NCBI GenBank assembly: GCA_012861695.1
Contig: JAAOOA010000157.1
Coordinates: 366,501-430,500, forward strand
DNA from: Trematomus loennbergii
Lineage: Eukaryota > Chordata > Actinopteri > Perciformes > Nototheniidae
Direction of reading: 5' to 3'
DNA: 64,000 nucleotides
A model generated the notes under the pieces. It saw only the letters and a program-made list of their open reading frames with translations, did no database searches and was not told the DNA's origin. Within the stretch, counting starts at the first letter, position 1. Each line of letters opens with the position of its first letter. Positions 1-64,000 of this stretch are shown in pieces. A program made the translations under genes and the position numbers.

Positions 1-1734
1 ATCTCTTCATGACACAGCCCTGCCAGTGCTTGTATGAAACAATGTAAAATGCCATAAGTTTACACTTTAAATGTAAAATGTATTGTAGCTTCAAAGTGCT
101 TTCTGTAAGTCGCTCCTACCTCCCAACTAAGAAGCTAAACAGATCTTTGTTATAAAATGCAACCGTCTGAAACTGCTGTTCATGACTAAAGTTAGGCATA
201 CCTTGTTGGTGCTAGAAGCTAAACATTTCTTTCTAGTGTTACATTGTAATATGTATTTCAAAAAGAGCAAGCCTCTATTAGTTGTGTCTTTGATTTATCT
301 GTGGCATATCTTATGCATAAAGACTCTGGGACAAGAGATGTTTTTGGATCAAAATCATGTTGTAATGGCCTTACTGTATTCCCCATTAATTGTCTTTGTA
401 AGTGCTTTGTATTTGTGAGATCAAAAGAAGAGCATATGAATATGCAAACAAATGTACATGCCCACATGGTAAAGTACTTTTATTAAAACCCAATGATATC
501 ATTGTTATTTATTGGGAAGTACTTAGTTGTCCCGAAAGAAACAGCAGCAAAAACACTGAATGTAATGTTACACTAGAGGGGAAGCCCACTTAGTAATTGC
601 ATGATCAGTCCTATGTTATTGTAAAGTGAGCCCATATAACAGTTACATGTGTCAGTTATGGTAAATTCATGGCATGCAAAAATATAAATGTGAACTGCAA
701 GAGAAATGACTGATGTCAGTGTTGGCGATGTTGCACAAAAGTATGTATTTTATTAATTTGAGTGTGAATAAAAGCAAAAGGCAAAGTTCTGAGTTGTCTT
801 CATATAATTGTTTGCATCAACTGTGGTAAATTGTGAATGATGGAAACCTCAAGATTATGATCTATGTGAAAAAATAATAACATGATCTTTGAAAACAGTC
901 TATGGGAAATATGTGTCCCATGTGAATGTGGTGCAGATGGGTAATTTCAAACGTTATTTATAAAGATTGACACTTGGTTTAAAATGCGAGTACATCCATG
1001 TCCTGAGAGAAAACGAGTGGGGTAGTAGATAATCAGCAAGGCAGAGAGAAGATAGCTAGATGGTATGGAATTTAAAAAATCATACACAGAAACACTCAGA
1101 CACTCAACAAATAGATTGAAAGTCACATGTGCACATTTAAACACAAAATGAATAAAAGGTCCGTAGCCTTGAACTACCTTTATTTGAGAACCAGGTGTTA
1201 AGGTTTGGCCCATTGCGAACCTGTTGTTCTCATTCTCAGTGGCAGTACAGGTGTGTTTATTGTTAATGTATGTAGTCTACCTACATTTAGCTGTATCTTG
1301 CTTTTAGTTTAATTGCAATAAAATAAAATTGCAACATTACATGATTGTCTATGGGAAGGAACTGGTTATCAGCTGTGCAGCATTTCATTGTTTTACCAAA
1401 AAGACCAGAGAGGCTGGCATCACTTTACACACAGTACAGAGTAAACGAGATTAAAACTACAACAAGTTGTGAAATAGGCAAATATACCATTAAGACAAAG
1501 TTATCCTGATTGGTAACATTAACTCTCAACAGAATTGATCTGTTAGCTAAACAGATAAGTTACAACCAGCACAACGTTGTTAAAATGTTAGCTGTGCTAG
1601 CTTAGCTCAAAAGGTACAGGAAATGTGAACATTAACAACAAGGAGAAGTGATCATCTGCATTCTTAAATGCTATTTCATATAATCTGAAGACAAATTGAG
1701 CAACTTGCCACTTTACAATCTACACAAAAAGTGC
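1..1734. other. AT-rich non-coding stretch, no gene recognised
   Basis: I see no convincing coding exon here on either strand; open frames are short and without recognisable domains. An AATAAA signal lies at 767-772 on the plus strand, so the first ~800 bases could be the 3' UTR of a gene starting upstream of the window, but nothing else proves this. Towards 1733 the sequence runs into AGGCA-type repeats that form the tail of the LINE described next. Confidence 0.4.
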
Positions 1735-2425
1735 AAGGCAAGACAAGGCAAGGCAAGGTTATTTATACAGCACCTTTCAGCACACGGCAATTCAAAGTGC
1801 TTTACAAAATAAAATAAAAGACATTTAAGAAGAAATACAGCAGAAACACATTATAACATGGCATTTAAAAACAGGCATTAAAAAGCAAAGATAATGAAAT
1901 AAACACAACATATATAGAATACATGAATAAAAGCCATACTGCAGTGTGAATATGAACAGCTCTATCAAAAGCAGCGGCAAAAAGATACATTTTCAGCCTG
2001 GATTTAAAAGTAGTAAAAGTTGCAGCGGACCTGCAGGATTCTGAGAGTTTGTTCCAGATAGTCGGAGCATAATAGCTAAACGCTGCTTCTCCATGTTTAG
2101 TTCTGACTCTGGGGACAGAAAGCTGACCCGTCTCAGAAGACCTGAGACTCCTGGATGGTTCATAGTTATGCAAGAGATCGTTAAAATAATTTGGTCCTTA
2201 ACCATTCAATGCTTTAAAAACCAGCAGCAGTACTTTAAAATCAATTATTTGACACACAGGAAGCCAGTGTAAAGACTTCAGAACAGGACTGATGCGATCC
2301 ACTCTTTTAGTGTTAGTGAGGACTCGAGCAGCAGCATTCTGAATCAGCTGCAGCTTTCTAATGGATTTTTTTGTGAGACCTGTGAAGACACCATTACAGT
2401 AGTCCAGTCTGCTGATGGTAACGTA
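1735..2425 (-). mobile_element. L2/CR1-like LINE, 3' end with reverse transcriptase C-terminus
   Basis: The minus strand encodes the C-terminal tail of a non-LTR retrotransposon polyprotein, open at 2173-1865 and extended upstream by related frames to about 2420. Readable blocks include [33 protein letters not shown] and a late FKSRLKMYLF segment, the usual end of L2-clade fish polyproteins. A frame break near 2200 separates the blocks. The 3' end at about 1735 has the tandem AGGCA tail and the ATTTATA/AAAGTGCTTTAC sequence typical of these repeats. It is a 5'-truncated dead copy; the clade is inferred from motif resemblance. Confidence 0.75.
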
Positions 2426-3170
2426 TCAACTCACACACTAACAGCAACTTTGAACACTAACCGACATATTGTTATACAAACGATAATGGTTAATGTAGTG
2501 TAAAGCCATGTAGAATAGAATGGTGCAGGAACAAGTCCTAAAACCTGGAAATAAGTTAGCATTTTACAACATCCCGTTTCCGATTGTAAAATGTGTTTTT
2601 GGTAAGACGCCTGAAAAAGGCACTCGTAAAAACTAAATAGATTTTTCCCTTTTTGTTCCAGAACATTAAACACATCAGTTAATACCCCACTGATGGATTT
2701 CCGAAGCATCTATGGGTGATAAACACTTTGCTAACAAGTGACTAAATGAAACCACTGAATGTCATCACAATAAACACGAGTCCCTCTTTAGCCTGAGGTG
2801 GGAAGTAGTGGAGTACAAATACTTAAGTATATATTTTTATTTTTACTTCTTACATTTTGAACACAAATACCTGTACTTTCTACTTGTTACATTTTCCAAA
2901 CAGGCTGGTTCCTTTAGTTTGAATGTGTGTTTGGTGGCGTGGTCATTATTATTTAGAGTCATTGCGTGCCTATTGATTTGAACACGATCCGTATATCCAT
3001 TATTTCCTGGTCTTCTCTAAAGAAGAGGGACTCGAGTTCTCGGCTCGAGTCCATTCTGTCTATTCCCATCATCCTCTGAACCAGAAGCAACTGCTGCGCC
3101 TTATTATCCCAAACCAGCAAGTAACGGAGCGAGGCAGAACCTGGCCGCAGAGGCAGCTAGAGGAATAAAG

Positions 3171-3314
3171 ATGGAGGTTAGGGAGGAAGAGGAAGAGTCA
3201 GAGACAGGTGATGAAGTTAGCGACAAGACTGAGTGCAGCAGAGATATTAATCTCCCTCACCCATGGCCATATATGAGGGAGATGTTCGAAATGATCGGCA
3301 TCAAAAACGATTGA
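3171..3314 (+). pseudogene. hAT transposase N-terminal fragment (47 codons)
   Basis: The frame opens with an acidic stretch (MEVREEEEESETGDE) and then reads LPHPWPYMREMFEMIG before stopping at 3312-3314. The HPWPY..EMF block is the segment just before the BED-like zinc finger in a widespread teleost hAT transposase. The zinc finger and the catalytic RNase H-like domain do not follow, so this is a relic. It lies 380 bases inside the left terminus of the composite hAT element and probably belongs to it. Confidence 0.6.
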
Positions 3315-3893
3315 GTTGGGTTACGTGCCAGGCAGGCTGTACTTGTGTGCTTTTCCTTCCCTCCTGCTTTTCTCTCTTCTCCCTGGCTGCAGTCCAATAG
3401 TCCATTTAGCTTAGGAACCTTCCTAACGGAGTGAAATGACCCTCAGTGGCAGCCATGATAAGTGCTGTTCGAATTCTCTAAATGAAAGGAAAGGAGGTTT
3501 CAAACTTCCTTTATAACCTCCTTTAGCTTAGGAACCACTGGACCTCCCTAACCTAAAGGAGAGGAGAAAATGCTGCCCCACAATGCCTTGCGGCCGCGGC
3601 ATTTGCCGTCACACAACAGTCGGCCGTTCACGGAAACAACCGATTATGAACGAGAAATGATATCATGAAAGTTACGGTGCTTATTAAGCTTTTTAAAACG
3701 TATGTGGTAAGTTGCCAAAGTGCTTTGTTTTGAACGTTCATCAGTATTATAATCAAAAAGAGAAATATGAACGTTAGTTTTTACTGAAATGATCAAATAA
3801 AGTCAACATTTCACAGTCTTTAGTTGAGGTTTGTTCAACTTTTAAAAGATGTTTGAATGGTGATATACACAGTGATAGATATTAAGGACTAAT

Positions 3894-4439
3894 GTTTATA
3901 ATAGGGCTGTCAAGTTAACGCGTTAATAACGCGTTAACGCCAAAAATTATTTTAACGCGATTAACGCATGTGTATTTTTTGTCCTCGGCCACCGTAGTTT
4001 CAGAGCGCATCGAGTGTAAAATACCATCGACAAGCTGATGCTGACAGCCCCGCTCCTGCTGCCCGCTTGTGGCAGACCACACTTCCACGCTCACTGGCAG
4101 GCCCGGACTGGCCATCGGGAGGACCGGGAGGGAGTGTGTATGTGTGGCGCGACTCGCGCGAGCGAGGCACACCTTACGTGTTGTTGTTGTTAGCATCTGG
4201 TGCTAGCTAGCTGCGCTAACGGATATAAGGAGCTGTTTCAATGACATTTCGCCGACAACTGCGCCGAGCACTTGACTTTATGCAGGTAGCCAGACAGTGG
4301 GACATTGTACGAAAAGTCAGCACACTCAGCACGGATAGTACGCGCTACATGATTGCAGCGTCCAGGCAGCTCCCGTTGGAGCGTATATGCCTTGAGCTGC
4401 ACATAGCTCCAACGATCACACACACACACACACACACAC

Positions 4440-4511
<72 letters not shown>

Positions 4512-4520
4512 ACACACACA

Positions 4521-4572
<52 letters not shown>

Positions 4573-4875
4573 ATTAATGTGTGAGAGAGGTTCCAGGTTG
4601 AATTGAGGCGAATATTTGTAATGTTCAGGTTGTTGTGTTTAATATTCATGAAAATATTTGTCATTGTTCAAATGATAATAAACAAACATATAAAGCATAT
4701 TTGTCCACTCATATGTTGATAAGAGTATTAAAAACTTGAAACATATCCCTCTAAGGTACATTTAGAACAGATAAAAAATGTGCGATTAATTTGCGATTAA
4801 TCGCGATTAACTATGGACAATCATGCGATTAATCGCGATTAAATATTTGAATCGACTGACAGCCCTAGTTTATAA
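3894..4875. mobile_element. hAT MITE with perfect 8-bp TSD, CA-repeat core (copy 1)
   Basis: The element proper runs 3902-4867. It begins TAGGGCTGTCAAGTTAACGC and ends GCGATTAAATATTTGAATCG followed by ACTGACAGCCCTA. The 8-bp direct repeat GTTTATAA flanks both ends exactly (3894-3901, 4868-4875), which assigns it to the hAT superfamily. Subterminal sequence is rich in GTTAACGC/GATTAATCGC palindromes. The core has a long CA/GT microsatellite. A second copy with its own perfect TSD lies at 61681-62542. No coding capacity is visible. Confidence 0.92.
4417..4570. repeat. (CA)n microsatellite
   Basis: About 150 bases of CA dinucleotide repeat with a few interruptions, inside the hAT MITE. It produces spurious Thr-His and Cys-Val open frames on the two strands. 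Confidence 0.98.
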
Positions 4876-5071
4876 TAAATACATTTGTATTGATTTTAAG
4901 ATCTTTTCATACAATCATACGTATTGGGATCATTTGTATTAATCTATATACAGTCTATGGTAATAATGTGGACCGGAGGGAGAGGGTGACGAGCATACTG
5001 TAAGTTTCACTTTCCTTTTTTATTTCAATTCCAACTTTGGTCATGAAGAATATGTTTCTCTGTTGTCCACG

Positions 5072-5740
5072 TCCATCGAGGCGCCACCGAGAGCATCCTC
5101 AGCAGCTGTATCACGCTGTGGTTCGGAAGCTGCACCGCCGCCGACCGCAAGAGCCTGCAGCGCATAGTGAACTCTGCCCAGAGGATCATCGGTGCCTCAG
5201 TCCCCTCACTACAGGACATATACAACACCCGCCTCACCCGCAAAGCACTCAGCATTGTGGGTGACTCCACCCACCCCTCCAACAGCCTCTTCAGCCTCCT
5301 GCCTTCAGGAAGAAGGGTCCTCAGCCTCAGCTCACGCACCTCCAGGCTGGGCAACAGCTTCCTCCCCAGGCAGGTGGTCAGGATGCTGAACTCTCTCCCC
5401 TCCCTCCATCTCTTCCGCCCTCTGACATCTCTCCCCTGAACTCTCCACCCTGCCTCCGACCTTTCTCAAACCCCCTAACTCACTTTTCTGCCCATCTCCC
5501 ATGCTACTGCACTGAAACTGTACTTTGAACACTTAAATTATATTATTAACATTTTAAACTGTATACCCCGGTTATCTAGGCTCTTTGTTTTGTTTAAATG
5601 TATACCATGTTTATCTAGGCCCTTTATGTTTTTGTTTGATGTATATATGTCACACTGTAGGACTGCGGGAAACGATATTTCGATATTTCTGGATGTACAA
5701 CATGTAGAATTATTGACAATAAAGCTGACTTTGACTTTGA
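5072..5740 (+). mobile_element. 5'-truncated LINE with C-terminal polyprotein fragment
   Basis: A plus-strand frame from about 5089 to 5439 reads SILSSCITLWFGSC, LQRIVNSAQRIIG, PSLQDIYNTR, DSTHPSNSLFSLLPSGRR and ends near LFRPLTSLP. This is the conserved tail of a fish non-LTR retrotransposon polyprotein, after the reverse transcriptase domain. The 3' end is the TGACAATAAAGCTGACTTTGA tail with a short TTTGA repeat. It interrupts copy A cleanly: the flanking CCACG and CGTTCATAAAGC rejoin to match the uninterrupted sequence in copy B. The target duplication is only about 2-3 bases. The LINE clade is not certain. Confidence 0.8.
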
Positions 5741-6103
5741 CGTTCATAAAGCATAAAACAACAGCATCAGAGCACGGTGCAGAGTCTCTAGGTGAGTTTA
5801 CAGTAGTCCCTCGTTCTTATTAAACATCCATGTTGTAGTCCGCTGTATAGAAAACTGTAGTTTCCATAGTTTCCCCACAGCAGCAGGCGCACATTTATGA
5901 CGTCCGCTGGCGCATCATAAACACGTCGGATAGTGAAAGTGCAGTCGGATTCTCTAAAGTACCGCAGTCTCTTCTCCTAAATCCTTTTGAATTCTCCTAT
6001 CCACTATCCCTTAACCCCATGACGTTTCACTCAGAGGTCAAGGGATAGACGATAGGGATAGAATTTAGGAGCTGTTTTTTGGATTATTCGACTGCAGCCC
6101 CTC

Positions 6104-6831
6104 GTTGCGGTCGAATACTATGCTTTATGAACGTGGACAACAGAGAAACATATTCTTCATGACCAAAGTTGGAATTGAAATAAAAAAGGAAAGTGAAACT
6201 TATGCTCGTCACCCTCTCCCTCCGGTCCTCATTAATACAAATGATCCCAATACGTATGATTGTATGAACTATGAAAAGATCTTAAAAGCAATACAAATGT
6301 ATTTATTATAAACGTTAGTCCTTAACATCTATCACTGTGTATATCACCATTCAAACCATTTTTAAAAGTTGAACAAACCCCACAGTAAAGACTGTGAAAT
6401 GTTGACTTTATTTGATCATTTCAGTAAAAACTAACGTTCATGTTTCTCTTTTGATTATAATACTGATGAACGTTCAAAACAAAGCACTTTGGCAACTTAC
6501 CACATACGTTTTAAAATGCTTAATAAGCACCGTAACTTTCATGATATCATTTCTCGTTCATAATCGATTGTTTCCTTGAACGGCCGACTGTTGTGTGACG
6601 GCAAATGCTGCGGCCGCAAGGCATTGTGGGGCAGCATTTTCTCCTCTCCTTTCGGTTAGGGAGGTCCAGTGGTTCCTAAGCTAAAGGAGGTTATAAAGGA
6701 AGTTTGAAACCTCCTTTCCTTTTAATTTAGAGAATTCGAACGGCACTTATCATGGCTGCCACTGAGGGACTTCCGGGTTATTTCACTCCGTTAGGAAGGT
6801 TCCTAAGCTAAATGGACTATTCGACCGCAAC
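6104..6831. mobile_element. TIR element copy B, inverted relative to copy A
   Basis: The left end GTTGCGGTCGAATA and right end TATTCGACCGCAAC are inverted repeats. Most of the body (about 6120-6815) is the reverse complement of the left arm of copy A, including the GGCCGC-containing patch and the TTAGCTTAGGAACC tract. Copy B is uninterrupted, so it shows what copy A looked like before its insertions. No coding frame is visible. Confidence 0.7.
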
Positions 6832-6836
6832 CCTTA

Positions 6837-7785
6837 GCCTCGTCTCAATACCCCTCCTCGACTCCTCCTTTCCCTCACTCGAGTCCCTTCCTTGCGTCTT
6901 AGCTCCGCCTCCGTAAGATGCGAGCAAGAGACACGAGGAGGTGACGCGAGGACAGAGGAGTCCTCAGGTATTAATTGGGATGTCCTCGTTCACTCAAACG
7001 TCACTCTTAAACGACGTCTGTTAATGATGACATGTGCACAGCTGTATCCCCTCTCATCGGGCTTAACTGAATAACCCCTTAGAACCGGCCCATTTGTTGT
7101 TAAATATGTATTTAAATGATGAATCTTTCTCTTGTTAGTCAAGGAATTCAATGTATGATGTTGGTCCTGCTTTTGTGTTCCGTTTTGGTGTAAAATGTAC
7201 ATTTCAATACAATTATAATTATAGTAATGTGAAAGCCTTTACTCTGAACATGTGTGTCCTGTAGATCCCCACATTCACCACAAACCCACATTCAGGACTG
7301 TGCATTTTAAATAATTTAACTACTCAATATTTTAACACAAAACAAAACAAATAATTGTTATTTATCAAGATCTAGCCATTCATGAAATAGCTTTCTTAAT
7401 AGCTATGTTTTAGTGACGTTCAAGATCATTAAACATGACTTAAATTGTTAGTATAACCTTAAGAAATGAATTGCACATAATAATTCCCACATTTATGTGA
7501 CGCTTTTCCACTCATTCTTCCAGTTCTCCGTTTTCCTCTCTTGAAATCGACAAGGTGGGGGCGGGGCTTTTATACGCGAGTAGTGAAAACACTTCCGCGT
7601 AGTCTGCTCTCGTGTATCCTCCCTTTCGTCTCCTCCCACACCCCTCCTCCCTCACCCCTCTTCGACTCCTCCGTGTGCATTTCAGCTATTGGGACGTCCT
7701 TCAACATGGCGTGTCTTGAACGATTTCCGGGTCAAGTCCCGGAGGAGGGGAAGAGAGGAGTCGAGGAGGGGTATTGAGACGAGCC
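6837..7785. mobile_element. TIR element with 30-bp inverted ends, possible PIF-Harbinger MITE
   Basis: The left end GCCTCGTCTCAATACCCCTC continues into CTCGACTCCTC, and the right end is its near-exact inverse ending GGGTATTGAGACGAGCC. The flanks are TTA (left) and TAA (right), close to the TWA target of PIF-Harbinger but not identical. The ~950 bp interior has CTCC-rich inverted tracts and no domain I recognise. Confidence 0.55.
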
Positions 7786-7789
7786 TAAA

Positions 7790-9258
7790 GTCTTCTCTAC
7801 AGCTAATCAGCAGCTGATCAGTACCTGCCTGTGCACCTGAGTCTGACGGCTGATTGGATCCTCTCACCCTCAGCTGGCCTATCAGCAGCCAGGGCCGACC
7901 ATAAAGGAGGCACCCAGGAAGCCTTCTCCCTCTCTCTCACCCTGGGCCTGTTGCTGACTGAGGAGCCGGAATTCAACTGTTGTTAGAAACTGATACTACT
8001 TTGTATTTTCTGACCTTTGTGAATGTGTGTGTGTGTTGGGAGGTGGAGGAGTTAGGTAAGTCTGGGGTACCCTGTACATTTCTCATCACGTAGGTAACTA
8101 ATGTTTAGACACACTAGGTTAGCGGATTGTTGCCACCCCTGTATTTAGCTTTGTCCAGTTCTGAGTAGTTAGTGAGGGTTTTTGTTTGAGTTTTGGTTTC
8201 AGAGGATAGATGTAGATGTGACCGGAGGTCTTCTCCCTCTGTGCCGCTGCTTGGCACCGTGCCAGCGCACCAATTGTGCGCACCGGCTATTTAAGCTGAG
8301 GTGCCAAACTGGGTCGCTCCCATTTCTGCTTCTCCTGTGGTGGCTGCAGCCTGGCGTAGTGACGCAAATTGTTTGGCGTGGCAGCGTTCATGTCCTACTC
8401 TCTACCGGACAGGTAAAGCACTGTGCAGTCTGTCATTCATTCATGGGCACAAGCTACACACTGCTGACACTTTCTTGTCTTAGCGCAGCTGACGTCCAGG
8501 GCATTAAAGGAGGCATTTGCTCCGCCAGAGGCTCCGTGGTCACAGCGTTGCACACTGTTGGTGAGTGCCGTTGTCTGCTCTCTTTAAATCTGCTGCGTAG
8601 TTCCCCTGCCTTATCGATTATTTATGTCACAGCAGGATTTGGCCGTGGGATTTGCAGGTCTTGTCGGCTCTGTGGCTGCGCCTGGCTGCACAAGGTGGTA
8701 TGTATGAGCCCCCCATATTATAAGTTAAACCGTCACTTTCATACAGATTTTGTAGTAATTCTAATCCCCTTTCCAGTAACTATTCTCCCTCCCCACCTTT
8801 GGCCATCATTCCCGTCCCGTGCTGCTGTTTTGGCTCTTTGTGAGTTTGGGCTCTCTGTGAGCTTCGCTCATCGCTGTGGCTCGTCGCTGTGGCTCGTCGC
8901 TGTGGACAGGCCCAGACTGCTCACTCTGGCCTGTTGCTGGAGCCGTTCTTGGCGTCAGGGAATTGCCCTAATCCGTATTAGACCTAGTTTTTATAATTTC
9001 CTGGGGGCGAAACTCCTCCAGGTGGCGTTGTCAGCAACCGACTTCTGGCACCTAGCCGCACCACACCGGCACATAGAGATAGGCCTGGTTTTGTTATACT
9101 TATTTATTTTGTTTGGCACAATCTCCTTTGTCTCCTCCTCCTCCTCACACAAAGAGTATTTATGTTCAGTTCTTTGGTATACAAGGAATACAACTTTTGT
9201 TAACCTTTACGCTGACTCCCTCATTTTATTGGTTGTTGTGTGTTATTGTCTCCAGGTC
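7790..9258 (+). other. Unassigned ~1.5 kb stretch with a 360-codon open frame
   Basis: The plus strand has a frame without stops from 8182 to 9264. Its translation is rich in Leu, Cys and Ser, has several hydrophobic runs, and matches no domain I know. Possible splice signals fall inside it (GGTAAAGC near 8410, GTGAGTGCC near 8561, CTCCAGGTCC near 9251). A 13-base CTCGTCGCTGTGG unit is repeated near 8878-8908. I cannot tell a retroelement leader, a spliced non-coding unit and a chance open frame apart. The right edge meets the next hAT element. Confidence 0.3.
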
Positions 9259-9266
9259 CCCTAGAT

Positions 9267-10949
9267 CAGGCATCCTCAAAGTCCGGACTCCGGTCCGGAT
9301 CCGGACCGAACCACAACTGTCTCTGGACTCTGAGCAAATTATACTTTTCATATGTATTATCTGTATTATCTGTATTATCTGTATTATCTGCGAGACATCG
9401 CCACAACGCAACGAGTCAAAATTCTCCGCTATGTCCACTGCAAACAGCGCTCTGCATGTACGACTGTTCCACTGTGTGTGTCTGTCTGTCAACGCTTTGG
9501 TCCAATCACATTCAGCATCCCGTCAGCGTTTTTCCCCCCACCAACAGTCTACGAATCAGAGGCACAGTAGGGCGGGTCTTCGCGGAATGCGGGTGGGAAA
9601 AATGCGGTTAAAAAAAAAAAAAGTCAGAGCGAGAGTTAACAGCTCATCTAGTTGCATCTGTACTGTAGCTAGTAGCCTAGTTTCACCTACCGGGGTGGCA
9701 TGGGGTGGCAACTGCCACCCTAAAAATAGGCCTTGCCACCCCAGCTGCCACCCCAGTGTGCAGCTTTGTTTTGAAAGAAAAGTTGTGGCTCATCGGACAT
9801 TTATGAGAGAAAGTCTCTAATGTCCGAGTGCAAGTGAATGCAGCACAAGACACACGTCTTGTAACCCCTCCCCCCGTCCCTGGCGCGAGCATGGAAATAT
9901 GATTGGCGGCGATTTCATTTGAACGGGACGGCGCAAAACGAGAAGCATTCGGACCCAAGTACTGAAGGAATGAGGTATTTGCGGTCTCCAATGACAGAGA
10001 AGAGACTGTCAAGTTTGGCTGTACTCAGCATTGAATCAAAACGCACTAAAGCTGTTGATCTTAATACGTTTGTGAGGCGTTTTGCTGAACAAAATGGTAA
10101 TCGCTGCATTCAGCTGTAATAGACATGTCAACTTGATGCTCTGCTCACGGATGAGCATACAAAACTGTTAAGATGATGACCTTACGTGTGTAAATATATT
10201 TTTTTCTTTGTGGGGGTCTGCCCCCAAAACGTTTTAAGTCCTGAGAAAGTCAAATAAGACGGTGTGTAAAACTACACTGCCCAGACAAAAAAAGTAACCA
10301 CTTTGATTGAACTAGGCCAGTAGGTAAGGACATTCCACTGGATAATAACTGAAGTATAAAAGAATGCATGACTGAAGTGATGGAGACCATGTTTGAAGGC
10401 AAACAAAAAGAGGAAATAACAGGTCAAATCAAGCAAATCCCCCTCTCAGATTCCACAGCAACCAGAAGAACATAAATACTGGCTGGTGATTTAATTAATC
10501 AGCTTTGTGATGGAATAAAAAATGCACAGTGCATTTCCTTAGCTGTGGATGAGTCCACTGACACCACTGACAATGCTCAGTTGCTGGTGTTTGTGAGTTT
10601 TTATGATGAGGCAAAGGGGGAGTTTGTTCAAGATGTGTTGGGCCTGACGAACCTCAGTGGACACACAAGGGGGCAAGACATTTATAAAGCAATAATGGAA
10701 ATGCTGAATGAAAGAGGGTGCAGCTGCCTTTATTCATAACTGTGCAGCTCTTACACTGCGACTCTGAGGGATCAAGCACTGACACAATAACAATGAAAAC
10801 TGCTGCATACAGATTATTTTTGTTTTTGCAACCTCGTGTTAAGAATCTTGTTGCAATTGTTTAAAAGTTTGAATGACCGTAATAAACGGACCTTTGTCTT
10901 ATTGAAAAAAATGTTTTGGACCTTTAAGATTTGTATTTGAGTACCCCTG
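9267..10949 (+). mobile_element. hAT element with broken ZBED5-like transposase
   Basis: The left end CAGGCATCCTCAAAG and the inverted right end TTTGAGTACCCCTG form a hAT-type TIR. The 8-base flanks (CCCTAGAT and TACTAGAC) share a CTAGA core (5 of 8), consistent with a decayed TSD. A transposase fragment lies at 10380-10739. Near 9354-9390 there are four copies of a 9-base TGTATTATC unit, and at 9690-9760 a GCCACCCC-rich inverted tract. The middle of the transposase is missing, so this copy cannot move itself. Confidence 0.7.
10380..10739 (+). pseudogene. hAT transposase fragment with internal stop
   Basis: The frame starts METMFEGKQKEEITGQ, has an in-frame TAA at 10473-10475, then continues LAGDLINQLCDGIKN and ISLAVDESTDTTDNAQLLVF. 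The SLAVDESTD.TD.AQL block is the start of the catalytic RNase H-like fold in ZBED5/GTF2IRD2-type hAT transposases, including the first acidic catalytic residue. The frame ends at 10739 without the remaining catalytic and dimerisation parts. Confidence 0.8.
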
Positions 10950-11448
10950 TACTAGACCTTAGTAGGGACGTAACAATCACACACATTTAAATAAAGTTCA
11001 CCATATAACTCACTTCAATTCAGTTTTTTTTAAGCATTACCATAATAATTGTTGTGTTTCCAAAGAAGAGGTAGAGTCACCCTAGAATCTACAGTGTATC
11101 CTAGGCGTTTTCTTCCCTTCCCCACTTTGTTTCCTTTGCTTGTATTCTAAATGGTGGTTGTTCAGTGTTGAAACATTCATTAGCTAACAATGACATTATT
11201 ACCATTTGAAATAGAAGATCTTTATTGTTCTATTAATATAAAGTGAGGTCAGTTACTCTATAAAACAGCTGGTAGTTATGGGTACTTTTTACTTAAGTAC
11301 ATTTCGAAGCCCATACTTCTTTACTTTTACTTGAGTAAAGAAGTTTAGTCAGTACTTCTACTTTTACCAGAGTATTTTTAAACACGCGAGTATCTGTACT
11401 TCTACTTGAGTAAAGGATGTGTGTACTTTTGCCATCTCTGCCTTCAGC

Positions 11449-12355
11449 TAAGCGCTGGTGACTTGATGTCACAGTGATGTAGTGTGTTTATAGTTATATG
11501 TGAGCTTTTTTCTTCTGGATTGCATTTTCGCTACAAAATCATCAGGTGTTGTTGGTGGAGATTTTTCTGATGAATATCATGTGGAAATAACATAAACGTC
11601 CTCTTAGTTTCTGCAATATGCCAAAATACAAGGAAAAAATCCCATTGCTTTATGTCGAGGGAGTTTAAAATGCTAACTTTTGGGTCGGCCTACAAAAAGA
11701 ATTCATCACTGCACCACTATTTAGGCTACCAAAGACAGATCCCACAGATTAGGGTGAAAACACAAAAAAGAGCATTGTCTGCAAAATATACGCCTAATTA
11801 TGAGTTTATCTTCATTATTGAATTTTTGTTTGTGCTTTTGGTTCATTCTAGGCAGGTACCGGCTCATTACTTTGATTTAATATATTTATCAATATGTTGG
11901 TAGATGAATACAATGATTACAAAAACAAACCTGAGGCCCTTCAACATAGATTGCTAGCATAATGTTCCGTCCTTGAACAGCAATACATTATGGAATGTCA
12001 CATCTATTGTTTTATATCTAAGTGTATTAGATATCATCTAGGAGTATTTCAACATAATTTATATTTGCACAGTGATTCGAGTAGTTACATTACAATTTTG
12101 CTATTTTTGGTGTAGTTATCTTATAAACTATTTTGGAGCATAAACAATTGTACTTATCTTTCTACCATTCCTTCCATATGTCAATTGTTTTTTGTCCTTA
12201 AAAAAAGAAAATTAATGACCTGTGAACAAGGCACTTTTGTTATAAACTCAATTATTTAATTTTTTTAAGGGTTCTTTAGTTAGCCTAACTTCATTTGTTT
12301 AGGGTAGCTTTGCTGTAGTTCAACGTCTTCCTGTGTGAATACATGTTGGTGGCTT
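11449..12355. other. Intergenic AT-rich DNA, no gene seen
   Basis: Between the right end of the composite hAT and the next TIR element I find only AT-rich sequence with short open frames and no recognisable motif. Confidence 0.5.
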
Positions 12356-13400
12356 CAGTGTTTCCCCTAGGATGGAGTCATAGCAGCGGTGCTAAGGCAC
12401 GTGGGCCAGCATAATGTGAGAATTTTTTTGTGTGTGCACGTGCGAAGTGCGCCCCGCCAATTTGTTTCTATGTGTCTGCCAGCACAAGAAAGGCTCTTGA
12501 GGCCTAGTACCAGGGCCGGTTCTAGACAATTTGCTGCCCTAGGCGAGATTTTATATATAAAGAATAAATGAAAATCTCTACAAAAGACAAATACACTACA
12601 AAAACAGAAACTTATTGACATAGGACGTCAAAATGGCTTCAAATGTATTCAGTATTGTATGAACATGTTTGAATTGGGGGGTGGACGTCACATCCTCTAG
12701 GGGTGTCCGGGGGTATGCCCCCCGGGAAGATTTTAAAGTAAAATGCTAAAATCTGGTGCACTTTGAGCGCACAATTACTAGAGACCTGATCTAGGGGGTA
12801 CAACTCTATACCACCCATATGAAAAAGATCGGTTTACATTTTAATAATCAAATAAGTATATGAACATAACCAATAACCTACCATATCCATTAACAAATAA
12901 ATGTAACTTATTTTATTTTTGTTGTTCATTCATATCTTATTTTACCTAGTTAACATTTATTTATTTATTTATGCATATTTTTGTATCTCTCCAACTTTAA
13001 ACGATATTTTTGGTTTACTGTCCTATAGTATACATTGGAATGATTTCAAACCTGTTTTTATTTATCCTAATAATTATAAAGGAGTGCCTTGGAAATATGT
13101 GTTTACATAATTTGTGGTCAAAACGTTTGAGACCCACTGAGATGACTTAGACTAAAATTATCTAAACAGTCCAATGTCTCAAGATTTAGCAAAAATACAC
13201 CTTTATTGAACATACAGTAACACAAATACTACAAATCCACATAACAAACAATCAAAAATGAAAAAGGGACGCCACTTATTATTATTCTAATTATTATTAT
13301 TATTTTTTTTTTTGGGTACCTGGCTGGCGCCCCTAGCAGCGGCGCGCATATTTCAGCAGCGGCGCTGCGCCGCCACTATTTGTATATAGGGGAAACACTG
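12356..13400. mobile_element. TIR element (CAGTGTTTCCCCTA ends) flanked by GGCTT
   Basis: The left end CAGTGTTTCCCCTAGGATG mirrors the right end TATATAGGGGAAACACTG. The exact pentamer GGCTT lies directly outside both ends (12351-12355 and 13401-13405). The ends look hAT-like, but an 8-bp TSD does not align. The interior has a CCGGGGGTATGCCCCCCGGG stem and a ...AATCTGGTGCACTTTGAG tract also present in the elements at about 21600 and 51120. No coding frame is seen. It sits about 100 bases downstream of the mc2r stop codon. Confidence 0.7.
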
Positions 13401-13507
13401 GGCTTGCAAAGCTATGCCCTCAAATAGCTTTCGCAACACTGAATATATGCAACAAATCAATTTAGAGCAGTGTAATAAGATAAACAAAAGGTGCCAATAG
13501 ATGTTCT

Positions 13508-14065
13508 CTATGATCGCTGCTTCCAGTCTGAACAGAGCAGCATCTTCCTGAAGGTGTGTCTGAGCTCGGCGCTGCGGAAGGCGTAGATGGCCGGGTCGAT
13601 GGCAGCGTGGCTCATCATCAGCACCATGTGCAGCTCGAACAGGGAGCGGTAACACTCACAGTACGGGTTCATGGGGCACACCGTGAGGAGAATGAGGTGG
13701 AGGAAAAACGGCGTCCAACACACAACGAACGCCCCAAACAGGATGGTCAGAGTCAGGGCCCCTCTCATGCTGCTGCCCCTCCACCGCTGGCGGCCAAACT
13801 TCCCCCCACTGCTGCTGGGCAGGGCAGCAATCTTTCTGGCATGGATGCGTGCCAGCATGAACATGTAGAAGTAGAGGAAGCAGATAATTGCCAAGGAGAC
13901 GACAAAGAAGACAACAAAGCTGATCATGATGAACTTGGAGTGGGAAAACCTCACCATGAGCACGGCTGATACCCCGCATGTTATCCAGATTACCCCAAGA
14001 TAGCCTTTGTGCGCCGCATAGTCATGATGTTGTGGTATCGCAGAGCATGGAAGATCGTGATGTAG
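13508..14065 (-). CDS. mc2r: Melanocortin-2 (ACTH) receptor, exon 2, with a one-base frameshift
   Basis: This exon encodes the second half of a seven-helix melanocortin receptor: YITIFHALRYHNIMTMRRT after the DRY motif, TM4-TM7, the CPMNPYCECY loop, DPAIYAFRS in TM7 and a short tail ending KMLLCSDWKQRS. The short tail and FRSAELRHTFRKML fit MC2R better than MC4R or MC5R. The receptor binds ACTH at the plasma membrane with MRAP and signals through Gs. The acceptor is TTTCTTTCCAG before the exon. As written, the frame stops at TTG GGG TAA (about 13992): four C's at 13993-13996 where five are needed. Downstream the open frame resumes intact to the stop at 13508-13510. The two exons total 911 bases, one short of a multiple of 3. 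Assembly error and pseudogene are both possible. Confidence 0.87.
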   Translation of the reverse strand, partial: LHHDLPCSAIPQHHDYAAHKGYLGVIWITCGVSAVLMVRFSHSKFIMISFVVFFVVSLAIICFLYFYMFMLARIHARKIAALPSSSGGKFGRQRWRGSSMRGALTLTILFGAFVVCWTPFFLHLILLTVCPMNPYCECYRSLFELHMVLMMSHAAIDPAIYAFRSAELRHTFRKMLLCSDWKQRS

Positions 14066-14747
14066 CTGGAAAGAAAAACAAGTGATTCTATTATATGCTC
14101 AGTTAAGATTTTGGTGTTGTGTTACACTTGTGCTGTACACTGCATAAATAATATGTATAAGGTCCAACTGAAATCTCATTAAGCTTGTTGTCAAAATCTA
14201 TGCCTCATCCGGCCTTTCCTCAAACTGGAGAGACACATTTAGCAACTATGGATAATTTGATGAATGAATTTCATGCATGTTTAGAGTCACTTCATATTTG
14301 TATACCATACTCGCATGATCTGAAATGAGTGGCTGTGTGGAAGGTGTCAAATATTGTAAACAAGGTACTACTAGAAAGTGACACTTACAGTCCTTGTGGT
14401 AAAGCGTGCATGCAATATTGTAGTGGGCTTTAAATGAGCTCTGGATCTATGAGGCAGAGCCCTGAGGAAAGTTTAGACTTTCACCAAATTCTCCCCAGAG
14501 TCCTGTTAGTGAGGCCTGATGAATTTAAATATGAGCAGAGGATAATTGGTTGTAGGGTCCACAGTCCACAGAGAAACTAAAGAGCACAGCAGTAAAATGG
14601 AACTAAACTGCCTTGCAACGGGGATTCTGGTGTATTAGTGGGGTGGAATCAATGTATACCATCACAGATGCAAGTCCACCCCTCACTCTTTGAAGCATAT
14701 GGTTTAAAAATGCTGGAAACGTGCAAATCAAAGCCATTCATACATAC
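14066..14747 (-). other. mc2r: mc2r intron splitting the DRY motif
   Basis: The minus-strand donor is GACCG|GTATGT and the acceptor TTTCTTTCCAG|CTACATC. Joining restores GAC CGC TAC, the DRY motif at the end of TM3, with the intron inside the Arg codon. Introns in this place are known for mc2r and mc5r of pufferfish, while most other melanocortin receptors are intronless. Nothing else is recognised in its 682 bases. Confidence 0.85.
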
Positions 14748-15100
14748 CGGTCCACAGCAATAGCCAGGAAACTGCTAATGGAGCCAACAAAGGACATACA
14801 CAGCAGGGAGTCCATCACATCATCCAGGTTCATCTCAGAGGAACCTTTCTTCTCCAGCTGGCCCACGTTGGCAAACACAATCATCAGGGTCTCCCAGGTT
14901 TTAGTGAGGCTGGCCATGGTGTTGAAGGCTGCCAGGCTGCAGATGAAGCAGAACATGGGGGAGTGGAGGTTCCTGTTGAGTATGACGGAGACCACAACCA
15001 GCAGATTCTCAGCCAGGCTCACCACACCGATGGTGAAGAAGAGAGGGACAGGAACCTTTACCTCGGGGCAGTCCGTCTGATTCACTGTGGTGGTGTTCAT
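14748..15100 (-). CDS. mc2r: Melanocortin-2 (ACTH) receptor, exon 1
   Basis: The exon codes for 117 residues plus two bases of the next codon. The short extracellular N-terminus begins MNTTTVNQTDC with two N-glycosylation sequons (N2, N7). TM1 follows (LFFTIGVVSLAENLLVVVSV), then TM2 with NLHSPMFCFICSLAAFNTMAS and TM3 leading to LAIAVDR. I chose the ATG at 15098-15100 because it gives the usual short melanocortin N-terminus and no better upstream start is visible. TM2 shows AFN where melanocortin receptors usually carry an acidic SD, which may matter for ligand binding. The exon ends at a canonical GTATGT donor. The mc5r gene, often a neighbour, is not in this window. Confidence 0.88.
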
Positions 15101-15547
15101 AGTTAGCCAAGATAGCTATCTGTCCATATTAGAAAGAGAACCATTCCAAGAAAAATGTTAATATGTCATGTTTATTCTTATCTTAAGTGTTGGACTAGAT
15201 TACACTGCAGCTAATTATAGATTGTGTCAGTCATAGCCTTGGCTATTACAGTATCTTAATTTTTAAATCCTGCCGTTCTCTTCTACTCTATGCTTAGTGT
15301 ATGTTATGTGAGAAGCAATGACTAGAGATTCAATCTGAACCAAAGTGGTTGTTTTCTCAGCCGACAATGTGCTTCTTACTCCGCTGGGTTATCACACACA
15401 TGGCAATGGTTACAGCGAGTTTCGAACTGCAGCTGGTTTATCCATTTTCACAATTTTCACATAGGCCTCCTGAATGTGCTATTTTTGTGGGTGGTTTTGG
15501 CACAGCTCAGTCATCATGTAAAGCCATGTGGTCACAATTACCTTTCT
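15101..15547. other. Region upstream of mc2r
   Basis: This should hold the mc2r 5' UTR and promoter, but no clear TATA box or CpG island is visible. The Harbinger element begins about 450 bases upstream of the start codon, so a proximal promoter must lie here or an upstream non-coding exon must lie beyond it. Confidence 0.4.
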
Positions 15548-15833
15548 TTAGGCGCATTCACACCAGAGTACTTTTCCCACAATAGTTCATCAGAACTACG
15601 ATATATTTGCGTTCACACCAAAAAGCCCCAGGAACTAAAGTAGTTCAAATTAGTTCATCTGACCCGCTTTTCGCAGGGACTGTCCTGGGAGAAAATAGTT
15701 CATACGTCTGATTGGCTGTGCGGAATGCAAACCACGCCCGTTTAACTCTGAATTTTTTTTGGAGCGGCCATTGTATTTGCTGGCATTATTAGCCCAGCGC
15801 ACCAACGAGAGTACTTTTGTGAAAGCAGTTATT

Positions 15834-17213
15834 ATGGCAACAATAAGAATACGAAAATCATCGGAGCGGTGGAGTGATGAGGATGTGTCGGCACGTCTGG
15901 CGATTTACTCGGAGGATGGGATCCAGCAGCTTCTACTGAAGGCAGTTTCCAACTGCAAAATGTATCAGCGTTGTTCGGTAAAGTTAGCCGACATGGGAAT
16001 CTTCCACAGCGCACACTCATGCCGGGACAAAATAAAGAAACTAAAGCAGGACTACAAACAAATAAAAGACCATAATAACAAGAGGGTAACGGCCGGAAGA
16101 CCCGTAAATGGTATGATCGATTGGATGCTCTGCTCGGCGACAGACCCTCATTCTCCGGCACTTGTGGTGAAACGGCGGATTCAGTGGCCTGTGAATTGTC
16201 CAACGACGACTACTACGAAGGTAAAATAAACTACATGCACTGCACTGTTTTAATCTGCACAATACTGGTCTCAGATGTACTTTTATTTGCTCAGTAGATC
16301 GAGCTAGCCATGCTAGCCAGAACTGGCTAACACTGCTAGCCAGTTCAGCCTAGCATGGCTAATAACATCATTCTCGGCCGCTATGAAAACGTTTTTGACT
16401 TGTGAATAAGTGTGTAATGTTTTCTGTAATTTGCTTCACTAACTCATGGCACTAATCGTGTGTTTCAGGCGAGGCAGGACAACTCTCTGGATTGGAAACA
16501 AGTGAGCTTTCCCCTCCGGATCACAACAGCAGCACTTTCTCGTCTCCTTTTCAACCATCCAAACGCAAAAGTACGTACAAACACACTGTAACTACTCTGG
16601 TCTTGAAAGAACGTTACGCATCGAACTGATGTCCACTAATCACGTTTATTTCCTTCTTGGTACAATTATGAAACACCGTGAAAATACATCATTTACACTT
16701 TTAGCGCCCTTTTCACTCTCATAAACATCCGGGCTAGAGGTCACATGACTGCCGGTAAGAAAACGTATCATTTTTGGACAAAGTTCAAGCGTACATTAAG
16801 CACTCTAAACAAATATAAAACAATAAATAAGGGCACTTTGAGCGTCAGCTATTTGATGCTATCTTATCTTCTACTTTACACCTGCATTTTGTACACTGTC
16901 CCTGTCTGCACCATGTCCAATGTTGTCTCTGTTGACAACCTACTAGGCGATTAAACTGATCTTGTATCTTGCTTATTTCTCCTTAGGAAAGCGGGCACGG
17001 GATGACAGCTTCCTTGACACCATCATGGCGATGGACTGCCGTGCCATGGTCAGCAAGGAGAATGAGGACCTGCGTGCCAAGGAGATGCACGACGAACGGC
17101 TGCTGCATTCACACAAGGCCCAGGAATCGGACGACCAGCTGCTCATGGTGCCAGGTGGAGCAACAAAATACCTTTCAGGCTGGGCTTCTGGCAGTGCTAA
17201 GCGAGCTGATTAA
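15834..17213 (+). pseudogene. Harbinger Myb/SANT-like DNA-binding protein gene, frameshifted
   Basis: Three exons are visible: 15834-16220 (donor GAAG|GTAAAA), 16469-16570 (acceptor TGTTTCAG, donor AAAA|GTACGT) and 16987-17213 (acceptor CTCCTTAG). Exon 1 reads SSERWSDEDVSARLAIYSED and then SCRDKIKKLKQDYKQIKDHN, a Myb/SANT-like trihelix fold that in Harbinger elements binds the terminal repeats and helps bring transposase to the nucleus. Near 16100 the frame shifts: the continuation KWYDRLDALLGDRPSF is in another frame, which then runs cleanly through exon 2 (SPPDHNSSTFSSPFQPSKRK) and exon 3 (KRARDDSFLDTIMAMDC...). The start was chosen at MATIRIRKSS; an in-frame upstream Met exists at 15759. 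Confidence 0.8.
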
Positions 17214-17282
17214 ATCCAACAGGCCTTCAATACAAAAATTAAGAAAAACTTGTCGTCGTTGATAAACTGTACAATGACTTGT

Positions 17283-17430
17283 TGGGAGGCGTGTGGTGCA
17301 GTGATCTGGTGCGTTGGTGTTCGGATCAGGGGAGCACAGGTTCAAACCCCACTGCAGTCAGGATGTCGTTGTGTCCCTGGGCAAGACACTTCACCCCAAA
17401 TTGCCTACACCTGGGACAGTTAATTTTGTA
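17283..17430 (+). mobile_element. tRNA-derived SINE, truncated
   Basis: GTGGTGCAGTGATCTGG resembles a pol III A box region and GGTTCAAACCCC a B box, followed by GTGTCCCTGGGCAAGACACTTCACCCC. The same module, longer, is at 52473-52677 on the minus strand. Here the 3' half is lost and the sequence passes into TA repeats. It is inserted inside Harbinger copy I. Confidence 0.8.
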
Positions 17431-17516
17431 TTATTGTGATTATATATATATATGCCACTGTTATTAATACTGACACCTAACTTTGCACTAAGGTGTGTCT
17501 GCTGCTGAGCCTACCT

Positions 17517-17519
<3 letters not shown>

Positions 17520-17553
<34 letters not shown>
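17520..17553. repeat. (TA)n microsatellite
   Basis: A run of TA dinucleotides within Harbinger copy I, following the SINE. A shorter TA run lies near 17441. Confidence 0.9.
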
Positions 17554-17555
<2 letters not shown>

Positions 17556-18621
17556 CCACTGTTATTATATTGTTTTGATACTACTGACACTTATTGATCT
17601 GCTGCTGATAAATAAAAGAGAACCTACATGGCGATTAAACAGATAATGTATCTTGCTTATTTCTCCTCTGACACTTTATCTTTACAGTGACCTGTGTAGC
17701 ATCCTATACATCACATGTACAGTAAGTGATTATTCTGATACCATCATGTTTTCATCGGTTATAAACTGGCGAAGCTTTATTTATTGTGTCCCACCCCAAA
17801 TATGTGGCTTTGAAAAAGATAATTTCATTGTATTTCAAAATGGCGTCCATCAACACAAACACTATATAGAAAGAGAAATGGTTAAGTTTGTAATTACCAG
17901 TGTTGTGAGTTCAATATTTTAATTAATTATAGTAAGGGAACATCTTAGGAGTTAGTGTACTGAGTTCCTCTCAGGAGGATATATAATAAAGGTGTGTTAA
18001 CTGCTGAGCCTATTTACTGTGCAATACTTTTTTCCATATCAGTTTTATTCATTTAGATTATTATGGACCTCTAAAACACATCTGCCACATCATTTGAGTT
18101 TTGACATACCACAACCAGCCAGCCAGTCTTAACTTTCATTGTTATCCTAACCCTCATAGAGAAAGAGATACAGACATGTGGTGTGTTGTCTTTTTTCACC
18201 TGTATGGTGCGGTTCTGGGCGACAACACACAGTGAAGATGATCTGCTGCACGGCACTAGCATCATGACTGTCTTTGTTTAAACCAGCAGCAGTGCAGCGG
18301 TACACAGACTAACCTGTGTGTGTGTAACGTAGTTCTTCAGGTGTGTATGCTTAACATGTATGTATTTATCACAGTAAAGATGGTATACAAAAGCTTTTTA
18401 AAGAGCTTTCAACCTCATCCCATTGTCTTTAACACACATTTACATAATAATATACTCATATTAATATACAAATATACAGTATGAGTACTGTTTTGATACT
18501 GACATTTTATCTTTGCACTAAGGTGTGTCTGCACTATTGTAATTTGTCTGTTGACTGTGGTAAATAAAAGAGAGAACCAAATGCACTGTACAAAAGATCA
18601 GCTTTATTGTCAATTTACAAT

Positions 18622-19047
18622 TTACATGCTGTTCAGATGCCTCATAAGGGCTGTGCGCGTGTCTTGCCCCCCGGCGATTTTTTTAGGCACGGGTACACAC
18701 TCCCGGTAGTTGGTGTTGCGTCTCCCCAACGTTGCTTCCAGGCGAATACAGAGGAGTTGAAAAGAGCCCTTGACATTCTCTTTGATCCACTGCACATTGG
18801 TGTACGTTGGCACCACCTTCTCCCACCAGGCCGATGTTCTATTGTTCACCCAGAGAGAGCGCGGGACACGACGCATTCCGTAGTATTCGCATATCTGGAA
18901 CACATACAAAGACACAAATTAGCCCTACATAACTCCATAAATCCTACATTAGATAGTATTAATGTGATTTACTGAACGTACCATTGCTGTTCTTTGGGCG
19001 TGATAACGGTCATCATCCTCAGCTGTCCTACGGCGAAACATGTCCAT
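18622..19047 (-). pseudogene. PIF-Harbinger transposase, N-terminal two exons only
   Basis: Exon 1 (19047-18982) reads MDMFRRRTAEDDDRYHAQ and ends at ATG|GTACGT. Exon 2 starts after GTGTTCCAG at 18894 and reads RRVPRSLWVNNRTSAWWEKV, then VQWIKENVKGSFQLLCIRLE and LGRRNTNYRECVPVPKKI before a stop at 18622. The W....W and F..LC..L....RR.TN.R.PVP pattern is the N-terminal region of Harbinger transposases, before the DDE nuclease. No catalytic exon follows, so the gene is truncated and cannot cut DNA. Confidence 0.78.
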
Positions 19048-19644
19048 AGCGTGTGCTTTTCATCGTCCAATGTTAAGGCTTCTTAACCGCCTTCGCCTCC
19101 GACTCAGCATTTCTATTGCATTTGAATGGTCGATCTGTATTTGTATTTGTGGCTGAGTTATTGGCTTAAATAACTCAGTTACGAAGCTGTATAACACGAC
19201 CACCAAAACGTCAACTCCATACTGTGTCTGAGGTCGGAAGGTAAACAGAAGCATACAGCGGAAGCGGAAGTTCTTTTTCTTCTTCTTCTCTTGGTTTTTT
19301 GGCGGATTGCAACTTTAAGGTGCATACCGCCACCTACTGTACTCGCCGTGAAGTTGTTTGCGGCCTGCCAGTAAACCCAAAGCAGAAGAAGAAGAAGTGA
19401 CGTCAGCGGCTCATTTGCCTAATCCACCCCCAGGAACTCATTTTGGTGTGAACGCGATCTGCTTTAGTTCATCAGAACTAAAAGAGCTCTCATGAACTAA
19501 AGTTCTCATGAACTATTGTGGGAAAAGTACTTGGTGTGAACGCGCCTTTTGGCCTTTTACACAGGGGACGTGTAATCAATGTTTTTCTGTAGGTGTTTTG
19601 TTTCGATGGTGAATGTTTTCCAGGGCTTACAGTCACACAGTCAA

Positions 19645-20211
19645 TAACGGAACGTCTACACAGCAGCGTTAAAAAAATCTTGAAACGCTTCTGCCCATTC
19701 ACTTTGAATGGGGTGACGTCACTTTCCGCCAAAATGCATTGTGGGCAGGCGAGCGGAGATTTTGAGGATTTTGAGGATTCAAAGTTGAACAATGTTCAAC
19801 TTTTGAAGCTGAGGTGAAGCGTCAGCCAATCAAATCCTGTGTACGCAAATCTGACTGTTCAAGCTCTAGCCAATCAAACGGCGTGTATGCTGGGAGAGAC
19901 ATACCGCAGGTCATTTCCTCATATTCCAAAAAATGGAGGAGAAATTAGCGGTAGCGAATCAATCACCCGGTGCTTTATGACCAGACCTACCGGGATATAA
20001 ACCGGAGGAGCCAGGCATGGAGGGAGGTGGCAGAGACAGTGGTATGTTTTCGCCTGTTTTGGGGAGTTTATATCCAGTTTACTTCGGGTTTTTTTGCTTC
20101 GTATGTCGGGGGCGGGAGATTCATGTGATTGGTTGTTCGCAAAAAATCCCCAAGCTTCAGATACACCCACCTCCAAGATTTTTTTAACGCTGCTGTGTAG
20201 ACGTTCCGTAA
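19645..20211. mobile_element. PIF-Harbinger MITE with TAA target duplication
   Basis: The ends CGGAACGTCTACACAGCAGC and its inverse GCTGCTGTGTAGACGTTCCG extend as inverted repeats for about 35 bases, to AACGTTAAAAAAATCTT-like sequence. TAA flanks both ends exactly (19645-19647, 20209-20211). Length (561 bp), TIR and target fit a non-autonomous Harbinger element. No coding frame is recognised. Confidence 0.8.
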
Positions 20212-21079
20212 TTGACCAAGTGGTGAAACCAGATTGCAGGGCAGTGGTTTTCGATGCAGGCCTTTTTAACCGTGCCACTCACATCCTGTGTACTTTCTCT
20301 TGAAGCTTGTAAGAAGGTTTTCCTGTGGAATGAAACATTTAAAAACTCAGTTAAATCCACAGGTTATACTCCTGCCTCTGTTAATGTGGGACCTCCCTTT
20401 CTATGCTTCACATAATAAGTTAGATATGAACTACAGATCATTCTTGCTTTGACATCACATCAACTGCAATGCTAAATATCATCACATGTTACAATGATTA
20501 CACTCACAGACTAACAAGGAAAAAACACTACTGGAGTTGTAGCTGTCTACCTGTATTTTCTCTAATGAGTAGTGTTACCTTTAATCCATCTGACTATGAT
20601 CTGGATTTGTTTTTTGTTTCTTTGTAAGCACAAAGAAACTTCATGAATTGTCATGAACTTAGTGTTTGCATTACATTTTTTCCTTTGAAATTCTTAATTC
20701 ACATAACTAATAGTGTTATTTTAAGACATAAAACCTTAGCGTGCATTTCAATTATGTAGCGTATCAGCCCGGGATCAATCGATCTCATTTTCAGCAGCCT
20801 AGCTAGTTGTTGTTTGTTGCATTGAATTCATCAGCACCTGCTAAGCTAACTGTCCCAGCCTGAAGCGCATGATGCTGTGCGTTATTGTTTGGGGTCAGGC
20901 AATGACAACATGACTCATAATAATGTTATCCTTCCTGAGCACTAAAACAAAAATAGTAGTTGGTCAAATATAACCTATCCTATCTTTAGCCTCCAGCACG
21001 CAATCCCCCCCCCCCCACCCCTTGAGAGGGAAACACAGATCCTGCTGGCCTACTGCTAGCTGAGGCTCTCCCTAGGCCA
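20212..21079. other. Intergenic DNA, no gene seen
   Basis: AT-rich sequence with no recognisable exon or terminal repeat. A poly-C run lies at about 21007-21021. Confidence 0.5.
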
Positions 21080-21690
21080 GTGTTTCTCAAAGTGGGGGAT
21101 GCAGAGGCATGACAGGGGGGTGCGAGAGACCAGGAGGAAAGATGGTTTTGAAGAAAATCATAATTTGAAAAATTATTGATTCTAAAATAATATGATACTG
21201 TACAGTACAAGTACGTCTGGGTCTCTGTGTTTCATTCAAGCTCGGCTGTGTGTGTGTGTGGAACGAGCCATTTTGTGTGCGTGTGCGAGCGAGAGAGAGA
21301 GAGAGCGCACCGGTACCGGAGATCGTTGTTGTTAGCTTCTGGTGCTAGCGAGCTAGTGGCCGGGTCTCAAACGGTTTGGTCATGATTAATGTAAACAATT
21401 ATTTCCGAGGCACACGTTTATATGATCATTATAGTTATAAAGAAATAAGACAATAAATGAAAAACAGGTATGAAATACTATATGACAGTAAAACAAGAAT
21501 ACAGTTTAAAAGGGGAGTGATTTGTAAAATATCCATAAAGAAAAAGTAAATCTGTTTACAGTTCTGTTTCATATGGGTGTTGAGAGATGTATCCATAGAT
21601 CTCTTAATGTTGCTCTCAAAGTGCACCAGATTTATGCTTTTAACTTATATATTTTTTAAAAGTCTTCCCGGGGGAGCATGCCCCCTAGAG
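21080..21690. mobile_element. hAT-like non-autonomous element or fragment
   Basis: CAGTGTTTCTCAAAGTGGGG at 21080 looks like a hAT left end. The interior includes a GTTGTTGTTAGCTTCTGGTG module shared with other hAT elements here, and a tract from about 21400 to 21640 that is the reverse complement of the interior of the hAT at 50888-51895 (TCTGTTTACAGTTCTG...CATATGGGTGTTGAGAG). It ends near CCGGGGGAGCATGCCCCCTAG. I could not find a matching inverted right end, so the boundaries are uncertain. Confidence 0.5.
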
Positions 21691-21691
21691 C

Positions 21692-22378
21692 AGTGGTTCC
21701 CAACCTGGGGGTGCCAAAAATAGCAGGGGTAGCGCCAGGCCTCAGATGATTTGAGGCCAAATATCATATTTAGACTTTTTTTTTACATATAATTTTAACG
21801 CAATACATGATTGTCACTAAAAGCCTTGTCTCTACATTACAATAAAATATAAAAAATAATTGATTAATTAATTTGAATAAAAATTCAAGTTAGTAGCTAT
21901 TATAGGCATAAAAAGACAGAAATGTATAATTCTTTCTTTAATAGAAATGTTTCTTCTGCCCGTAAAGTGTCCAAACCAGGCTTTCTGGATAAGCGCATTT
22001 TTAAAACATAGTCATTGTCCATGCCGGTTTCAGTTGGATTATTTGTCACAGTTGCTCCGATCAGATCGGTCTCCTCCATTTTGTAGATTATTTACGACTT
22101 TTAAATCCACATAAACACATCGGCAAATCCTTACTTTGAGCATGTGTTTTAAACAGTTTAATCCCTTTGTGAATTGTTTCCACTTGCGCCGTCCTTTATT
22201 TTCTTCATACAGCGGGAATCCAAATAAATTAATCCTGAGTCCAATAACCATCAAAGTCACTCCAATAGTGCTCCTTAATTACGCTTTCATCCTCCTTTAA
22301 CAAAATACTTCACATTCATCCAGTTTGTGACAGTAGTTGTAGCATTTTTGAGACTTTTCAACTTTAATTACCGCTGTT
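21692..22378 (+). mobile_element. Possible hAT left end without partner
   Basis: CAGTGGTTCCCAACCTGGGG at 21692 is the common left terminus of fish and mammalian hAT elements. No inverted partner is found before the DIRS fragment starting near 22379, which may have replaced the rest. No transposase motif is visible in the interval. Confidence 0.4.
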
Positions 22379-23562
22379 GCGTTCAAGGACCTCCGCAGAA
22401 AATCGGCCCTTTTAATGTCGTTCCCATAAGCCAATCTTCCTTTCATGGAAGGTTTGGCGGAGGAGAGGGCCACCAGAGAGTACCACAGCGTCAGCCCCTT
22501 GCATGTCCCCTAAAACAAAGTTTTATGGGGAATGGAAGCTCAGCTGTGTACTAACAGAATGGATGGACAGGACACTGAAACTGGGGTACTCACTCCAGTT
22601 TTGCGGCGTCCCTCCTCCATTCAGGGGCATAAGAGAGGCAAATCTATCATCCCAGGAGGAGATAGGTTTTCTTTCAACAGAGATTCAGGCCCTGTTGCAA
22701 AAACAGGCTGTGTCTGTTGTGCACTCTCAGGACAAAGAAAAGGGGCTTTACTCCATGTACTTCCTGGTTTCCAAGAAGACAGGAGAGTTCAGACCCATTC
22801 TGGATCTTCGCAGCCTGAATCAGCACATTGCCTGCAAAAAGTTCCATATGTAAAAAAATTACTGGAACTAGTGCAGCCGGGCGATTGGTTCACAACCATC
22901 GACCTGAAGGACCCTTACTTTCATGTCGAAATTGCTCCAAAGCGCAGAAAGTATTTGCGTTTTGCCTTCCAGGGAGTAGCCTAGGAGTACAACAGACTAC
23001 CGTTTGGCTACTCCCTATCCCCACGCACGTTCAGCAAATGTGTGGCCACAGCGCTTCAGCCGCTTCGCGACCATGGCATGAGGATTTTCTTTTACGACCT
23101 CATAGTCATGGCCAGGTCCAGGGAAGGGGCAAACACAGCCCAATTGATCCAAGTGGGGATTGCGGTCAATTGGAAGAAGAGCAGTCCCATACCTCACCAG
23201 CAGGTATCTGGGGATTCTGCTCGATGCAGGCAGACTACGTGCCACCCTGTCAGAGAGCAGACAGGCATCCCTGCTTCAGGCATCGTGCAGACTCTGGGTC
23301 TCATGGCGGCTGCTCACCTCGTGGTACCGCTGGAGTTACTGCATATGCGTCGCCTGCAGAGGTGGTTGACAGTCAGGAGGCGTAGCCACCTTATATACTG
23401 TGGGCCTGTGCGCTTTCAGGTAGGCTCGCCCCGATTGGCTACGTTTATGCAACTCAGTAGGTGAATGCTCACATAGCATGGTTGAGAGTAGTACCCATAG
23501 AGTCCAGTAGAGGGCTTATATAACTAGGTGCTTATATAACTAGGGTTACAATACGTAACCCC
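22379..23562 (+). mobile_element. DIRS retrotransposon copy 2, internally deleted
   Basis: From 22379 the sequence parallels the pol start of the full DIRS copy at 42299-48371. It reads through part of the reverse transcriptase, then jumps at about 23370 (after MRRLQRWL) directly into the DIRS terminal repeat, which ends with GTACCCATAGAGTCCAGTAG and GGGTTACAATACGTAACCC at 23544-23562. The Gag-like region, RNase H and tyrosine recombinase are absent. Orientation is plus, opposite to the full copy. Confidence 0.85.
22503..23370 (+). pseudogene. DIRS reverse transcriptase fragment with stops and frameshifts
   Basis: The first frame (22503-22853) reads EWMDRTLKLGYSLQF, FLSTEIQALLQKQAVSVV and YFLVSKKTGEFRPILDLRSL before a stop. 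The RT continues from about 22857 as VQPGDWFTTIDLKDPYFHVE with a stop at 22981, then in other frames. The region of the YIDD active site in the full copy is shortened here (FFYDLIVMA), losing an essential aspartate region. It cannot encode an active enzyme, but its first 110 codons show the uninterrupted reading frame across a site where the full copy is frameshifted. Confidence 0.85.
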
Positions 23563-23691
23563 CCGTTTCAGGGTCATGGTGCTGTGCGTTCTCTCACTGT
23601 TCACTTCACTGGCTGTGATAAAAGATGATATTATATTCCTCAGCTTCTACTGCACTTTCACTAAAGAAAGATCCGCCACACGTCCCAACTC

Positions 23692-23764
<73 letters not shown>

Positions 23765-24266
23765 CGTGTGTGTGTGTGGGATCGATTCACACCCAGGTCA
23801 ATACTCTGATGTCATCAAACATAAGGTCAGATAAACCCTTGGGGTAAAATTGGCAGGAAACTGGCAGGTTATTGATTAATAATAAAATTATATTGATTCC
23901 CTGCAGCAGGACATAAATCATCCCCATGATGATCATCATCCTCTGTTTACTTATTGCTGGCAGTTAACATGGGAAGACATCTGGAAACATTTAAAATATA
24001 TATATATATATTTATACACATGCAAGTATATGCTCCATCCATGAACTGAACTTATTTGCATCACCTCACTTCAAACCTGTCTTCTATCACCATCTGTGTG
24101 TTTTATACACACACTCTTTTTCTCAGATAAAAAAACCCCCACTAATGCATTAAACGCCCCCTGCAAACAATACATACATATATACATACAGACATATGCA
24201 TACAATACCTTTTTGACAACTAACGCAAACTTCACAATGCTGTGCAGAACTGAGAGCATTTGGGAT
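23563..24266. other. Intergenic DNA with (GT)n microsatellite
   Basis: No exon is recognised. A GT repeat of about 85 bases occupies 23694-23778. Confidence 0.6.
23694..23778. repeat. (GT)n microsatellite
   Basis: GT dinucleotide repeat with minor GC interruptions at its 3' end. Confidence 0.97.
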
Positions 24267-25057
24267 CTATGGAATCAGGTTTGTGCCATTAAGATAAAGC
24301 AAAATAAGAGTTTATGAGAACAAAAAACTGAGTCAAGCAAAATACATTTAATTTCAAAAATAAAACTATAAGTTGCAAACAAATCATTTGTTTAATAATG
24401 TAAACTATAAGTATTTTTTTATTGTTTTAACATATATTTTTGTTTGCAGTTCTCTTTGCTTCTTTCTCAATGATCAGACTTTTGCTCTCGCTGCAGCTCT
24501 CTCGTTTGCGCTCCTTCATTTTTTGTTTGCGATTCTGTACAAACATCTCAGGTGGGCGGGACTTTCAGGGGTGCGTCCCCATTGGCTACTCAGTTTTTGA
24601 GTGACAGCCCACTACACCACAGATCGTACAGTGCAACCCATGCAACAAACTCCGGAGTCCACTCGGCCACGTTAGTGTTGGTGCACTGTACAATCGCCGG
24701 AGGACTAGGCTGTCACTCAAAAACTGAGTACGCACCCCTGAAAGTCCCGCCCACCTGGGATGTTTGTGCCAGAATCTAAAACAAAAAATGAGAGCGCAAA
24801 TGAGAAAGCTGCAGCGAGAGCAAAAGTCTGATCATTGAGAAAGAAGCAAAGAGAACTGCAAACAAAAAGATATGTTAAAACAAAGAAAAGATACTTATAG
24901 TTTACATGATTACACAAATGATTTGTTTGCAACTTATAGTTTTTTTTTTAAATAAATGTATTAGCTTGACTCAGTATTTATTTCTCTTAAACTTTTAATT
25001 TTGCTTGATTCTGAGAAAGTGGTACTTTATCTTAATGGCACAAACCTAATTCCATAG
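24267..25057. repeat. 791-bp near-perfect palindrome (foldback element)
   Basis: The left arm begins CTATGGAATCAGGTTTGTGC and the right arm ends GCACAAACCTAATTCCATAG. Pairing continues inward over nearly 390 bases per arm: AAGTTGCAAACAAATCATTT against its inverse near 24920, the CTTTGCTTCTTTCTCAATGA block, GGTGGGCGGGACTTTCAGGG against CCCTGAAAGTCCCGCCCACC, and GAGTGACAGCC against GGCTGTCACTC. The centre near 24660 is a short unpaired loop flanked by GTACAGTGC/GCACTGTAC. No coding frame with a known domain exists. A foldback MITE is the likeliest explanation. Confidence 0.85.
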
Positions 25058-25541
25058 CCTTAGATGTGCAAACTCGCTTTACATGTTGGAACTCAGAACT
25101 TAACATCAAATGAATCAGTACGTAGTAAAAACTCACTGGTTGCTATTAGTAGTTCAAAGTTATTACTAATTAAAAGAAGGTACAGTGAACAAGTATTATT
25201 TTTTTTACTAGTATATTTTATAGCCTTATGGTTAACGAGTAAAGTCTAAATAATTTGTACTGTAATTATTTTGTAAGTATTGGGTGTTTTAGAGGAAAGG
25301 ATAATGACGTACACTTGAAGATTTATGGTTTTATAGTTTTCCCGGTTTATTTTCAAGGAAAATTGTTCAATGCTTTATATGACTTTCATAAGATAAAAAT
25401 TACAACAGAAGATCAAAATGTGAGTATTAAAGGAAATATCCTGAGGATAGGACTTAAGTTGAATGAAGAAAAACCTTAGTTAAAACATGTTAAATTCTTC
25501 ATGAACCGACCACAGATTAACCGTTCATCCAAAATGTGTCG

Positions 25542-25542
<1 letters not shown>

Positions 25543-25623
<81 letters not shown>
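25543..25623. repeat. (CA)n microsatellite
   Basis: About 80 bases of uninterrupted CA repeat. Confidence 0.97.
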
Positions 25624-25625
<2 letters not shown>

Positions 25626-26784
25626 GTGCAATACCTTCCTTATCTCTTATTAAACAGTCTTCCAGTCTGCCTCTGCTCTTGTTTTTTATTGAGCTGATGA
25701 TCAAACAGCTGGATTAACAAGGACTGTTTTCTGCTATATTCGTATGATCTCTCCTGCCACTCTGCACTTTGAGAAGGATAATAAACCTGTGGCTGTCCCC
25801 TGTCACCTCATCGTTTCATCACTCAGTAACAGTAGATGTTAGTTTTTATTTCCTGTGTTAAGGTAAAAGGTTTTTATCAATGTTTTCTCCTTATGTAGCT
25901 TTCAGTGGTTTGTTTAGTTATCACCGGTAACAAATACTGATCTGAACATATACAATAAGCTTTCAAAGCCCTGAACTCTGGCAGCCTTGTGAACATGCAC
26001 TAACATTAATGCACTCCTGAATCCATCGACAAAACATAGATGAACATTTAGTCTGAGTGACCCTCGATCCAATACATTGTAAATGTAAGAGCTTGAATTA
26101 AATGAAGAATCATGTAAAAGCCTTACTTGTTCCTCACTCCGCTGACAGCTGCTGAAACAGCCTTCTGGTTTGGAAGCCTTTTCAAATATTTTGTGTCATT
26201 TTTCTGTCTCCATTTTGTAAAACATCTCAACAAACGGCACTGACGTAAGAGCAGTGAACCGGTCCTTAAGAGGGTCTAATGCGTTGGACTGGGTTTTTGT
26301 TGGGGAAATGGAGAAGACTTGTTATTGGAGCCTTGAAAGGGTTTCACCAAGGCTGTGACGTATGTTATGTCGTCCATTTCTTTGTTTTTATTTTTCTGTC
26401 CTGTGTTTATTTATAATATCAGCACAAGGATAGTGACCTTCTCTCTGTCACTAATTTTCTCTCATTCTGTTAAGTTTGGTCTAACCAGTTCTCCTTTTGG
26501 CCTTGTGAACCAGATTTGCATTAGCCTATGATAATCTCATGTCATCATATAAGTCACTTGCTTTCAATAAGCAGGGCAGAACGGTGCCTGTGTGTTCTCC
26601 ATGCTGCATGAAGGCTCATCATAAGCATGTGTGTATGAAGTTTTCTATTTGAACCGGAGTGGAGTATTTTCAACAAACATTTTTTTTTAATATAGTCTCT
26701 GTGACTTTATATAAATAGCATCACTGAGCTGGTGTGCTGAGTGGAAGCCAACACAGTATACCGTGTCAACATGAGAGTCCATCT

Positions 26785-26947
<163 letters not shown>

Positions 26948-27114
26948 TAGAGATGCTACCTGTCTGCCTTTCTGGTATACTGCACCACCCAAGCAGGAGT
27001 AGTGGTGCAGGTCCATAACATGTATTACACCCAGGCAACACTCAACACATTTGATTTATTGAGGAGATTACACTGTGAACAGCTTTCTGCATGTGCCGCT
27101 GTGTAAAAAATACT

Positions 27115-29029
27115 TTAAAGGTCCCATGTCATGGCCATTTCTACTGATCATAATTCCATTGTTGAGGTATACTAAAATAGATTTATACTGTGCAATTTTC
27201 CAAACTCACATTGGTTTCTCATACAGCATCTCTGTAAAGTATGTGTATTCACCGTATTCACTCTCTGTCCTAAACGGCTTGTTGGAGCTCCTGCCCCCCC
27301 CCCTGTGAGCCCAGTGTGCTCCGATTGGTCACGCGACGTGAAAGGCTCGTTGCTGCTCATTGCTGTGAGGAGCAGAGAGGCTTCCGTATTGGCGTTACAG
27401 ATATAGCTAGAACAGGGGTCGGCAACCCCTGGCACCGTAACCAGTGGCACACTAGGAATAAGTGGAATAAGTGTGCAAAATATTTAAATTGTATTTTCAG
27501 ATCCTGAACGAGACCGCCGTCTCCCCGTTACCTGCAGAAGGAAGCCATGCACGCAACGCAGCCTCGCTCTCTTTAACGCCAGGTGACTTTCTGCCGCTTT
27601 CCTCCGTGGTGCAGTGCTGATCGTTTCACCACGGAGGAAAGCACTTCACAAATTGCAGTACCCATAAGGAGCTTTACAAATGCCGCAGTTTTTGCGTGGC
27701 TGTGTGTGTCTTTAGTTGAAAGCCCAGTGGCGATCTGCTCATCTCTCATTGAAATAATATGCTACAAAGGGGCGGACTGGCCATCTGTGTGTTGAACTTT
27801 CCTGTCGGCTCCCAGACCGTAGTCGAGGAGGGCAGAAGCAACAAGCTTCAGGTTCAATACCCCACTTTAGCTTAAATGACTGGAGAGAGGCGAGCTCTTC
27901 TGGGGAGGGGGTTGCATTTATTTAGCTGTTCTTCTGTTTCACAAAATACATCACAGACCTCTGTTTTTCTGCTGCCTCGTTTCACTTCCAGAAACATACA
28001 CACCTCGCTCACTCTCGCTCTACCACCCACACACACACATGCACACGCCACACCCCTCTCTCTCTCTCTCTTAAAGGGACAGCGATCTCATCTCTGCCTG
28101 ACCCTAATATCATAACATGTGTGTTCTGGAGAATCACAGAACGGACGATCGTCCTTATTATTATTATGCCGTTTAAACCCAATTATTTAAATGTGTTTGT
28201 TAAATTCGGTATCCTGTAAGTTGCGCTGACAGGTCCACACACTGCTTCCCCGCAGCGAGCCCCCCCCGCCATCCTGTTGATAGTTCACGAGCGTCAAGCT
28301 CCTCACACCCCCCCCCCCCCCCCCCGTTGATAATTCTCGATCGTTGGCACGCTGATAACAATTTTTTTTTAATGGCACTTCATATCAAAAAGGTTGCCAA
28401 CCCCTGAGCTAGAACAAGCTAAACTCATCCTGAGCACACACAAACACTCACAGCCGAAGTAAAAACAATAACTGTGGCTTGATATTGAGTAAGAAAAAGG
28501 TTTATAACGCTGTGAGCATGGGTCTGCGGAGAGCATTTCTCCGCGATCCCAACTTAGTAGCCCGAAAAACGTTTACCCATTTAAACAGTCGTGGTAGATA
28601 CCTTGTTTGTTTTAAACATCATAAATACACAAAACAACAATGAATACTTACAGGTTGTGTACCCAAATCTCCCACTGGTCCAAACAAAGTAGGAACAGCA
28701 TCGTTCTTCAGTGCCCTACGCTGTACATATCCGGCATGAATCGCTGAAAGGTTTGGGAAGCTTTGTTTCGTGAAAGGCTGTCAGAGGGTGCGGCGGCGGC
28801 CATAGCTCTTGGCGTGGCTACTGGGTATCCCTACGTAGCGATACCCAGGAAGAAAATGAGAAATCTCCAACGAGGCGTTTTGGGGAGGTATTTTCTGTGT
28901 TAGAGTTTTACTCCCTACAGGGTGTACTTTGAGGGTTTTTGACTATGCAGACCGTTTACATGCATAAAAACCTTCATAACACACAAGGGGATGGGTAATA
29001 ACCGGAAAAGCAGGACATGGGACCTTTAA
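27115..29029. mobile_element. TTAA-flanked DNA element (Kolobok- or piggyBac-like), hAT inside
   Basis: The element 27119-29025 begins AGGTCCCATGTCATGGCC and ends GCAGGACATGGGACCT. TTAA flanks both ends exactly (27115-27118, 29026-29029). TTAA targets are used by piggyBac and Kolobok; the AGG start argues against classical piggyBac, whose ends start CC. A hAT-type element occupies 27413-28406. No transposase frame is visible in the ~0.9 kb that remains. Confidence 0.8.
27405..28414. mobile_element. hAT element with perfect 8-bp TSD
   Basis: The element 27413-28406 begins CAGGGGTCGGCAACCCCTGG and ends AGGTTGCCAACCCCTG. AGCTAGAA flanks both sides exactly (27405-27412, 28407-28414). These are ends of a very common vertebrate hAT group. 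The interior has poly-C runs near 28257 and 28310 and no full transposase. Confidence 0.92.
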
Positions 29030-29388
29030 TATATCATACACCTGCTGCTATAATGTCTACATTCACAAAGCTTATAATATTAAGTTTACTACTCCTCTGT
29101 GACAGTGTTAAAAAACATCACAGAATACGTTGTGACGTAAGTGGGTAAGAAACCAGGCGGGCACTTTTACATTATATCTTTGTATTCATCATAAAATCCA
29201 ATAAAAAGAGAAAATGAAAAGCTGCTTCATTCTGCCTCTCCATACTTTATTTTTTCAATAAACTGTCCACCCCAAGGCCCACATGTTCCTACGAAGACAT
29301 TCATCTTAAAAAATAACAGAATGCGGAGTCTGAGTCATTCTCTCAAGCTGCTAGCCACTGAACCACCATGAGCAAATACTGTTGGGCA
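29030..29388. other. Short intergenic stretch, nothing recognised
   Basis: No exon, repeat end or RNA gene is recognised between the two flanking elements. Confidence 0.5.
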
Positions 29389-30496
29389 TAGAGTGGCGAA
29401 GTCCCTCCCACTTACTTCCGGGGTATGGGACCTTATTTCGGAAAAATTATGCATTGAAGTCAATGGGGAGAGAAAACTTATCTTTCGATCCTGTTTGAAT
29501 TGTGCCATGAATTACACATATGATGTTTGTCAATCTTAAAAAATAATTTCCATGTCAAAAAAGTCACAGTTTGTCTTAAAACTGTTGAAATATAAGACTT
29601 TGAAAATACGAAACTAGAAAGACTACAAATCCCAGAGTCGCGTAAGTGATGTCACAATTGAGACACTACGATACACGTATAATACCGTATATATACGATC
29701 AGCGCTAAGATAAGATAACTTTCACAAGATGCCTGTGTGCTTAGTACCAGGTTGTTATTATACCAGCAATGGGTCTTGATCGTTCTTTCGCTTCCGTCTG
29801 ATGAAAGAGGAGTGTGTAGATCAAGTTAGCTACCTAGCTAGTAGCTAGCACGTTAGTTAGCATTACAGCCTTGTCATTTTTATTAGCCTTAACATGAAGT
29901 AACATTAAGTAACCCAAAATGTTAAACAGTAAGAGTAGTAGTCATATTTCGTGAACCCTTTGAATAGTACTGTCACCGGTGTGATCATTCTATAATACAC
30001 AATTTAAGCCCGGGGGAGAAATGCTAACGCTAACGCTAGCGATCTTCTCTACTTCATGCTATCTGCACAAATGGTTGACATTAAACATTAAAACGACCGG
30101 CAGTTCAGAGAGAATCGAAGGAAGGCAGGCAGGCAGCTTTGCATGACATTCTTCAGGACGTGTTTCATTGTGGTGATAGTGTGAGGGTAGCCAATCGGTT
30201 TGTTGACAGTAGTGACGGCCATCTTGGTGACGTGTGTTGTTCTGTGAGACCAGAGATGTAGTTCATTGAGCGGTTCACACAAACAAATGTGTTACTTCAC
30301 AGTTTTACGACACATTTTATTTTTTTTGACTTGCAAAATTATCTTTTAAATTGACAAACATCATATGTGTAATTCGTGGCACAATTCAAACGGGATCGAA
30401 AGATAATCTTTCTCTCTCCATTGACTTCAATGCATAACTTTTCCGAAATAAGGTCCCATGGGGCTCAACCGGAAGGGGAGGGACTTCGCCACTCTA
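29389..30496. mobile_element. DNA element with ~180-bp inverted repeats, TA flanks, THAP relic
   Basis: The left end GAGTGGCGAAGTCCCTCCC mirrors the right end GGGAGGGACTTCGCCACTC. Pairing continues for about 180 bases, including GGTCCCAT/ATGGGACC and GATCGAAAGAT-type blocks. TA lies outside both ends (29389-29390, 30495-30496). A THAP-like zinc-finger start at 29729 hints that the parent encoded a THAP-containing transposase. The superfamily is not settled. Confidence 0.7.
29729..29779 (+). pseudogene. THAP-like zinc finger start, stopped after 16 codons
   Basis: The frame MPVCLVPGCYYTSNGS followed by TGA matches the first zinc ligands (C-x-x-P-G-C) of a THAP domain. About 10 bases on, another frame reads LSLPSDERG, like the FP.D..R core that follows in THAP domains. 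Frameshifts and stops then end the similarity. THAP fingers serve as DNA-binding domains of P-type and other transposases. Confidence 0.5.
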
Positions 30497-30984
30497 TACA
30501 GCTCCTAAAGCATATGATGTATATCAGGCTACAGCCCTTGTATATTTTATTATGTGAAGCACTATATGGTTTCATGAATAATATCTACTCTTTACTTGTA
30601 GATATCTACTAAAGCATACAAATAATGTGTGCAATGTAGGCCTGTTACATATATTATTGCTGTTCTCACTGTAAACATTGCGTCTGAATGAAAGCAGTTG
30701 TATCAAAAACAAATAGCCTAAGATCCAGGGGAGATGTGATTAGTGAGTAAACAAACGGTAAAGGGCAGAAAGTCTGATTTGTCTCACATTTGATCATCTT
30801 AAATAACTTATAATCACAACGGGAACAGTTTGCAGAGCTGTGCTTCATTGACATAAGTCAAAAATTATAGAAATGAGAAACTGCTCGCGCGCGTCTGCTT
30901 GACACCGGGACGACCGGCCGCCCTCCCCGACAGGCGCACGGACGCGAGGGCCCGCTCATCACTGCGCGCACTTCTGCGACCGCA
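30497..30984. other. Intergenic DNA, GC-rich patch near 30880-30985
   Basis: No exon is recognised. A CpG-rich patch (30882-30985) directly precedes the L1 fragment and differs sharply in composition from its surroundings. Confidence 0.4.
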
Positions 30985-31838
30985 GTTTTAATTCTGATTA
31001 TTTTCCCCTCAAACTCGGCAGGGTTGTCCACTTTCTCCTCTTTTGTTTGCCATTGCCATTGAGCCGCTGGCAGGGCATCTCAAGGGGGGGAGTTGAGCAT
31101 AAACTCTCCTTGTATGCTGACGACCTTCTGCTATTCATCTCGGACCCAGACAAATCTATTCCTCCAGTATCGGCTGTGCTGAGGGAGTTTGGGCAGATTT
31201 CGGGTTATAAGTTATATTTTAACAAAAGTGAACTGCTTCCCATTAACGCTTCAGCTACAGCCTACCCCCTTTCAAAGTTACCGTTTAAGACATCTCTGGC
31301 AAGTTTTAAATATCTGGGCGTTTGCGTGACCAAGAGCTTCTCAGATTTGTTGAGGTGCAATTTCTCCACTCTGTTGGTTCGACTGACTCAAGACCTCCAA
31401 CGTTGGTCTCTCCTACCTCTATCTCTGGCCGCCAGAATAAATTGCATTAAAATGAATGTGCTCCCCAAATGTCTATGTCTTTTTCAGTGTATACCAGTTT
31501 TCATTCCGAGACATTTCTTCCATTCACTTGATCGCTCAATTTCTCAGTTAATATGGAACAAGAAAACACCCAGAATTCGAAAAAACATTCTTCAAAAAAC
31601 CAAGGAAATGGGTGGCTTAGCATTGCCTAACTTTTTATTTTACTATTGGGCCGCGAACATTCAAACTTTATTGTCCTGGCGTTGTATTAACAAACAACCT
31701 CCACCGTGGTTGCAGATTGAGGATGCCTCATGTGGCTATTCTTCTCTGTTGTCCCTCTTGTGCCTCCCCTGGCGTTACCATGCTCAACATACTCCAAAAA
31801 TATTGTAGTTAAAAACTGTCTCAAGATCTGGACTCAAC

Positions 31839-32335
31839 TTAAAGGGGACCTATCATGCAAAATGCAGTTTTGTACGTCTTTTATACATGAATATGTGTCC
31901 CCGGTGTTCCAGGGAACTCACCAAGTGTCAGAAAACACAACCCTCTCTATTTTCCTCCATACCCAAATCTCTAAAAAAAGGGGCTGCAACGGATCTGATA
32001 AAAACTGATCCAGATTTGAACACTGTCCTGACGTCAGGACGGTGGCGCTACGGCTATTGGGCCAACTCCACCAATCAGGAGGAGACAACCACGGCATTGC
32101 CGTTCGAAAGCGCTGGAGATGTTGTAGTACATATGCCAGGCCTCTAGATGGTGCTGTTGCTCACAGAATCAACCCATGCAAAAACAGAGCTAACATTTTT
32201 CAAATTGAGCGAAATGAGGCATGGCTAAAATGCATGATCTGTTTGGTATTTTGAAAAAAAAAAGTATAAATATGCCTTATATAGGTATGGTCCTACACTA
32301 TATTATTCAAATATAGCATGATAGGTCCACTTTAA
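31839..32335. mobile_element. TTAA-flanked MITE inside the L1
   Basis: The element 31843-32331 begins AGGGGACCTATCATGC and ends GCATGATAGGTCCACT. TTAA flanks both ends exactly. Removing it with one TTAA restores the L1 reading frame (...TQLK-RHFG...). There is no coding capacity. Confidence 0.85.
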
Positions 32336-32620
32336 ACGGCACTTTGGGTTCCAGGGAATACCTCTACTGTCCCCTGTGCATTCCAATCCGCTGTTCACTC
32401 CCTCTATCACTGATGCTGCTTTTCAATATGGGAGATCAATGGGATTGTGTCTGTAAAACAACTTTACATTGATGGAACATTTGCATCTTTTGATCAGCTA
32501 GCCCGTAAATTCAATCTACCTAAGTCCCACTTCTTTAAATATTTACAAGTCCGAGATTTTATTCGTAATAGTTTTCCAAGTTTCCCCGCTATTCCTCCTT
32601 CTACCTGGGTTGACACTCTC

Positions 32621-33415
32621 TTAACCTCTTAAGCCCTGAGCCTGTTTTTCAGGTCTCTGGCAAATGACATTCCCAGAACAAATGACCATATCTTCCCTTC
32701 TAAAAGGGTTAAATTAATAATCTTTATTGTCAAAGTAATGATAAACCTGTGAGTTGGATGTAGAAAAGTCAGAATCAATATAGATTTTTTTATTTTAAAG
32801 AAAATTCAGATTTTACATAGTAAAAAACTGTAAATTATAGTGTCCGTCCAAAAATTTTTTTTACTTATAGTGAAAACTACCCTTGGATGATGGGTTAGTA
32901 GACTAAAAGCTTTAGGAATCCAAAGTACAAGAGAGTTAACCTTTTTCGTTTTAATGCCATTGAACACGTCTTTTGACCTAATTGACAGCTACAGTGAGAC
33001 GATCTGCCGTAAAAGCTCCGTAAAGGTACGTGTTGTGATGTCTGTGTTTGCTTCCCCTGTCGCAAGTTCGGATCGCTCAGTGATGATACTATACCTAAAT
33101 AATCAGTGGAGTCTCAGCTTTAATCCGCTATATTGTATGTGCAGCTACGATAAGTAATAAGGTTTTTTTTATCTTGAATTGTGTGCCGCAGTGCGTTAGA
33201 ATGTTTTCGCTCAGGGGTCATTTAGACGCTTCTTATGAGACTTGTGTTTTGTTTTGGTAAAAATGGTTCATATCTTCAGTTAGCTGAGATTCTTCCCGTT
33301 AATCTGGTGCTACACATTAATAGTTTCATAAATGTTAAGAAGCCCTGAGACATTATCTCGAAAAGAAAACGGTGGGAGGGGTCCAATGGGGGGACCGCCG
33401 TGCTTAAGAGGTTAC
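32621..33415. mobile_element. piggyBac-like MITE inside the L1
   Basis: The element 32625-33411 begins CCTCTTAAGCCCTGAGCC and ends CGTGCTTAAGAGG. The left flank is TTAA and the right TTAC, a TTAA duplication with one change. The CC start fits piggyBac ends. Its right half (about 33035-33356) recurs inverted in the hAT element at 39495-40806. Confidence 0.72.
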
Positions 33416-34315
33416 GTATTAACCCTAACCTCAAGGGTACCATTTCAAAGCTATACAATACTCTTTTCACATGCCACCCTCTGCCCTCTGATAACTTTCG
33501 CACTAATTGGTCAGAGGACCTCAATATAGAGATAGGGACTGAGGTTTGGCAGTCTATTTTGAAACGTGTCCACACATCATCCATTTGTGCCCGCCACGGG
33601 GTTTTACAATGTAAAGTAGTCCACAGAGTGCACTGGTCCAAAACTAAACTAGCTCGCATCTATCCTGGCACTGATCCTAACTGTGATAAATGTCACCTAG
33701 GACCAGCTAATCTCGCCCACATGTTTTGGACTTGCCCCACCCTATCTCGGTTTTGGAAGTCTGTCTTTGACTCTCAGCTATCACGTCTGTTACCATCCAT
33801 TCCTCACCCTTAATTGGCCTGTTTGGTGTCTTGCCCGTTGATCATTTACTGCCATCCTATTTCGCTGAACTTGTAGCTTTCCTCACATTGTTGGCTAGGC
33901 ACGTTATTTTGATGCATTGGAAGTGTCCTCGTCCCCCCTCTCATACACATTGGATAAAGGATGCCCTATACTTTGTGAAATTGGAAAAAATTAAACACTG
34001 TATTAGGGGCTCAGACTTAAAGTTCACAAAGACGTGGCTACCCTTCTTAGAACATGTTAAGTCCCTCCAGTTGGAGCCTGTCCCCATTGGCTGAGTCGCC
34101 CCCCTGTACCGCAGCAGTTCACAGGAATGCGCACAAAATTACTTGCAGGTTTTTTTTTGTATTTTTATTTTATTACAATATTACATTATTGTCTAATTGT
34201 AACTGATGTATTGGGGTTGTTTTGTTTGCAATCACAGGGTAAATGTAATGTATTGTATTGCTGCTGTCTTTGTGTATTGAAAATCTCAAAAATAAATCAT
34301 ATATAAAAAAAGAAA

Positions 34316-35785
34316 CGGAGAGAAATGCAGCCAACTTCACAACCAGTTGAACTTAAGAACCTATCGGAAACACGCTGGTCATGTCAATATACAGCGCTGG
34401 TGGCTATCCGCAAATCACTGCCTGCAGTAAAGGCAACATTTACAGAGATCATGTCTCAGCCCAATGCGCGGAGGAAAACGGAGGCCAGAGCGGTGAGTGG
34501 ACTAATTGATGAGCAGTTTGTCTTGCTTCTTACGCTTTTCGAGGATCTTTTCCGTGTCACAAAATTCATGTCTGACCAGCTCCAATCTCCCAGCCTTGAG
34601 CTGTCCTCCGCAATGGACTTGGCTGATTCGGTCATAGCGACACTGACAGACAGACGCGCAGAGGAGTCATGGAGGGAAATTCGGGACAGAGCAAGCGACC
34701 TGTGCACCAAAGCACAAGCACAATGAGACACCCGAAAGGAGACAGGCACAGCCTCCTCGACATCTACAGGAGTTTGTTGTGGAAGCCCAAATCGAACGCA
34801 CACCAGTTACATCCCTAGATGCGCTAGACTTGTGGTTGAAATGAGAAGACGTTTCTCAACCGAGGCCGATGGTGTCCTATCCGGAGTCTCGGCACTCAGC
34901 CCCAAACATGCATCCTTCTTAGACAATAAATGTCTGCAACCCATGGCCAAGTTCTATGGAGTGACGGAAGAGAACCTGACCCCAGAGCTACACCAGGTTA
35001 AGCACCTACTGGAAAGAAAGAAACAACAGGGACATGAACTGAAGGACACAGCGGAATTTCTGTCTTTAATGCAACCCTACAAGGATGCCTTTACGGATTT
35101 ACAGACTCATATGCATTTCCCTGACTCTGCCTGTGACCTCTGCTGGCGAACGCAGCTTCTCCTGTCTCCGTCGCATCAAGAATTATCTAAGAAACAGCAG
35201 TGGTGATGCACGGAACAGCAACCTGGGCCTGCTGGCTATCAATAAGCAGAGGAGTAAGGCACTGGATGTCCAGCGTGTCATTGATATTTTCGCTTCCAAC
35301 CACAACAACCGGCGGATCATGCTGCTTTGAGAACGTCAATGGGGAGTTTTGAATATATTTTTTAATAATGGGTCATTTGAAAAACAGTGTGCTGTGTCTG
35401 TCTCTCTCTGTTTACCTGTGTCTCTCTCTCTCTCTCCCTCTCTCTCTGTCTCTCTCCTCTCCCTCTCCCTCTCTCTCTCTCCCTCTCCGTGTCAATTCTA
35501 TATGCCAACTTTTCTTGTTGCTGCCGCTGCGTAGCATGTTGTAACAACGTGGAATTAGCAGAATAGGCTATTGTATTGTTTAACTCACACCTGTTGCTCT
35601 CGATGTAATTTAGCTGATAAAAGGAGACAGGGAAATCATATAAGCCTCACGCATGGCGTTTCACTGTCAAGGGGGGCGATATAGCGTGTATGTAATTACA
35701 TTACAAATACTGACTTGAGCCCCACCACCGTATGGGTTAGCCCTACCATAGATTACCCAACAAAAATACTCTGGCGCCGCCACTG
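34316..35785 (+). mobile_element. hAT element relic, left end missing
   Basis: A degraded hAT transposase (34322-35330) is followed by a right end reading CTGGCGCCGCCACTG at 35785, a hAT-type TIR. The left portion is absent: the A-rich L1 tail abuts transposase sequence directly, so either the L1 landed inside the hAT or a deletion joined them. A CT-rich repeat lies at about 35398-35490. Confidence 0.65.
34322..35330 (+). pseudogene. hAT transposase C-terminal half, frameshifted
   Basis: Frame one reads LKNLSETRWSCQYTALVAI and LLLTLFEDLFRVTKFMSDQLQ up to a stop at 34724. Other frames carry the next part, with VVEMRRRFSTEADGVL from about 34836. The last frame (35085-35330) reads SAGERSFSCLRRIKNYLRNS and SKALDVQRVIDIFAS, the conserved C-terminal hAT dimerisation region. 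The family resembles transposases often annotated as ZMYM1-like proteins in fish. At least two frameshifts make it non-functional. Confidence 0.85.
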
Positions 35786-36045
35786 CGCCTCTAAGACAGT
35801 AAAATGCATTAATTGGAGTCTTTACACTAGGCGCGGTGTGTCTCCCAACAATCACACGCCGGCCATAATGCCCCTGTACCCGCATAGCGCTTCAGATAGC
35901 ACTTCCTGCGATTTATCACTCTCACATGCGCATGCCCACTAGCTGCTTCCTTTACTGGAGTTACAACTGGGGCAGCGAGTGGGGAATCTGTACGGTTAAC
36001 ATTATGTGGAAGTGTGGAATTGTGGAGATGAATGCAGAGATGGAG

Positions 36046-37156
36046 TACTCGAGTCCTGGACTCGGACTCGAGTCGGACTCCAGTGTCGATTTTCGGGACT
36101 CGTGACTCGACTCGGACTCACGCACTGATTGACGCGACTCAGACTTGGACTCGTGAATTCTCACGCACGATGACTTGGACTCGGACTCGGACTCGTGAAT
36201 TCTGGCGTACGATGACTTGGACTCGGACTCGTGAATTTTTCCCCCACGATGACTCGGACTCGACTTGTACATTGACGCTCCGACTTGGACTCGGACTCGA
36301 GCAACTTTTCTCTGGAGTCTGATGTCCTCTATCCTGGCATGTGCACCTGCGAGGCGAGTTCACATACTGGGCCCCGCTATTCCAGTCTAAAGATGTCTAG
36401 AGACACACCCGCATCATGCTGTATGCTTTCACACATTCTGCTTCCACATTGGAAAAGAGCAGCGCAAAATGTTCGTTATGTGGAAACAATATTGAAGAGA
36501 AGGCTCCGTAACACATTACTCTAAGGATCGAGTTCAGACATATAGGCTGTCTTGAACACTATCATCAGAGTAACGTGATCTAATCAATAAATAAAGATTC
36601 AGCCGATAACACGAAAGCACATGGCTACTTAACGTGCAGAATGACATCATTTTGCATGCTCAGTAGCCATGTGCTTTCTGGGGCTTAATCTTCATCAGTA
36701 AACCGATTTAACCAGTAAAAGTTCCTTCAAAATAAGAGTCCCGATCTTATTACTATCAAAATAAAAGTGCAAAACGAAAACTTTACCATAGGAAAATATT
36801 GGCATACAAATATAATCACTTCTCTAAAAGGTAACTCATTTTAAATATAGTTAGACATATTATAGGTCATTTACAATAATAATAATAATATTAATATTAG
36901 TAATAAGCTTTATATTTGAAGAATATATATATGTGTATAATATAATATATTACAAGAATTGTAGCCAAACTGGCTTCACAGCAGTTCAATAGACAGATTA
37001 GTATAACATGACAGGATAAAAGCAATGTAGAGGAGCAGCTACATTACAACACATATATCCACGAAGATTAATACATGAAGACTTGTGACTCGGACTTGAC
37101 TTGGACTCTTCTTAGGTGACTCGGACTTGGACTCGGACTCGAACACAGGTAATGTG
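36046..37156. mobile_element. Element with GACTCGGACTTG-type subterminal repeats
   Basis: Both flanks of this 1.1 kb insert are built from degenerate GACTCGGACTTGGACTCG units (36046-36300 and 37080-37145), in a unit of about 6 or 12 bases. The centre is AT-rich and non-coding. It separates two DIRS blocks. The left end AGATGGAGTACTCGAGTCC looks like a hAT start when CAG is included, but no convincing TSD is visible. Confidence 0.55.
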
Positions 37157-37590
37157 CATCTGACCAATGCAGCGGTCCGAATAATCGCTCCCGTCCTGAG
37201 GCGGGGTGTCCTGCTGAGGGGTGATTAGCGAGACACCCAACACATTGAGTAGACCCTCCAGAAAAACGCGGGCTAAAATCCTTGATTATGCGGGCTAAAA
37301 TCCTTGATTATGCGGGCTAAAATCCTTGATTATGCGATTAAACATGCGGGGTTTTTATGTGATTTTATGCGGTGAAGTTGCGAAATATGCGGAAATATGC
37401 TAAATATGCGAAAAGTTGCGAAATATGCGGGAAGCGGAAAAAAGGTGATTCTTCTCCCACACCCTGTTACTAGGCTACTACTGAATGAAAGTGAGCCCTT
37501 TTAAAGAGTTCCTATGATAAACAAGCATACTAGAAGCAAGCTACATCACAAAGTGTTATTTATGTATTTATATATGGGCTATTTTAATCA

Positions 37591-37593
<3 letters not shown>

Positions 37594-37669
<76 letters not shown>

Positions 37670-37670
37670 T
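37594..37670. repeat. (CA)n microsatellite
   Basis: CA dinucleotide repeat with one AACAC interruption, inside the CGGBP1-like element. Confidence 0.95.
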
Positions 37671-37726
37671 CTCCACCTCATTCTGTTTTCATTTACTCGT
37701 TCGTTATCTGACCAGCTTCAATCTTG

Positions 37727-37997
37727 TAGGCTGCTCACCTCGTTTCTTGTAGCCCTCGAAAGGGTTTTGGAGGTTGATGCCTCGGTGAACCTGAGTTGTT
37801 TGACTTTCTTGTCCGCAGCAGCAGAAAGCATTTTAGAATGTTTGAATGAATCAAAGTTTTCTCTTATGCTCCAACACACAGTTGCACGGGGTGCAGAATA
37901 GTTTCCCCCCACTTTCGTGCAAGACATCGGGGTACTGCTTTGCCCGGTCTTTAGCAGAAATGTTCGTAGGCAAATGAGATGGATTCGATTTTTTCAT
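37727..37997 (-). pseudogene. CGGBP1-like BED finger fragment
   Basis: From 37997 the frame reads SAKDRAKQYPDVLHESGGKL then FCTPCNCVLEHKRK, with C-x-x-C zinc ligands. A second frame continues KHSKMLSAAADKK and FTEASTSKTLSR. This resembles the DNA-binding start of hAT-type transposases related to CGG triplet repeat-binding protein 1. The catalytic part is absent and a frameshift splits the fragment. Confidence 0.65.
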
Positions 37998-39486
37998 CTT
38001 GGTCAGAGCCGTATAATAGTATAATAGTATATAATAATAATAGTATAATAGTATATAATAATCTATATGGCGCTGATCTTGTTGTTTTCTCTCTCGTGTG
38101 AGTTCCACACATTCACTCTACGGTGTTGTTTACCTGCGCGAGCTGATGACATCACTACTTCACGTTAACTTTTTTTCCCCTCAACTTTGTGTGGAAAAAT
38201 GCGGGGATTATGCGACCTTTTAATAAATATGTGCCCTTTTAAAAATCTGCGCCATTTTGCTGATTATGTGGTAAATTATGCGATCGCATAATCACGTTTT
38301 TCTGGAGGGTCTAATTGAGATTGTTGGCCGCCGCCACCATCTGCGTTCCGAGCCGGAATATTTTGTCCAAATATTCCAGGATATCTCGGTCCCGAGGCAG
38401 CGGGGGCAGAGGTTTTCTCCCCTCCGCCCATCCGGCCGCCTGTGGGAGCAGATGGGCCGCCAGGCTCTCATCAAGGGGGGGGCACGCCGAGAACTCTTTT
38501 AGTTCTGATGAACTAAAGCAGATCGCGTTCACACCAAAATGAGTTCCTGGGGGTGGATTAGGCAAATGAACCGCTGACGTCACTTCTTCTTCTTCTGCTT
38601 TGGGTTTACTGGCAGGCCGCAAACCACTTCACGGCGAGTACAGTAGGTGGCGGTATGCACCTTAAAGTTGCAATCCGCCAAAAAACTGAGAGAAAAAGAA
38701 GAAGAAAAACCTCCCGCGTATACTGCTGCGCCCACCTGCTGTATATGGCGTCTGTTTACCTTCCGACCTCAGACATGAGCTTCGTCAGAGTTATTTAAGC
38801 AAACACAAATACAGATCGTCGACCAGTCAAATGCAATAGCAATGCTGATTCGGAAGCGATGGCGGTTAAGAAGGATTGATAAAAGGATTGGACGACGACA
38901 TGCACGCGCTACGCTACGTGTGAAATGAATAAACTGTGCCAGGTGTGTCGTATGCACACTAAATAGGCTCAGCAGCTAACACACTTTATTATATATCCTC
39001 CTGAGAGCAACTGCATCCGTCTGCCATGAACCCTACAGAAACCTACGTGTTAGTTTTGGCCCATAGTGGCCTCCATTTGTGTCGTGTAAAATGGGGGAAA
39101 TCAAAAGTTAGCAAATCCCCATGTCATGTTCATAAAAACATTTAGTTTTAGGTCAAATAATTATTACACTGCTCTGAAACTCACTACACTAACTCCTAAG
39201 ATGTTCCCTTACTATAATTAATTTAAAATATTGAACTCACAACACTGGTAATAACAAACTTAACCATTTCTCTTTCTATAAATAAATAGTGCTTGTGTTG
39301 GACGCCATTTTGAAATACAATGAAATTATCTTTTTGAAAGCCACAATAAATAAAGCTTCGCCAGTTTATAACCGATGAAACATGATGGTATCAGAATAAT
39401 CACTTACATGTGATGTACTGTATAGGATGCTACACAGGTCACTGTAAAGATAAAGTGTCAGAGGAGAAATAAGCAAGCTTAGTTAC

Positions 39487-40814
39487 ATGAAATGCAGTGG
39501 CGGCTGGTGGAAAATATTTTAGGTGGGGCTGTGGAAATGGTGATCAAACAATACTAGAGGGGTCTGGGGGGATGCTCCCCCGGTCATTTTTTTTAGAAAA
39601 GACCCCTTAAATCATGACTTCTGGTGATGTTAGAGGGGGGGGGGAGAAGGACAATTTTAGGCTTAAAAATATGAGAAGACTGATCAATACCTCCATAACT
39701 TCAGTGTGGTTAGCTATGAATCTTCCAAAACTTCCAAACACCTTGTCCTGGACATAGTTTCTACAGCATAAACTGTGCAACAGTACAGTCGGCCCACACA
39801 AACTGCAGAACACCGGGGCTTTGGGAACACTGATTTAATTCCCATTTAACTGTGTCTCAGGGCTTCTTAAAATGTAATAAACTATTCATGTGTCCTACTC
39901 AGAGGAAACGCATCTAACTGATGATATGAACCATGTTTACCGAAACAAAACACAAGTCTCACAAGAAGCGTCTAAATGAGCCCTGAGCGAAAAAATGCTA
40001 ACGCACTCTAGGTATAAATCAATCGATATACTTATCGGATATGCACAAACAAGCTTACAAGCTGAGATTCCACATATTCTAGAAATATAAGTATCATCAC
40101 TGAGTGATCAGAACTCGCGACAGGGGAAGCAAATCCAGACATCACACGATGTAGCAAAACATGGAGATATGCTCACCTTTTGCAGAATAACAATTCTGAT
40201 CAAAAACGAGAAAAACGCAGCTGAAGGTTAATCCATAGGTTAATCCAATGTGTCTGTCACTTTGAAAAATGATTGATGATCCATAATTCCATTTTTATGT
40301 CAAAAACTGAGTTTTCATTAGCTGCTAATGGTAGCTTCCAGAGTGTATGACAGCTTCCTGTTTTGTCTCCTTGGATACGAGTCCAAACAACTCACAGACT
40401 GCACCGGGCGCTCACGTAGGAGCCCTGTGACCATCAGATTTGACGACGCTGATTGGCTGAAATTATGTTTCGGCGGCATAGTTTAAAGATAGCAACAGTT
40501 GGCTTCTGCTGCACTTGCTGCACTCTCGCCTGGGCGCTGTGCATAGCGCCCAGATGAGAGGGAGTAATGATACACGGGCAAGGCCAGGCAGGAAACATGT
40601 GACTTATCAGTAACTTTAGACATCGTAACACAATTTTAAACGAGATTTATTGTAGATTATACATTTTACTGATACCAATTATATAATATTTACCTTGTTT
40701 ATTAAAAATAAAAATAAAAAATATATTTTTAAAATATATATATATATATATTTTTTTTTAATGTGGGAAGAGGGGGGGCGGCGCCCCTATGGGCCGGCCG
40801 CCACTGATGAAATG
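39487..40814. mobile_element. hAT element with perfect 8-bp TSD inside Harbinger II
   Basis: The element 39495-40806 begins CAGTGGCGGCTGGTGG and ends GGGCCGGCCGCCACTG. ATGAAATG flanks both ends exactly (39487-39494, 40807-40814). No transposase is visible. Part of its interior (39851-40150) is the inverse of a piggyBac-like MITE at 33035-33356. Confidence 0.9.
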
Positions 40815-41551
40815 TAATGAAAAATGTAAGATACAGGCTCTGTTTAATCGCCATGTAGGTTCTCTTTTATTGCACACTCAAATGCAGGTGTAAAGTAGAA
40901 GATAAGATAGGATCAAATAATATCAAATAAAAAATAAATATCAAAGTGCCCTTATTTATTGTTTTGTGCTTAATGTATGCTTGAACTTTGTTTTATAGGG
41001 ATTAGTGGACATCAGTTAGATGCGTAACCTTCTTTCAAGGCCAGAGTAGTTACAGTGTAAGTGGATTGACATCTAACATAACATGGCTGAGTACAATTAT
41101 AACAATCAATTTCAAATGACTTGAAATTATAGCAACTACAATGTATTGTTAGAGGTAGCATTATGTCCAGCTAGCATGCTAATTGCTAACGTTATATTAT
41201 CGTTTTATCCCGGAGGGAAAGCTAACTAGTTTCCAATCCAGAGAGAAACACCTCGCCTGAAACAATTAGTGCCATGAGTTAGTGAAGCAAATTACAGAAC
41301 ATTAATCAAGTCAAAACGTTTTTATAGCGGCCGAGAATAGCTAGCGAGCTAGCTAGATGTTATTAGCTAGCTCAGTTCCGGCCTGCTAACAGTGTTACCC
41401 AATTCAACCTAGCATTGCTAACTCGATATACCGAGCAAATAAAAGTACATCTGAGACCAGTATTGTGCAGATTAAAACAATGCATTGCATGTAGTTTATT
41501 TTACCTTCCAGGCATGACTGCGCTGTGGACGGTTTTCCAGGTCTGCTAACT

Positions 41552-41680
41552 TTACTGAACCACGGACATTGCCTTCAGTAGAAGCTTCTGGATCGCGTCC
41601 TCCCAGTAAATCGCCAGAAGCGCCGACACATCCTCCTCACTCCACCGCTCCGATGATTTATTTAGTGTTGCTATAATAAC
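41552..41680 (-). pseudogene. Myb-like exon fragment of Harbinger II
   Basis: The minus strand reads NKSSERWSEEDVSALLAIYW then EDAIQKLLLKAMSVVQ and stops. It matches the first helix region of the Myb-like protein in copy I (SSERWSDEDVSARLAIYSED). The remaining helices are deleted. Confidence 0.75.
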
Positions 41681-41915
41681 TGCTTTCACAAAAGTAATCT
41701 CTTCGGGTGCGCTGCCCGAAGCGAGCAAATACAATGGCCGCTTAAAAAAAAAATTCAGATTCCAACGGGCGTGGTTTGCTCTCGAGCAGGGACTGCAAAG
41801 CGGGTCAGATGAACTAATATGAACTACTTTAGTTCCTGGGGCTTTTTGGTGTGAACGCAAATATATCGTAGTTATGATGAACTATTGTGGGAAAAGTACT
41901 CCGGTGTGAATGCGC

Positions 41916-42298
41916 TAAATGACCACAATATAATTATTTTAATAAACCAAATATGAACAATTGAGGAAGATGAGGAAGAACTGATGATTCAAATGTTGTA
42001 GTACAAGTAGTAATGTAGTTTGTGCATAAATTACTATTGCAACAAATGTGTTCATTACCCTTAATGTCTACCCCTGCAATGGCAAAAACAAATAGAGCTA
42101 GTGTACACGGTGCAGCTGTATTATCTGGGAAATAGAAGAATCAGATCAGGATTCGGTATTGGCAGACGGATCATTATTAGCATCAGCATTTTATCACCTT
42201 TGTCGACTTGCAGCCTAAATACAAAGATAACTCCACTCCTCTCCTACCACTCTTACCTCTAATAAGCCTTGGTATAACTAGTGTCTGAGTCATAGGGT
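41916..42298. other. Gap between Harbinger II and DIRS copy 1
   Basis: AT-rich DNA; no exon or repeat end recognised. Confidence 0.5.
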
Positions 42299-42471
42299 CC
42301 TCTACTGGACTCTATGGGTACTACCTTATCATGCAAGCATTCACCTACTGAGATTTCTATAGACGTAGCCGGCCCCGGGGCGGGCTTACCTGAATGCGTG
42401 CGCATCTCACTTCCGTATAAAAGGAGGCCTCGCCTCCTGACCACTATCCTACACCACTCTTCAGCGAGCGG
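42299..42471. repeat. DIRS left inverted terminal repeat
   Basis: It runs from CCTCTACTGGACTCTATGGG through ACTTCCGTATAAAAGGAGGC to TTCAGCGAGCGG and is the reverse complement of 48179-48348 apart from a small difference near CCTACACCACTC. The TATAAAAG motif may act as a promoter, as in other DIRS termini. Confidence 0.9.
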
Positions 42472-42512
42472 TATAGGACAGACAGTGCCCCCAAGGTAGA
42501 GGGCTCCGCCTG

Positions 42513-42595
42513 TGTTTATATAACAAGGGTTACAATACGTAACCCGACGTTATATCTCTCACAGGCTCCGCCCTCTACTGGACTCTATGGGTACA
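42513..42595. promoter_or_regulatory. DIRS internal complementary region
   Basis: GGGTTACAATACGTAACCC (palindromic) is followed by GTTATATCTCTCACAGGCTC and CCTCTACTGGACTCTATGGG, complementary to the outermost right end at 48325-48371. In DIRS elements such a region is thought to align the two termini so that a circular intermediate can form. Confidence 0.8.
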
Positions 42596-43135
42596 GTGGG
42601 CGGAGCCCCGATGTATGCACGCACTGTCGTCCAGCACACCGTTCCACCTCACTGTCCCTGACCGGCTTTAGCAGCCACTGCGCCTCACTCACCTCTCCCT
42701 CGGTTGTAACCGTGGAGAAGTCCGGGCTGCGGCCGATAGAGCACACCCTGACGCGCTTGCCTCGCAAAAAAGTGTGCTCAAAAATAGTGCTGAGGACTCC
42801 CCTACGTCTGCCCATAGGCAGACAGGGAAAGTCTGCAGCCCTGTATGGGTTCACTATGCACTCTCCCTCCTGAGTCCCTAAAGAGCACGGGGAGAACGCA
42901 AGTGCCCCCTATGTCCCCCCACTCCGCCACTGACCCTGTGCAGAGTGTGTAGGGACAATAGTATGGAGGGCTCTCCCCCTCCTGCCCCCAGGCAGGCGAG
43001 GGGAGCCCTTCAGCCCTGTAAGGGCCCAGAGCGCATTACATCACCCCGCGACCCTCCAGGGGTCCGGAGAAATGTAAGCGCATTTACGTCCGGGGAGGGG
43101 GTCAGATGCCCACTGACCCACAGCCCCCCCCCTCC

Positions 43136-44596
43136 TCACCAGTCCTGTGTTGCCACAGCAAGTACAGACGATGAGAAAGAGCCAGACATATCCAAGAGAT
43201 AAAACTTTATGAAGGGGCCTGGCGTTGACCAAGACGCCGCCGTGCATATATCCTCCACACTCACACCGCTGAATAAGGCTGTTGATGCAGCCACAGCTCG
43301 TGTGGAGTGCGCACGGACCCCCATGGGACAGGCTCTCCCTGCCTGCTTGTAGGCGTGTGCAATGGTTTCACAAAGCCAGCCTGCCAGGCGTTTCTTGGAC
43401 AGAGCTTTTCCAGTCACCCCGCCCCCGAAGCACACAAACAGCTGTTCAGTGCGTCTCAGGGTAGCTGTGCGCTCTACATAATATGCTAATGCGCGCACCG
43501 GGCAGAGGAGGTGTAATTTAGCTTCTCTAGCCCCCCCATGGGGTGGAAGACTAAAACCCCCCAACTGAATAGCCCTCGACCTGAACTCACTCCTTAGGCT
43601 CTTGGGCACAAAGGAGGGGTTCGGTCTGAGTGTCGCCCCACTCTGGTCACCCCGAATCAATAAACAGCTCGGGTGCACCGACAGAGCGGTTAACTCGGAC
43701 ACTCTTTTGGCTGACGTTAAGGCAAGTAGCAACGCTGTCTTCCACGACAGTGCTTTCAGGGAGGAGAGCTCAAGAGGCTCAAATGGCCCCGTGACCAAGG
43801 CCTCGAGCACCAGCGGCAGGTCCCACTGTGGGGCGGAGGCGTGCACCACCGGGCGCAGCCTCCTGACCCCCTGTAAAAACCGCAACATCAGTGGATGAGA
43901 GAAGGCTGACCTGCCGTTGAACCCCTCATGACAGGACGAGATGGCTGCTGCATACACCTTCACTGTGGAATGAGCAAGCCCTCTGTCCACCAGTAACTGT
44001 AAGAAGGATAAAATAGAGCCCAACTCACAAGATAGGGGCTCTATTCCCCGCTCCTCACACCAATGCTGGAATCTCAACCACTTCGGCCTGTAACAGGCTG
44101 TGGTGGATTCTGCTCTAGCTGCCTGGATAGACTGAATAACGCTGTCAGACAATCCACCCTGTCTCAGCCTGTCCCTCTCAGGAGCCAAGCCTGAAGAGGA
44201 CGGCCCAGAGTGGGTAACGCCCCGATTGCACCTGCCTCTTGAGACATCGCCCCCCAGAACTGGGGGATCGCCCAGGGCTGGCCCACCTTCATCTGTGTCA
44301 TTTCTGAGTACCACGGAGCCCCGACGCGATCCGGTGCCACCAGAATGACTGCCAGACGTTCTCGCCTCACTCTCCCCAGGAGAGGGAGAATGAGACGCAG
44401 CGGTGGAAAGGCGTATAGCAGCTTTTTTGGCCATGGCTCGTGTGCAAACGCGTCCACCCCCAAAGGCGGGTCGTCGCTCAGGGCCATGGAAAACCACAGG
44501 GCACAGTGGCTGTTGCGCCGGCTGGCGAACAGGTCCACTTCCGCTCTCCCGAACTGGGCCCAGATCTGCTTCACCACCTCCGGGTGAAGCGTCCAT
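43136..44596 (-). CDS. DIRS tyrosine recombinase (YR) frame, 486 codons
   Basis: The frame is open for 486 codons. The C-terminal catalytic domain has the tyrosine-recombinase residues in order: Arg298 (ALTSAKRVSELTAL), His430 and Arg433 (HSTRAVAAS) and the nucleophile Tyr466 (FIKFYLLD). A SAM-like core-binding region precedes it (AESTTACYRPKWLRFQHWCE, about 162-181). It joins the circular DIRS cDNA to the genome. The first ~140 codons overlap the end of the pol region in another frame and are probably not native, so the true start is likely nearer SSSGLAPERDRLRQGG. This is the best preserved frame in the window. Confidence 0.85.
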   Translation of the reverse strand: MDASPGGGEADLGPVRESGSGPVRQPAQQPLCPVVFHGPERRPAFGGGRVCTRAMAKKAAIRLSTAASHSPSPGESEARTSGSHSGGTGSRRGSVVLRNDTDEGGPALGDPPVLGGDVSRGRCNRGVTHSGPSSSGLAPERDRLRQGGLSDSVIQSIQAARAESTTACYRPKWLRFQHWCEERGIEPLSCELGSILSFLQLLVDRGLAHSTVKVYAAAISSCHEGFNGRSAFSHPLMLRFLQGVRRLRPVVHASAPQWDLPLVLEALVTGPFEPLELSSLKALSWKTALLLALTSAKRVSELTALSVHPSCLLIRGDQSGATLRPNPSFVPKSLRSEFRSRAIQLGGFSLPPHGGAREAKLHLLCPVRALAYYVERTATLRRTEQLFVCFGGGVTGKALSKKRLAGWLCETIAHAYKQAGRACPMGVRAHSTRAVAASTALFSGVSVEDICTAASWSTPGPFIKFYLLDMSGSFSSSVLAVATQDW

Positions 44597-45984
44597 TCGC
44601 CTGGCAGGGGGCCGCCCCTCGACATGAGGTCGGCCCCCTGTTCTCCAGTCCCGGGATATGGAGGGCTCTCAGAGATAATACCACCTCTGATGCCCATAAC
44701 CACAGCCTCTCCGCTGTGGCCAACAAGGCGGCGGAGCGGACTCCGCCCTGCCTGTTGATATAAGCCACTGTGGTGCTGTTGTCGCTCCTGACCAATACAT
44801 GTCTCCCTTGAATTAGGGGCATGAAATGCTGGAGGACTAACACTACCGCCCGTAGCTCTAGGAGGTTGCTGTGTCGTGTTTCTGTTAGAGACCAGCGCCC
44901 ACCTATAGCCCTCTTCAGGCAGGTCCCTCCCCATCCTGTTCTGGATGCGTCCGTGAACACTGTGATGTAGGAGGTTACCCGCCCCAGTGGAGACCCCCTC
45001 CGGAGGCGCCCGGGAGACCCCCAGAACCGGAGGTTGCCCTCCACTGAGGGGGGGATGGTCACCAGCCGCCGTTTGTGCCTCTTGGGATCCAAACGCAGAC
45101 TGGAAAACCACCTCTGCAGGCGGCGCATATGCAATAACCCCAACGGGACCACAACGTGAGCAGCCGCCATGAGACCCAGAGTCTGCATGACAGCTAAAGC
45201 TGTCACTGTTGCCCCCTGTTGCAGCCTGTGCACCGCCCTGAGAAGGGACGCACGCCTGTTCTCTGACAGGGTGGCACGCAGCGCGTGCATCGAGCACCAC
45301 TCCCAAATACAACGCCTGTTGGTGAGGTATGGGGGTGCTCTTTCCCAATTGATCGCAAAGCCTAATTTGGTTAGGTGTGTGATCAATTGTGCTGTGCAAC
45401 ACATTGCCTGTTCCCGGGACCCAGCCATGACTATGAGGTCGTCTATGTAAAAGAAAACTCTCATGCCCTGGGCGCGCAGCGGTTGAAGCGCTGTGGCCAC
45501 ACATTTGCTGAATGTGCGTGGGGATAGGGAGTAGCCGAACGGGAGTCTGTTGTACTCGTAGGCTATCCCTTGAAAGGCAAAACGCAGATATTTCCTGTGC
45601 TCTGGCACAATCTCCACATGAAAATATGCGTCTTTCAGGTCGATGGTGGTGAACCAATCGCCCGGCTGCACTAGCCCCATTAACTGTTTGATAGTTAACA
45701 TGCGAAATTTCCTGCGGCAAATGTGAAGATTCAGGCTGCGCAAATCTAGAATAGGTCTGAATTCCCCTGTCTTCTTGGAAACCAGGAAGTACATGGAATA
45801 AAAACCCCTTTTTTTGCTGAGGATGCACCACAGACACTGCCTGTTTCTGCACCAAAGCCTGAATCTCTGTTGAGAGGAAACCCATCTCCTCTTGGGATGA
45901 TAAAATTACCTCTCGCATGCCTCTGAATGGAGGTGGGACGCTGCAAAACTGGAGTGAATAACCCCGTTTCAGCGTCCTGTCCAT
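44571..45984 (-). pseudogene. DIRS reverse transcriptase-RNase H, frameshifted
   Basis: The start at 45984 reads MDRTLKRGYSLQFCSVPPPF. Near 45815 the frame shifts at a homopolymer (run of seven T on the plus strand) into the frame open from 45794 to 44571. That frame has YFLVSKKTGEFRPILDLRSL, DLKDAYFHV and the catalytic VFFYIDDLIVM motif, then the RNase H core with FTDASRTGWGG and VRSDNSTTVAYIN. Near 44640 a second shift leads to GADLMSRGGPLPGEWTLHPE and AEVDLFASRRNSH, running to 44164. All catalytic residues I can judge are present, so inactivation rests on the two frame breaks. Confidence 0.88.
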
Positions 45985-46895
45985 CCACTCTGACAGTACA
46001 CAGCTGAGTTTCCATTCCCCATAATATTGAGTTAATGGACAAGCCCTTAGCTGTGGGGCCGCAGCTATAAAGCTGTGATACTCTCTGGTGACCCGTTCCG
46101 CCGCAAAATCCCCCGTGAAAGGAAGATTTGCCCATGGAGGGTCGACACAGAAAGGGCCGATTTTTTATTGAGGTCCCTGAACACACCGTCGCGCGCTCTT
46201 GTGTGAGCGCGCGCTCCACCCTAACGCTGTTCTCATTACCATGGTAACCAGCATTAACCGGAGTTTTTGTTGACGTATGTGTTCACCTGAGGTCCCTGAA
46301 CACACCATGGGCTCTTGAGAGAGCGCGAGCTCCGCCATAATGCAGCTCTTACCACTACGGTAAACTGTATTATTAGGAGCCTTTATTCTAGGCGTAGTGT
46401 GTTCCCTAACCATAATGCGCCGACTAGCAAGTCCCCACCCGCATAGCGCTACTATAGCACTTCCTGCGGTTTATCTCTCTCATCTGCGCATGCCCACTAG
46501 CTATCTCCTTTACAGGAGAAATAACCGGGGTAGCGAGTGGGGAATATGTACAGTCAACAATGTGTGTGAGTGCAGGATTGTGAAAACAATGACACTCAGA
46601 CTTGGATACAGATCACCTTTTCTTTATTAGTTTTCCTAATACAAGGGACCTGGGCATTGAACAGGGAGGAGGTGGGATTCACCCTAGCGTCCTGGGTGGA
46701 GAGACGCTTCCTCCCTCCGCCAGTCAGCTGCGTTTTGGCGGAGCTCCCCACCCGGCGGTTCTCTGCTGCTGCTGAGACTGCCGTGGCCGGGCAGCCCGCC
46801 CCCGTGAGTGCCGGTACGCTGGCCCCACGGGGCTGGTTGAAGAAGCGGAGGGTGCTACCGGCACGGGACTTCGTACCGGCGTCTCTCCCTCCGTC

Positions 46896-48112
46896 TCACC
46901 GTTGCACTGCGTCCGCCGCCCGCGGAGGACGCTGTGACACCTGGGGAGAAGCTAGCGGCAACATGCGGCTAAGCTGCAGCCTCTCTTCCTCCAGACGGCT
47001 GAAACGCTGGGTGACCGAGGCTATAGACCCAAAGAGCCCTTCCGTGGAAACGGGGGCTCCAAGGAGATCTGCTCGGTCCTTTTTGGGCAGCGCGGTGAGT
47101 CCCAGCCACACATGACGAGACGCCACTGTGGCTAAGGACATCACTCGCCCGGCTGCGGTGGCCACTCCATGGATCAGATTATTCATCTGACCTATGCAGC
47201 GGTCCGGATAATCCTCCCCGTCCTGAGACGGGAGAGCGGGGGCGTCTGCTCGAGGAGTAATCAAGGAGACGCCCAACACACCCAGATTATTGCCGCAGCC
47301 GCCATCTGTGAACCGAGCCTGAATTTTATCCAAATATTCTAAGGCTTCCCGGTCCCGCGGCAGCGGGGGCAGAGGTTTCTTCCCCTCCGCCCAACCAGCT
47401 GATCGTGGCAACAGATGGGCCGCCAGGCTCTCGTCGAGGGGGGGCACGCCAGAACACACCGTGTCTGATCGGCCCTGCACCCTGATAATGCCCGACATGG
47501 ATGCTATGGCGGCCTTCGTCCTCAATGGACGCCGCCATGTCGCCTCCACACACTGCCAGATGTCTGGCAACGGGAGACGAAAGCCGGCTGCGCCGGAAGC
47601 ACCGGGCCGTAAAACCCCTGCCTAAGGCGGCTTACAGGCCTCGGTGGCAGCGGTGGGGGGAGCGGTAAGCCTACACGCTCCGCTGCCTGGGTCATCACCG
47701 CTGGGAAGTCCAGTCGCGCAGACCTGAGTGCTGGGCCCTCCTGGCTGTCGGACCCGGGGGTGTCGGACAAGGAGATGTCGTCATCCTCCGTGAAGTCGAC
47801 CACTCGGTCCCTCGGAAGGACGAACTCAAACGGCACGTCCTCCAGGTCGTCCATTTCCACCACCTCGAGGTCCACATCCTCTTCCTCTCCGTGCACCTGC
47901 GGGCCGAACTTCCTCGAGAAGTACTCCGCACGATGCCGGCGGTTTAGCATCGGGATCGAGCAGCAGGAAACACAGGCCGGTGTCTGGCCTGCTCCCTGCT
48001 CAGCGTGATCCTGTCCCAGGCACTGAAAACATTGGCGATGCGGGTCTGCTCCCGCAATCAGTCCAGGGCACGACGGGCAACTGCGATGCTCCAGGAGTGG
48101 CTCCATTTTCAC
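46896..48112 (-). pseudogene. DIRS Gag-like protein, split by a frameshift
   Basis: Frame one (48112-47522) begins MKMEPLLEHRSCPSC and has a Cys/His cluster (CPSCPGL...CFQCLGQDHAEQ) of zinc-knuckle type, then a very acidic middle. Near 47570 it shifts to the frame 47570-46896, which carries PDIWQCVEATWRRP, PPLDESLAAHLLPR, PLPPLPRDREALEYLDKI and VASRHVWLGLTALPKKDR. It probably binds element RNA and builds the particle. Upstream of the pol start, 46165-46890 holds further element sequence without a clear domain. Confidence 0.8.
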
Positions 48113-48178
48113 AATATCTCTCTCTCTACTTCCTTTCTCCCACTTGTACGTCTCGGACTCAGTGCTAGGTTACCACCT

Positions 48179-48348
48179 CCGCTCGCTGAAGAGTAAAGGA
48201 TAGTGGTCAGGAGGCGAGGCCTCCTTTTATACGGAAGTGAGATGCGCACGCATTCAGGTAAGCCCGCCCCGGGGCCGGCTACGTCTATAGAAATCTCAGT
48301 AGGTGAATGCTTGCATGATAAGGTAGTACCCATAGAGTCCAGTAGAGG
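48179..48348. repeat. DIRS right inverted terminal repeat
   Basis: Reverse complement of the left terminus; it includes CCTTTTATACGGAAGTGAGA. The outermost bases to 48371 (GGCGGAGCCTGTGAGAGATA) are complementary to the internal region at 42549-42595. Confidence 0.9.
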
Positions 48349-48371
48349 GCGGAGCCTGTGAGAGATATAAC

Positions 48372-50400
48372 TGACTGAAGACATGTGGAACAGAGGTTCC
48401 ATGTTCAGGAAACTGGAACTTTGAACAGGTGTTTTCATCTTTTCTGTGTGAAGATTCACAAGTTCTTGATCAGGTGTTTGATGTGGGCTGGCATGATCCT
48501 TTCTGCAGCGATAAATGAAGAAAACAAAGAAACATTGTTAATAATAGTAATGATGGTAACAACAATAATATTAGTATAACTATTTATAGCACTTACACAA
48601 TTGCAAAGTGATTCTCACAACAAAATAAAGAACAAAACAATACAATACCAACAATAAAATGTTAAGAGACAAAGAAATGCTAACATTCTAAGAGGCCGAC
48701 TACAAAAGGTAGACTCAATGGCTCTTGATGACATCAATGAGCAGTCCCAATAGATGCTGTTGTATAAAAATAAATAGAATAGGTCCAGATTTCTTCTATT
48801 TTGTGTTGGATGATTTGTTTTATTGATTGCTGATGGATGTTAAGATATGTTTTACAATTATAACAAAAAGATTATTGTAATTGGAATCAAAAAGATTGCA
48901 AATCATAGTTGTAATAAAATCACTAGCAATATAGGGTTTATTCAACAGCAGTAAAGCATTAAGTTGCTAAATTAACGTACACTGAACTGTAAACAACTTG
49001 CCACTATTTAGGAAAGGCTCTGATCAGAAGGGTTGACTAGTAGGACAACAAATAGGTGGAGAAGGTCTCTGTCATGTACAACCATTGGTAGATGTTACAC
49101 CTGAAAGAAAGATAAGGAAATAAGACAACACAGGAGGACAAACATCTTCTTAAATAAAAGACCAAATCATGTCAAGCTTTAACCTGAGCCTGTTTTTTCA
49201 GTCTTCACAATGCACTGTTGGAAATTACATTCCAAAGGCTAAATTCAAACTCAATACCATAAATAACTGGGTACCAAAGTGCTTTACCTGAGAGAACACG
49301 TTCCACATGGAGCAGCAACCATCCGGCTGGGCCTTTTGCTGCATATCATCTCCTCTCTCTCTCTCTCTGGTGTTGGGTTCCAGTAGATCTCTACTATCCA
49401 ATAAAACTGAAATTCCCCCAAAAATCATATTAAAAAAGTTAAAAACAATAACTTGCTTTTGGCATTGAAATGGATTAGAATCTCACCTTTGTCCTGGATG
49501 TCAGGAAGGCCAGGAAGTCGTTCCCTTCAAGTCCGCAACCAGTCATAGGAGTTCAAATGCAAAGCCTGACTGATGACAAGAGCGGGAGACTTACATTTTA
49601 CAATTATATATTTTAATTAATACCAGAGCAGTGTGTACATAGGCCCTGTACGACATGCAAAGAACAGATCAAATCCCCTGACAGACTCACACACTTTGGT
49701 GATGTCCTCATCTGATAATGTTTCATTTTTTAGCAGCAAAGTAACATTACTCAAAGTATATGTCGGACCCAACTCATTTACAGTATGTTTTGCATCTCCT
49801 CAACAATGGTCTGTATCATTGAGTAGAAAAAAACTGTCCCTACAATTTCAGATAGATTAACACACATTTGTAAGAAAAGTTTACAATGAAGCACAAAAAC
49901 CCTCTTTGTATTAAGCGAGCTGCCACACAAAGTACAGCTTAACATGCTAACCTTTGTAGAGTGAGCTACAGTTAGCTAACTTCATGTTCAACACAAAACC
50001 TCTAATGGCATTACATTGACGATTTTAAACAAAACTTAACTCTCTCAACTTGTAAGATAACGTTAAGTTAACTTACCCTTAAATAACTACGTCACGTTTT
50101 TCAGGGGAAACACAAACTGCAGAAAGCGTTAGCTGTTGTTAGCTAAGACAGCTAGCTCTTGTTAAGGGAAGTAACAATAGCCTCCTAGCAAATGTAAGGT
50201 TAATTTAACATTAACGTAACGTTGTAAGAAAGCAAAACAAACCTTTGAGAAAGCTTTTACTCTCAGACTTTGTGAAATTGTGTAGTGTTGCTTACCTCCA
50301 GAAGGACTTTTAGTGCGTTTCCCAGTAAACAGAGCGGTTCCTCTCAGAAGAGCAGCCGCTGGGCGCAGTCACAGAAACGCTCAACTGATCTTCACTCCCC
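48372..50400 (-). other. Candidate spliced minus-strand gene of unknown identity
   Basis: Splice-like exons line up on the minus strand: exon 1 about 50400-50296 (donor GGAG|GTAAGC) downstream of a TATAAAAC box near 50432; exon 2 49569-49487 (acceptor CTTGTCATCAG, donor AAAG|GTGAGA); exon 3 49406-49288 (acceptor GAATTTCAG, donor CTCAG|GTAAAG); exon 4 from 49100 (acceptor TTTCTTTCAG); and a possible exon 5 from 48502 (acceptor TATCGCTGCAG) coding IMPAHIKHLIKNL then stop. One joined frame reads RERLPGLPDIQDKVLLDSR and continues to GCCSMWNVFSQ, but an in-frame stop lies just before it and another just after. I do not recognise the product. It may be a small gene, a non-coding RNA or a decaying gene, cut downstream by the DIRS insertion. 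Confidence 0.4.
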
Positions 50401-50424
50401 GACCGTTAGTGCCAGTCAAAACCG

Positions 50425-50435
50425 TTTTATACCGC
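50425..50435 (-). promoter_or_regulatory. TATA-like box for the candidate minus-strand unit
   Basis: On the minus strand GCGGTATAAAACGG lies about 30 bases upstream of a plausible start near 50400, followed by a GC-rich leader and the GTAAGC donor at 50295. Confidence 0.4.
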
Positions 50436-50618
50436 TTTGTTTCAACCACTGCCGTCTCGCCGTTCCCCCTTGTCCCGCCCTATCTGTCTGTCTGTGTCTG
50501 TTTCAGTTTCGCCAGCAAGACTGCTGGACCAGCATAAATACCAGCTTCACAAGCATAGACCATTGAGAGCCTCAACTGAGCCGCAAATGCAGCGCACCTA
50601 TGTGCTTATGCGGCGCAA

Positions 50619-52332
50619 TTATGGCGCATTTCCACTGCTGGGCCTCACACGGCTTAGTACGGTAATAGTTAGCCCTTGGTAGGCCAGGCTCACTTTATGC
50701 TGCGTTTCCATTACAGTTTAGGAACTGGGGTAGTAACTGCCGTGACGTCATCTTCAATGCGAAACACAAAACCAACATCAGCCGTTAGCTGTTAGCACTC
50801 AGAGCTCACAGCTCCTCATATCTGTTCAGAAACTAGACAAAAGTTAAACAAGTACAAACCACAGACTGTCTGTGTCATGGCGAATACCAGGGGCGTCGCC
50901 TGGACCTGAAAACATTCGGGGCTTAGCCCACAGTGGCGGCGGCACTACAGTGGCATTTTTACTGCAACACTCCCCACACGCACACACACAGTACACCCGC
51001 GACTGTTACAATGAATGCTCGATAATCAGCTCACGGCATATAGGCAGGGGTAAAGTGGTATTTTTTATGAGTGGGACCTCACCTCCTCTAGGGGGGTCCG
51101 GGGGGAATATTTATTTAAGTTAAAAGCATCAATCTGGTGCACTTTGAGAGCAAAATGAAGAGATCTATGGATACCTCTCTCAACACCCATATGAAGCAGA
51201 ACTGTAAACAGATGTACTTTTTCTTTATGGATATTTTACTAATCACTCCCATTTAAACTCTATTCTTGTTTTACTGCCATATAGTATTTCATAACTGTTT
51301 TTCCTTTATTCTCTTATTTTTTTTATAACTATAATGATCATATGAAGGTGTGCCGCGGAAATAATCTTTTGAATAATTTGTGACCAAACCGTTTGAGACC
51401 CTGAGATAACTTAGACTAAAGTTATGTATCTAAACACTCAGAGAGTCCTTTAGCTCACCTGAGTCTCTCAGTCTGAGAGGAGAGGACTCTCCTCCAGCTT
51501 GTTGTGGAACAAACAGCTCCATATGTCCGTTAGTGCAGCTAGCTAACCAGATGCTAACAACACGTCCATGCTGGCACCGGTCCCTCCCTCCCCCTCTCTC
51601 TCTCCTCTCTCTCTATCACACTAAATGCGCTATTGCCACACACACACACAGAGCCGAGTTTGAATGACACAAGCACACGTTTATTTCCATGCAACTCTCT
51701 GATTGGTCTGGTGTCATGCCTCTGTTGCATTCACTGAACACGGGAAATTACAGTGCTGCCGTCCTCTCTTGTGTCATGATGAGGTTCACGTAAAGCACGG
51801 TTAATGTATTATATTATTGAGGGAGAATTGTCCGGGGCTACAGAAAAAACATTCGGGGCTAAAGCCCCGGATGCCCAGGCCAGGCGACGCCACTGGCGAA
51901 TACAGTCGCTGGTTTATTTATGTCTGTAGGCCGTTGTTGTGAGTGTGGACGGTTGGAGCTATACACTGTTAGCTTAGCCGATCTCCATTCAGAAAACACC
52001 ATTTTAAAAGGTTTTTCGCCTGCCGTCTGTCTGCAGACTTGTCAAAGCACTAATTCATGGTTTTACTAACCGGTATCAGTATGTTGTTACTTCGGCATCA
52101 TTTTGAAACGTGTATTACAATTAAATCACGGTAAATATGTTCATTTTGTTGTAGTTGCCAGCGATTCTCTCACTAGTTTAGCATACTCAGCCCGTTGTTG
52201 GCCCGGAAAGAACCTCGAATTTGGAGAGCCAGAAAAACTGTGAAAAAGTACCCGCTAGCCGGAACTACGCCTAGTGGAAACGCAACCAAAAACGGCACGC
52301 TTAAACTGTGCTGTAGTGGAAATGCGCCATTA
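50619..52332. mobile_element. PIF-Harbinger-type element with TTA duplication, hAT inside
   Basis: The element 50622-52329 begins TGGCGCATTTCCACTGC and ends GTAGTGGAAATGCGCCA. TTA flanks both ends exactly (50619-50621, 52330-52332). A second inverted motif, GCGTTTCCATTACAG against CTAGTGGAAACGC, lies further in. A hAT of 1 kb is inserted at 50888-51895. There is no transposase in the remaining ~0.7 kb. Confidence 0.82.
50880..51903. mobile_element. hAT element with perfect 8-bp TSD inside a Harbinger element
   Basis: The element 50888-51895 begins CAGGGGCGTCGCCTGG and ends CCAGGCCAGGCGACGCCACTG. GCGAATAC flanks both ends exactly (50880-50887, 51896-51903). Inverted ACATTCGGGGCT tracts follow each terminus. 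It is non-coding and shares interior blocks with the elements near 12700 and 21400. Confidence 0.92.
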
Positions 52333-52463
52333 GTGTGGTAACGTCGCTGCGAGGCTCCACTAGCACAACCAACCCCGTCCGTCCGTCCGTCGATGCACGC
52401 GAAACAGAGGGCCTCATCATATAACTTTGCGTGGGGCCTCAAGTTGGCCAGGGACGGCCTGGC

Positions 52464-52686
52464 CCATACATTACATTACATGTTACTTGTTAGACGCTTT
52501 TATCCAAAGCGACTTACATACTCAATACTGTGGACAATCCCACAGGAGCAATTTGGGGTGAAGTGTCTTGCCCAGGGACACAACGACATGCTGACTGCAG
52601 TGGGGTTTGAACCTGTGACCCGCTGATCCAAACCCTACATCCAAACACCTACGCACAACCCACTGCACCACACACCGCCATACATT
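52464..52686 (-). mobile_element. tRNA-derived SINE with 9-bp target duplication
   Basis: On the minus strand the element (52677-52473) starts GCGGTGTGTGGTGCAGTGGG (A-box side), has GGTTCAAACCCC (B box), then GTGTCCCTGGGCAAGACACT and the AAGTCGCTTTGGATAAAAGC tail common in fish SINEs, ending in TGTAATGTAATG. CCATACATT flanks both sides (52464-52472, 52678-52686). A related truncated copy is at 17283. Confidence 0.9.
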
Positions 52687-53033
52687 TCAGAATCAGAATC
52701 AGAAGCAGGTTTATTAGGTAGGTTGACACGTACGAGGAATTTGACTTGATGTCCCTTAGTGCAGGCTCCTTGTTCAGCCTTATCCTAACATGAGTGGGTT
52801 CAAGAGTGGCCGTCTGAGTCCGTACAGTCTCTACCTGGGACGCTGTGAGAGGGACTGAAATGTCCCATGTTTACTGGAACAGTCCCTGAAGACACTCTGG
52901 TGGACGGGAGTGAGATCAACCTCTGCTTTACGAGGTGGATGATTGGGGAACCCAAAGCCTGGGACGCCACTAGAGAAAAGAGCTAAGAATATTTTAAGAG
53001 TACGCTTTGTATTTTTATATTGTGGTTGATGTT
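52687..53033. other. Unassigned stretch beginning with a CAGAATCAGAATCAG tail
   Basis: CAGAATCAGAATCAGAAGCAGGTTTATTAGG at its left is the kind of tandem tail left by some fish LINEs, here in reverse orientation. The rest has no recognised domain. Confidence 0.35.
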
Positions 53034-54087
53034 TACAGTATTTTTCAGTTGCTAACACACTACAATTTCACATAAAGCATAACTATTTACAGTTTTTTTC
53101 AATTGCTGAAACACAGTTTTTGACAACAGGGCTAATTTTCTCTAAACACTTAACACAATTCTCAAAACCACACACCCAAAGTGCAAAAGGGTTCATTTTC
53201 TTGTTAAATGAAGCACTGCAACCAAAACTATATAAACACTTTTGCACCAAACGGCACACATTTCATTTATAGTACAGACTTTGTCCAACCAACTACACAC
53301 CATCGTGCTCAATCTAAAGCACACTCATCTTTTATGGCGTTCTGTCTGTAGAGAATTCTGCATATAAAGATTGTTCAAGTCTACTAAAACATGTGCAGAA
53401 ACATATACTGTTGTTATACTTAAGTTTTTCTCCAAAACAAATCGGTGCAACATTCATGCACAACAAATAGTTACAGTTGTGAAAACAACAATGATGCCTC
53501 TGTCAAATACAGTAAATGGAAAGGAACACTTTGAGGAAAAAGAAATACAAAAAATATATTTCAAAAATATTTTTACAAAAACAGAGGAAAGAATGCTGAG
53601 GCTGCATTTGACCAACTCACTGGGTCTGACCACAGCCCCTCTCCACCTGCAGAAGAAGCATCACCTGTAGCCTGACGGTTATACAGCTCCAACCATTATG
53701 CTGCAAATAACTCTTTACCTGACTTCAGTTCATCCTCCATCTCTCTCATCCTCCCTTTTCCTCTTCCTCTTGCCGCTATGTCCATAAATCATTGTTGTTT
53801 ATGGTCATTTGGCACGTGTGTTGATTGGTCCATGTGTGTAGCATTTTTAATGGCAGTGTTTTGAAAATGGCAAACAAGTGAATATGTCAGATTTCTGTGT
53901 CTTACTTAGAGAACCGTGTGCAGTGTTTTGCAAAACGTGCCAAGCTCAATTGGAAATTGGGTGCAGAGCTGAAGATGTGTTTAGAGTTTTTGGAGATTTG
54001 AGCAGAGGTTTTGCTCTTTGAGTGTGAGTTTAAATAATTGTGCTTTATGTGAGATTTTAGTGTGTTAGCAACTGAAAAAAAACTGTA
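53034..54087. mobile_element. Tc1/mariner-like non-autonomous element
   Basis: The element 53036-54085 begins CAGTATTTTTCAGTTGCTAA and ends with its inverse TTAGCAACTGAAAAAAAACTG. TIR similarity extends about 50 bases (CACATAAAGCA...). TA flanks both ends (53034-53035, 54086-54087). No DDE transposase motif is readable. Confidence 0.72.
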
Positions 54088-54139
54088 AAAGTTTTACATG
54101 AAGCCTTTTTCTGGTATTTACATCCTGATTGCTGAGTCA

Positions 54140-54412
54140 ACAATAAAGCAGTTTGGTGTATTTGTTTATTGGTTTGTGTGTGTAGCATTTTTAACGGCAG
54201 TGTTTTGAAAATAGCAAACAAGTGAATATGTCAGATTTCTGTTAGAGAACTGTGTGCAGTCAGTGTTTTGCAAAAGTGCCAAGTTGAATTGCACACTTGA
54301 TTCAGAGCTGAAAATGTGCAGATTTGAACTGAGGATTTGCTCTTTGAGTGTCAGTTTAAATGATTGTGCTTTATGCGAGATTTAGGGTGTTAGCAACAGA
54401 TTTTTTTTAAAT
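54140..54412. repeat. Second copy of the Tc1/mariner-like element's right part
   Basis: GTGTGTGTAGCATTTTTAAC to GTGTTAGCAACAG repeats 53825-54075 of the adjacent element in the same orientation with scattered changes and small indels. Confidence 0.8.
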
Positions 54413-54582
54413 ACATCCATAGTCTGGAACACAACTTTATAATGGTCCTGAGCATGGGCGTCGCAGCCATTATATGAGGGTGGGACAAGTCCCCCCCACT
54501 TTTTCAAATGATTAGTTTAGACCCCCCCACTTTTACTATGCGGAAAGTCCGTGAATCGGTCTATCCACTCGCCGCACTTTTA

Positions 54583-55689
54583 CCCCATTCACACCAACGG
54601 TGTTTCGGGGCCGGTTCGGTGCTGGTGCTTGAAAGCACCGGGTTTTCCTGTTCACACCGCAGCGGAGCAGCCTCTAAGCTCCGGAAATCCGGTTCGTTTC
54701 GAGCACCAAAAAGTTGTCGGTGTAGAAGCAAGAACCGCTTACGTCGGAGGGGGGCGAGATTAACCTGAGATAACAGTTAAGGCGAGTACGGCAAATAAAA
54801 GTTGTAACCAGCAGTAGTGCTGAGCAAAGTGACTAGAACGCAACCACACACTTGTAAAAAAAAAACACGCTTTATAAAGTCAGGCAACACTAACCAGGCT
54901 TCGTGTGATTCTGTTTATTTGTACCTTACTTTGACCATCCGTTCGCTGTTATTGATCATTGTGGAGAGCAGGCAGACGTTTTGTTTGTTATTATAGCAGC
55001 TATCGGATGGAATCAATACATGGGCTGCACAGGTTGTCATGTCCGACTATCACAAGTAGAATCATAATGAAAAATACGCGGTAAAATGTGCCTGTAGAAA
55101 ACGGCTTAGCAAGTAGTTAGTTTAGCTTCGGTTGCTATGCTAACATCACCCATGTTATACCAGAGAAACTTTCATAACAGCGTTGTGATGCCAAACAGCG
55201 TCAATTCAGACTGACACACATTCACTTAAGGGGAACTGGGATATGTAACAGCTGCTTGTGTGACAGTCAGACAGTGAATACTTTAGAGCCGTGTGAGCTA
55301 ACCCGGAGCTAACGGGAGAATACACTCGTGGAAGAGCAGTCAGCACTGCAGCGGTCGGTAAATGCCGCTGAAACACATTAATAAACAATGAACCACGGCA
55401 CTCTGAGAAAAGTATAAGGTTGGAGAAGTCGTTATTTAATTTAATCTGGCTTCGTATGATTAAAAGCAACACGATCGTCGACCCGACGCAGTCCCCGCCC
55501 CGTTGTTGTTGTGAGCTCCGTTGGGGAGAAACTCAGCGACGTAAACTGTGACGTCATGACGCAGCAGCGGCAGCACCAGTCGGGCTCTGAGCGGTGTGAA
55601 AAGAGCCGGCGCTAAACCGAAGAACCGGTTCTGAACCAGAAAAGCTCTAGCACGGAGCTAGAAGGGGAAAAGCCTTGGTGTGAAAGGGG
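54583..55689. mobile_element. TIR element (CCCCATTCACACC ends)
   Basis: The left end CCCCATTCACACCAACGG mirrors the right end CCTTGGTGTGAAAGGGG. The flanks TTA and TAT are near the Harbinger target. Inner inverted blocks include CGGTTCGGTGCTGG against CCAGAACCGG-type sequence. No coding region. Confidence 0.6.
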
Positions 55690-55866
55690 TATTTGTAGAG
55701 CGCTGTGTCAGTGCTTCACTATCAAATGAAATCCATTCCACTTGCTTATTGAGAGAATGCCCAAATCAATGAAACTCCGTACCATGTTTTCACTGCTACT
55801 TTGTACCAAGGCAGATTCTCACATAGCGTGCGCATGTTCAAGGAGTGTTGTCATAGTTGGACAGCT

Positions 55867-57175
55867 CAGGGGCCTCATTTATAACGCCTTGCGTAGGATT
55901 GACGTGGGAAGGTTGCTTACCAAAAAAATAGGTACAGAAATTTTCCGACATTTTCCGATTCACAAAACATTGCGAACCGGCGAGGGAAGTGCGTACCGGC
56001 ACTTCCTACGCCTGTTTCCCTTAATAAATAAATAAATCACAATCGACTCGAAATGCGGCGCAGCTTTTGCGGGCTTCACGTAACGCCCATATTTGCCTAT
56101 AAATAGTCAAAGAAACGCCCATTCATCATTCATTTTGACTGACTGCATGAAGAAGATAGCAGGAAATTACGACCGAACAGCTAAAAAAGACATCTCACAC
56201 CGTGTCAGATTTTGGTTATTTTGGGGAGGTCGAGATAAATCATATTGTTTGGTGGATGCAGTTTGAACCAGAGTAGCAGCATGGAGGTCGGATCGTCACC
56301 AAAATAAATAAATAAGTGGTCCGAAAAAAGTTAATGAAAAATACACATAACCTTCAGGCAGTGTGTTTGTCCCGGGGACAGGAACCCCCCCCCTTGATGA
56401 GAAACTGTAAGAAATGATCGGGGACTCCCTCCGGAGTGGAGTCATGACGACTGGATCTGAATAATTTTGTTGTATTTGGTGGTTTGTGTTCCAGCTGTCG
56501 ATCAGCAACTATATATCATAATCCACCAGTTAAAGGAAATACAACTAATGTGTTGTGTTATATTAGCTGTTTACCACATATGGTGTTCTTAGTTTCCATA
56601 CCTCCTGTGTTTTACGAGCGACTTATCAAGTCTTGGCAAACGGCATAAAACACGATTAAACGTGATAGTATATAAAACCATGCTCGTATCTACAACCTAT
56701 AGAAATGCAAACGGCCTCAGTTTAGACGTAATTCTGTCCTCCTGCTTACCGCATCATTTATGAGAAAACATTCATTACATTAACACAACATATTCGAGGT
56801 GGTTTTAAATAACATATCCGTATTTATTTATTTCTCCAAGTTATGTTTTTGTGTGCACTGAGGAGTCTCAAACAGGCGTTTGTTTAATCATTTTAAGATT
56901 GGCTTTAATCAATGTTTGAAAATGAATTCTTCATATTTGATAAATGAGAGGTAACATTTATTTCCACATATTTCTCTCCATTCTTCCTTCTGCCAACGGT
57001 GTCGCAGTTTCTCGTCTCTCCCGTTGTGGTGCTTAGTGCGTACGCATGGGTTAGAGTTTGCGTGGAGGACCGCACATTTTCCCGTCAAGTTAGTATTTTA
57101 TAAATCGCAAACATTGCGTAGAAACTGGCGTACGCCATTTTTTGAGCGTATATCCCTTTATAAATGAGGCCCCAG
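55867..57175. mobile_element. TIR element (GGGCCTCATTTATAA ends), CAG flanks
   Basis: The element 55870-57172 begins GGGCCTCATTTATAACGC and ends CCTTTATAAATGAGGCCC. CAG lies directly outside both ends. The subterminal TTGCGTA/TACGCA motifs are inverted. This end type is abundant in fish genomes; I do not assign a superfamily. Confidence 0.7.
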
Positions 57176-57301
57176 ATCTATTGTATGAAGCGATGCCGGT
57201 AGCGGAGGTAAGGCACACACACCAAATGTTCAGGAAATGGTTAATACAGCGAAAATCAAAGCTGGCGATCTCTTGGTTTGATATGTTTTCTCCCAGACAA
57301 C

Positions 57302-57337
57302 ATGGACATAAGAACATTTTTTTCAAAGAAGAGGAAA
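57302..57337 (+). pseudogene. First exon of a hAT transposase (MDIR.FF type)
   Basis: MDIRTFFSKKRK is followed by a GTAAGT donor. It matches the N-terminus of TTF/ZMYM1-like fish hAT transposases. A later open segment near 57960-58065 (LEALESESEAEYRDSGERS, then a GTGAGTG donor) may be another exon, but the catalytic domain is absent. Confidence 0.5.
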
Positions 57338-58739
57338 GTAAGTCATCAGCTGGTAGCAGTTAATCAGTTAACAGTGATGGCGGCGTCTCACTTCTGGAGA
57401 GGAGTTTCGTCTTTATGTCATGATAAAGAGATACAAATACTGAATAGTTTAGATGAGAAAAGGCATCGAAATGCCAGGTTACTAGTATTTATCATGTAAA
57501 CAGGGAACATGAATAACCCGATCTCTCTGTGCTCATGTAAACACCATATCCCCAATATGATCATAACCGGGATAATACTCATAAACGGCTTACTGATGTC
57601 CATGTAGAGACGCAGTCAGTGTGTTTTACTGGAGCTTCAGTTCGATAAGAGATTATTTTCTGAGTTCTTTAACTTAGGTACTCTCTCTCAAATGGTAATG
57701 TGCATTATGTTTTAATTATACTTCTTATCATTCAGAAGCTTTTTGTGTGTGTTTATGTTTTACTGAGTGCTTATAGGCTATTTCCATCCCAGTATTCAGT
57801 TAACTATTTATTTTCTGTGCACATTACATAGACTAGCTAATATTCTACCTACTGCTTGGGACTTTGAGTCTTCAAAATGTCCAATGTCACAGACTGGGAC
57901 TTACTTTAGAGTCAGTTGTATTTACATTCAGTATGACTTTTATGATTCAATGTGAAAGAGTATACTGCTCAATAAATAATGATCACTTCGCCACCTCTCT
58001 TGAGGCACTTGAGAGTGAGTCAGAGGCAGAATACAGGGACAGTGGAGAGAGGTCCATTGCTGAGGTGAGTGATGAAGGGAAATGACAGTTGAGAGTCATT
58101 TGTGATGTGGACTCTCATCCCAGGATTTTAAGGAATCAGTGGGGATATTGAACAGGAAACATTTCAGTCAAGGGGCATCATATGACCAATATAGACAGAA
58201 GAGCAACATGTATTTGAACATTTAAGTCAATGATACCATTCCTAGGTGAACTTAACATCCGTATGGAGTCAGATCAGTCTCAATATTAATAAATGCTCAC
58301 AGAAGGATTCACAAATGTATTTTGCGATTTATATATAAATGACTCTCCACAACAATATCTCTCAATGCACTCACAATATTTATTGTTGTATATAAATGTA
58401 CAAAAAATGGGCATTTAACTGCTTTTTATTAATTCAAAGACAGCTCTGAATTAATAATCAAATATGTTTCCTTTCTTTACTACTGGATGAAATTACAAAA
58501 TGTACCCATCATTTTCCTCATGCTACATAAAAGTATCAAACCACCTGTTAAAATGCACCAGAATACAGAAATCAATTTTTTTTTCCGCCCCCACACCCCC
58601 GTTAAAAATGTCCCCCCTACATTCAGGATGCTTCCTACGCCATGGTCCTGAGTCTCCGGACTCCGGACATGTCCTCTGACGCGGATAGGCTTGAATCATT
58701 TCTGATGATCCCATTGGCTCACCTACTTTACGTCATGAC

Positions 58740-58834
58740 GTCTTGTTGTTGGCGGAGGGGCGGGGCAGTGCATTTAGGGGAGCTACCGAGCAGCAACATC
58801 TGAGAAAGCCGCCGAAAAGACACTCGGTTTCCAG
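58740..58834 (+). other. zdhhc3: Probable promoter and non-coding first exon of zdhhc3
   Basis: A GC-rich segment with GAGGGGCGGGGC (Sp1-type box) is followed by sequence ending CGGTTTCCAG|GTGAGATT, a strong donor at 58835. No start codon in frame is needed: the next exon (63007) carries the ATG. The position, plus orientation and CpG content fit the 5' UTR exon of the DHHC gene downstream. An RNA read across 58834/63007 would settle it. Confidence 0.5.
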
Positions 58835-61191
58835 GTGAGATTCAGCGGGATACACTGAGAATTATTCTGACAGGCGTTCCTGAGCGTCTCCTGCTTTAAA
58901 GCTGAAGTGAAGGACACCGACAGGAAGGGCAGACATCCAGTACATGCTCTGACACAGCAGCTAGCGGAAGCTGAGCTGGACTGACGGTAGCTAATGAGTG
59001 GAGAGGCTGCTAAGAGATGCAGGCAGGTTTCGATAGGCCTGTAACGGTGGTAAGCCAACAGCAGGCGGCTTTCACTGAGGCTCACTTTTCTTACCGGTAG
59101 TTTTAACATAGCCTGGCCAAATGTCATGCCTTCAGGTGAGCGGGGACACAGACACTGTTTGACTCGCTGGAGCACGGTGAGCAGGAGACCAGTGACCCAT
59201 ATATCGGTAGAGAAAGGTTATCGATGCACACTTCGGCAGCCTGCCATACGATGTCTTTGAATGATTTAGGTAACATATAAAATATAAACTTATATTGTCT
59301 TCTGGGCTCAAACTTCTATTTTCTGTCACACCTAGGTCACAGTTTACTACCTGTAGTCAAAGCTGAGTCCTGGTGACTCAGCTTTGACCTCATGCTTCCT
59401 GTCATTACATTTGTTCACACAGATAGGGGTAGGACTCTTAGCTGTTATTACCTCCTAAATCTTCTTTACTGACAACTTTGATTTACTCGCCAGTGTTTTC
59501 ACTCGTTTTACATTCTTAAAGTATAATGCATATTATTTAAAAATAATCTGAGGCCCTTATTTTGACAGTTGCAGGAATGTATAAAAGGTATTATATTAAT
59601 GAAATAATCCAAAATATATAAAAAATCACTAGATACAATAAAATTAAATCGTGAAAAATAATGATGAAATATTTTAGTAATAACAATACATTTAATTTCA
59701 AAGTGCTTTTTCAGGTGCTCAAAGACGCTTTACAGTGGTGATAAAACGAGATAAAATAGAATAAAAATTATTAAAACAGCAACACATATTATAATAGAAT
59801 AAAAAATATGAAAACAGCAACACAACATAATTCTCAAATTTAAAAGCCATTCTGAAGAGGTGTGTTTTGAAAGTGGGTGGGTCGGTGCAGTCTCTGATGT
59901 GTTGTGGAAGGGAGTTCCAGAGGGTGGGGGCAGCGATGGAGAAGGCTCTGTCCCCCCAGGTTCGGAGCTTGGTTCGTGTGGGGATAGAAAGGAGGTTCGC
60001 TTCTGATGAACGAAGGCTGCGGGAAGGGGTGTAGTGGTGGATCAGGTCGGTGAGGTATGGGGGGGCCTGATTATTGAGAACTTTGTGTGTTAGCAGAAGG
60101 ATTTTGAAGTGTATTCGTTGACGGACAGGGAGCCAGTGCAGGTTTTGAAGGATGGAATTTGGATGATGAACCATACAGGATGCTGTTGCAGTAGTCCAGT
60201 CTTGAAGTGATGAATGCGTGGATGAGGGTTTCAGCAGCCGGGAAGGAGAGTGAGGGGCGGAGGCAGGCAATGTTTTTTTAGATGGAAGAAGGCGGTCCTG
60301 GTGATGTGGTTTATGTGTTTATCGAATTTGAGCTGGCTGTCAAAAATTACTCCAAGGTTGTGAATGTGAGGAGAGGGTTAGAGTGGTGTTGTCAAGGGTG
60401 AGGTTGAAGTTCTGGTGGTGTTGGAGCTGAGGTGGGATTTCAGTTGGGAGGCTACAACACGTCCGAGTAGTTTTGATAGGAAGGGGAGATTCGAGATGGG
60501 CCGGAAGTTGGACATGATGTCAGGTGTGAGTCCAGATCTTTTCAGTATGGGTGTAACAGCAGCCAGTTTGAGTGAGGACGGGACCGATCCAGAGCAGAGG
60601 GAGGAGTTAATGATTATGATTTATGAGTTGGGAGATGGGAGGGAGGCATGCCCTGACAAATGTTGTTGGTATGGGGTCCAGAGTGCAGGTGGAGTTCATT
60701 CCAGCCATGAGGGTGGACAGTTGCATTGGGGTCACAGGGGAGAACCGGGATAGGGGCTGTGAGGTGAAGGGGGGAGATGGGGAGGGCTGCTGAGGAGGTC
60801 AGGTTTCTATAAATGCTGTCAATTTTGGATTGAAAGAATGAGAGAAAGAATTGCACTGTGCGTTTGTGAAGGATGGGGTGGCATTGTCACAGGGTTTAAG
60901 GCAGTGATTCTCAAATGGGGGTACGCGGACCCCTCGGGGTACGTTGGGGTACTGCAGGGGGTACGTGAGATAAACATTTATAAAAAGGTTAATTAAAAAA
61001 TACCATGCATGATTACAAAAATAATCATAGTACAATAAGTTAACACAATTTTACATAAAATATTCCTAGAACCGCCAAGGGTTCAAGATCCGTTCTTGTG
61101 CATTTCTGGTGCTTAACTGGTTCTTCTCTGTTTTTACAAGTGTGTGGTCACGTTCTAGTCACTTTGCTCAGCGCTACTGCTTGTTAAACAA

Positions 61192-61502
61192 AATGCCGTC
61201 AATATCAGGAGGCGTATGCTTTGATGGGATTCACGTCAACAAACGGCAACCCGCCCCAGGCATTGTGTTTTTCTGTGGGGAGAAACTAGCCAACAGCTCG
61301 ATGAAACCAGCGTGCCTCCAGAGACATCTCAGCATCAAACACCTGTGTCATGTTGGTAAGCCACCGGAGTTTCAAGAGAAAACTTGCTCAGTTTAGATCC
61401 TCGCAAGAGATGATGCGAAAAGCCTCCGCAACATCAGCCAAAGCACTGGAGGCATCGGATGCGGTGTCTCTTCTCATCGCAAAAGCCGTACACGATCGCT
61501 AA
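61192..61502 (+). pseudogene. hAT (ZBED5-like) transposase N-terminal fragment
   Basis: MPSISGGVCFDG is followed by IVFFCGEKLANSSMKPACLQ and RHLSIKHLCHVGKP, a BED-type finger with its Cys and the H-x4-H pair. After a frame break near 61385 another frame reads RKASATSAKALEASDAVSLL and IAKAVHDR. The first Cys pair is incomplete (FFCG). The MITE inserted 180 bases downstream removes any continuation. Confidence 0.78.
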
Positions 61503-61672
61503 CGACCTACAACTCCTAAATAGTGTCATTGCAGTGTTATTACATAGTTTGTTTATAATTGCACTTTTTTTTTTTCTTGTATATTCATGGGGTTTCGGTT
61601 GGTATAGTTGCACATCAGGCACCACAGTGGATTTTATTATAATATTTGTGTATTGTATTTTATAGTTTTTGT

Positions 61673-62219
61673 ATAATATATAGGGCTGTCAAGTTAACGC
61701 GTTAATAACACGTTAACGCAAAAAAAAAATTAACGCCACTAATTATTTTAACGCGATTAACGCATGTGTATTTTTTGTCCTCGGCCGCCCCGTAGTTTCA
61801 GAGCGCATCGAGTTTAAAATATCATCTACAAGCTGATGCTGACAGCCCCGCTCCTGCCGCCGCTTATGGCAGACCACACTTCCACGCTCACCGGCAGGCC
61901 CGGACTGGCCATCGGGAGGACCGGGAGGGTGTGTATGTGTGGGGCGACTCGCGCGAGCGAGGCACACCTTACGTGTTGTTGTTGTTAGCATCTGGTGCTA
62001 GCTAGCTGCGCTAACGGATATAAGGAGCTGTTTCAATGACATTTCGCCGACAACTGCGCCGAGCACTTGACTTTATGCAGGCAGCCAGACAGTGGGACAT
62101 TGTACGAAAAGTCAGCACACTCAGCACGGATAGTACGCGCAACATGACTGCAGCTCCCGTTCGAGCATATATGCCTTGAACTGCACATACTGTAGCTCCA
62201 ACGATCCATCACAGTGTCT

Positions 62220-62269
<50 letters not shown>

Positions 62270-62550
62270 TGTATTGTATTATTGTATGAGAGAGGTTCCA
62301 GGTTGAATTGAGGCGAATATTTGTAATGTTCAGAGGTTGTTGTGTTTAATATTCATGAGAATATTTGTCATTGTTCAAATGATAATAAACAAACATATAA
62401 AGCATATTTGTCCACTCATATGTTGATAAGAGTATTAAAAACTTGAAAAATATCCCTCTAAGGTACATTTAGAACAGATACAAAATGTGCGATTAATTTG
62501 CGATTAATCGCGATTAAATATTTTAATCGACTGACAGCCCTAATAATATA
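61673..62550. mobile_element. hAT MITE with perfect 8-bp TSD, CA core (copy 2)
   Basis: The element 61681-62542 has the same ends as copy 1 (TAGGGCTGTCAAGTTAACGC ... CGACTGACAGCCCTA) in the same orientation. ATAATATA flanks both ends exactly (61673-61680, 62543-62550). The CA tract (62221-62267) is shorter than in copy 1. Sequence agreement with copy 1 is high along the whole length outside the CA tract. Confidence 0.92.
62221..62267. repeat. (CA)n microsatellite
   Basis: CA dinucleotide repeat in the core of the hAT MITE copy 2. Confidence 0.97.
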
Positions 62551-63006
62551 TAATATTGTTCATTGGTTTGTTAAACATATATTACAAAAATCTGTTTTAA
62601 AAAAACGTCTCGTGCATAAAGATGAAAATATCCTTAGTTTGTTGTAATTCATGCATGAAGGAGTTGTCGGGGTCGGTCAGGGGGTACTTGGCTGAGAAAA
62701 AGTTTCAAAGGGGGTACAATACTGAAAAAAGTTTGAGAAGCACTGGTTTAAGGAGTGTGCTGATGGTGGAGAACAGAGCCTTGGGGTTGCTGGAGCCGGA
62801 GTGTTTCAGTTGTGAGTAGTAGTTGGACCGGAGTTGCCCATTTCCAGTGTTAAATGCTGAGAAAACTCCCTAGAGTCTTTTTCTGGCGTGGTTTATGTTT
62901 AGTCCCATCTGTTGACAAAAGCTTCTCTAGAGAACCAAACCTTTCTCTTGCCACGTAACTCTCCTCTCTTCTCTTCTTCTCTCCTCCTCTCCTCTCCTCT
63001 CCTCAG

Positions 63007-63420
63007 CATGCGGTGACTGAGGCCTTCAGGCTCAGTGGATCCGGCAGCAGCAGCAGCAGGCGTCTGGCTTGATGAAGGATGAAGAGCCCGGTGCACAGAT
63101 GCAGGGATGTGGAGCACGGCCGTGGGCAGGGCACGGGGGGGGCTGGGACCACCTGCCTGCAGGCCGAGCAGCGCATCCCCATCTCCAAAGACGTCATCAC
63201 CTCCTCCGCTGCCTCGGCCATGTGGTTCATCAGGGACGCCTGCGGCATCGTGTGCGCCGTCATCACCTGGGTGCTGGTGCTGTATGCAGAGTTCGTGGTG
63301 CTGTTTGTGATGCTGCTGCCCTCCAAGAATCTGATGTACAGCATTGTGAACGGGACTCTGTTCAACATTCTGGCCTTCCTTGCCCTCGCTTCACACCTCA
63401 GGGCCATGTGCACTGACCCT
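63007..63420 (+). CDS. zdhhc3: DHHC palmitoyltransferase (ZDHHC3-like), first coding exon
   Basis: The exon starts after CTCCTCTCCTCAG; coding begins at ATG 63079 and gives 114 codons to the donor CCT|GTAAGT. The N-terminus [13 protein letters not shown] is cytosolic. Two helices follow: about residues 55-80 ([20 protein letters not shown]) and 87-108 ([20 protein letters not shown]), then TDP of the DPG motif. MWFIRD.CGI and [14 protein letters not shown] match ZDHHC3 more closely than ZDHHC7. The enzyme S-acylates membrane and synaptic proteins at the Golgi. The ATG at 63072 is in another frame and was rejected. Only the N-terminal part lies in the window. Confidence 0.88.
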
Positions 63421-63650
63421 GTAAGTGGCACTTATTTGGTGATATAGAAATTATTCACATTCATTAAGAATTAGTTGACAGGCTAGCAAGGTTTAAAGGA
63501 ACGTTTCTTGCATGAAAGTTTAGGGCACAGTCCTGATAAATGGAGCTTTACTTTCAAAGAGTTATCAGGGAATGTTTAGCCTGTCCCTTCTTTATTTCAT
63601 TATGATGATGCTGCTGAAGTCCTCTACCGTGTGCTCCTGTTTCTTGCTAG

Positions 63651-63775
63651 GGTGCAGTGCCAAAAGGGAATGCTACTAAGGAATACATAGAAAGCCTTCA
63701 GCTGAAACCAGGGCAGGTGGTCTACAAATGCCCCAAGTGCTGCAGCATCAAGCCTGACCGAGCTCACCACTGCAG
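63651..63775 (+). CDS. zdhhc3: DHHC palmitoyltransferase (ZDHHC3-like), second coding exon
   Basis: After the acceptor TTTCTTGCTAG the exon reads [20 protein letters not shown] then [19 protein letters not shown], ending at GCAG|GTAGG with two bases of the next codon. It completes the DPG motif and supplies the first zinc ligands (CPKC, HHC) of the cysteine-rich domain. The catalytic DHHC tetrapeptide is expected in the next exon, beyond the window. The phase matches the previous exon. Confidence 0.9.
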
Positions 63776-64000
63776 GTAGGACAGAGAGGGCTGCCGTGTG
63801 AGGCGTTCATTACCCAGTCACATGCTTACAGCTGCATCTTGTGGTGCAGTGAATGAAGTCTCATTTCTGAATTTGGTACATTTGTAAAATAAGAACTCAG
63901 AATGTAGGATGTAGGTCAGAATGTTCACATCCACTAATTGTGTCCTTGTGCAGTGGTTGTATTCGATAAAATGTTTCATTCTCTTTTCTTTATTTCCTAA
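63776..64000 (+). other. zdhhc3: Start of the next zdhhc3 intron
   Basis: From the GTAGG donor to the window end no acceptor followed by DHHC coding sequence is visible, so the following exon lies outside. Confidence 0.6.

Follow-up and report, generated by a model that had tools for sequence, protein, structure and literature searches.

The ACTH receptor gene mc2r of Trematomus loennbergii is broken, as assembled, by a single G/C run that is one base short, and we regard this short run as probably an error of the assembly, preferring this to a real null allele. The fish would then have a normal two-exon mc2r, from which the consensus would have dropped a base where ICL2 meets TM4, shortening a homopolymer of five, while the raw reads would carry the longer run. 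The gene lies in the analysed window, a 64-kb stretch (C157:366501-430500) of a 1.208-Gb assembly in 3,566 contigs. The weights that we attach to this and other explanations are judgements, not computed posteriors.

Gene structure and frame break

The following features of mc2r were located (positions in the window):

14748..15100, minus strand: coding exon 1 (codons 1-117 and two bases of codon 118), 353 nt
14066..14747, minus strand: intron, phase 2, inside the DRY codons, 682 nt, donor GTATGT
14742..14743, minus strand: second GT of a tandem donor (+4); if used, reads to the natural stop, giving 304 aa with a different ICL2
13508..14065, minus strand: coding exon 2 including the natural stop, 558 nt, with two frames meeting at the short run
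13993..13996, minus strand: four-base run, GGGG on the coding strand, where the frame breaks; the proteins of five relatives imply one base more
13990..13992, minus strand: premature TAA after codon 142, from translation of the spliced CDS

The original prediction, made from the sequence alone, had described two otherwise clean exons with correct splice sites, and this description holds (donor CG/GTATGT, acceptor TTTCCAG/CTAC, the slash marking the junction; no other lesion). It had also placed a one-base loss at 13993-13996 in exon 2 and a stop after about 142 residues near TM4; the coding strand at 13996-13993 indeed gives TTG GGG TAA, and the product ends at residue 142, at the ICL2/TM4 border. 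The claims that the downstream frame runs open to the natural stop and that the combined exons fall one base short of a multiple of three were likewise confirmed, by a 196-aa open frame ending at 13508 and a spliced CDS of 911 nt (353 + 558). With the normal donor, one continuous seven-helix open frame was not found in mc2r, since translation stops after 142 codons. Other runs of at least five bases in the CDS (C5 at nt 140, G6 at 612, T5 at 711) keep the frame, and the short run is the sole lesion of an otherwise intact and conserved gene, which rules out a chance break of an open reading frame in non-coding DNA. The possibility of ribosomal -1 slippage at GGG TAA was considered and set aside.

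The identity of the gene is clear from both exons. The best-matching solved chain for exon 1 is human MC2R (1.8e-28), and the downstream frame of exon 2 matches fish ACTH receptors, at 98% with Pagothenia borchgrevinki (85% of the query covered), 97% with Trematomus bernacchii and 94-95% with Dissostichus (85-94% query coverage across relatives). The closest match by receptor class is MC2R and not MC1R, MC3R, MC4R or MC5R, and the matches are named ACTH receptors.

Copy number and partner genes

Exon 1 has a single 100% match in the assembly, and the next matches, at no more than 47%, are other receptors; judged by exon 1, there is no intact copy of mc2r elsewhere in the assembly. A real null allele, shared with Dissostichus mawsoni through incomplete lineage sorting, introgression or recurrent slippage, is a possible but rather doubtful alternative to an assembly error, and the state of the related genes speaks against it. 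The mc4r gene (named by protein search) is a single open frame, as is a second gene, probably mc1r. The mc5r gene is also on contig C157 and is interrupted by introns; three of its exons were located, the first coding exon not among them:

L007:3138-3269, contig C157: mc5r exon, open in frame
L007:7429-7623, contig C157: mc5r exon, open in frame
L009:about 3114-3700, contig C157: mc5r exon, open in frame

Two TGA codons in one mc5r match had raised the possibility of decay, which was dropped as both stops fall past the splice site. MC2R needs MRAP1 to reach the cell surface, and mrap1 is present and open through three exons; two mrap2 exons were seen and are also open, the two genes being putatively told apart by their sequence features.

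Probable homopolymer errors in the assembly

A 7tm_1 profile search of the assembly gave at least 149 rows (147 of 2,447 candidates scored) and was the source of duplicate pairs. Stops lay inside 7 of the at least 149 rows, counted by hand, and as the search ranks intact genes first, this yields no unbiased error rate. Four near-identical locus pairs could be aligned:

Pair 1: 1,088 columns, 2 substitutions, 2 one-base gaps
Pair 2: 1,228 columns, no differences
Pair 3: 1,099 columns, no differences
Pair 4 (L042 and L043): 1,085 columns, no substitution, one gap

Together the pairs hold 3 one-base indels and 2 substitutions in 4,500 aligned columns, a count from four pairs chosen among high-scoring intact matches in which any of the three indels could be a real variant. 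In real variation, substitutions are expected to exceed indels several-fold. Both gaps of pair 1 precede the start codon that their gene probably uses.

Pair 4 is a somatostatin-receptor-2-like gene on contigs C103 (26.7 Mb) and C538, in which a C run is one base shorter in L042 (L042:30-40 against L043:1044-1055). The frame of L042 is lost soon after the ATG, whereas its otherwise identical twin is open from the ATG, and the assembly therefore has exactly such slips in coding sequence. As in mc2r, a G/C homopolymer is one base shorter and the frame is lost in a gene without further damage; unlike mc2r, whose exon 1 is single-copy, this gene has a second copy that is open. Many receptor genes score equally on two contigs, one large and one small (for example C228/C658, C20/C730 and C116/C758), a pattern pointing to haplotypes left uncollapsed, or to duplicates, in the 1.2-Gb assembly; cryonotothenioid genome sizes are given as 0.71-1.03 Gb (PMC10256766, Table 1).

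The mc2r site, too, is a G/C homopolymer. That the assembly makes such errors counts against a real null allele, and that one slip in a 0.9-kb gene is unsurprising here, whereas a real mc2r null is rare beforehand, strongly favours an error before the D. mawsoni gene model is weighed. Further points in favour of an error are that mrap1 is intact, that mc2r has no second lesion and that five of six other notothenioid species are intact. The homopolymer sequencing error put forward in the original prediction is thus backed by the C-run parallel in the same assembly and by the intact mrap1, but has to contend with a gene model of D. mawsoni that carries the same lesion.

The Dissostichus mawsoni gene model and the tandem donor

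The top protein match of mc2r is P0002, the D. mawsoni MC2R gene model F7725_019093 of 304 aa. It reads DRYLHHDLPCSAIPQHHDYAAHKGYLGVIW where P0003-P0007 read DRYITIFHALRYHNIMTMRRTK(A/T)ILGVIW, and among the 168 other proteins compared, P0002 alone carries the shifted ICL2 words. Of six other notothenioid species, five have MC2R proteins that are unbroken across the site; D. mawsoni is the sixth, so that the lesion in an independent assembly is implied by the gene model of one other species and absent from the proteins of five. As in the window, the ICL2 of the D. mawsoni model is out of frame and the frame is regained at GVIW; unlike the window, the model is annotated at full length through a donor 4 nt downstream. 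When the window sequence is spliced at this +4 donor, the computed product has 304 aa without an internal stop and agrees with the D. mawsoni ICL2 at every residue. The 304-aa model would be explained only by a short run in the D. mawsoni assembly together with the predictor's use of the +4 donor, and from the protein sequence we infer that this assembly has the same short run. An MC4R search, made as a control for D. mawsoni, gave no notothenioid name among the best 120 of 1,230 matches.

This match supports a real null allele and pulls weight back from an error, to an extent set by the error rate of the D. mawsoni assembly. For one run to be hit by independent errors in both assemblies would take a coincidence, unless the run is systematically miscalled. 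If the short run in the window is an assembly error, the D. mawsoni contraction would stem from a second, unconnected error there or from some other cause.

The donor region GTATGTATG (14741-14747, minus strand) is a tandem of the GYNNGY type, with two GY dinucleotides 4 nt apart. Human transcriptomes are known to contain this class of donor, whose shift, according to the available text of the source, normally disrupts the frame (PMC8055015). In mc2r the shift could do the opposite: a real allele might be masked by splicing, the +4 GT offsetting the missing base to give a full-length 304-aa receptor with a rewritten ICL2, as the agreement of the computed product with the D. mawsoni model in length and ICL2 would allow. 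We consider this very improbable. Among 58 GT sites scored with a rough frequency matrix, the first GT ranks 2 and the second, far weaker, ranks 12. The frame would moreover be restored on the mc2r allele at the price of ICL2, whose ITIFHALRYHNIMT segment is nearly invariant among the compared MC2R proteins and would be replaced by +4 splicing, so coupling of the rewritten receptor would probably fail. Finally, a gene predictor would pick the +4 donor to keep the frame, and the D. mawsoni model is therefore no evidence that the donor is used.

Comparison with other notothenioids

Ten proteins were tabulated, from the window, D. mawsoni, P. borchgrevinki, T. bernacchii, D. eleginoides, N. coriiceps, P. 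georgianus and three outgroups. With the disturbed segment left out, 279 positions were compared, and the mc2r product of the window differs from P. borchgrevinki at 2 of them, from T. bernacchii at 5, from D. eleginoides at 11 and from D. mawsoni at 12. T246 is common only to the window, P. borchgrevinki and T. bernacchii, and these comparisons place the fish among the notothenioids, near Trematomus. V265M is the sole substitution private to the window, and neither the CDS check nor the ten-protein table revealed a second lesion or relaxed constraint in the window copy, which weighs against a real null allele. D. mawsoni has 6 private substitutions (including R157T) and its sister D. eleginoides 2, an excess that may be a weak hint of relaxed constraint and, to that degree, would favour a real null.

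At residue 159, 17 codons downstream of the break, the window, D. mawsoni and P. borchgrevinki have S, whereas all seven remaining rows (T. bernacchii, D. eleginoides, N. coriiceps, P. georgianus and the three outgroups) have F. The available text of PMC10910785 gives D. eleginoides and D. mawsoni as sister species, and the distribution of S159 would run against the expected species tree. Such a pattern, in which the window and D. mawsoni share S159 as they would on a shared haplotype, speaks for a real null allele and against an error; S159 may also be common to them independently of the lesion, or a homoplasy. As S159 is present in the intact protein of P. borchgrevinki, it is by itself no marker of the lesion, and as D. 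eleginoides and the close relatives are intact, sharing of the lesion needs a discordant history. It is very improbable that a null haplotype crosses species borders between this fish and D. mawsoni and is turned by the 4-nt tandem donor into a full-length receptor with a rewritten ICL2, the choice of donor then switching between a silent and an altered ACTH axis.

The MC2R proteins of P. borchgrevinki, T. bernacchii and D. eleginoides are, like that of the window, products of a two-exon gene, and unlike it they are unbroken through ICL2 and TM4. Two of these sequences come from PacBio-based assemblies and are intact at the run, which also counts against an error: that of P. borchgrevinki was built from PacBio CLR reads (PMC11708224, as far as its available text goes) and that of T. 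bernacchii from PacBio plus 10X (PMC10256766). When truncated relatives were sought with the 142-aa product (49 matches), no retrieved protein ended at the break. In Pseudochaenichthys georgianus, most of TM4-TM5 is missing from an MC2R isoform annotated as X3 (P0112, 262 aa). Predicted structures of P0002 and P0003 had mean pLDDT values of 47.9 and 44.1, below a usable level. A literature search gave, among the matches listed, no work on mc2r loss in notothenioids.

Implications

MC2R is the only known ACTH receptor. The transcript may be spared nonsense-mediated decay, as its premature stop falls within the final coding exon; if the allele is real, a 142-residue three-helix fragment may be made, and interrenal ACTH signalling would be lost or halved. 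A real allele would mean that a wild vertebrate has lost its ACTH receptor naturally, in a loss common to two genera, and would make cortisol control in Antarctic fish directly testable.

A CRISPR zebrafish mc2r null (PMC12923660) resembles the window in that a frameshift leads to a truncated receptor, and differs in that it is engineered and truncated earlier (57 and 29 residues). In the accessible part of that paper, basal cortisol of the nulls is unchanged, the rise under stress is reduced and ACTH injection brings them to 5-12% of the wild-type level. That adult knockouts exist with blunted cortisol favours a real allele; since they keep basal cortisol, an mc2r null would, on the portion of the paper available, be survivable, and such an allele could persist.

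An erroneous short run, which we think probable, would be a caution that the hormone-receptor genes of this assembly contain frame-breaking homopolymer contractions. Automatic annotation can hide such contractions, and the shifted donor of D. mawsoni may be an instance of this.

Other features of the window

Rfam and tRNA scans of the 64-kb window gave no matches. Judged by eye, a putative DHHC palmitoyltransferase exon lies at 63076-63447 on the plus strand, and long overlapping open reading frames at 43136-48169 on the minus strand form a putative retrotransposon that would include reverse transcriptase and recombinase-like segments.
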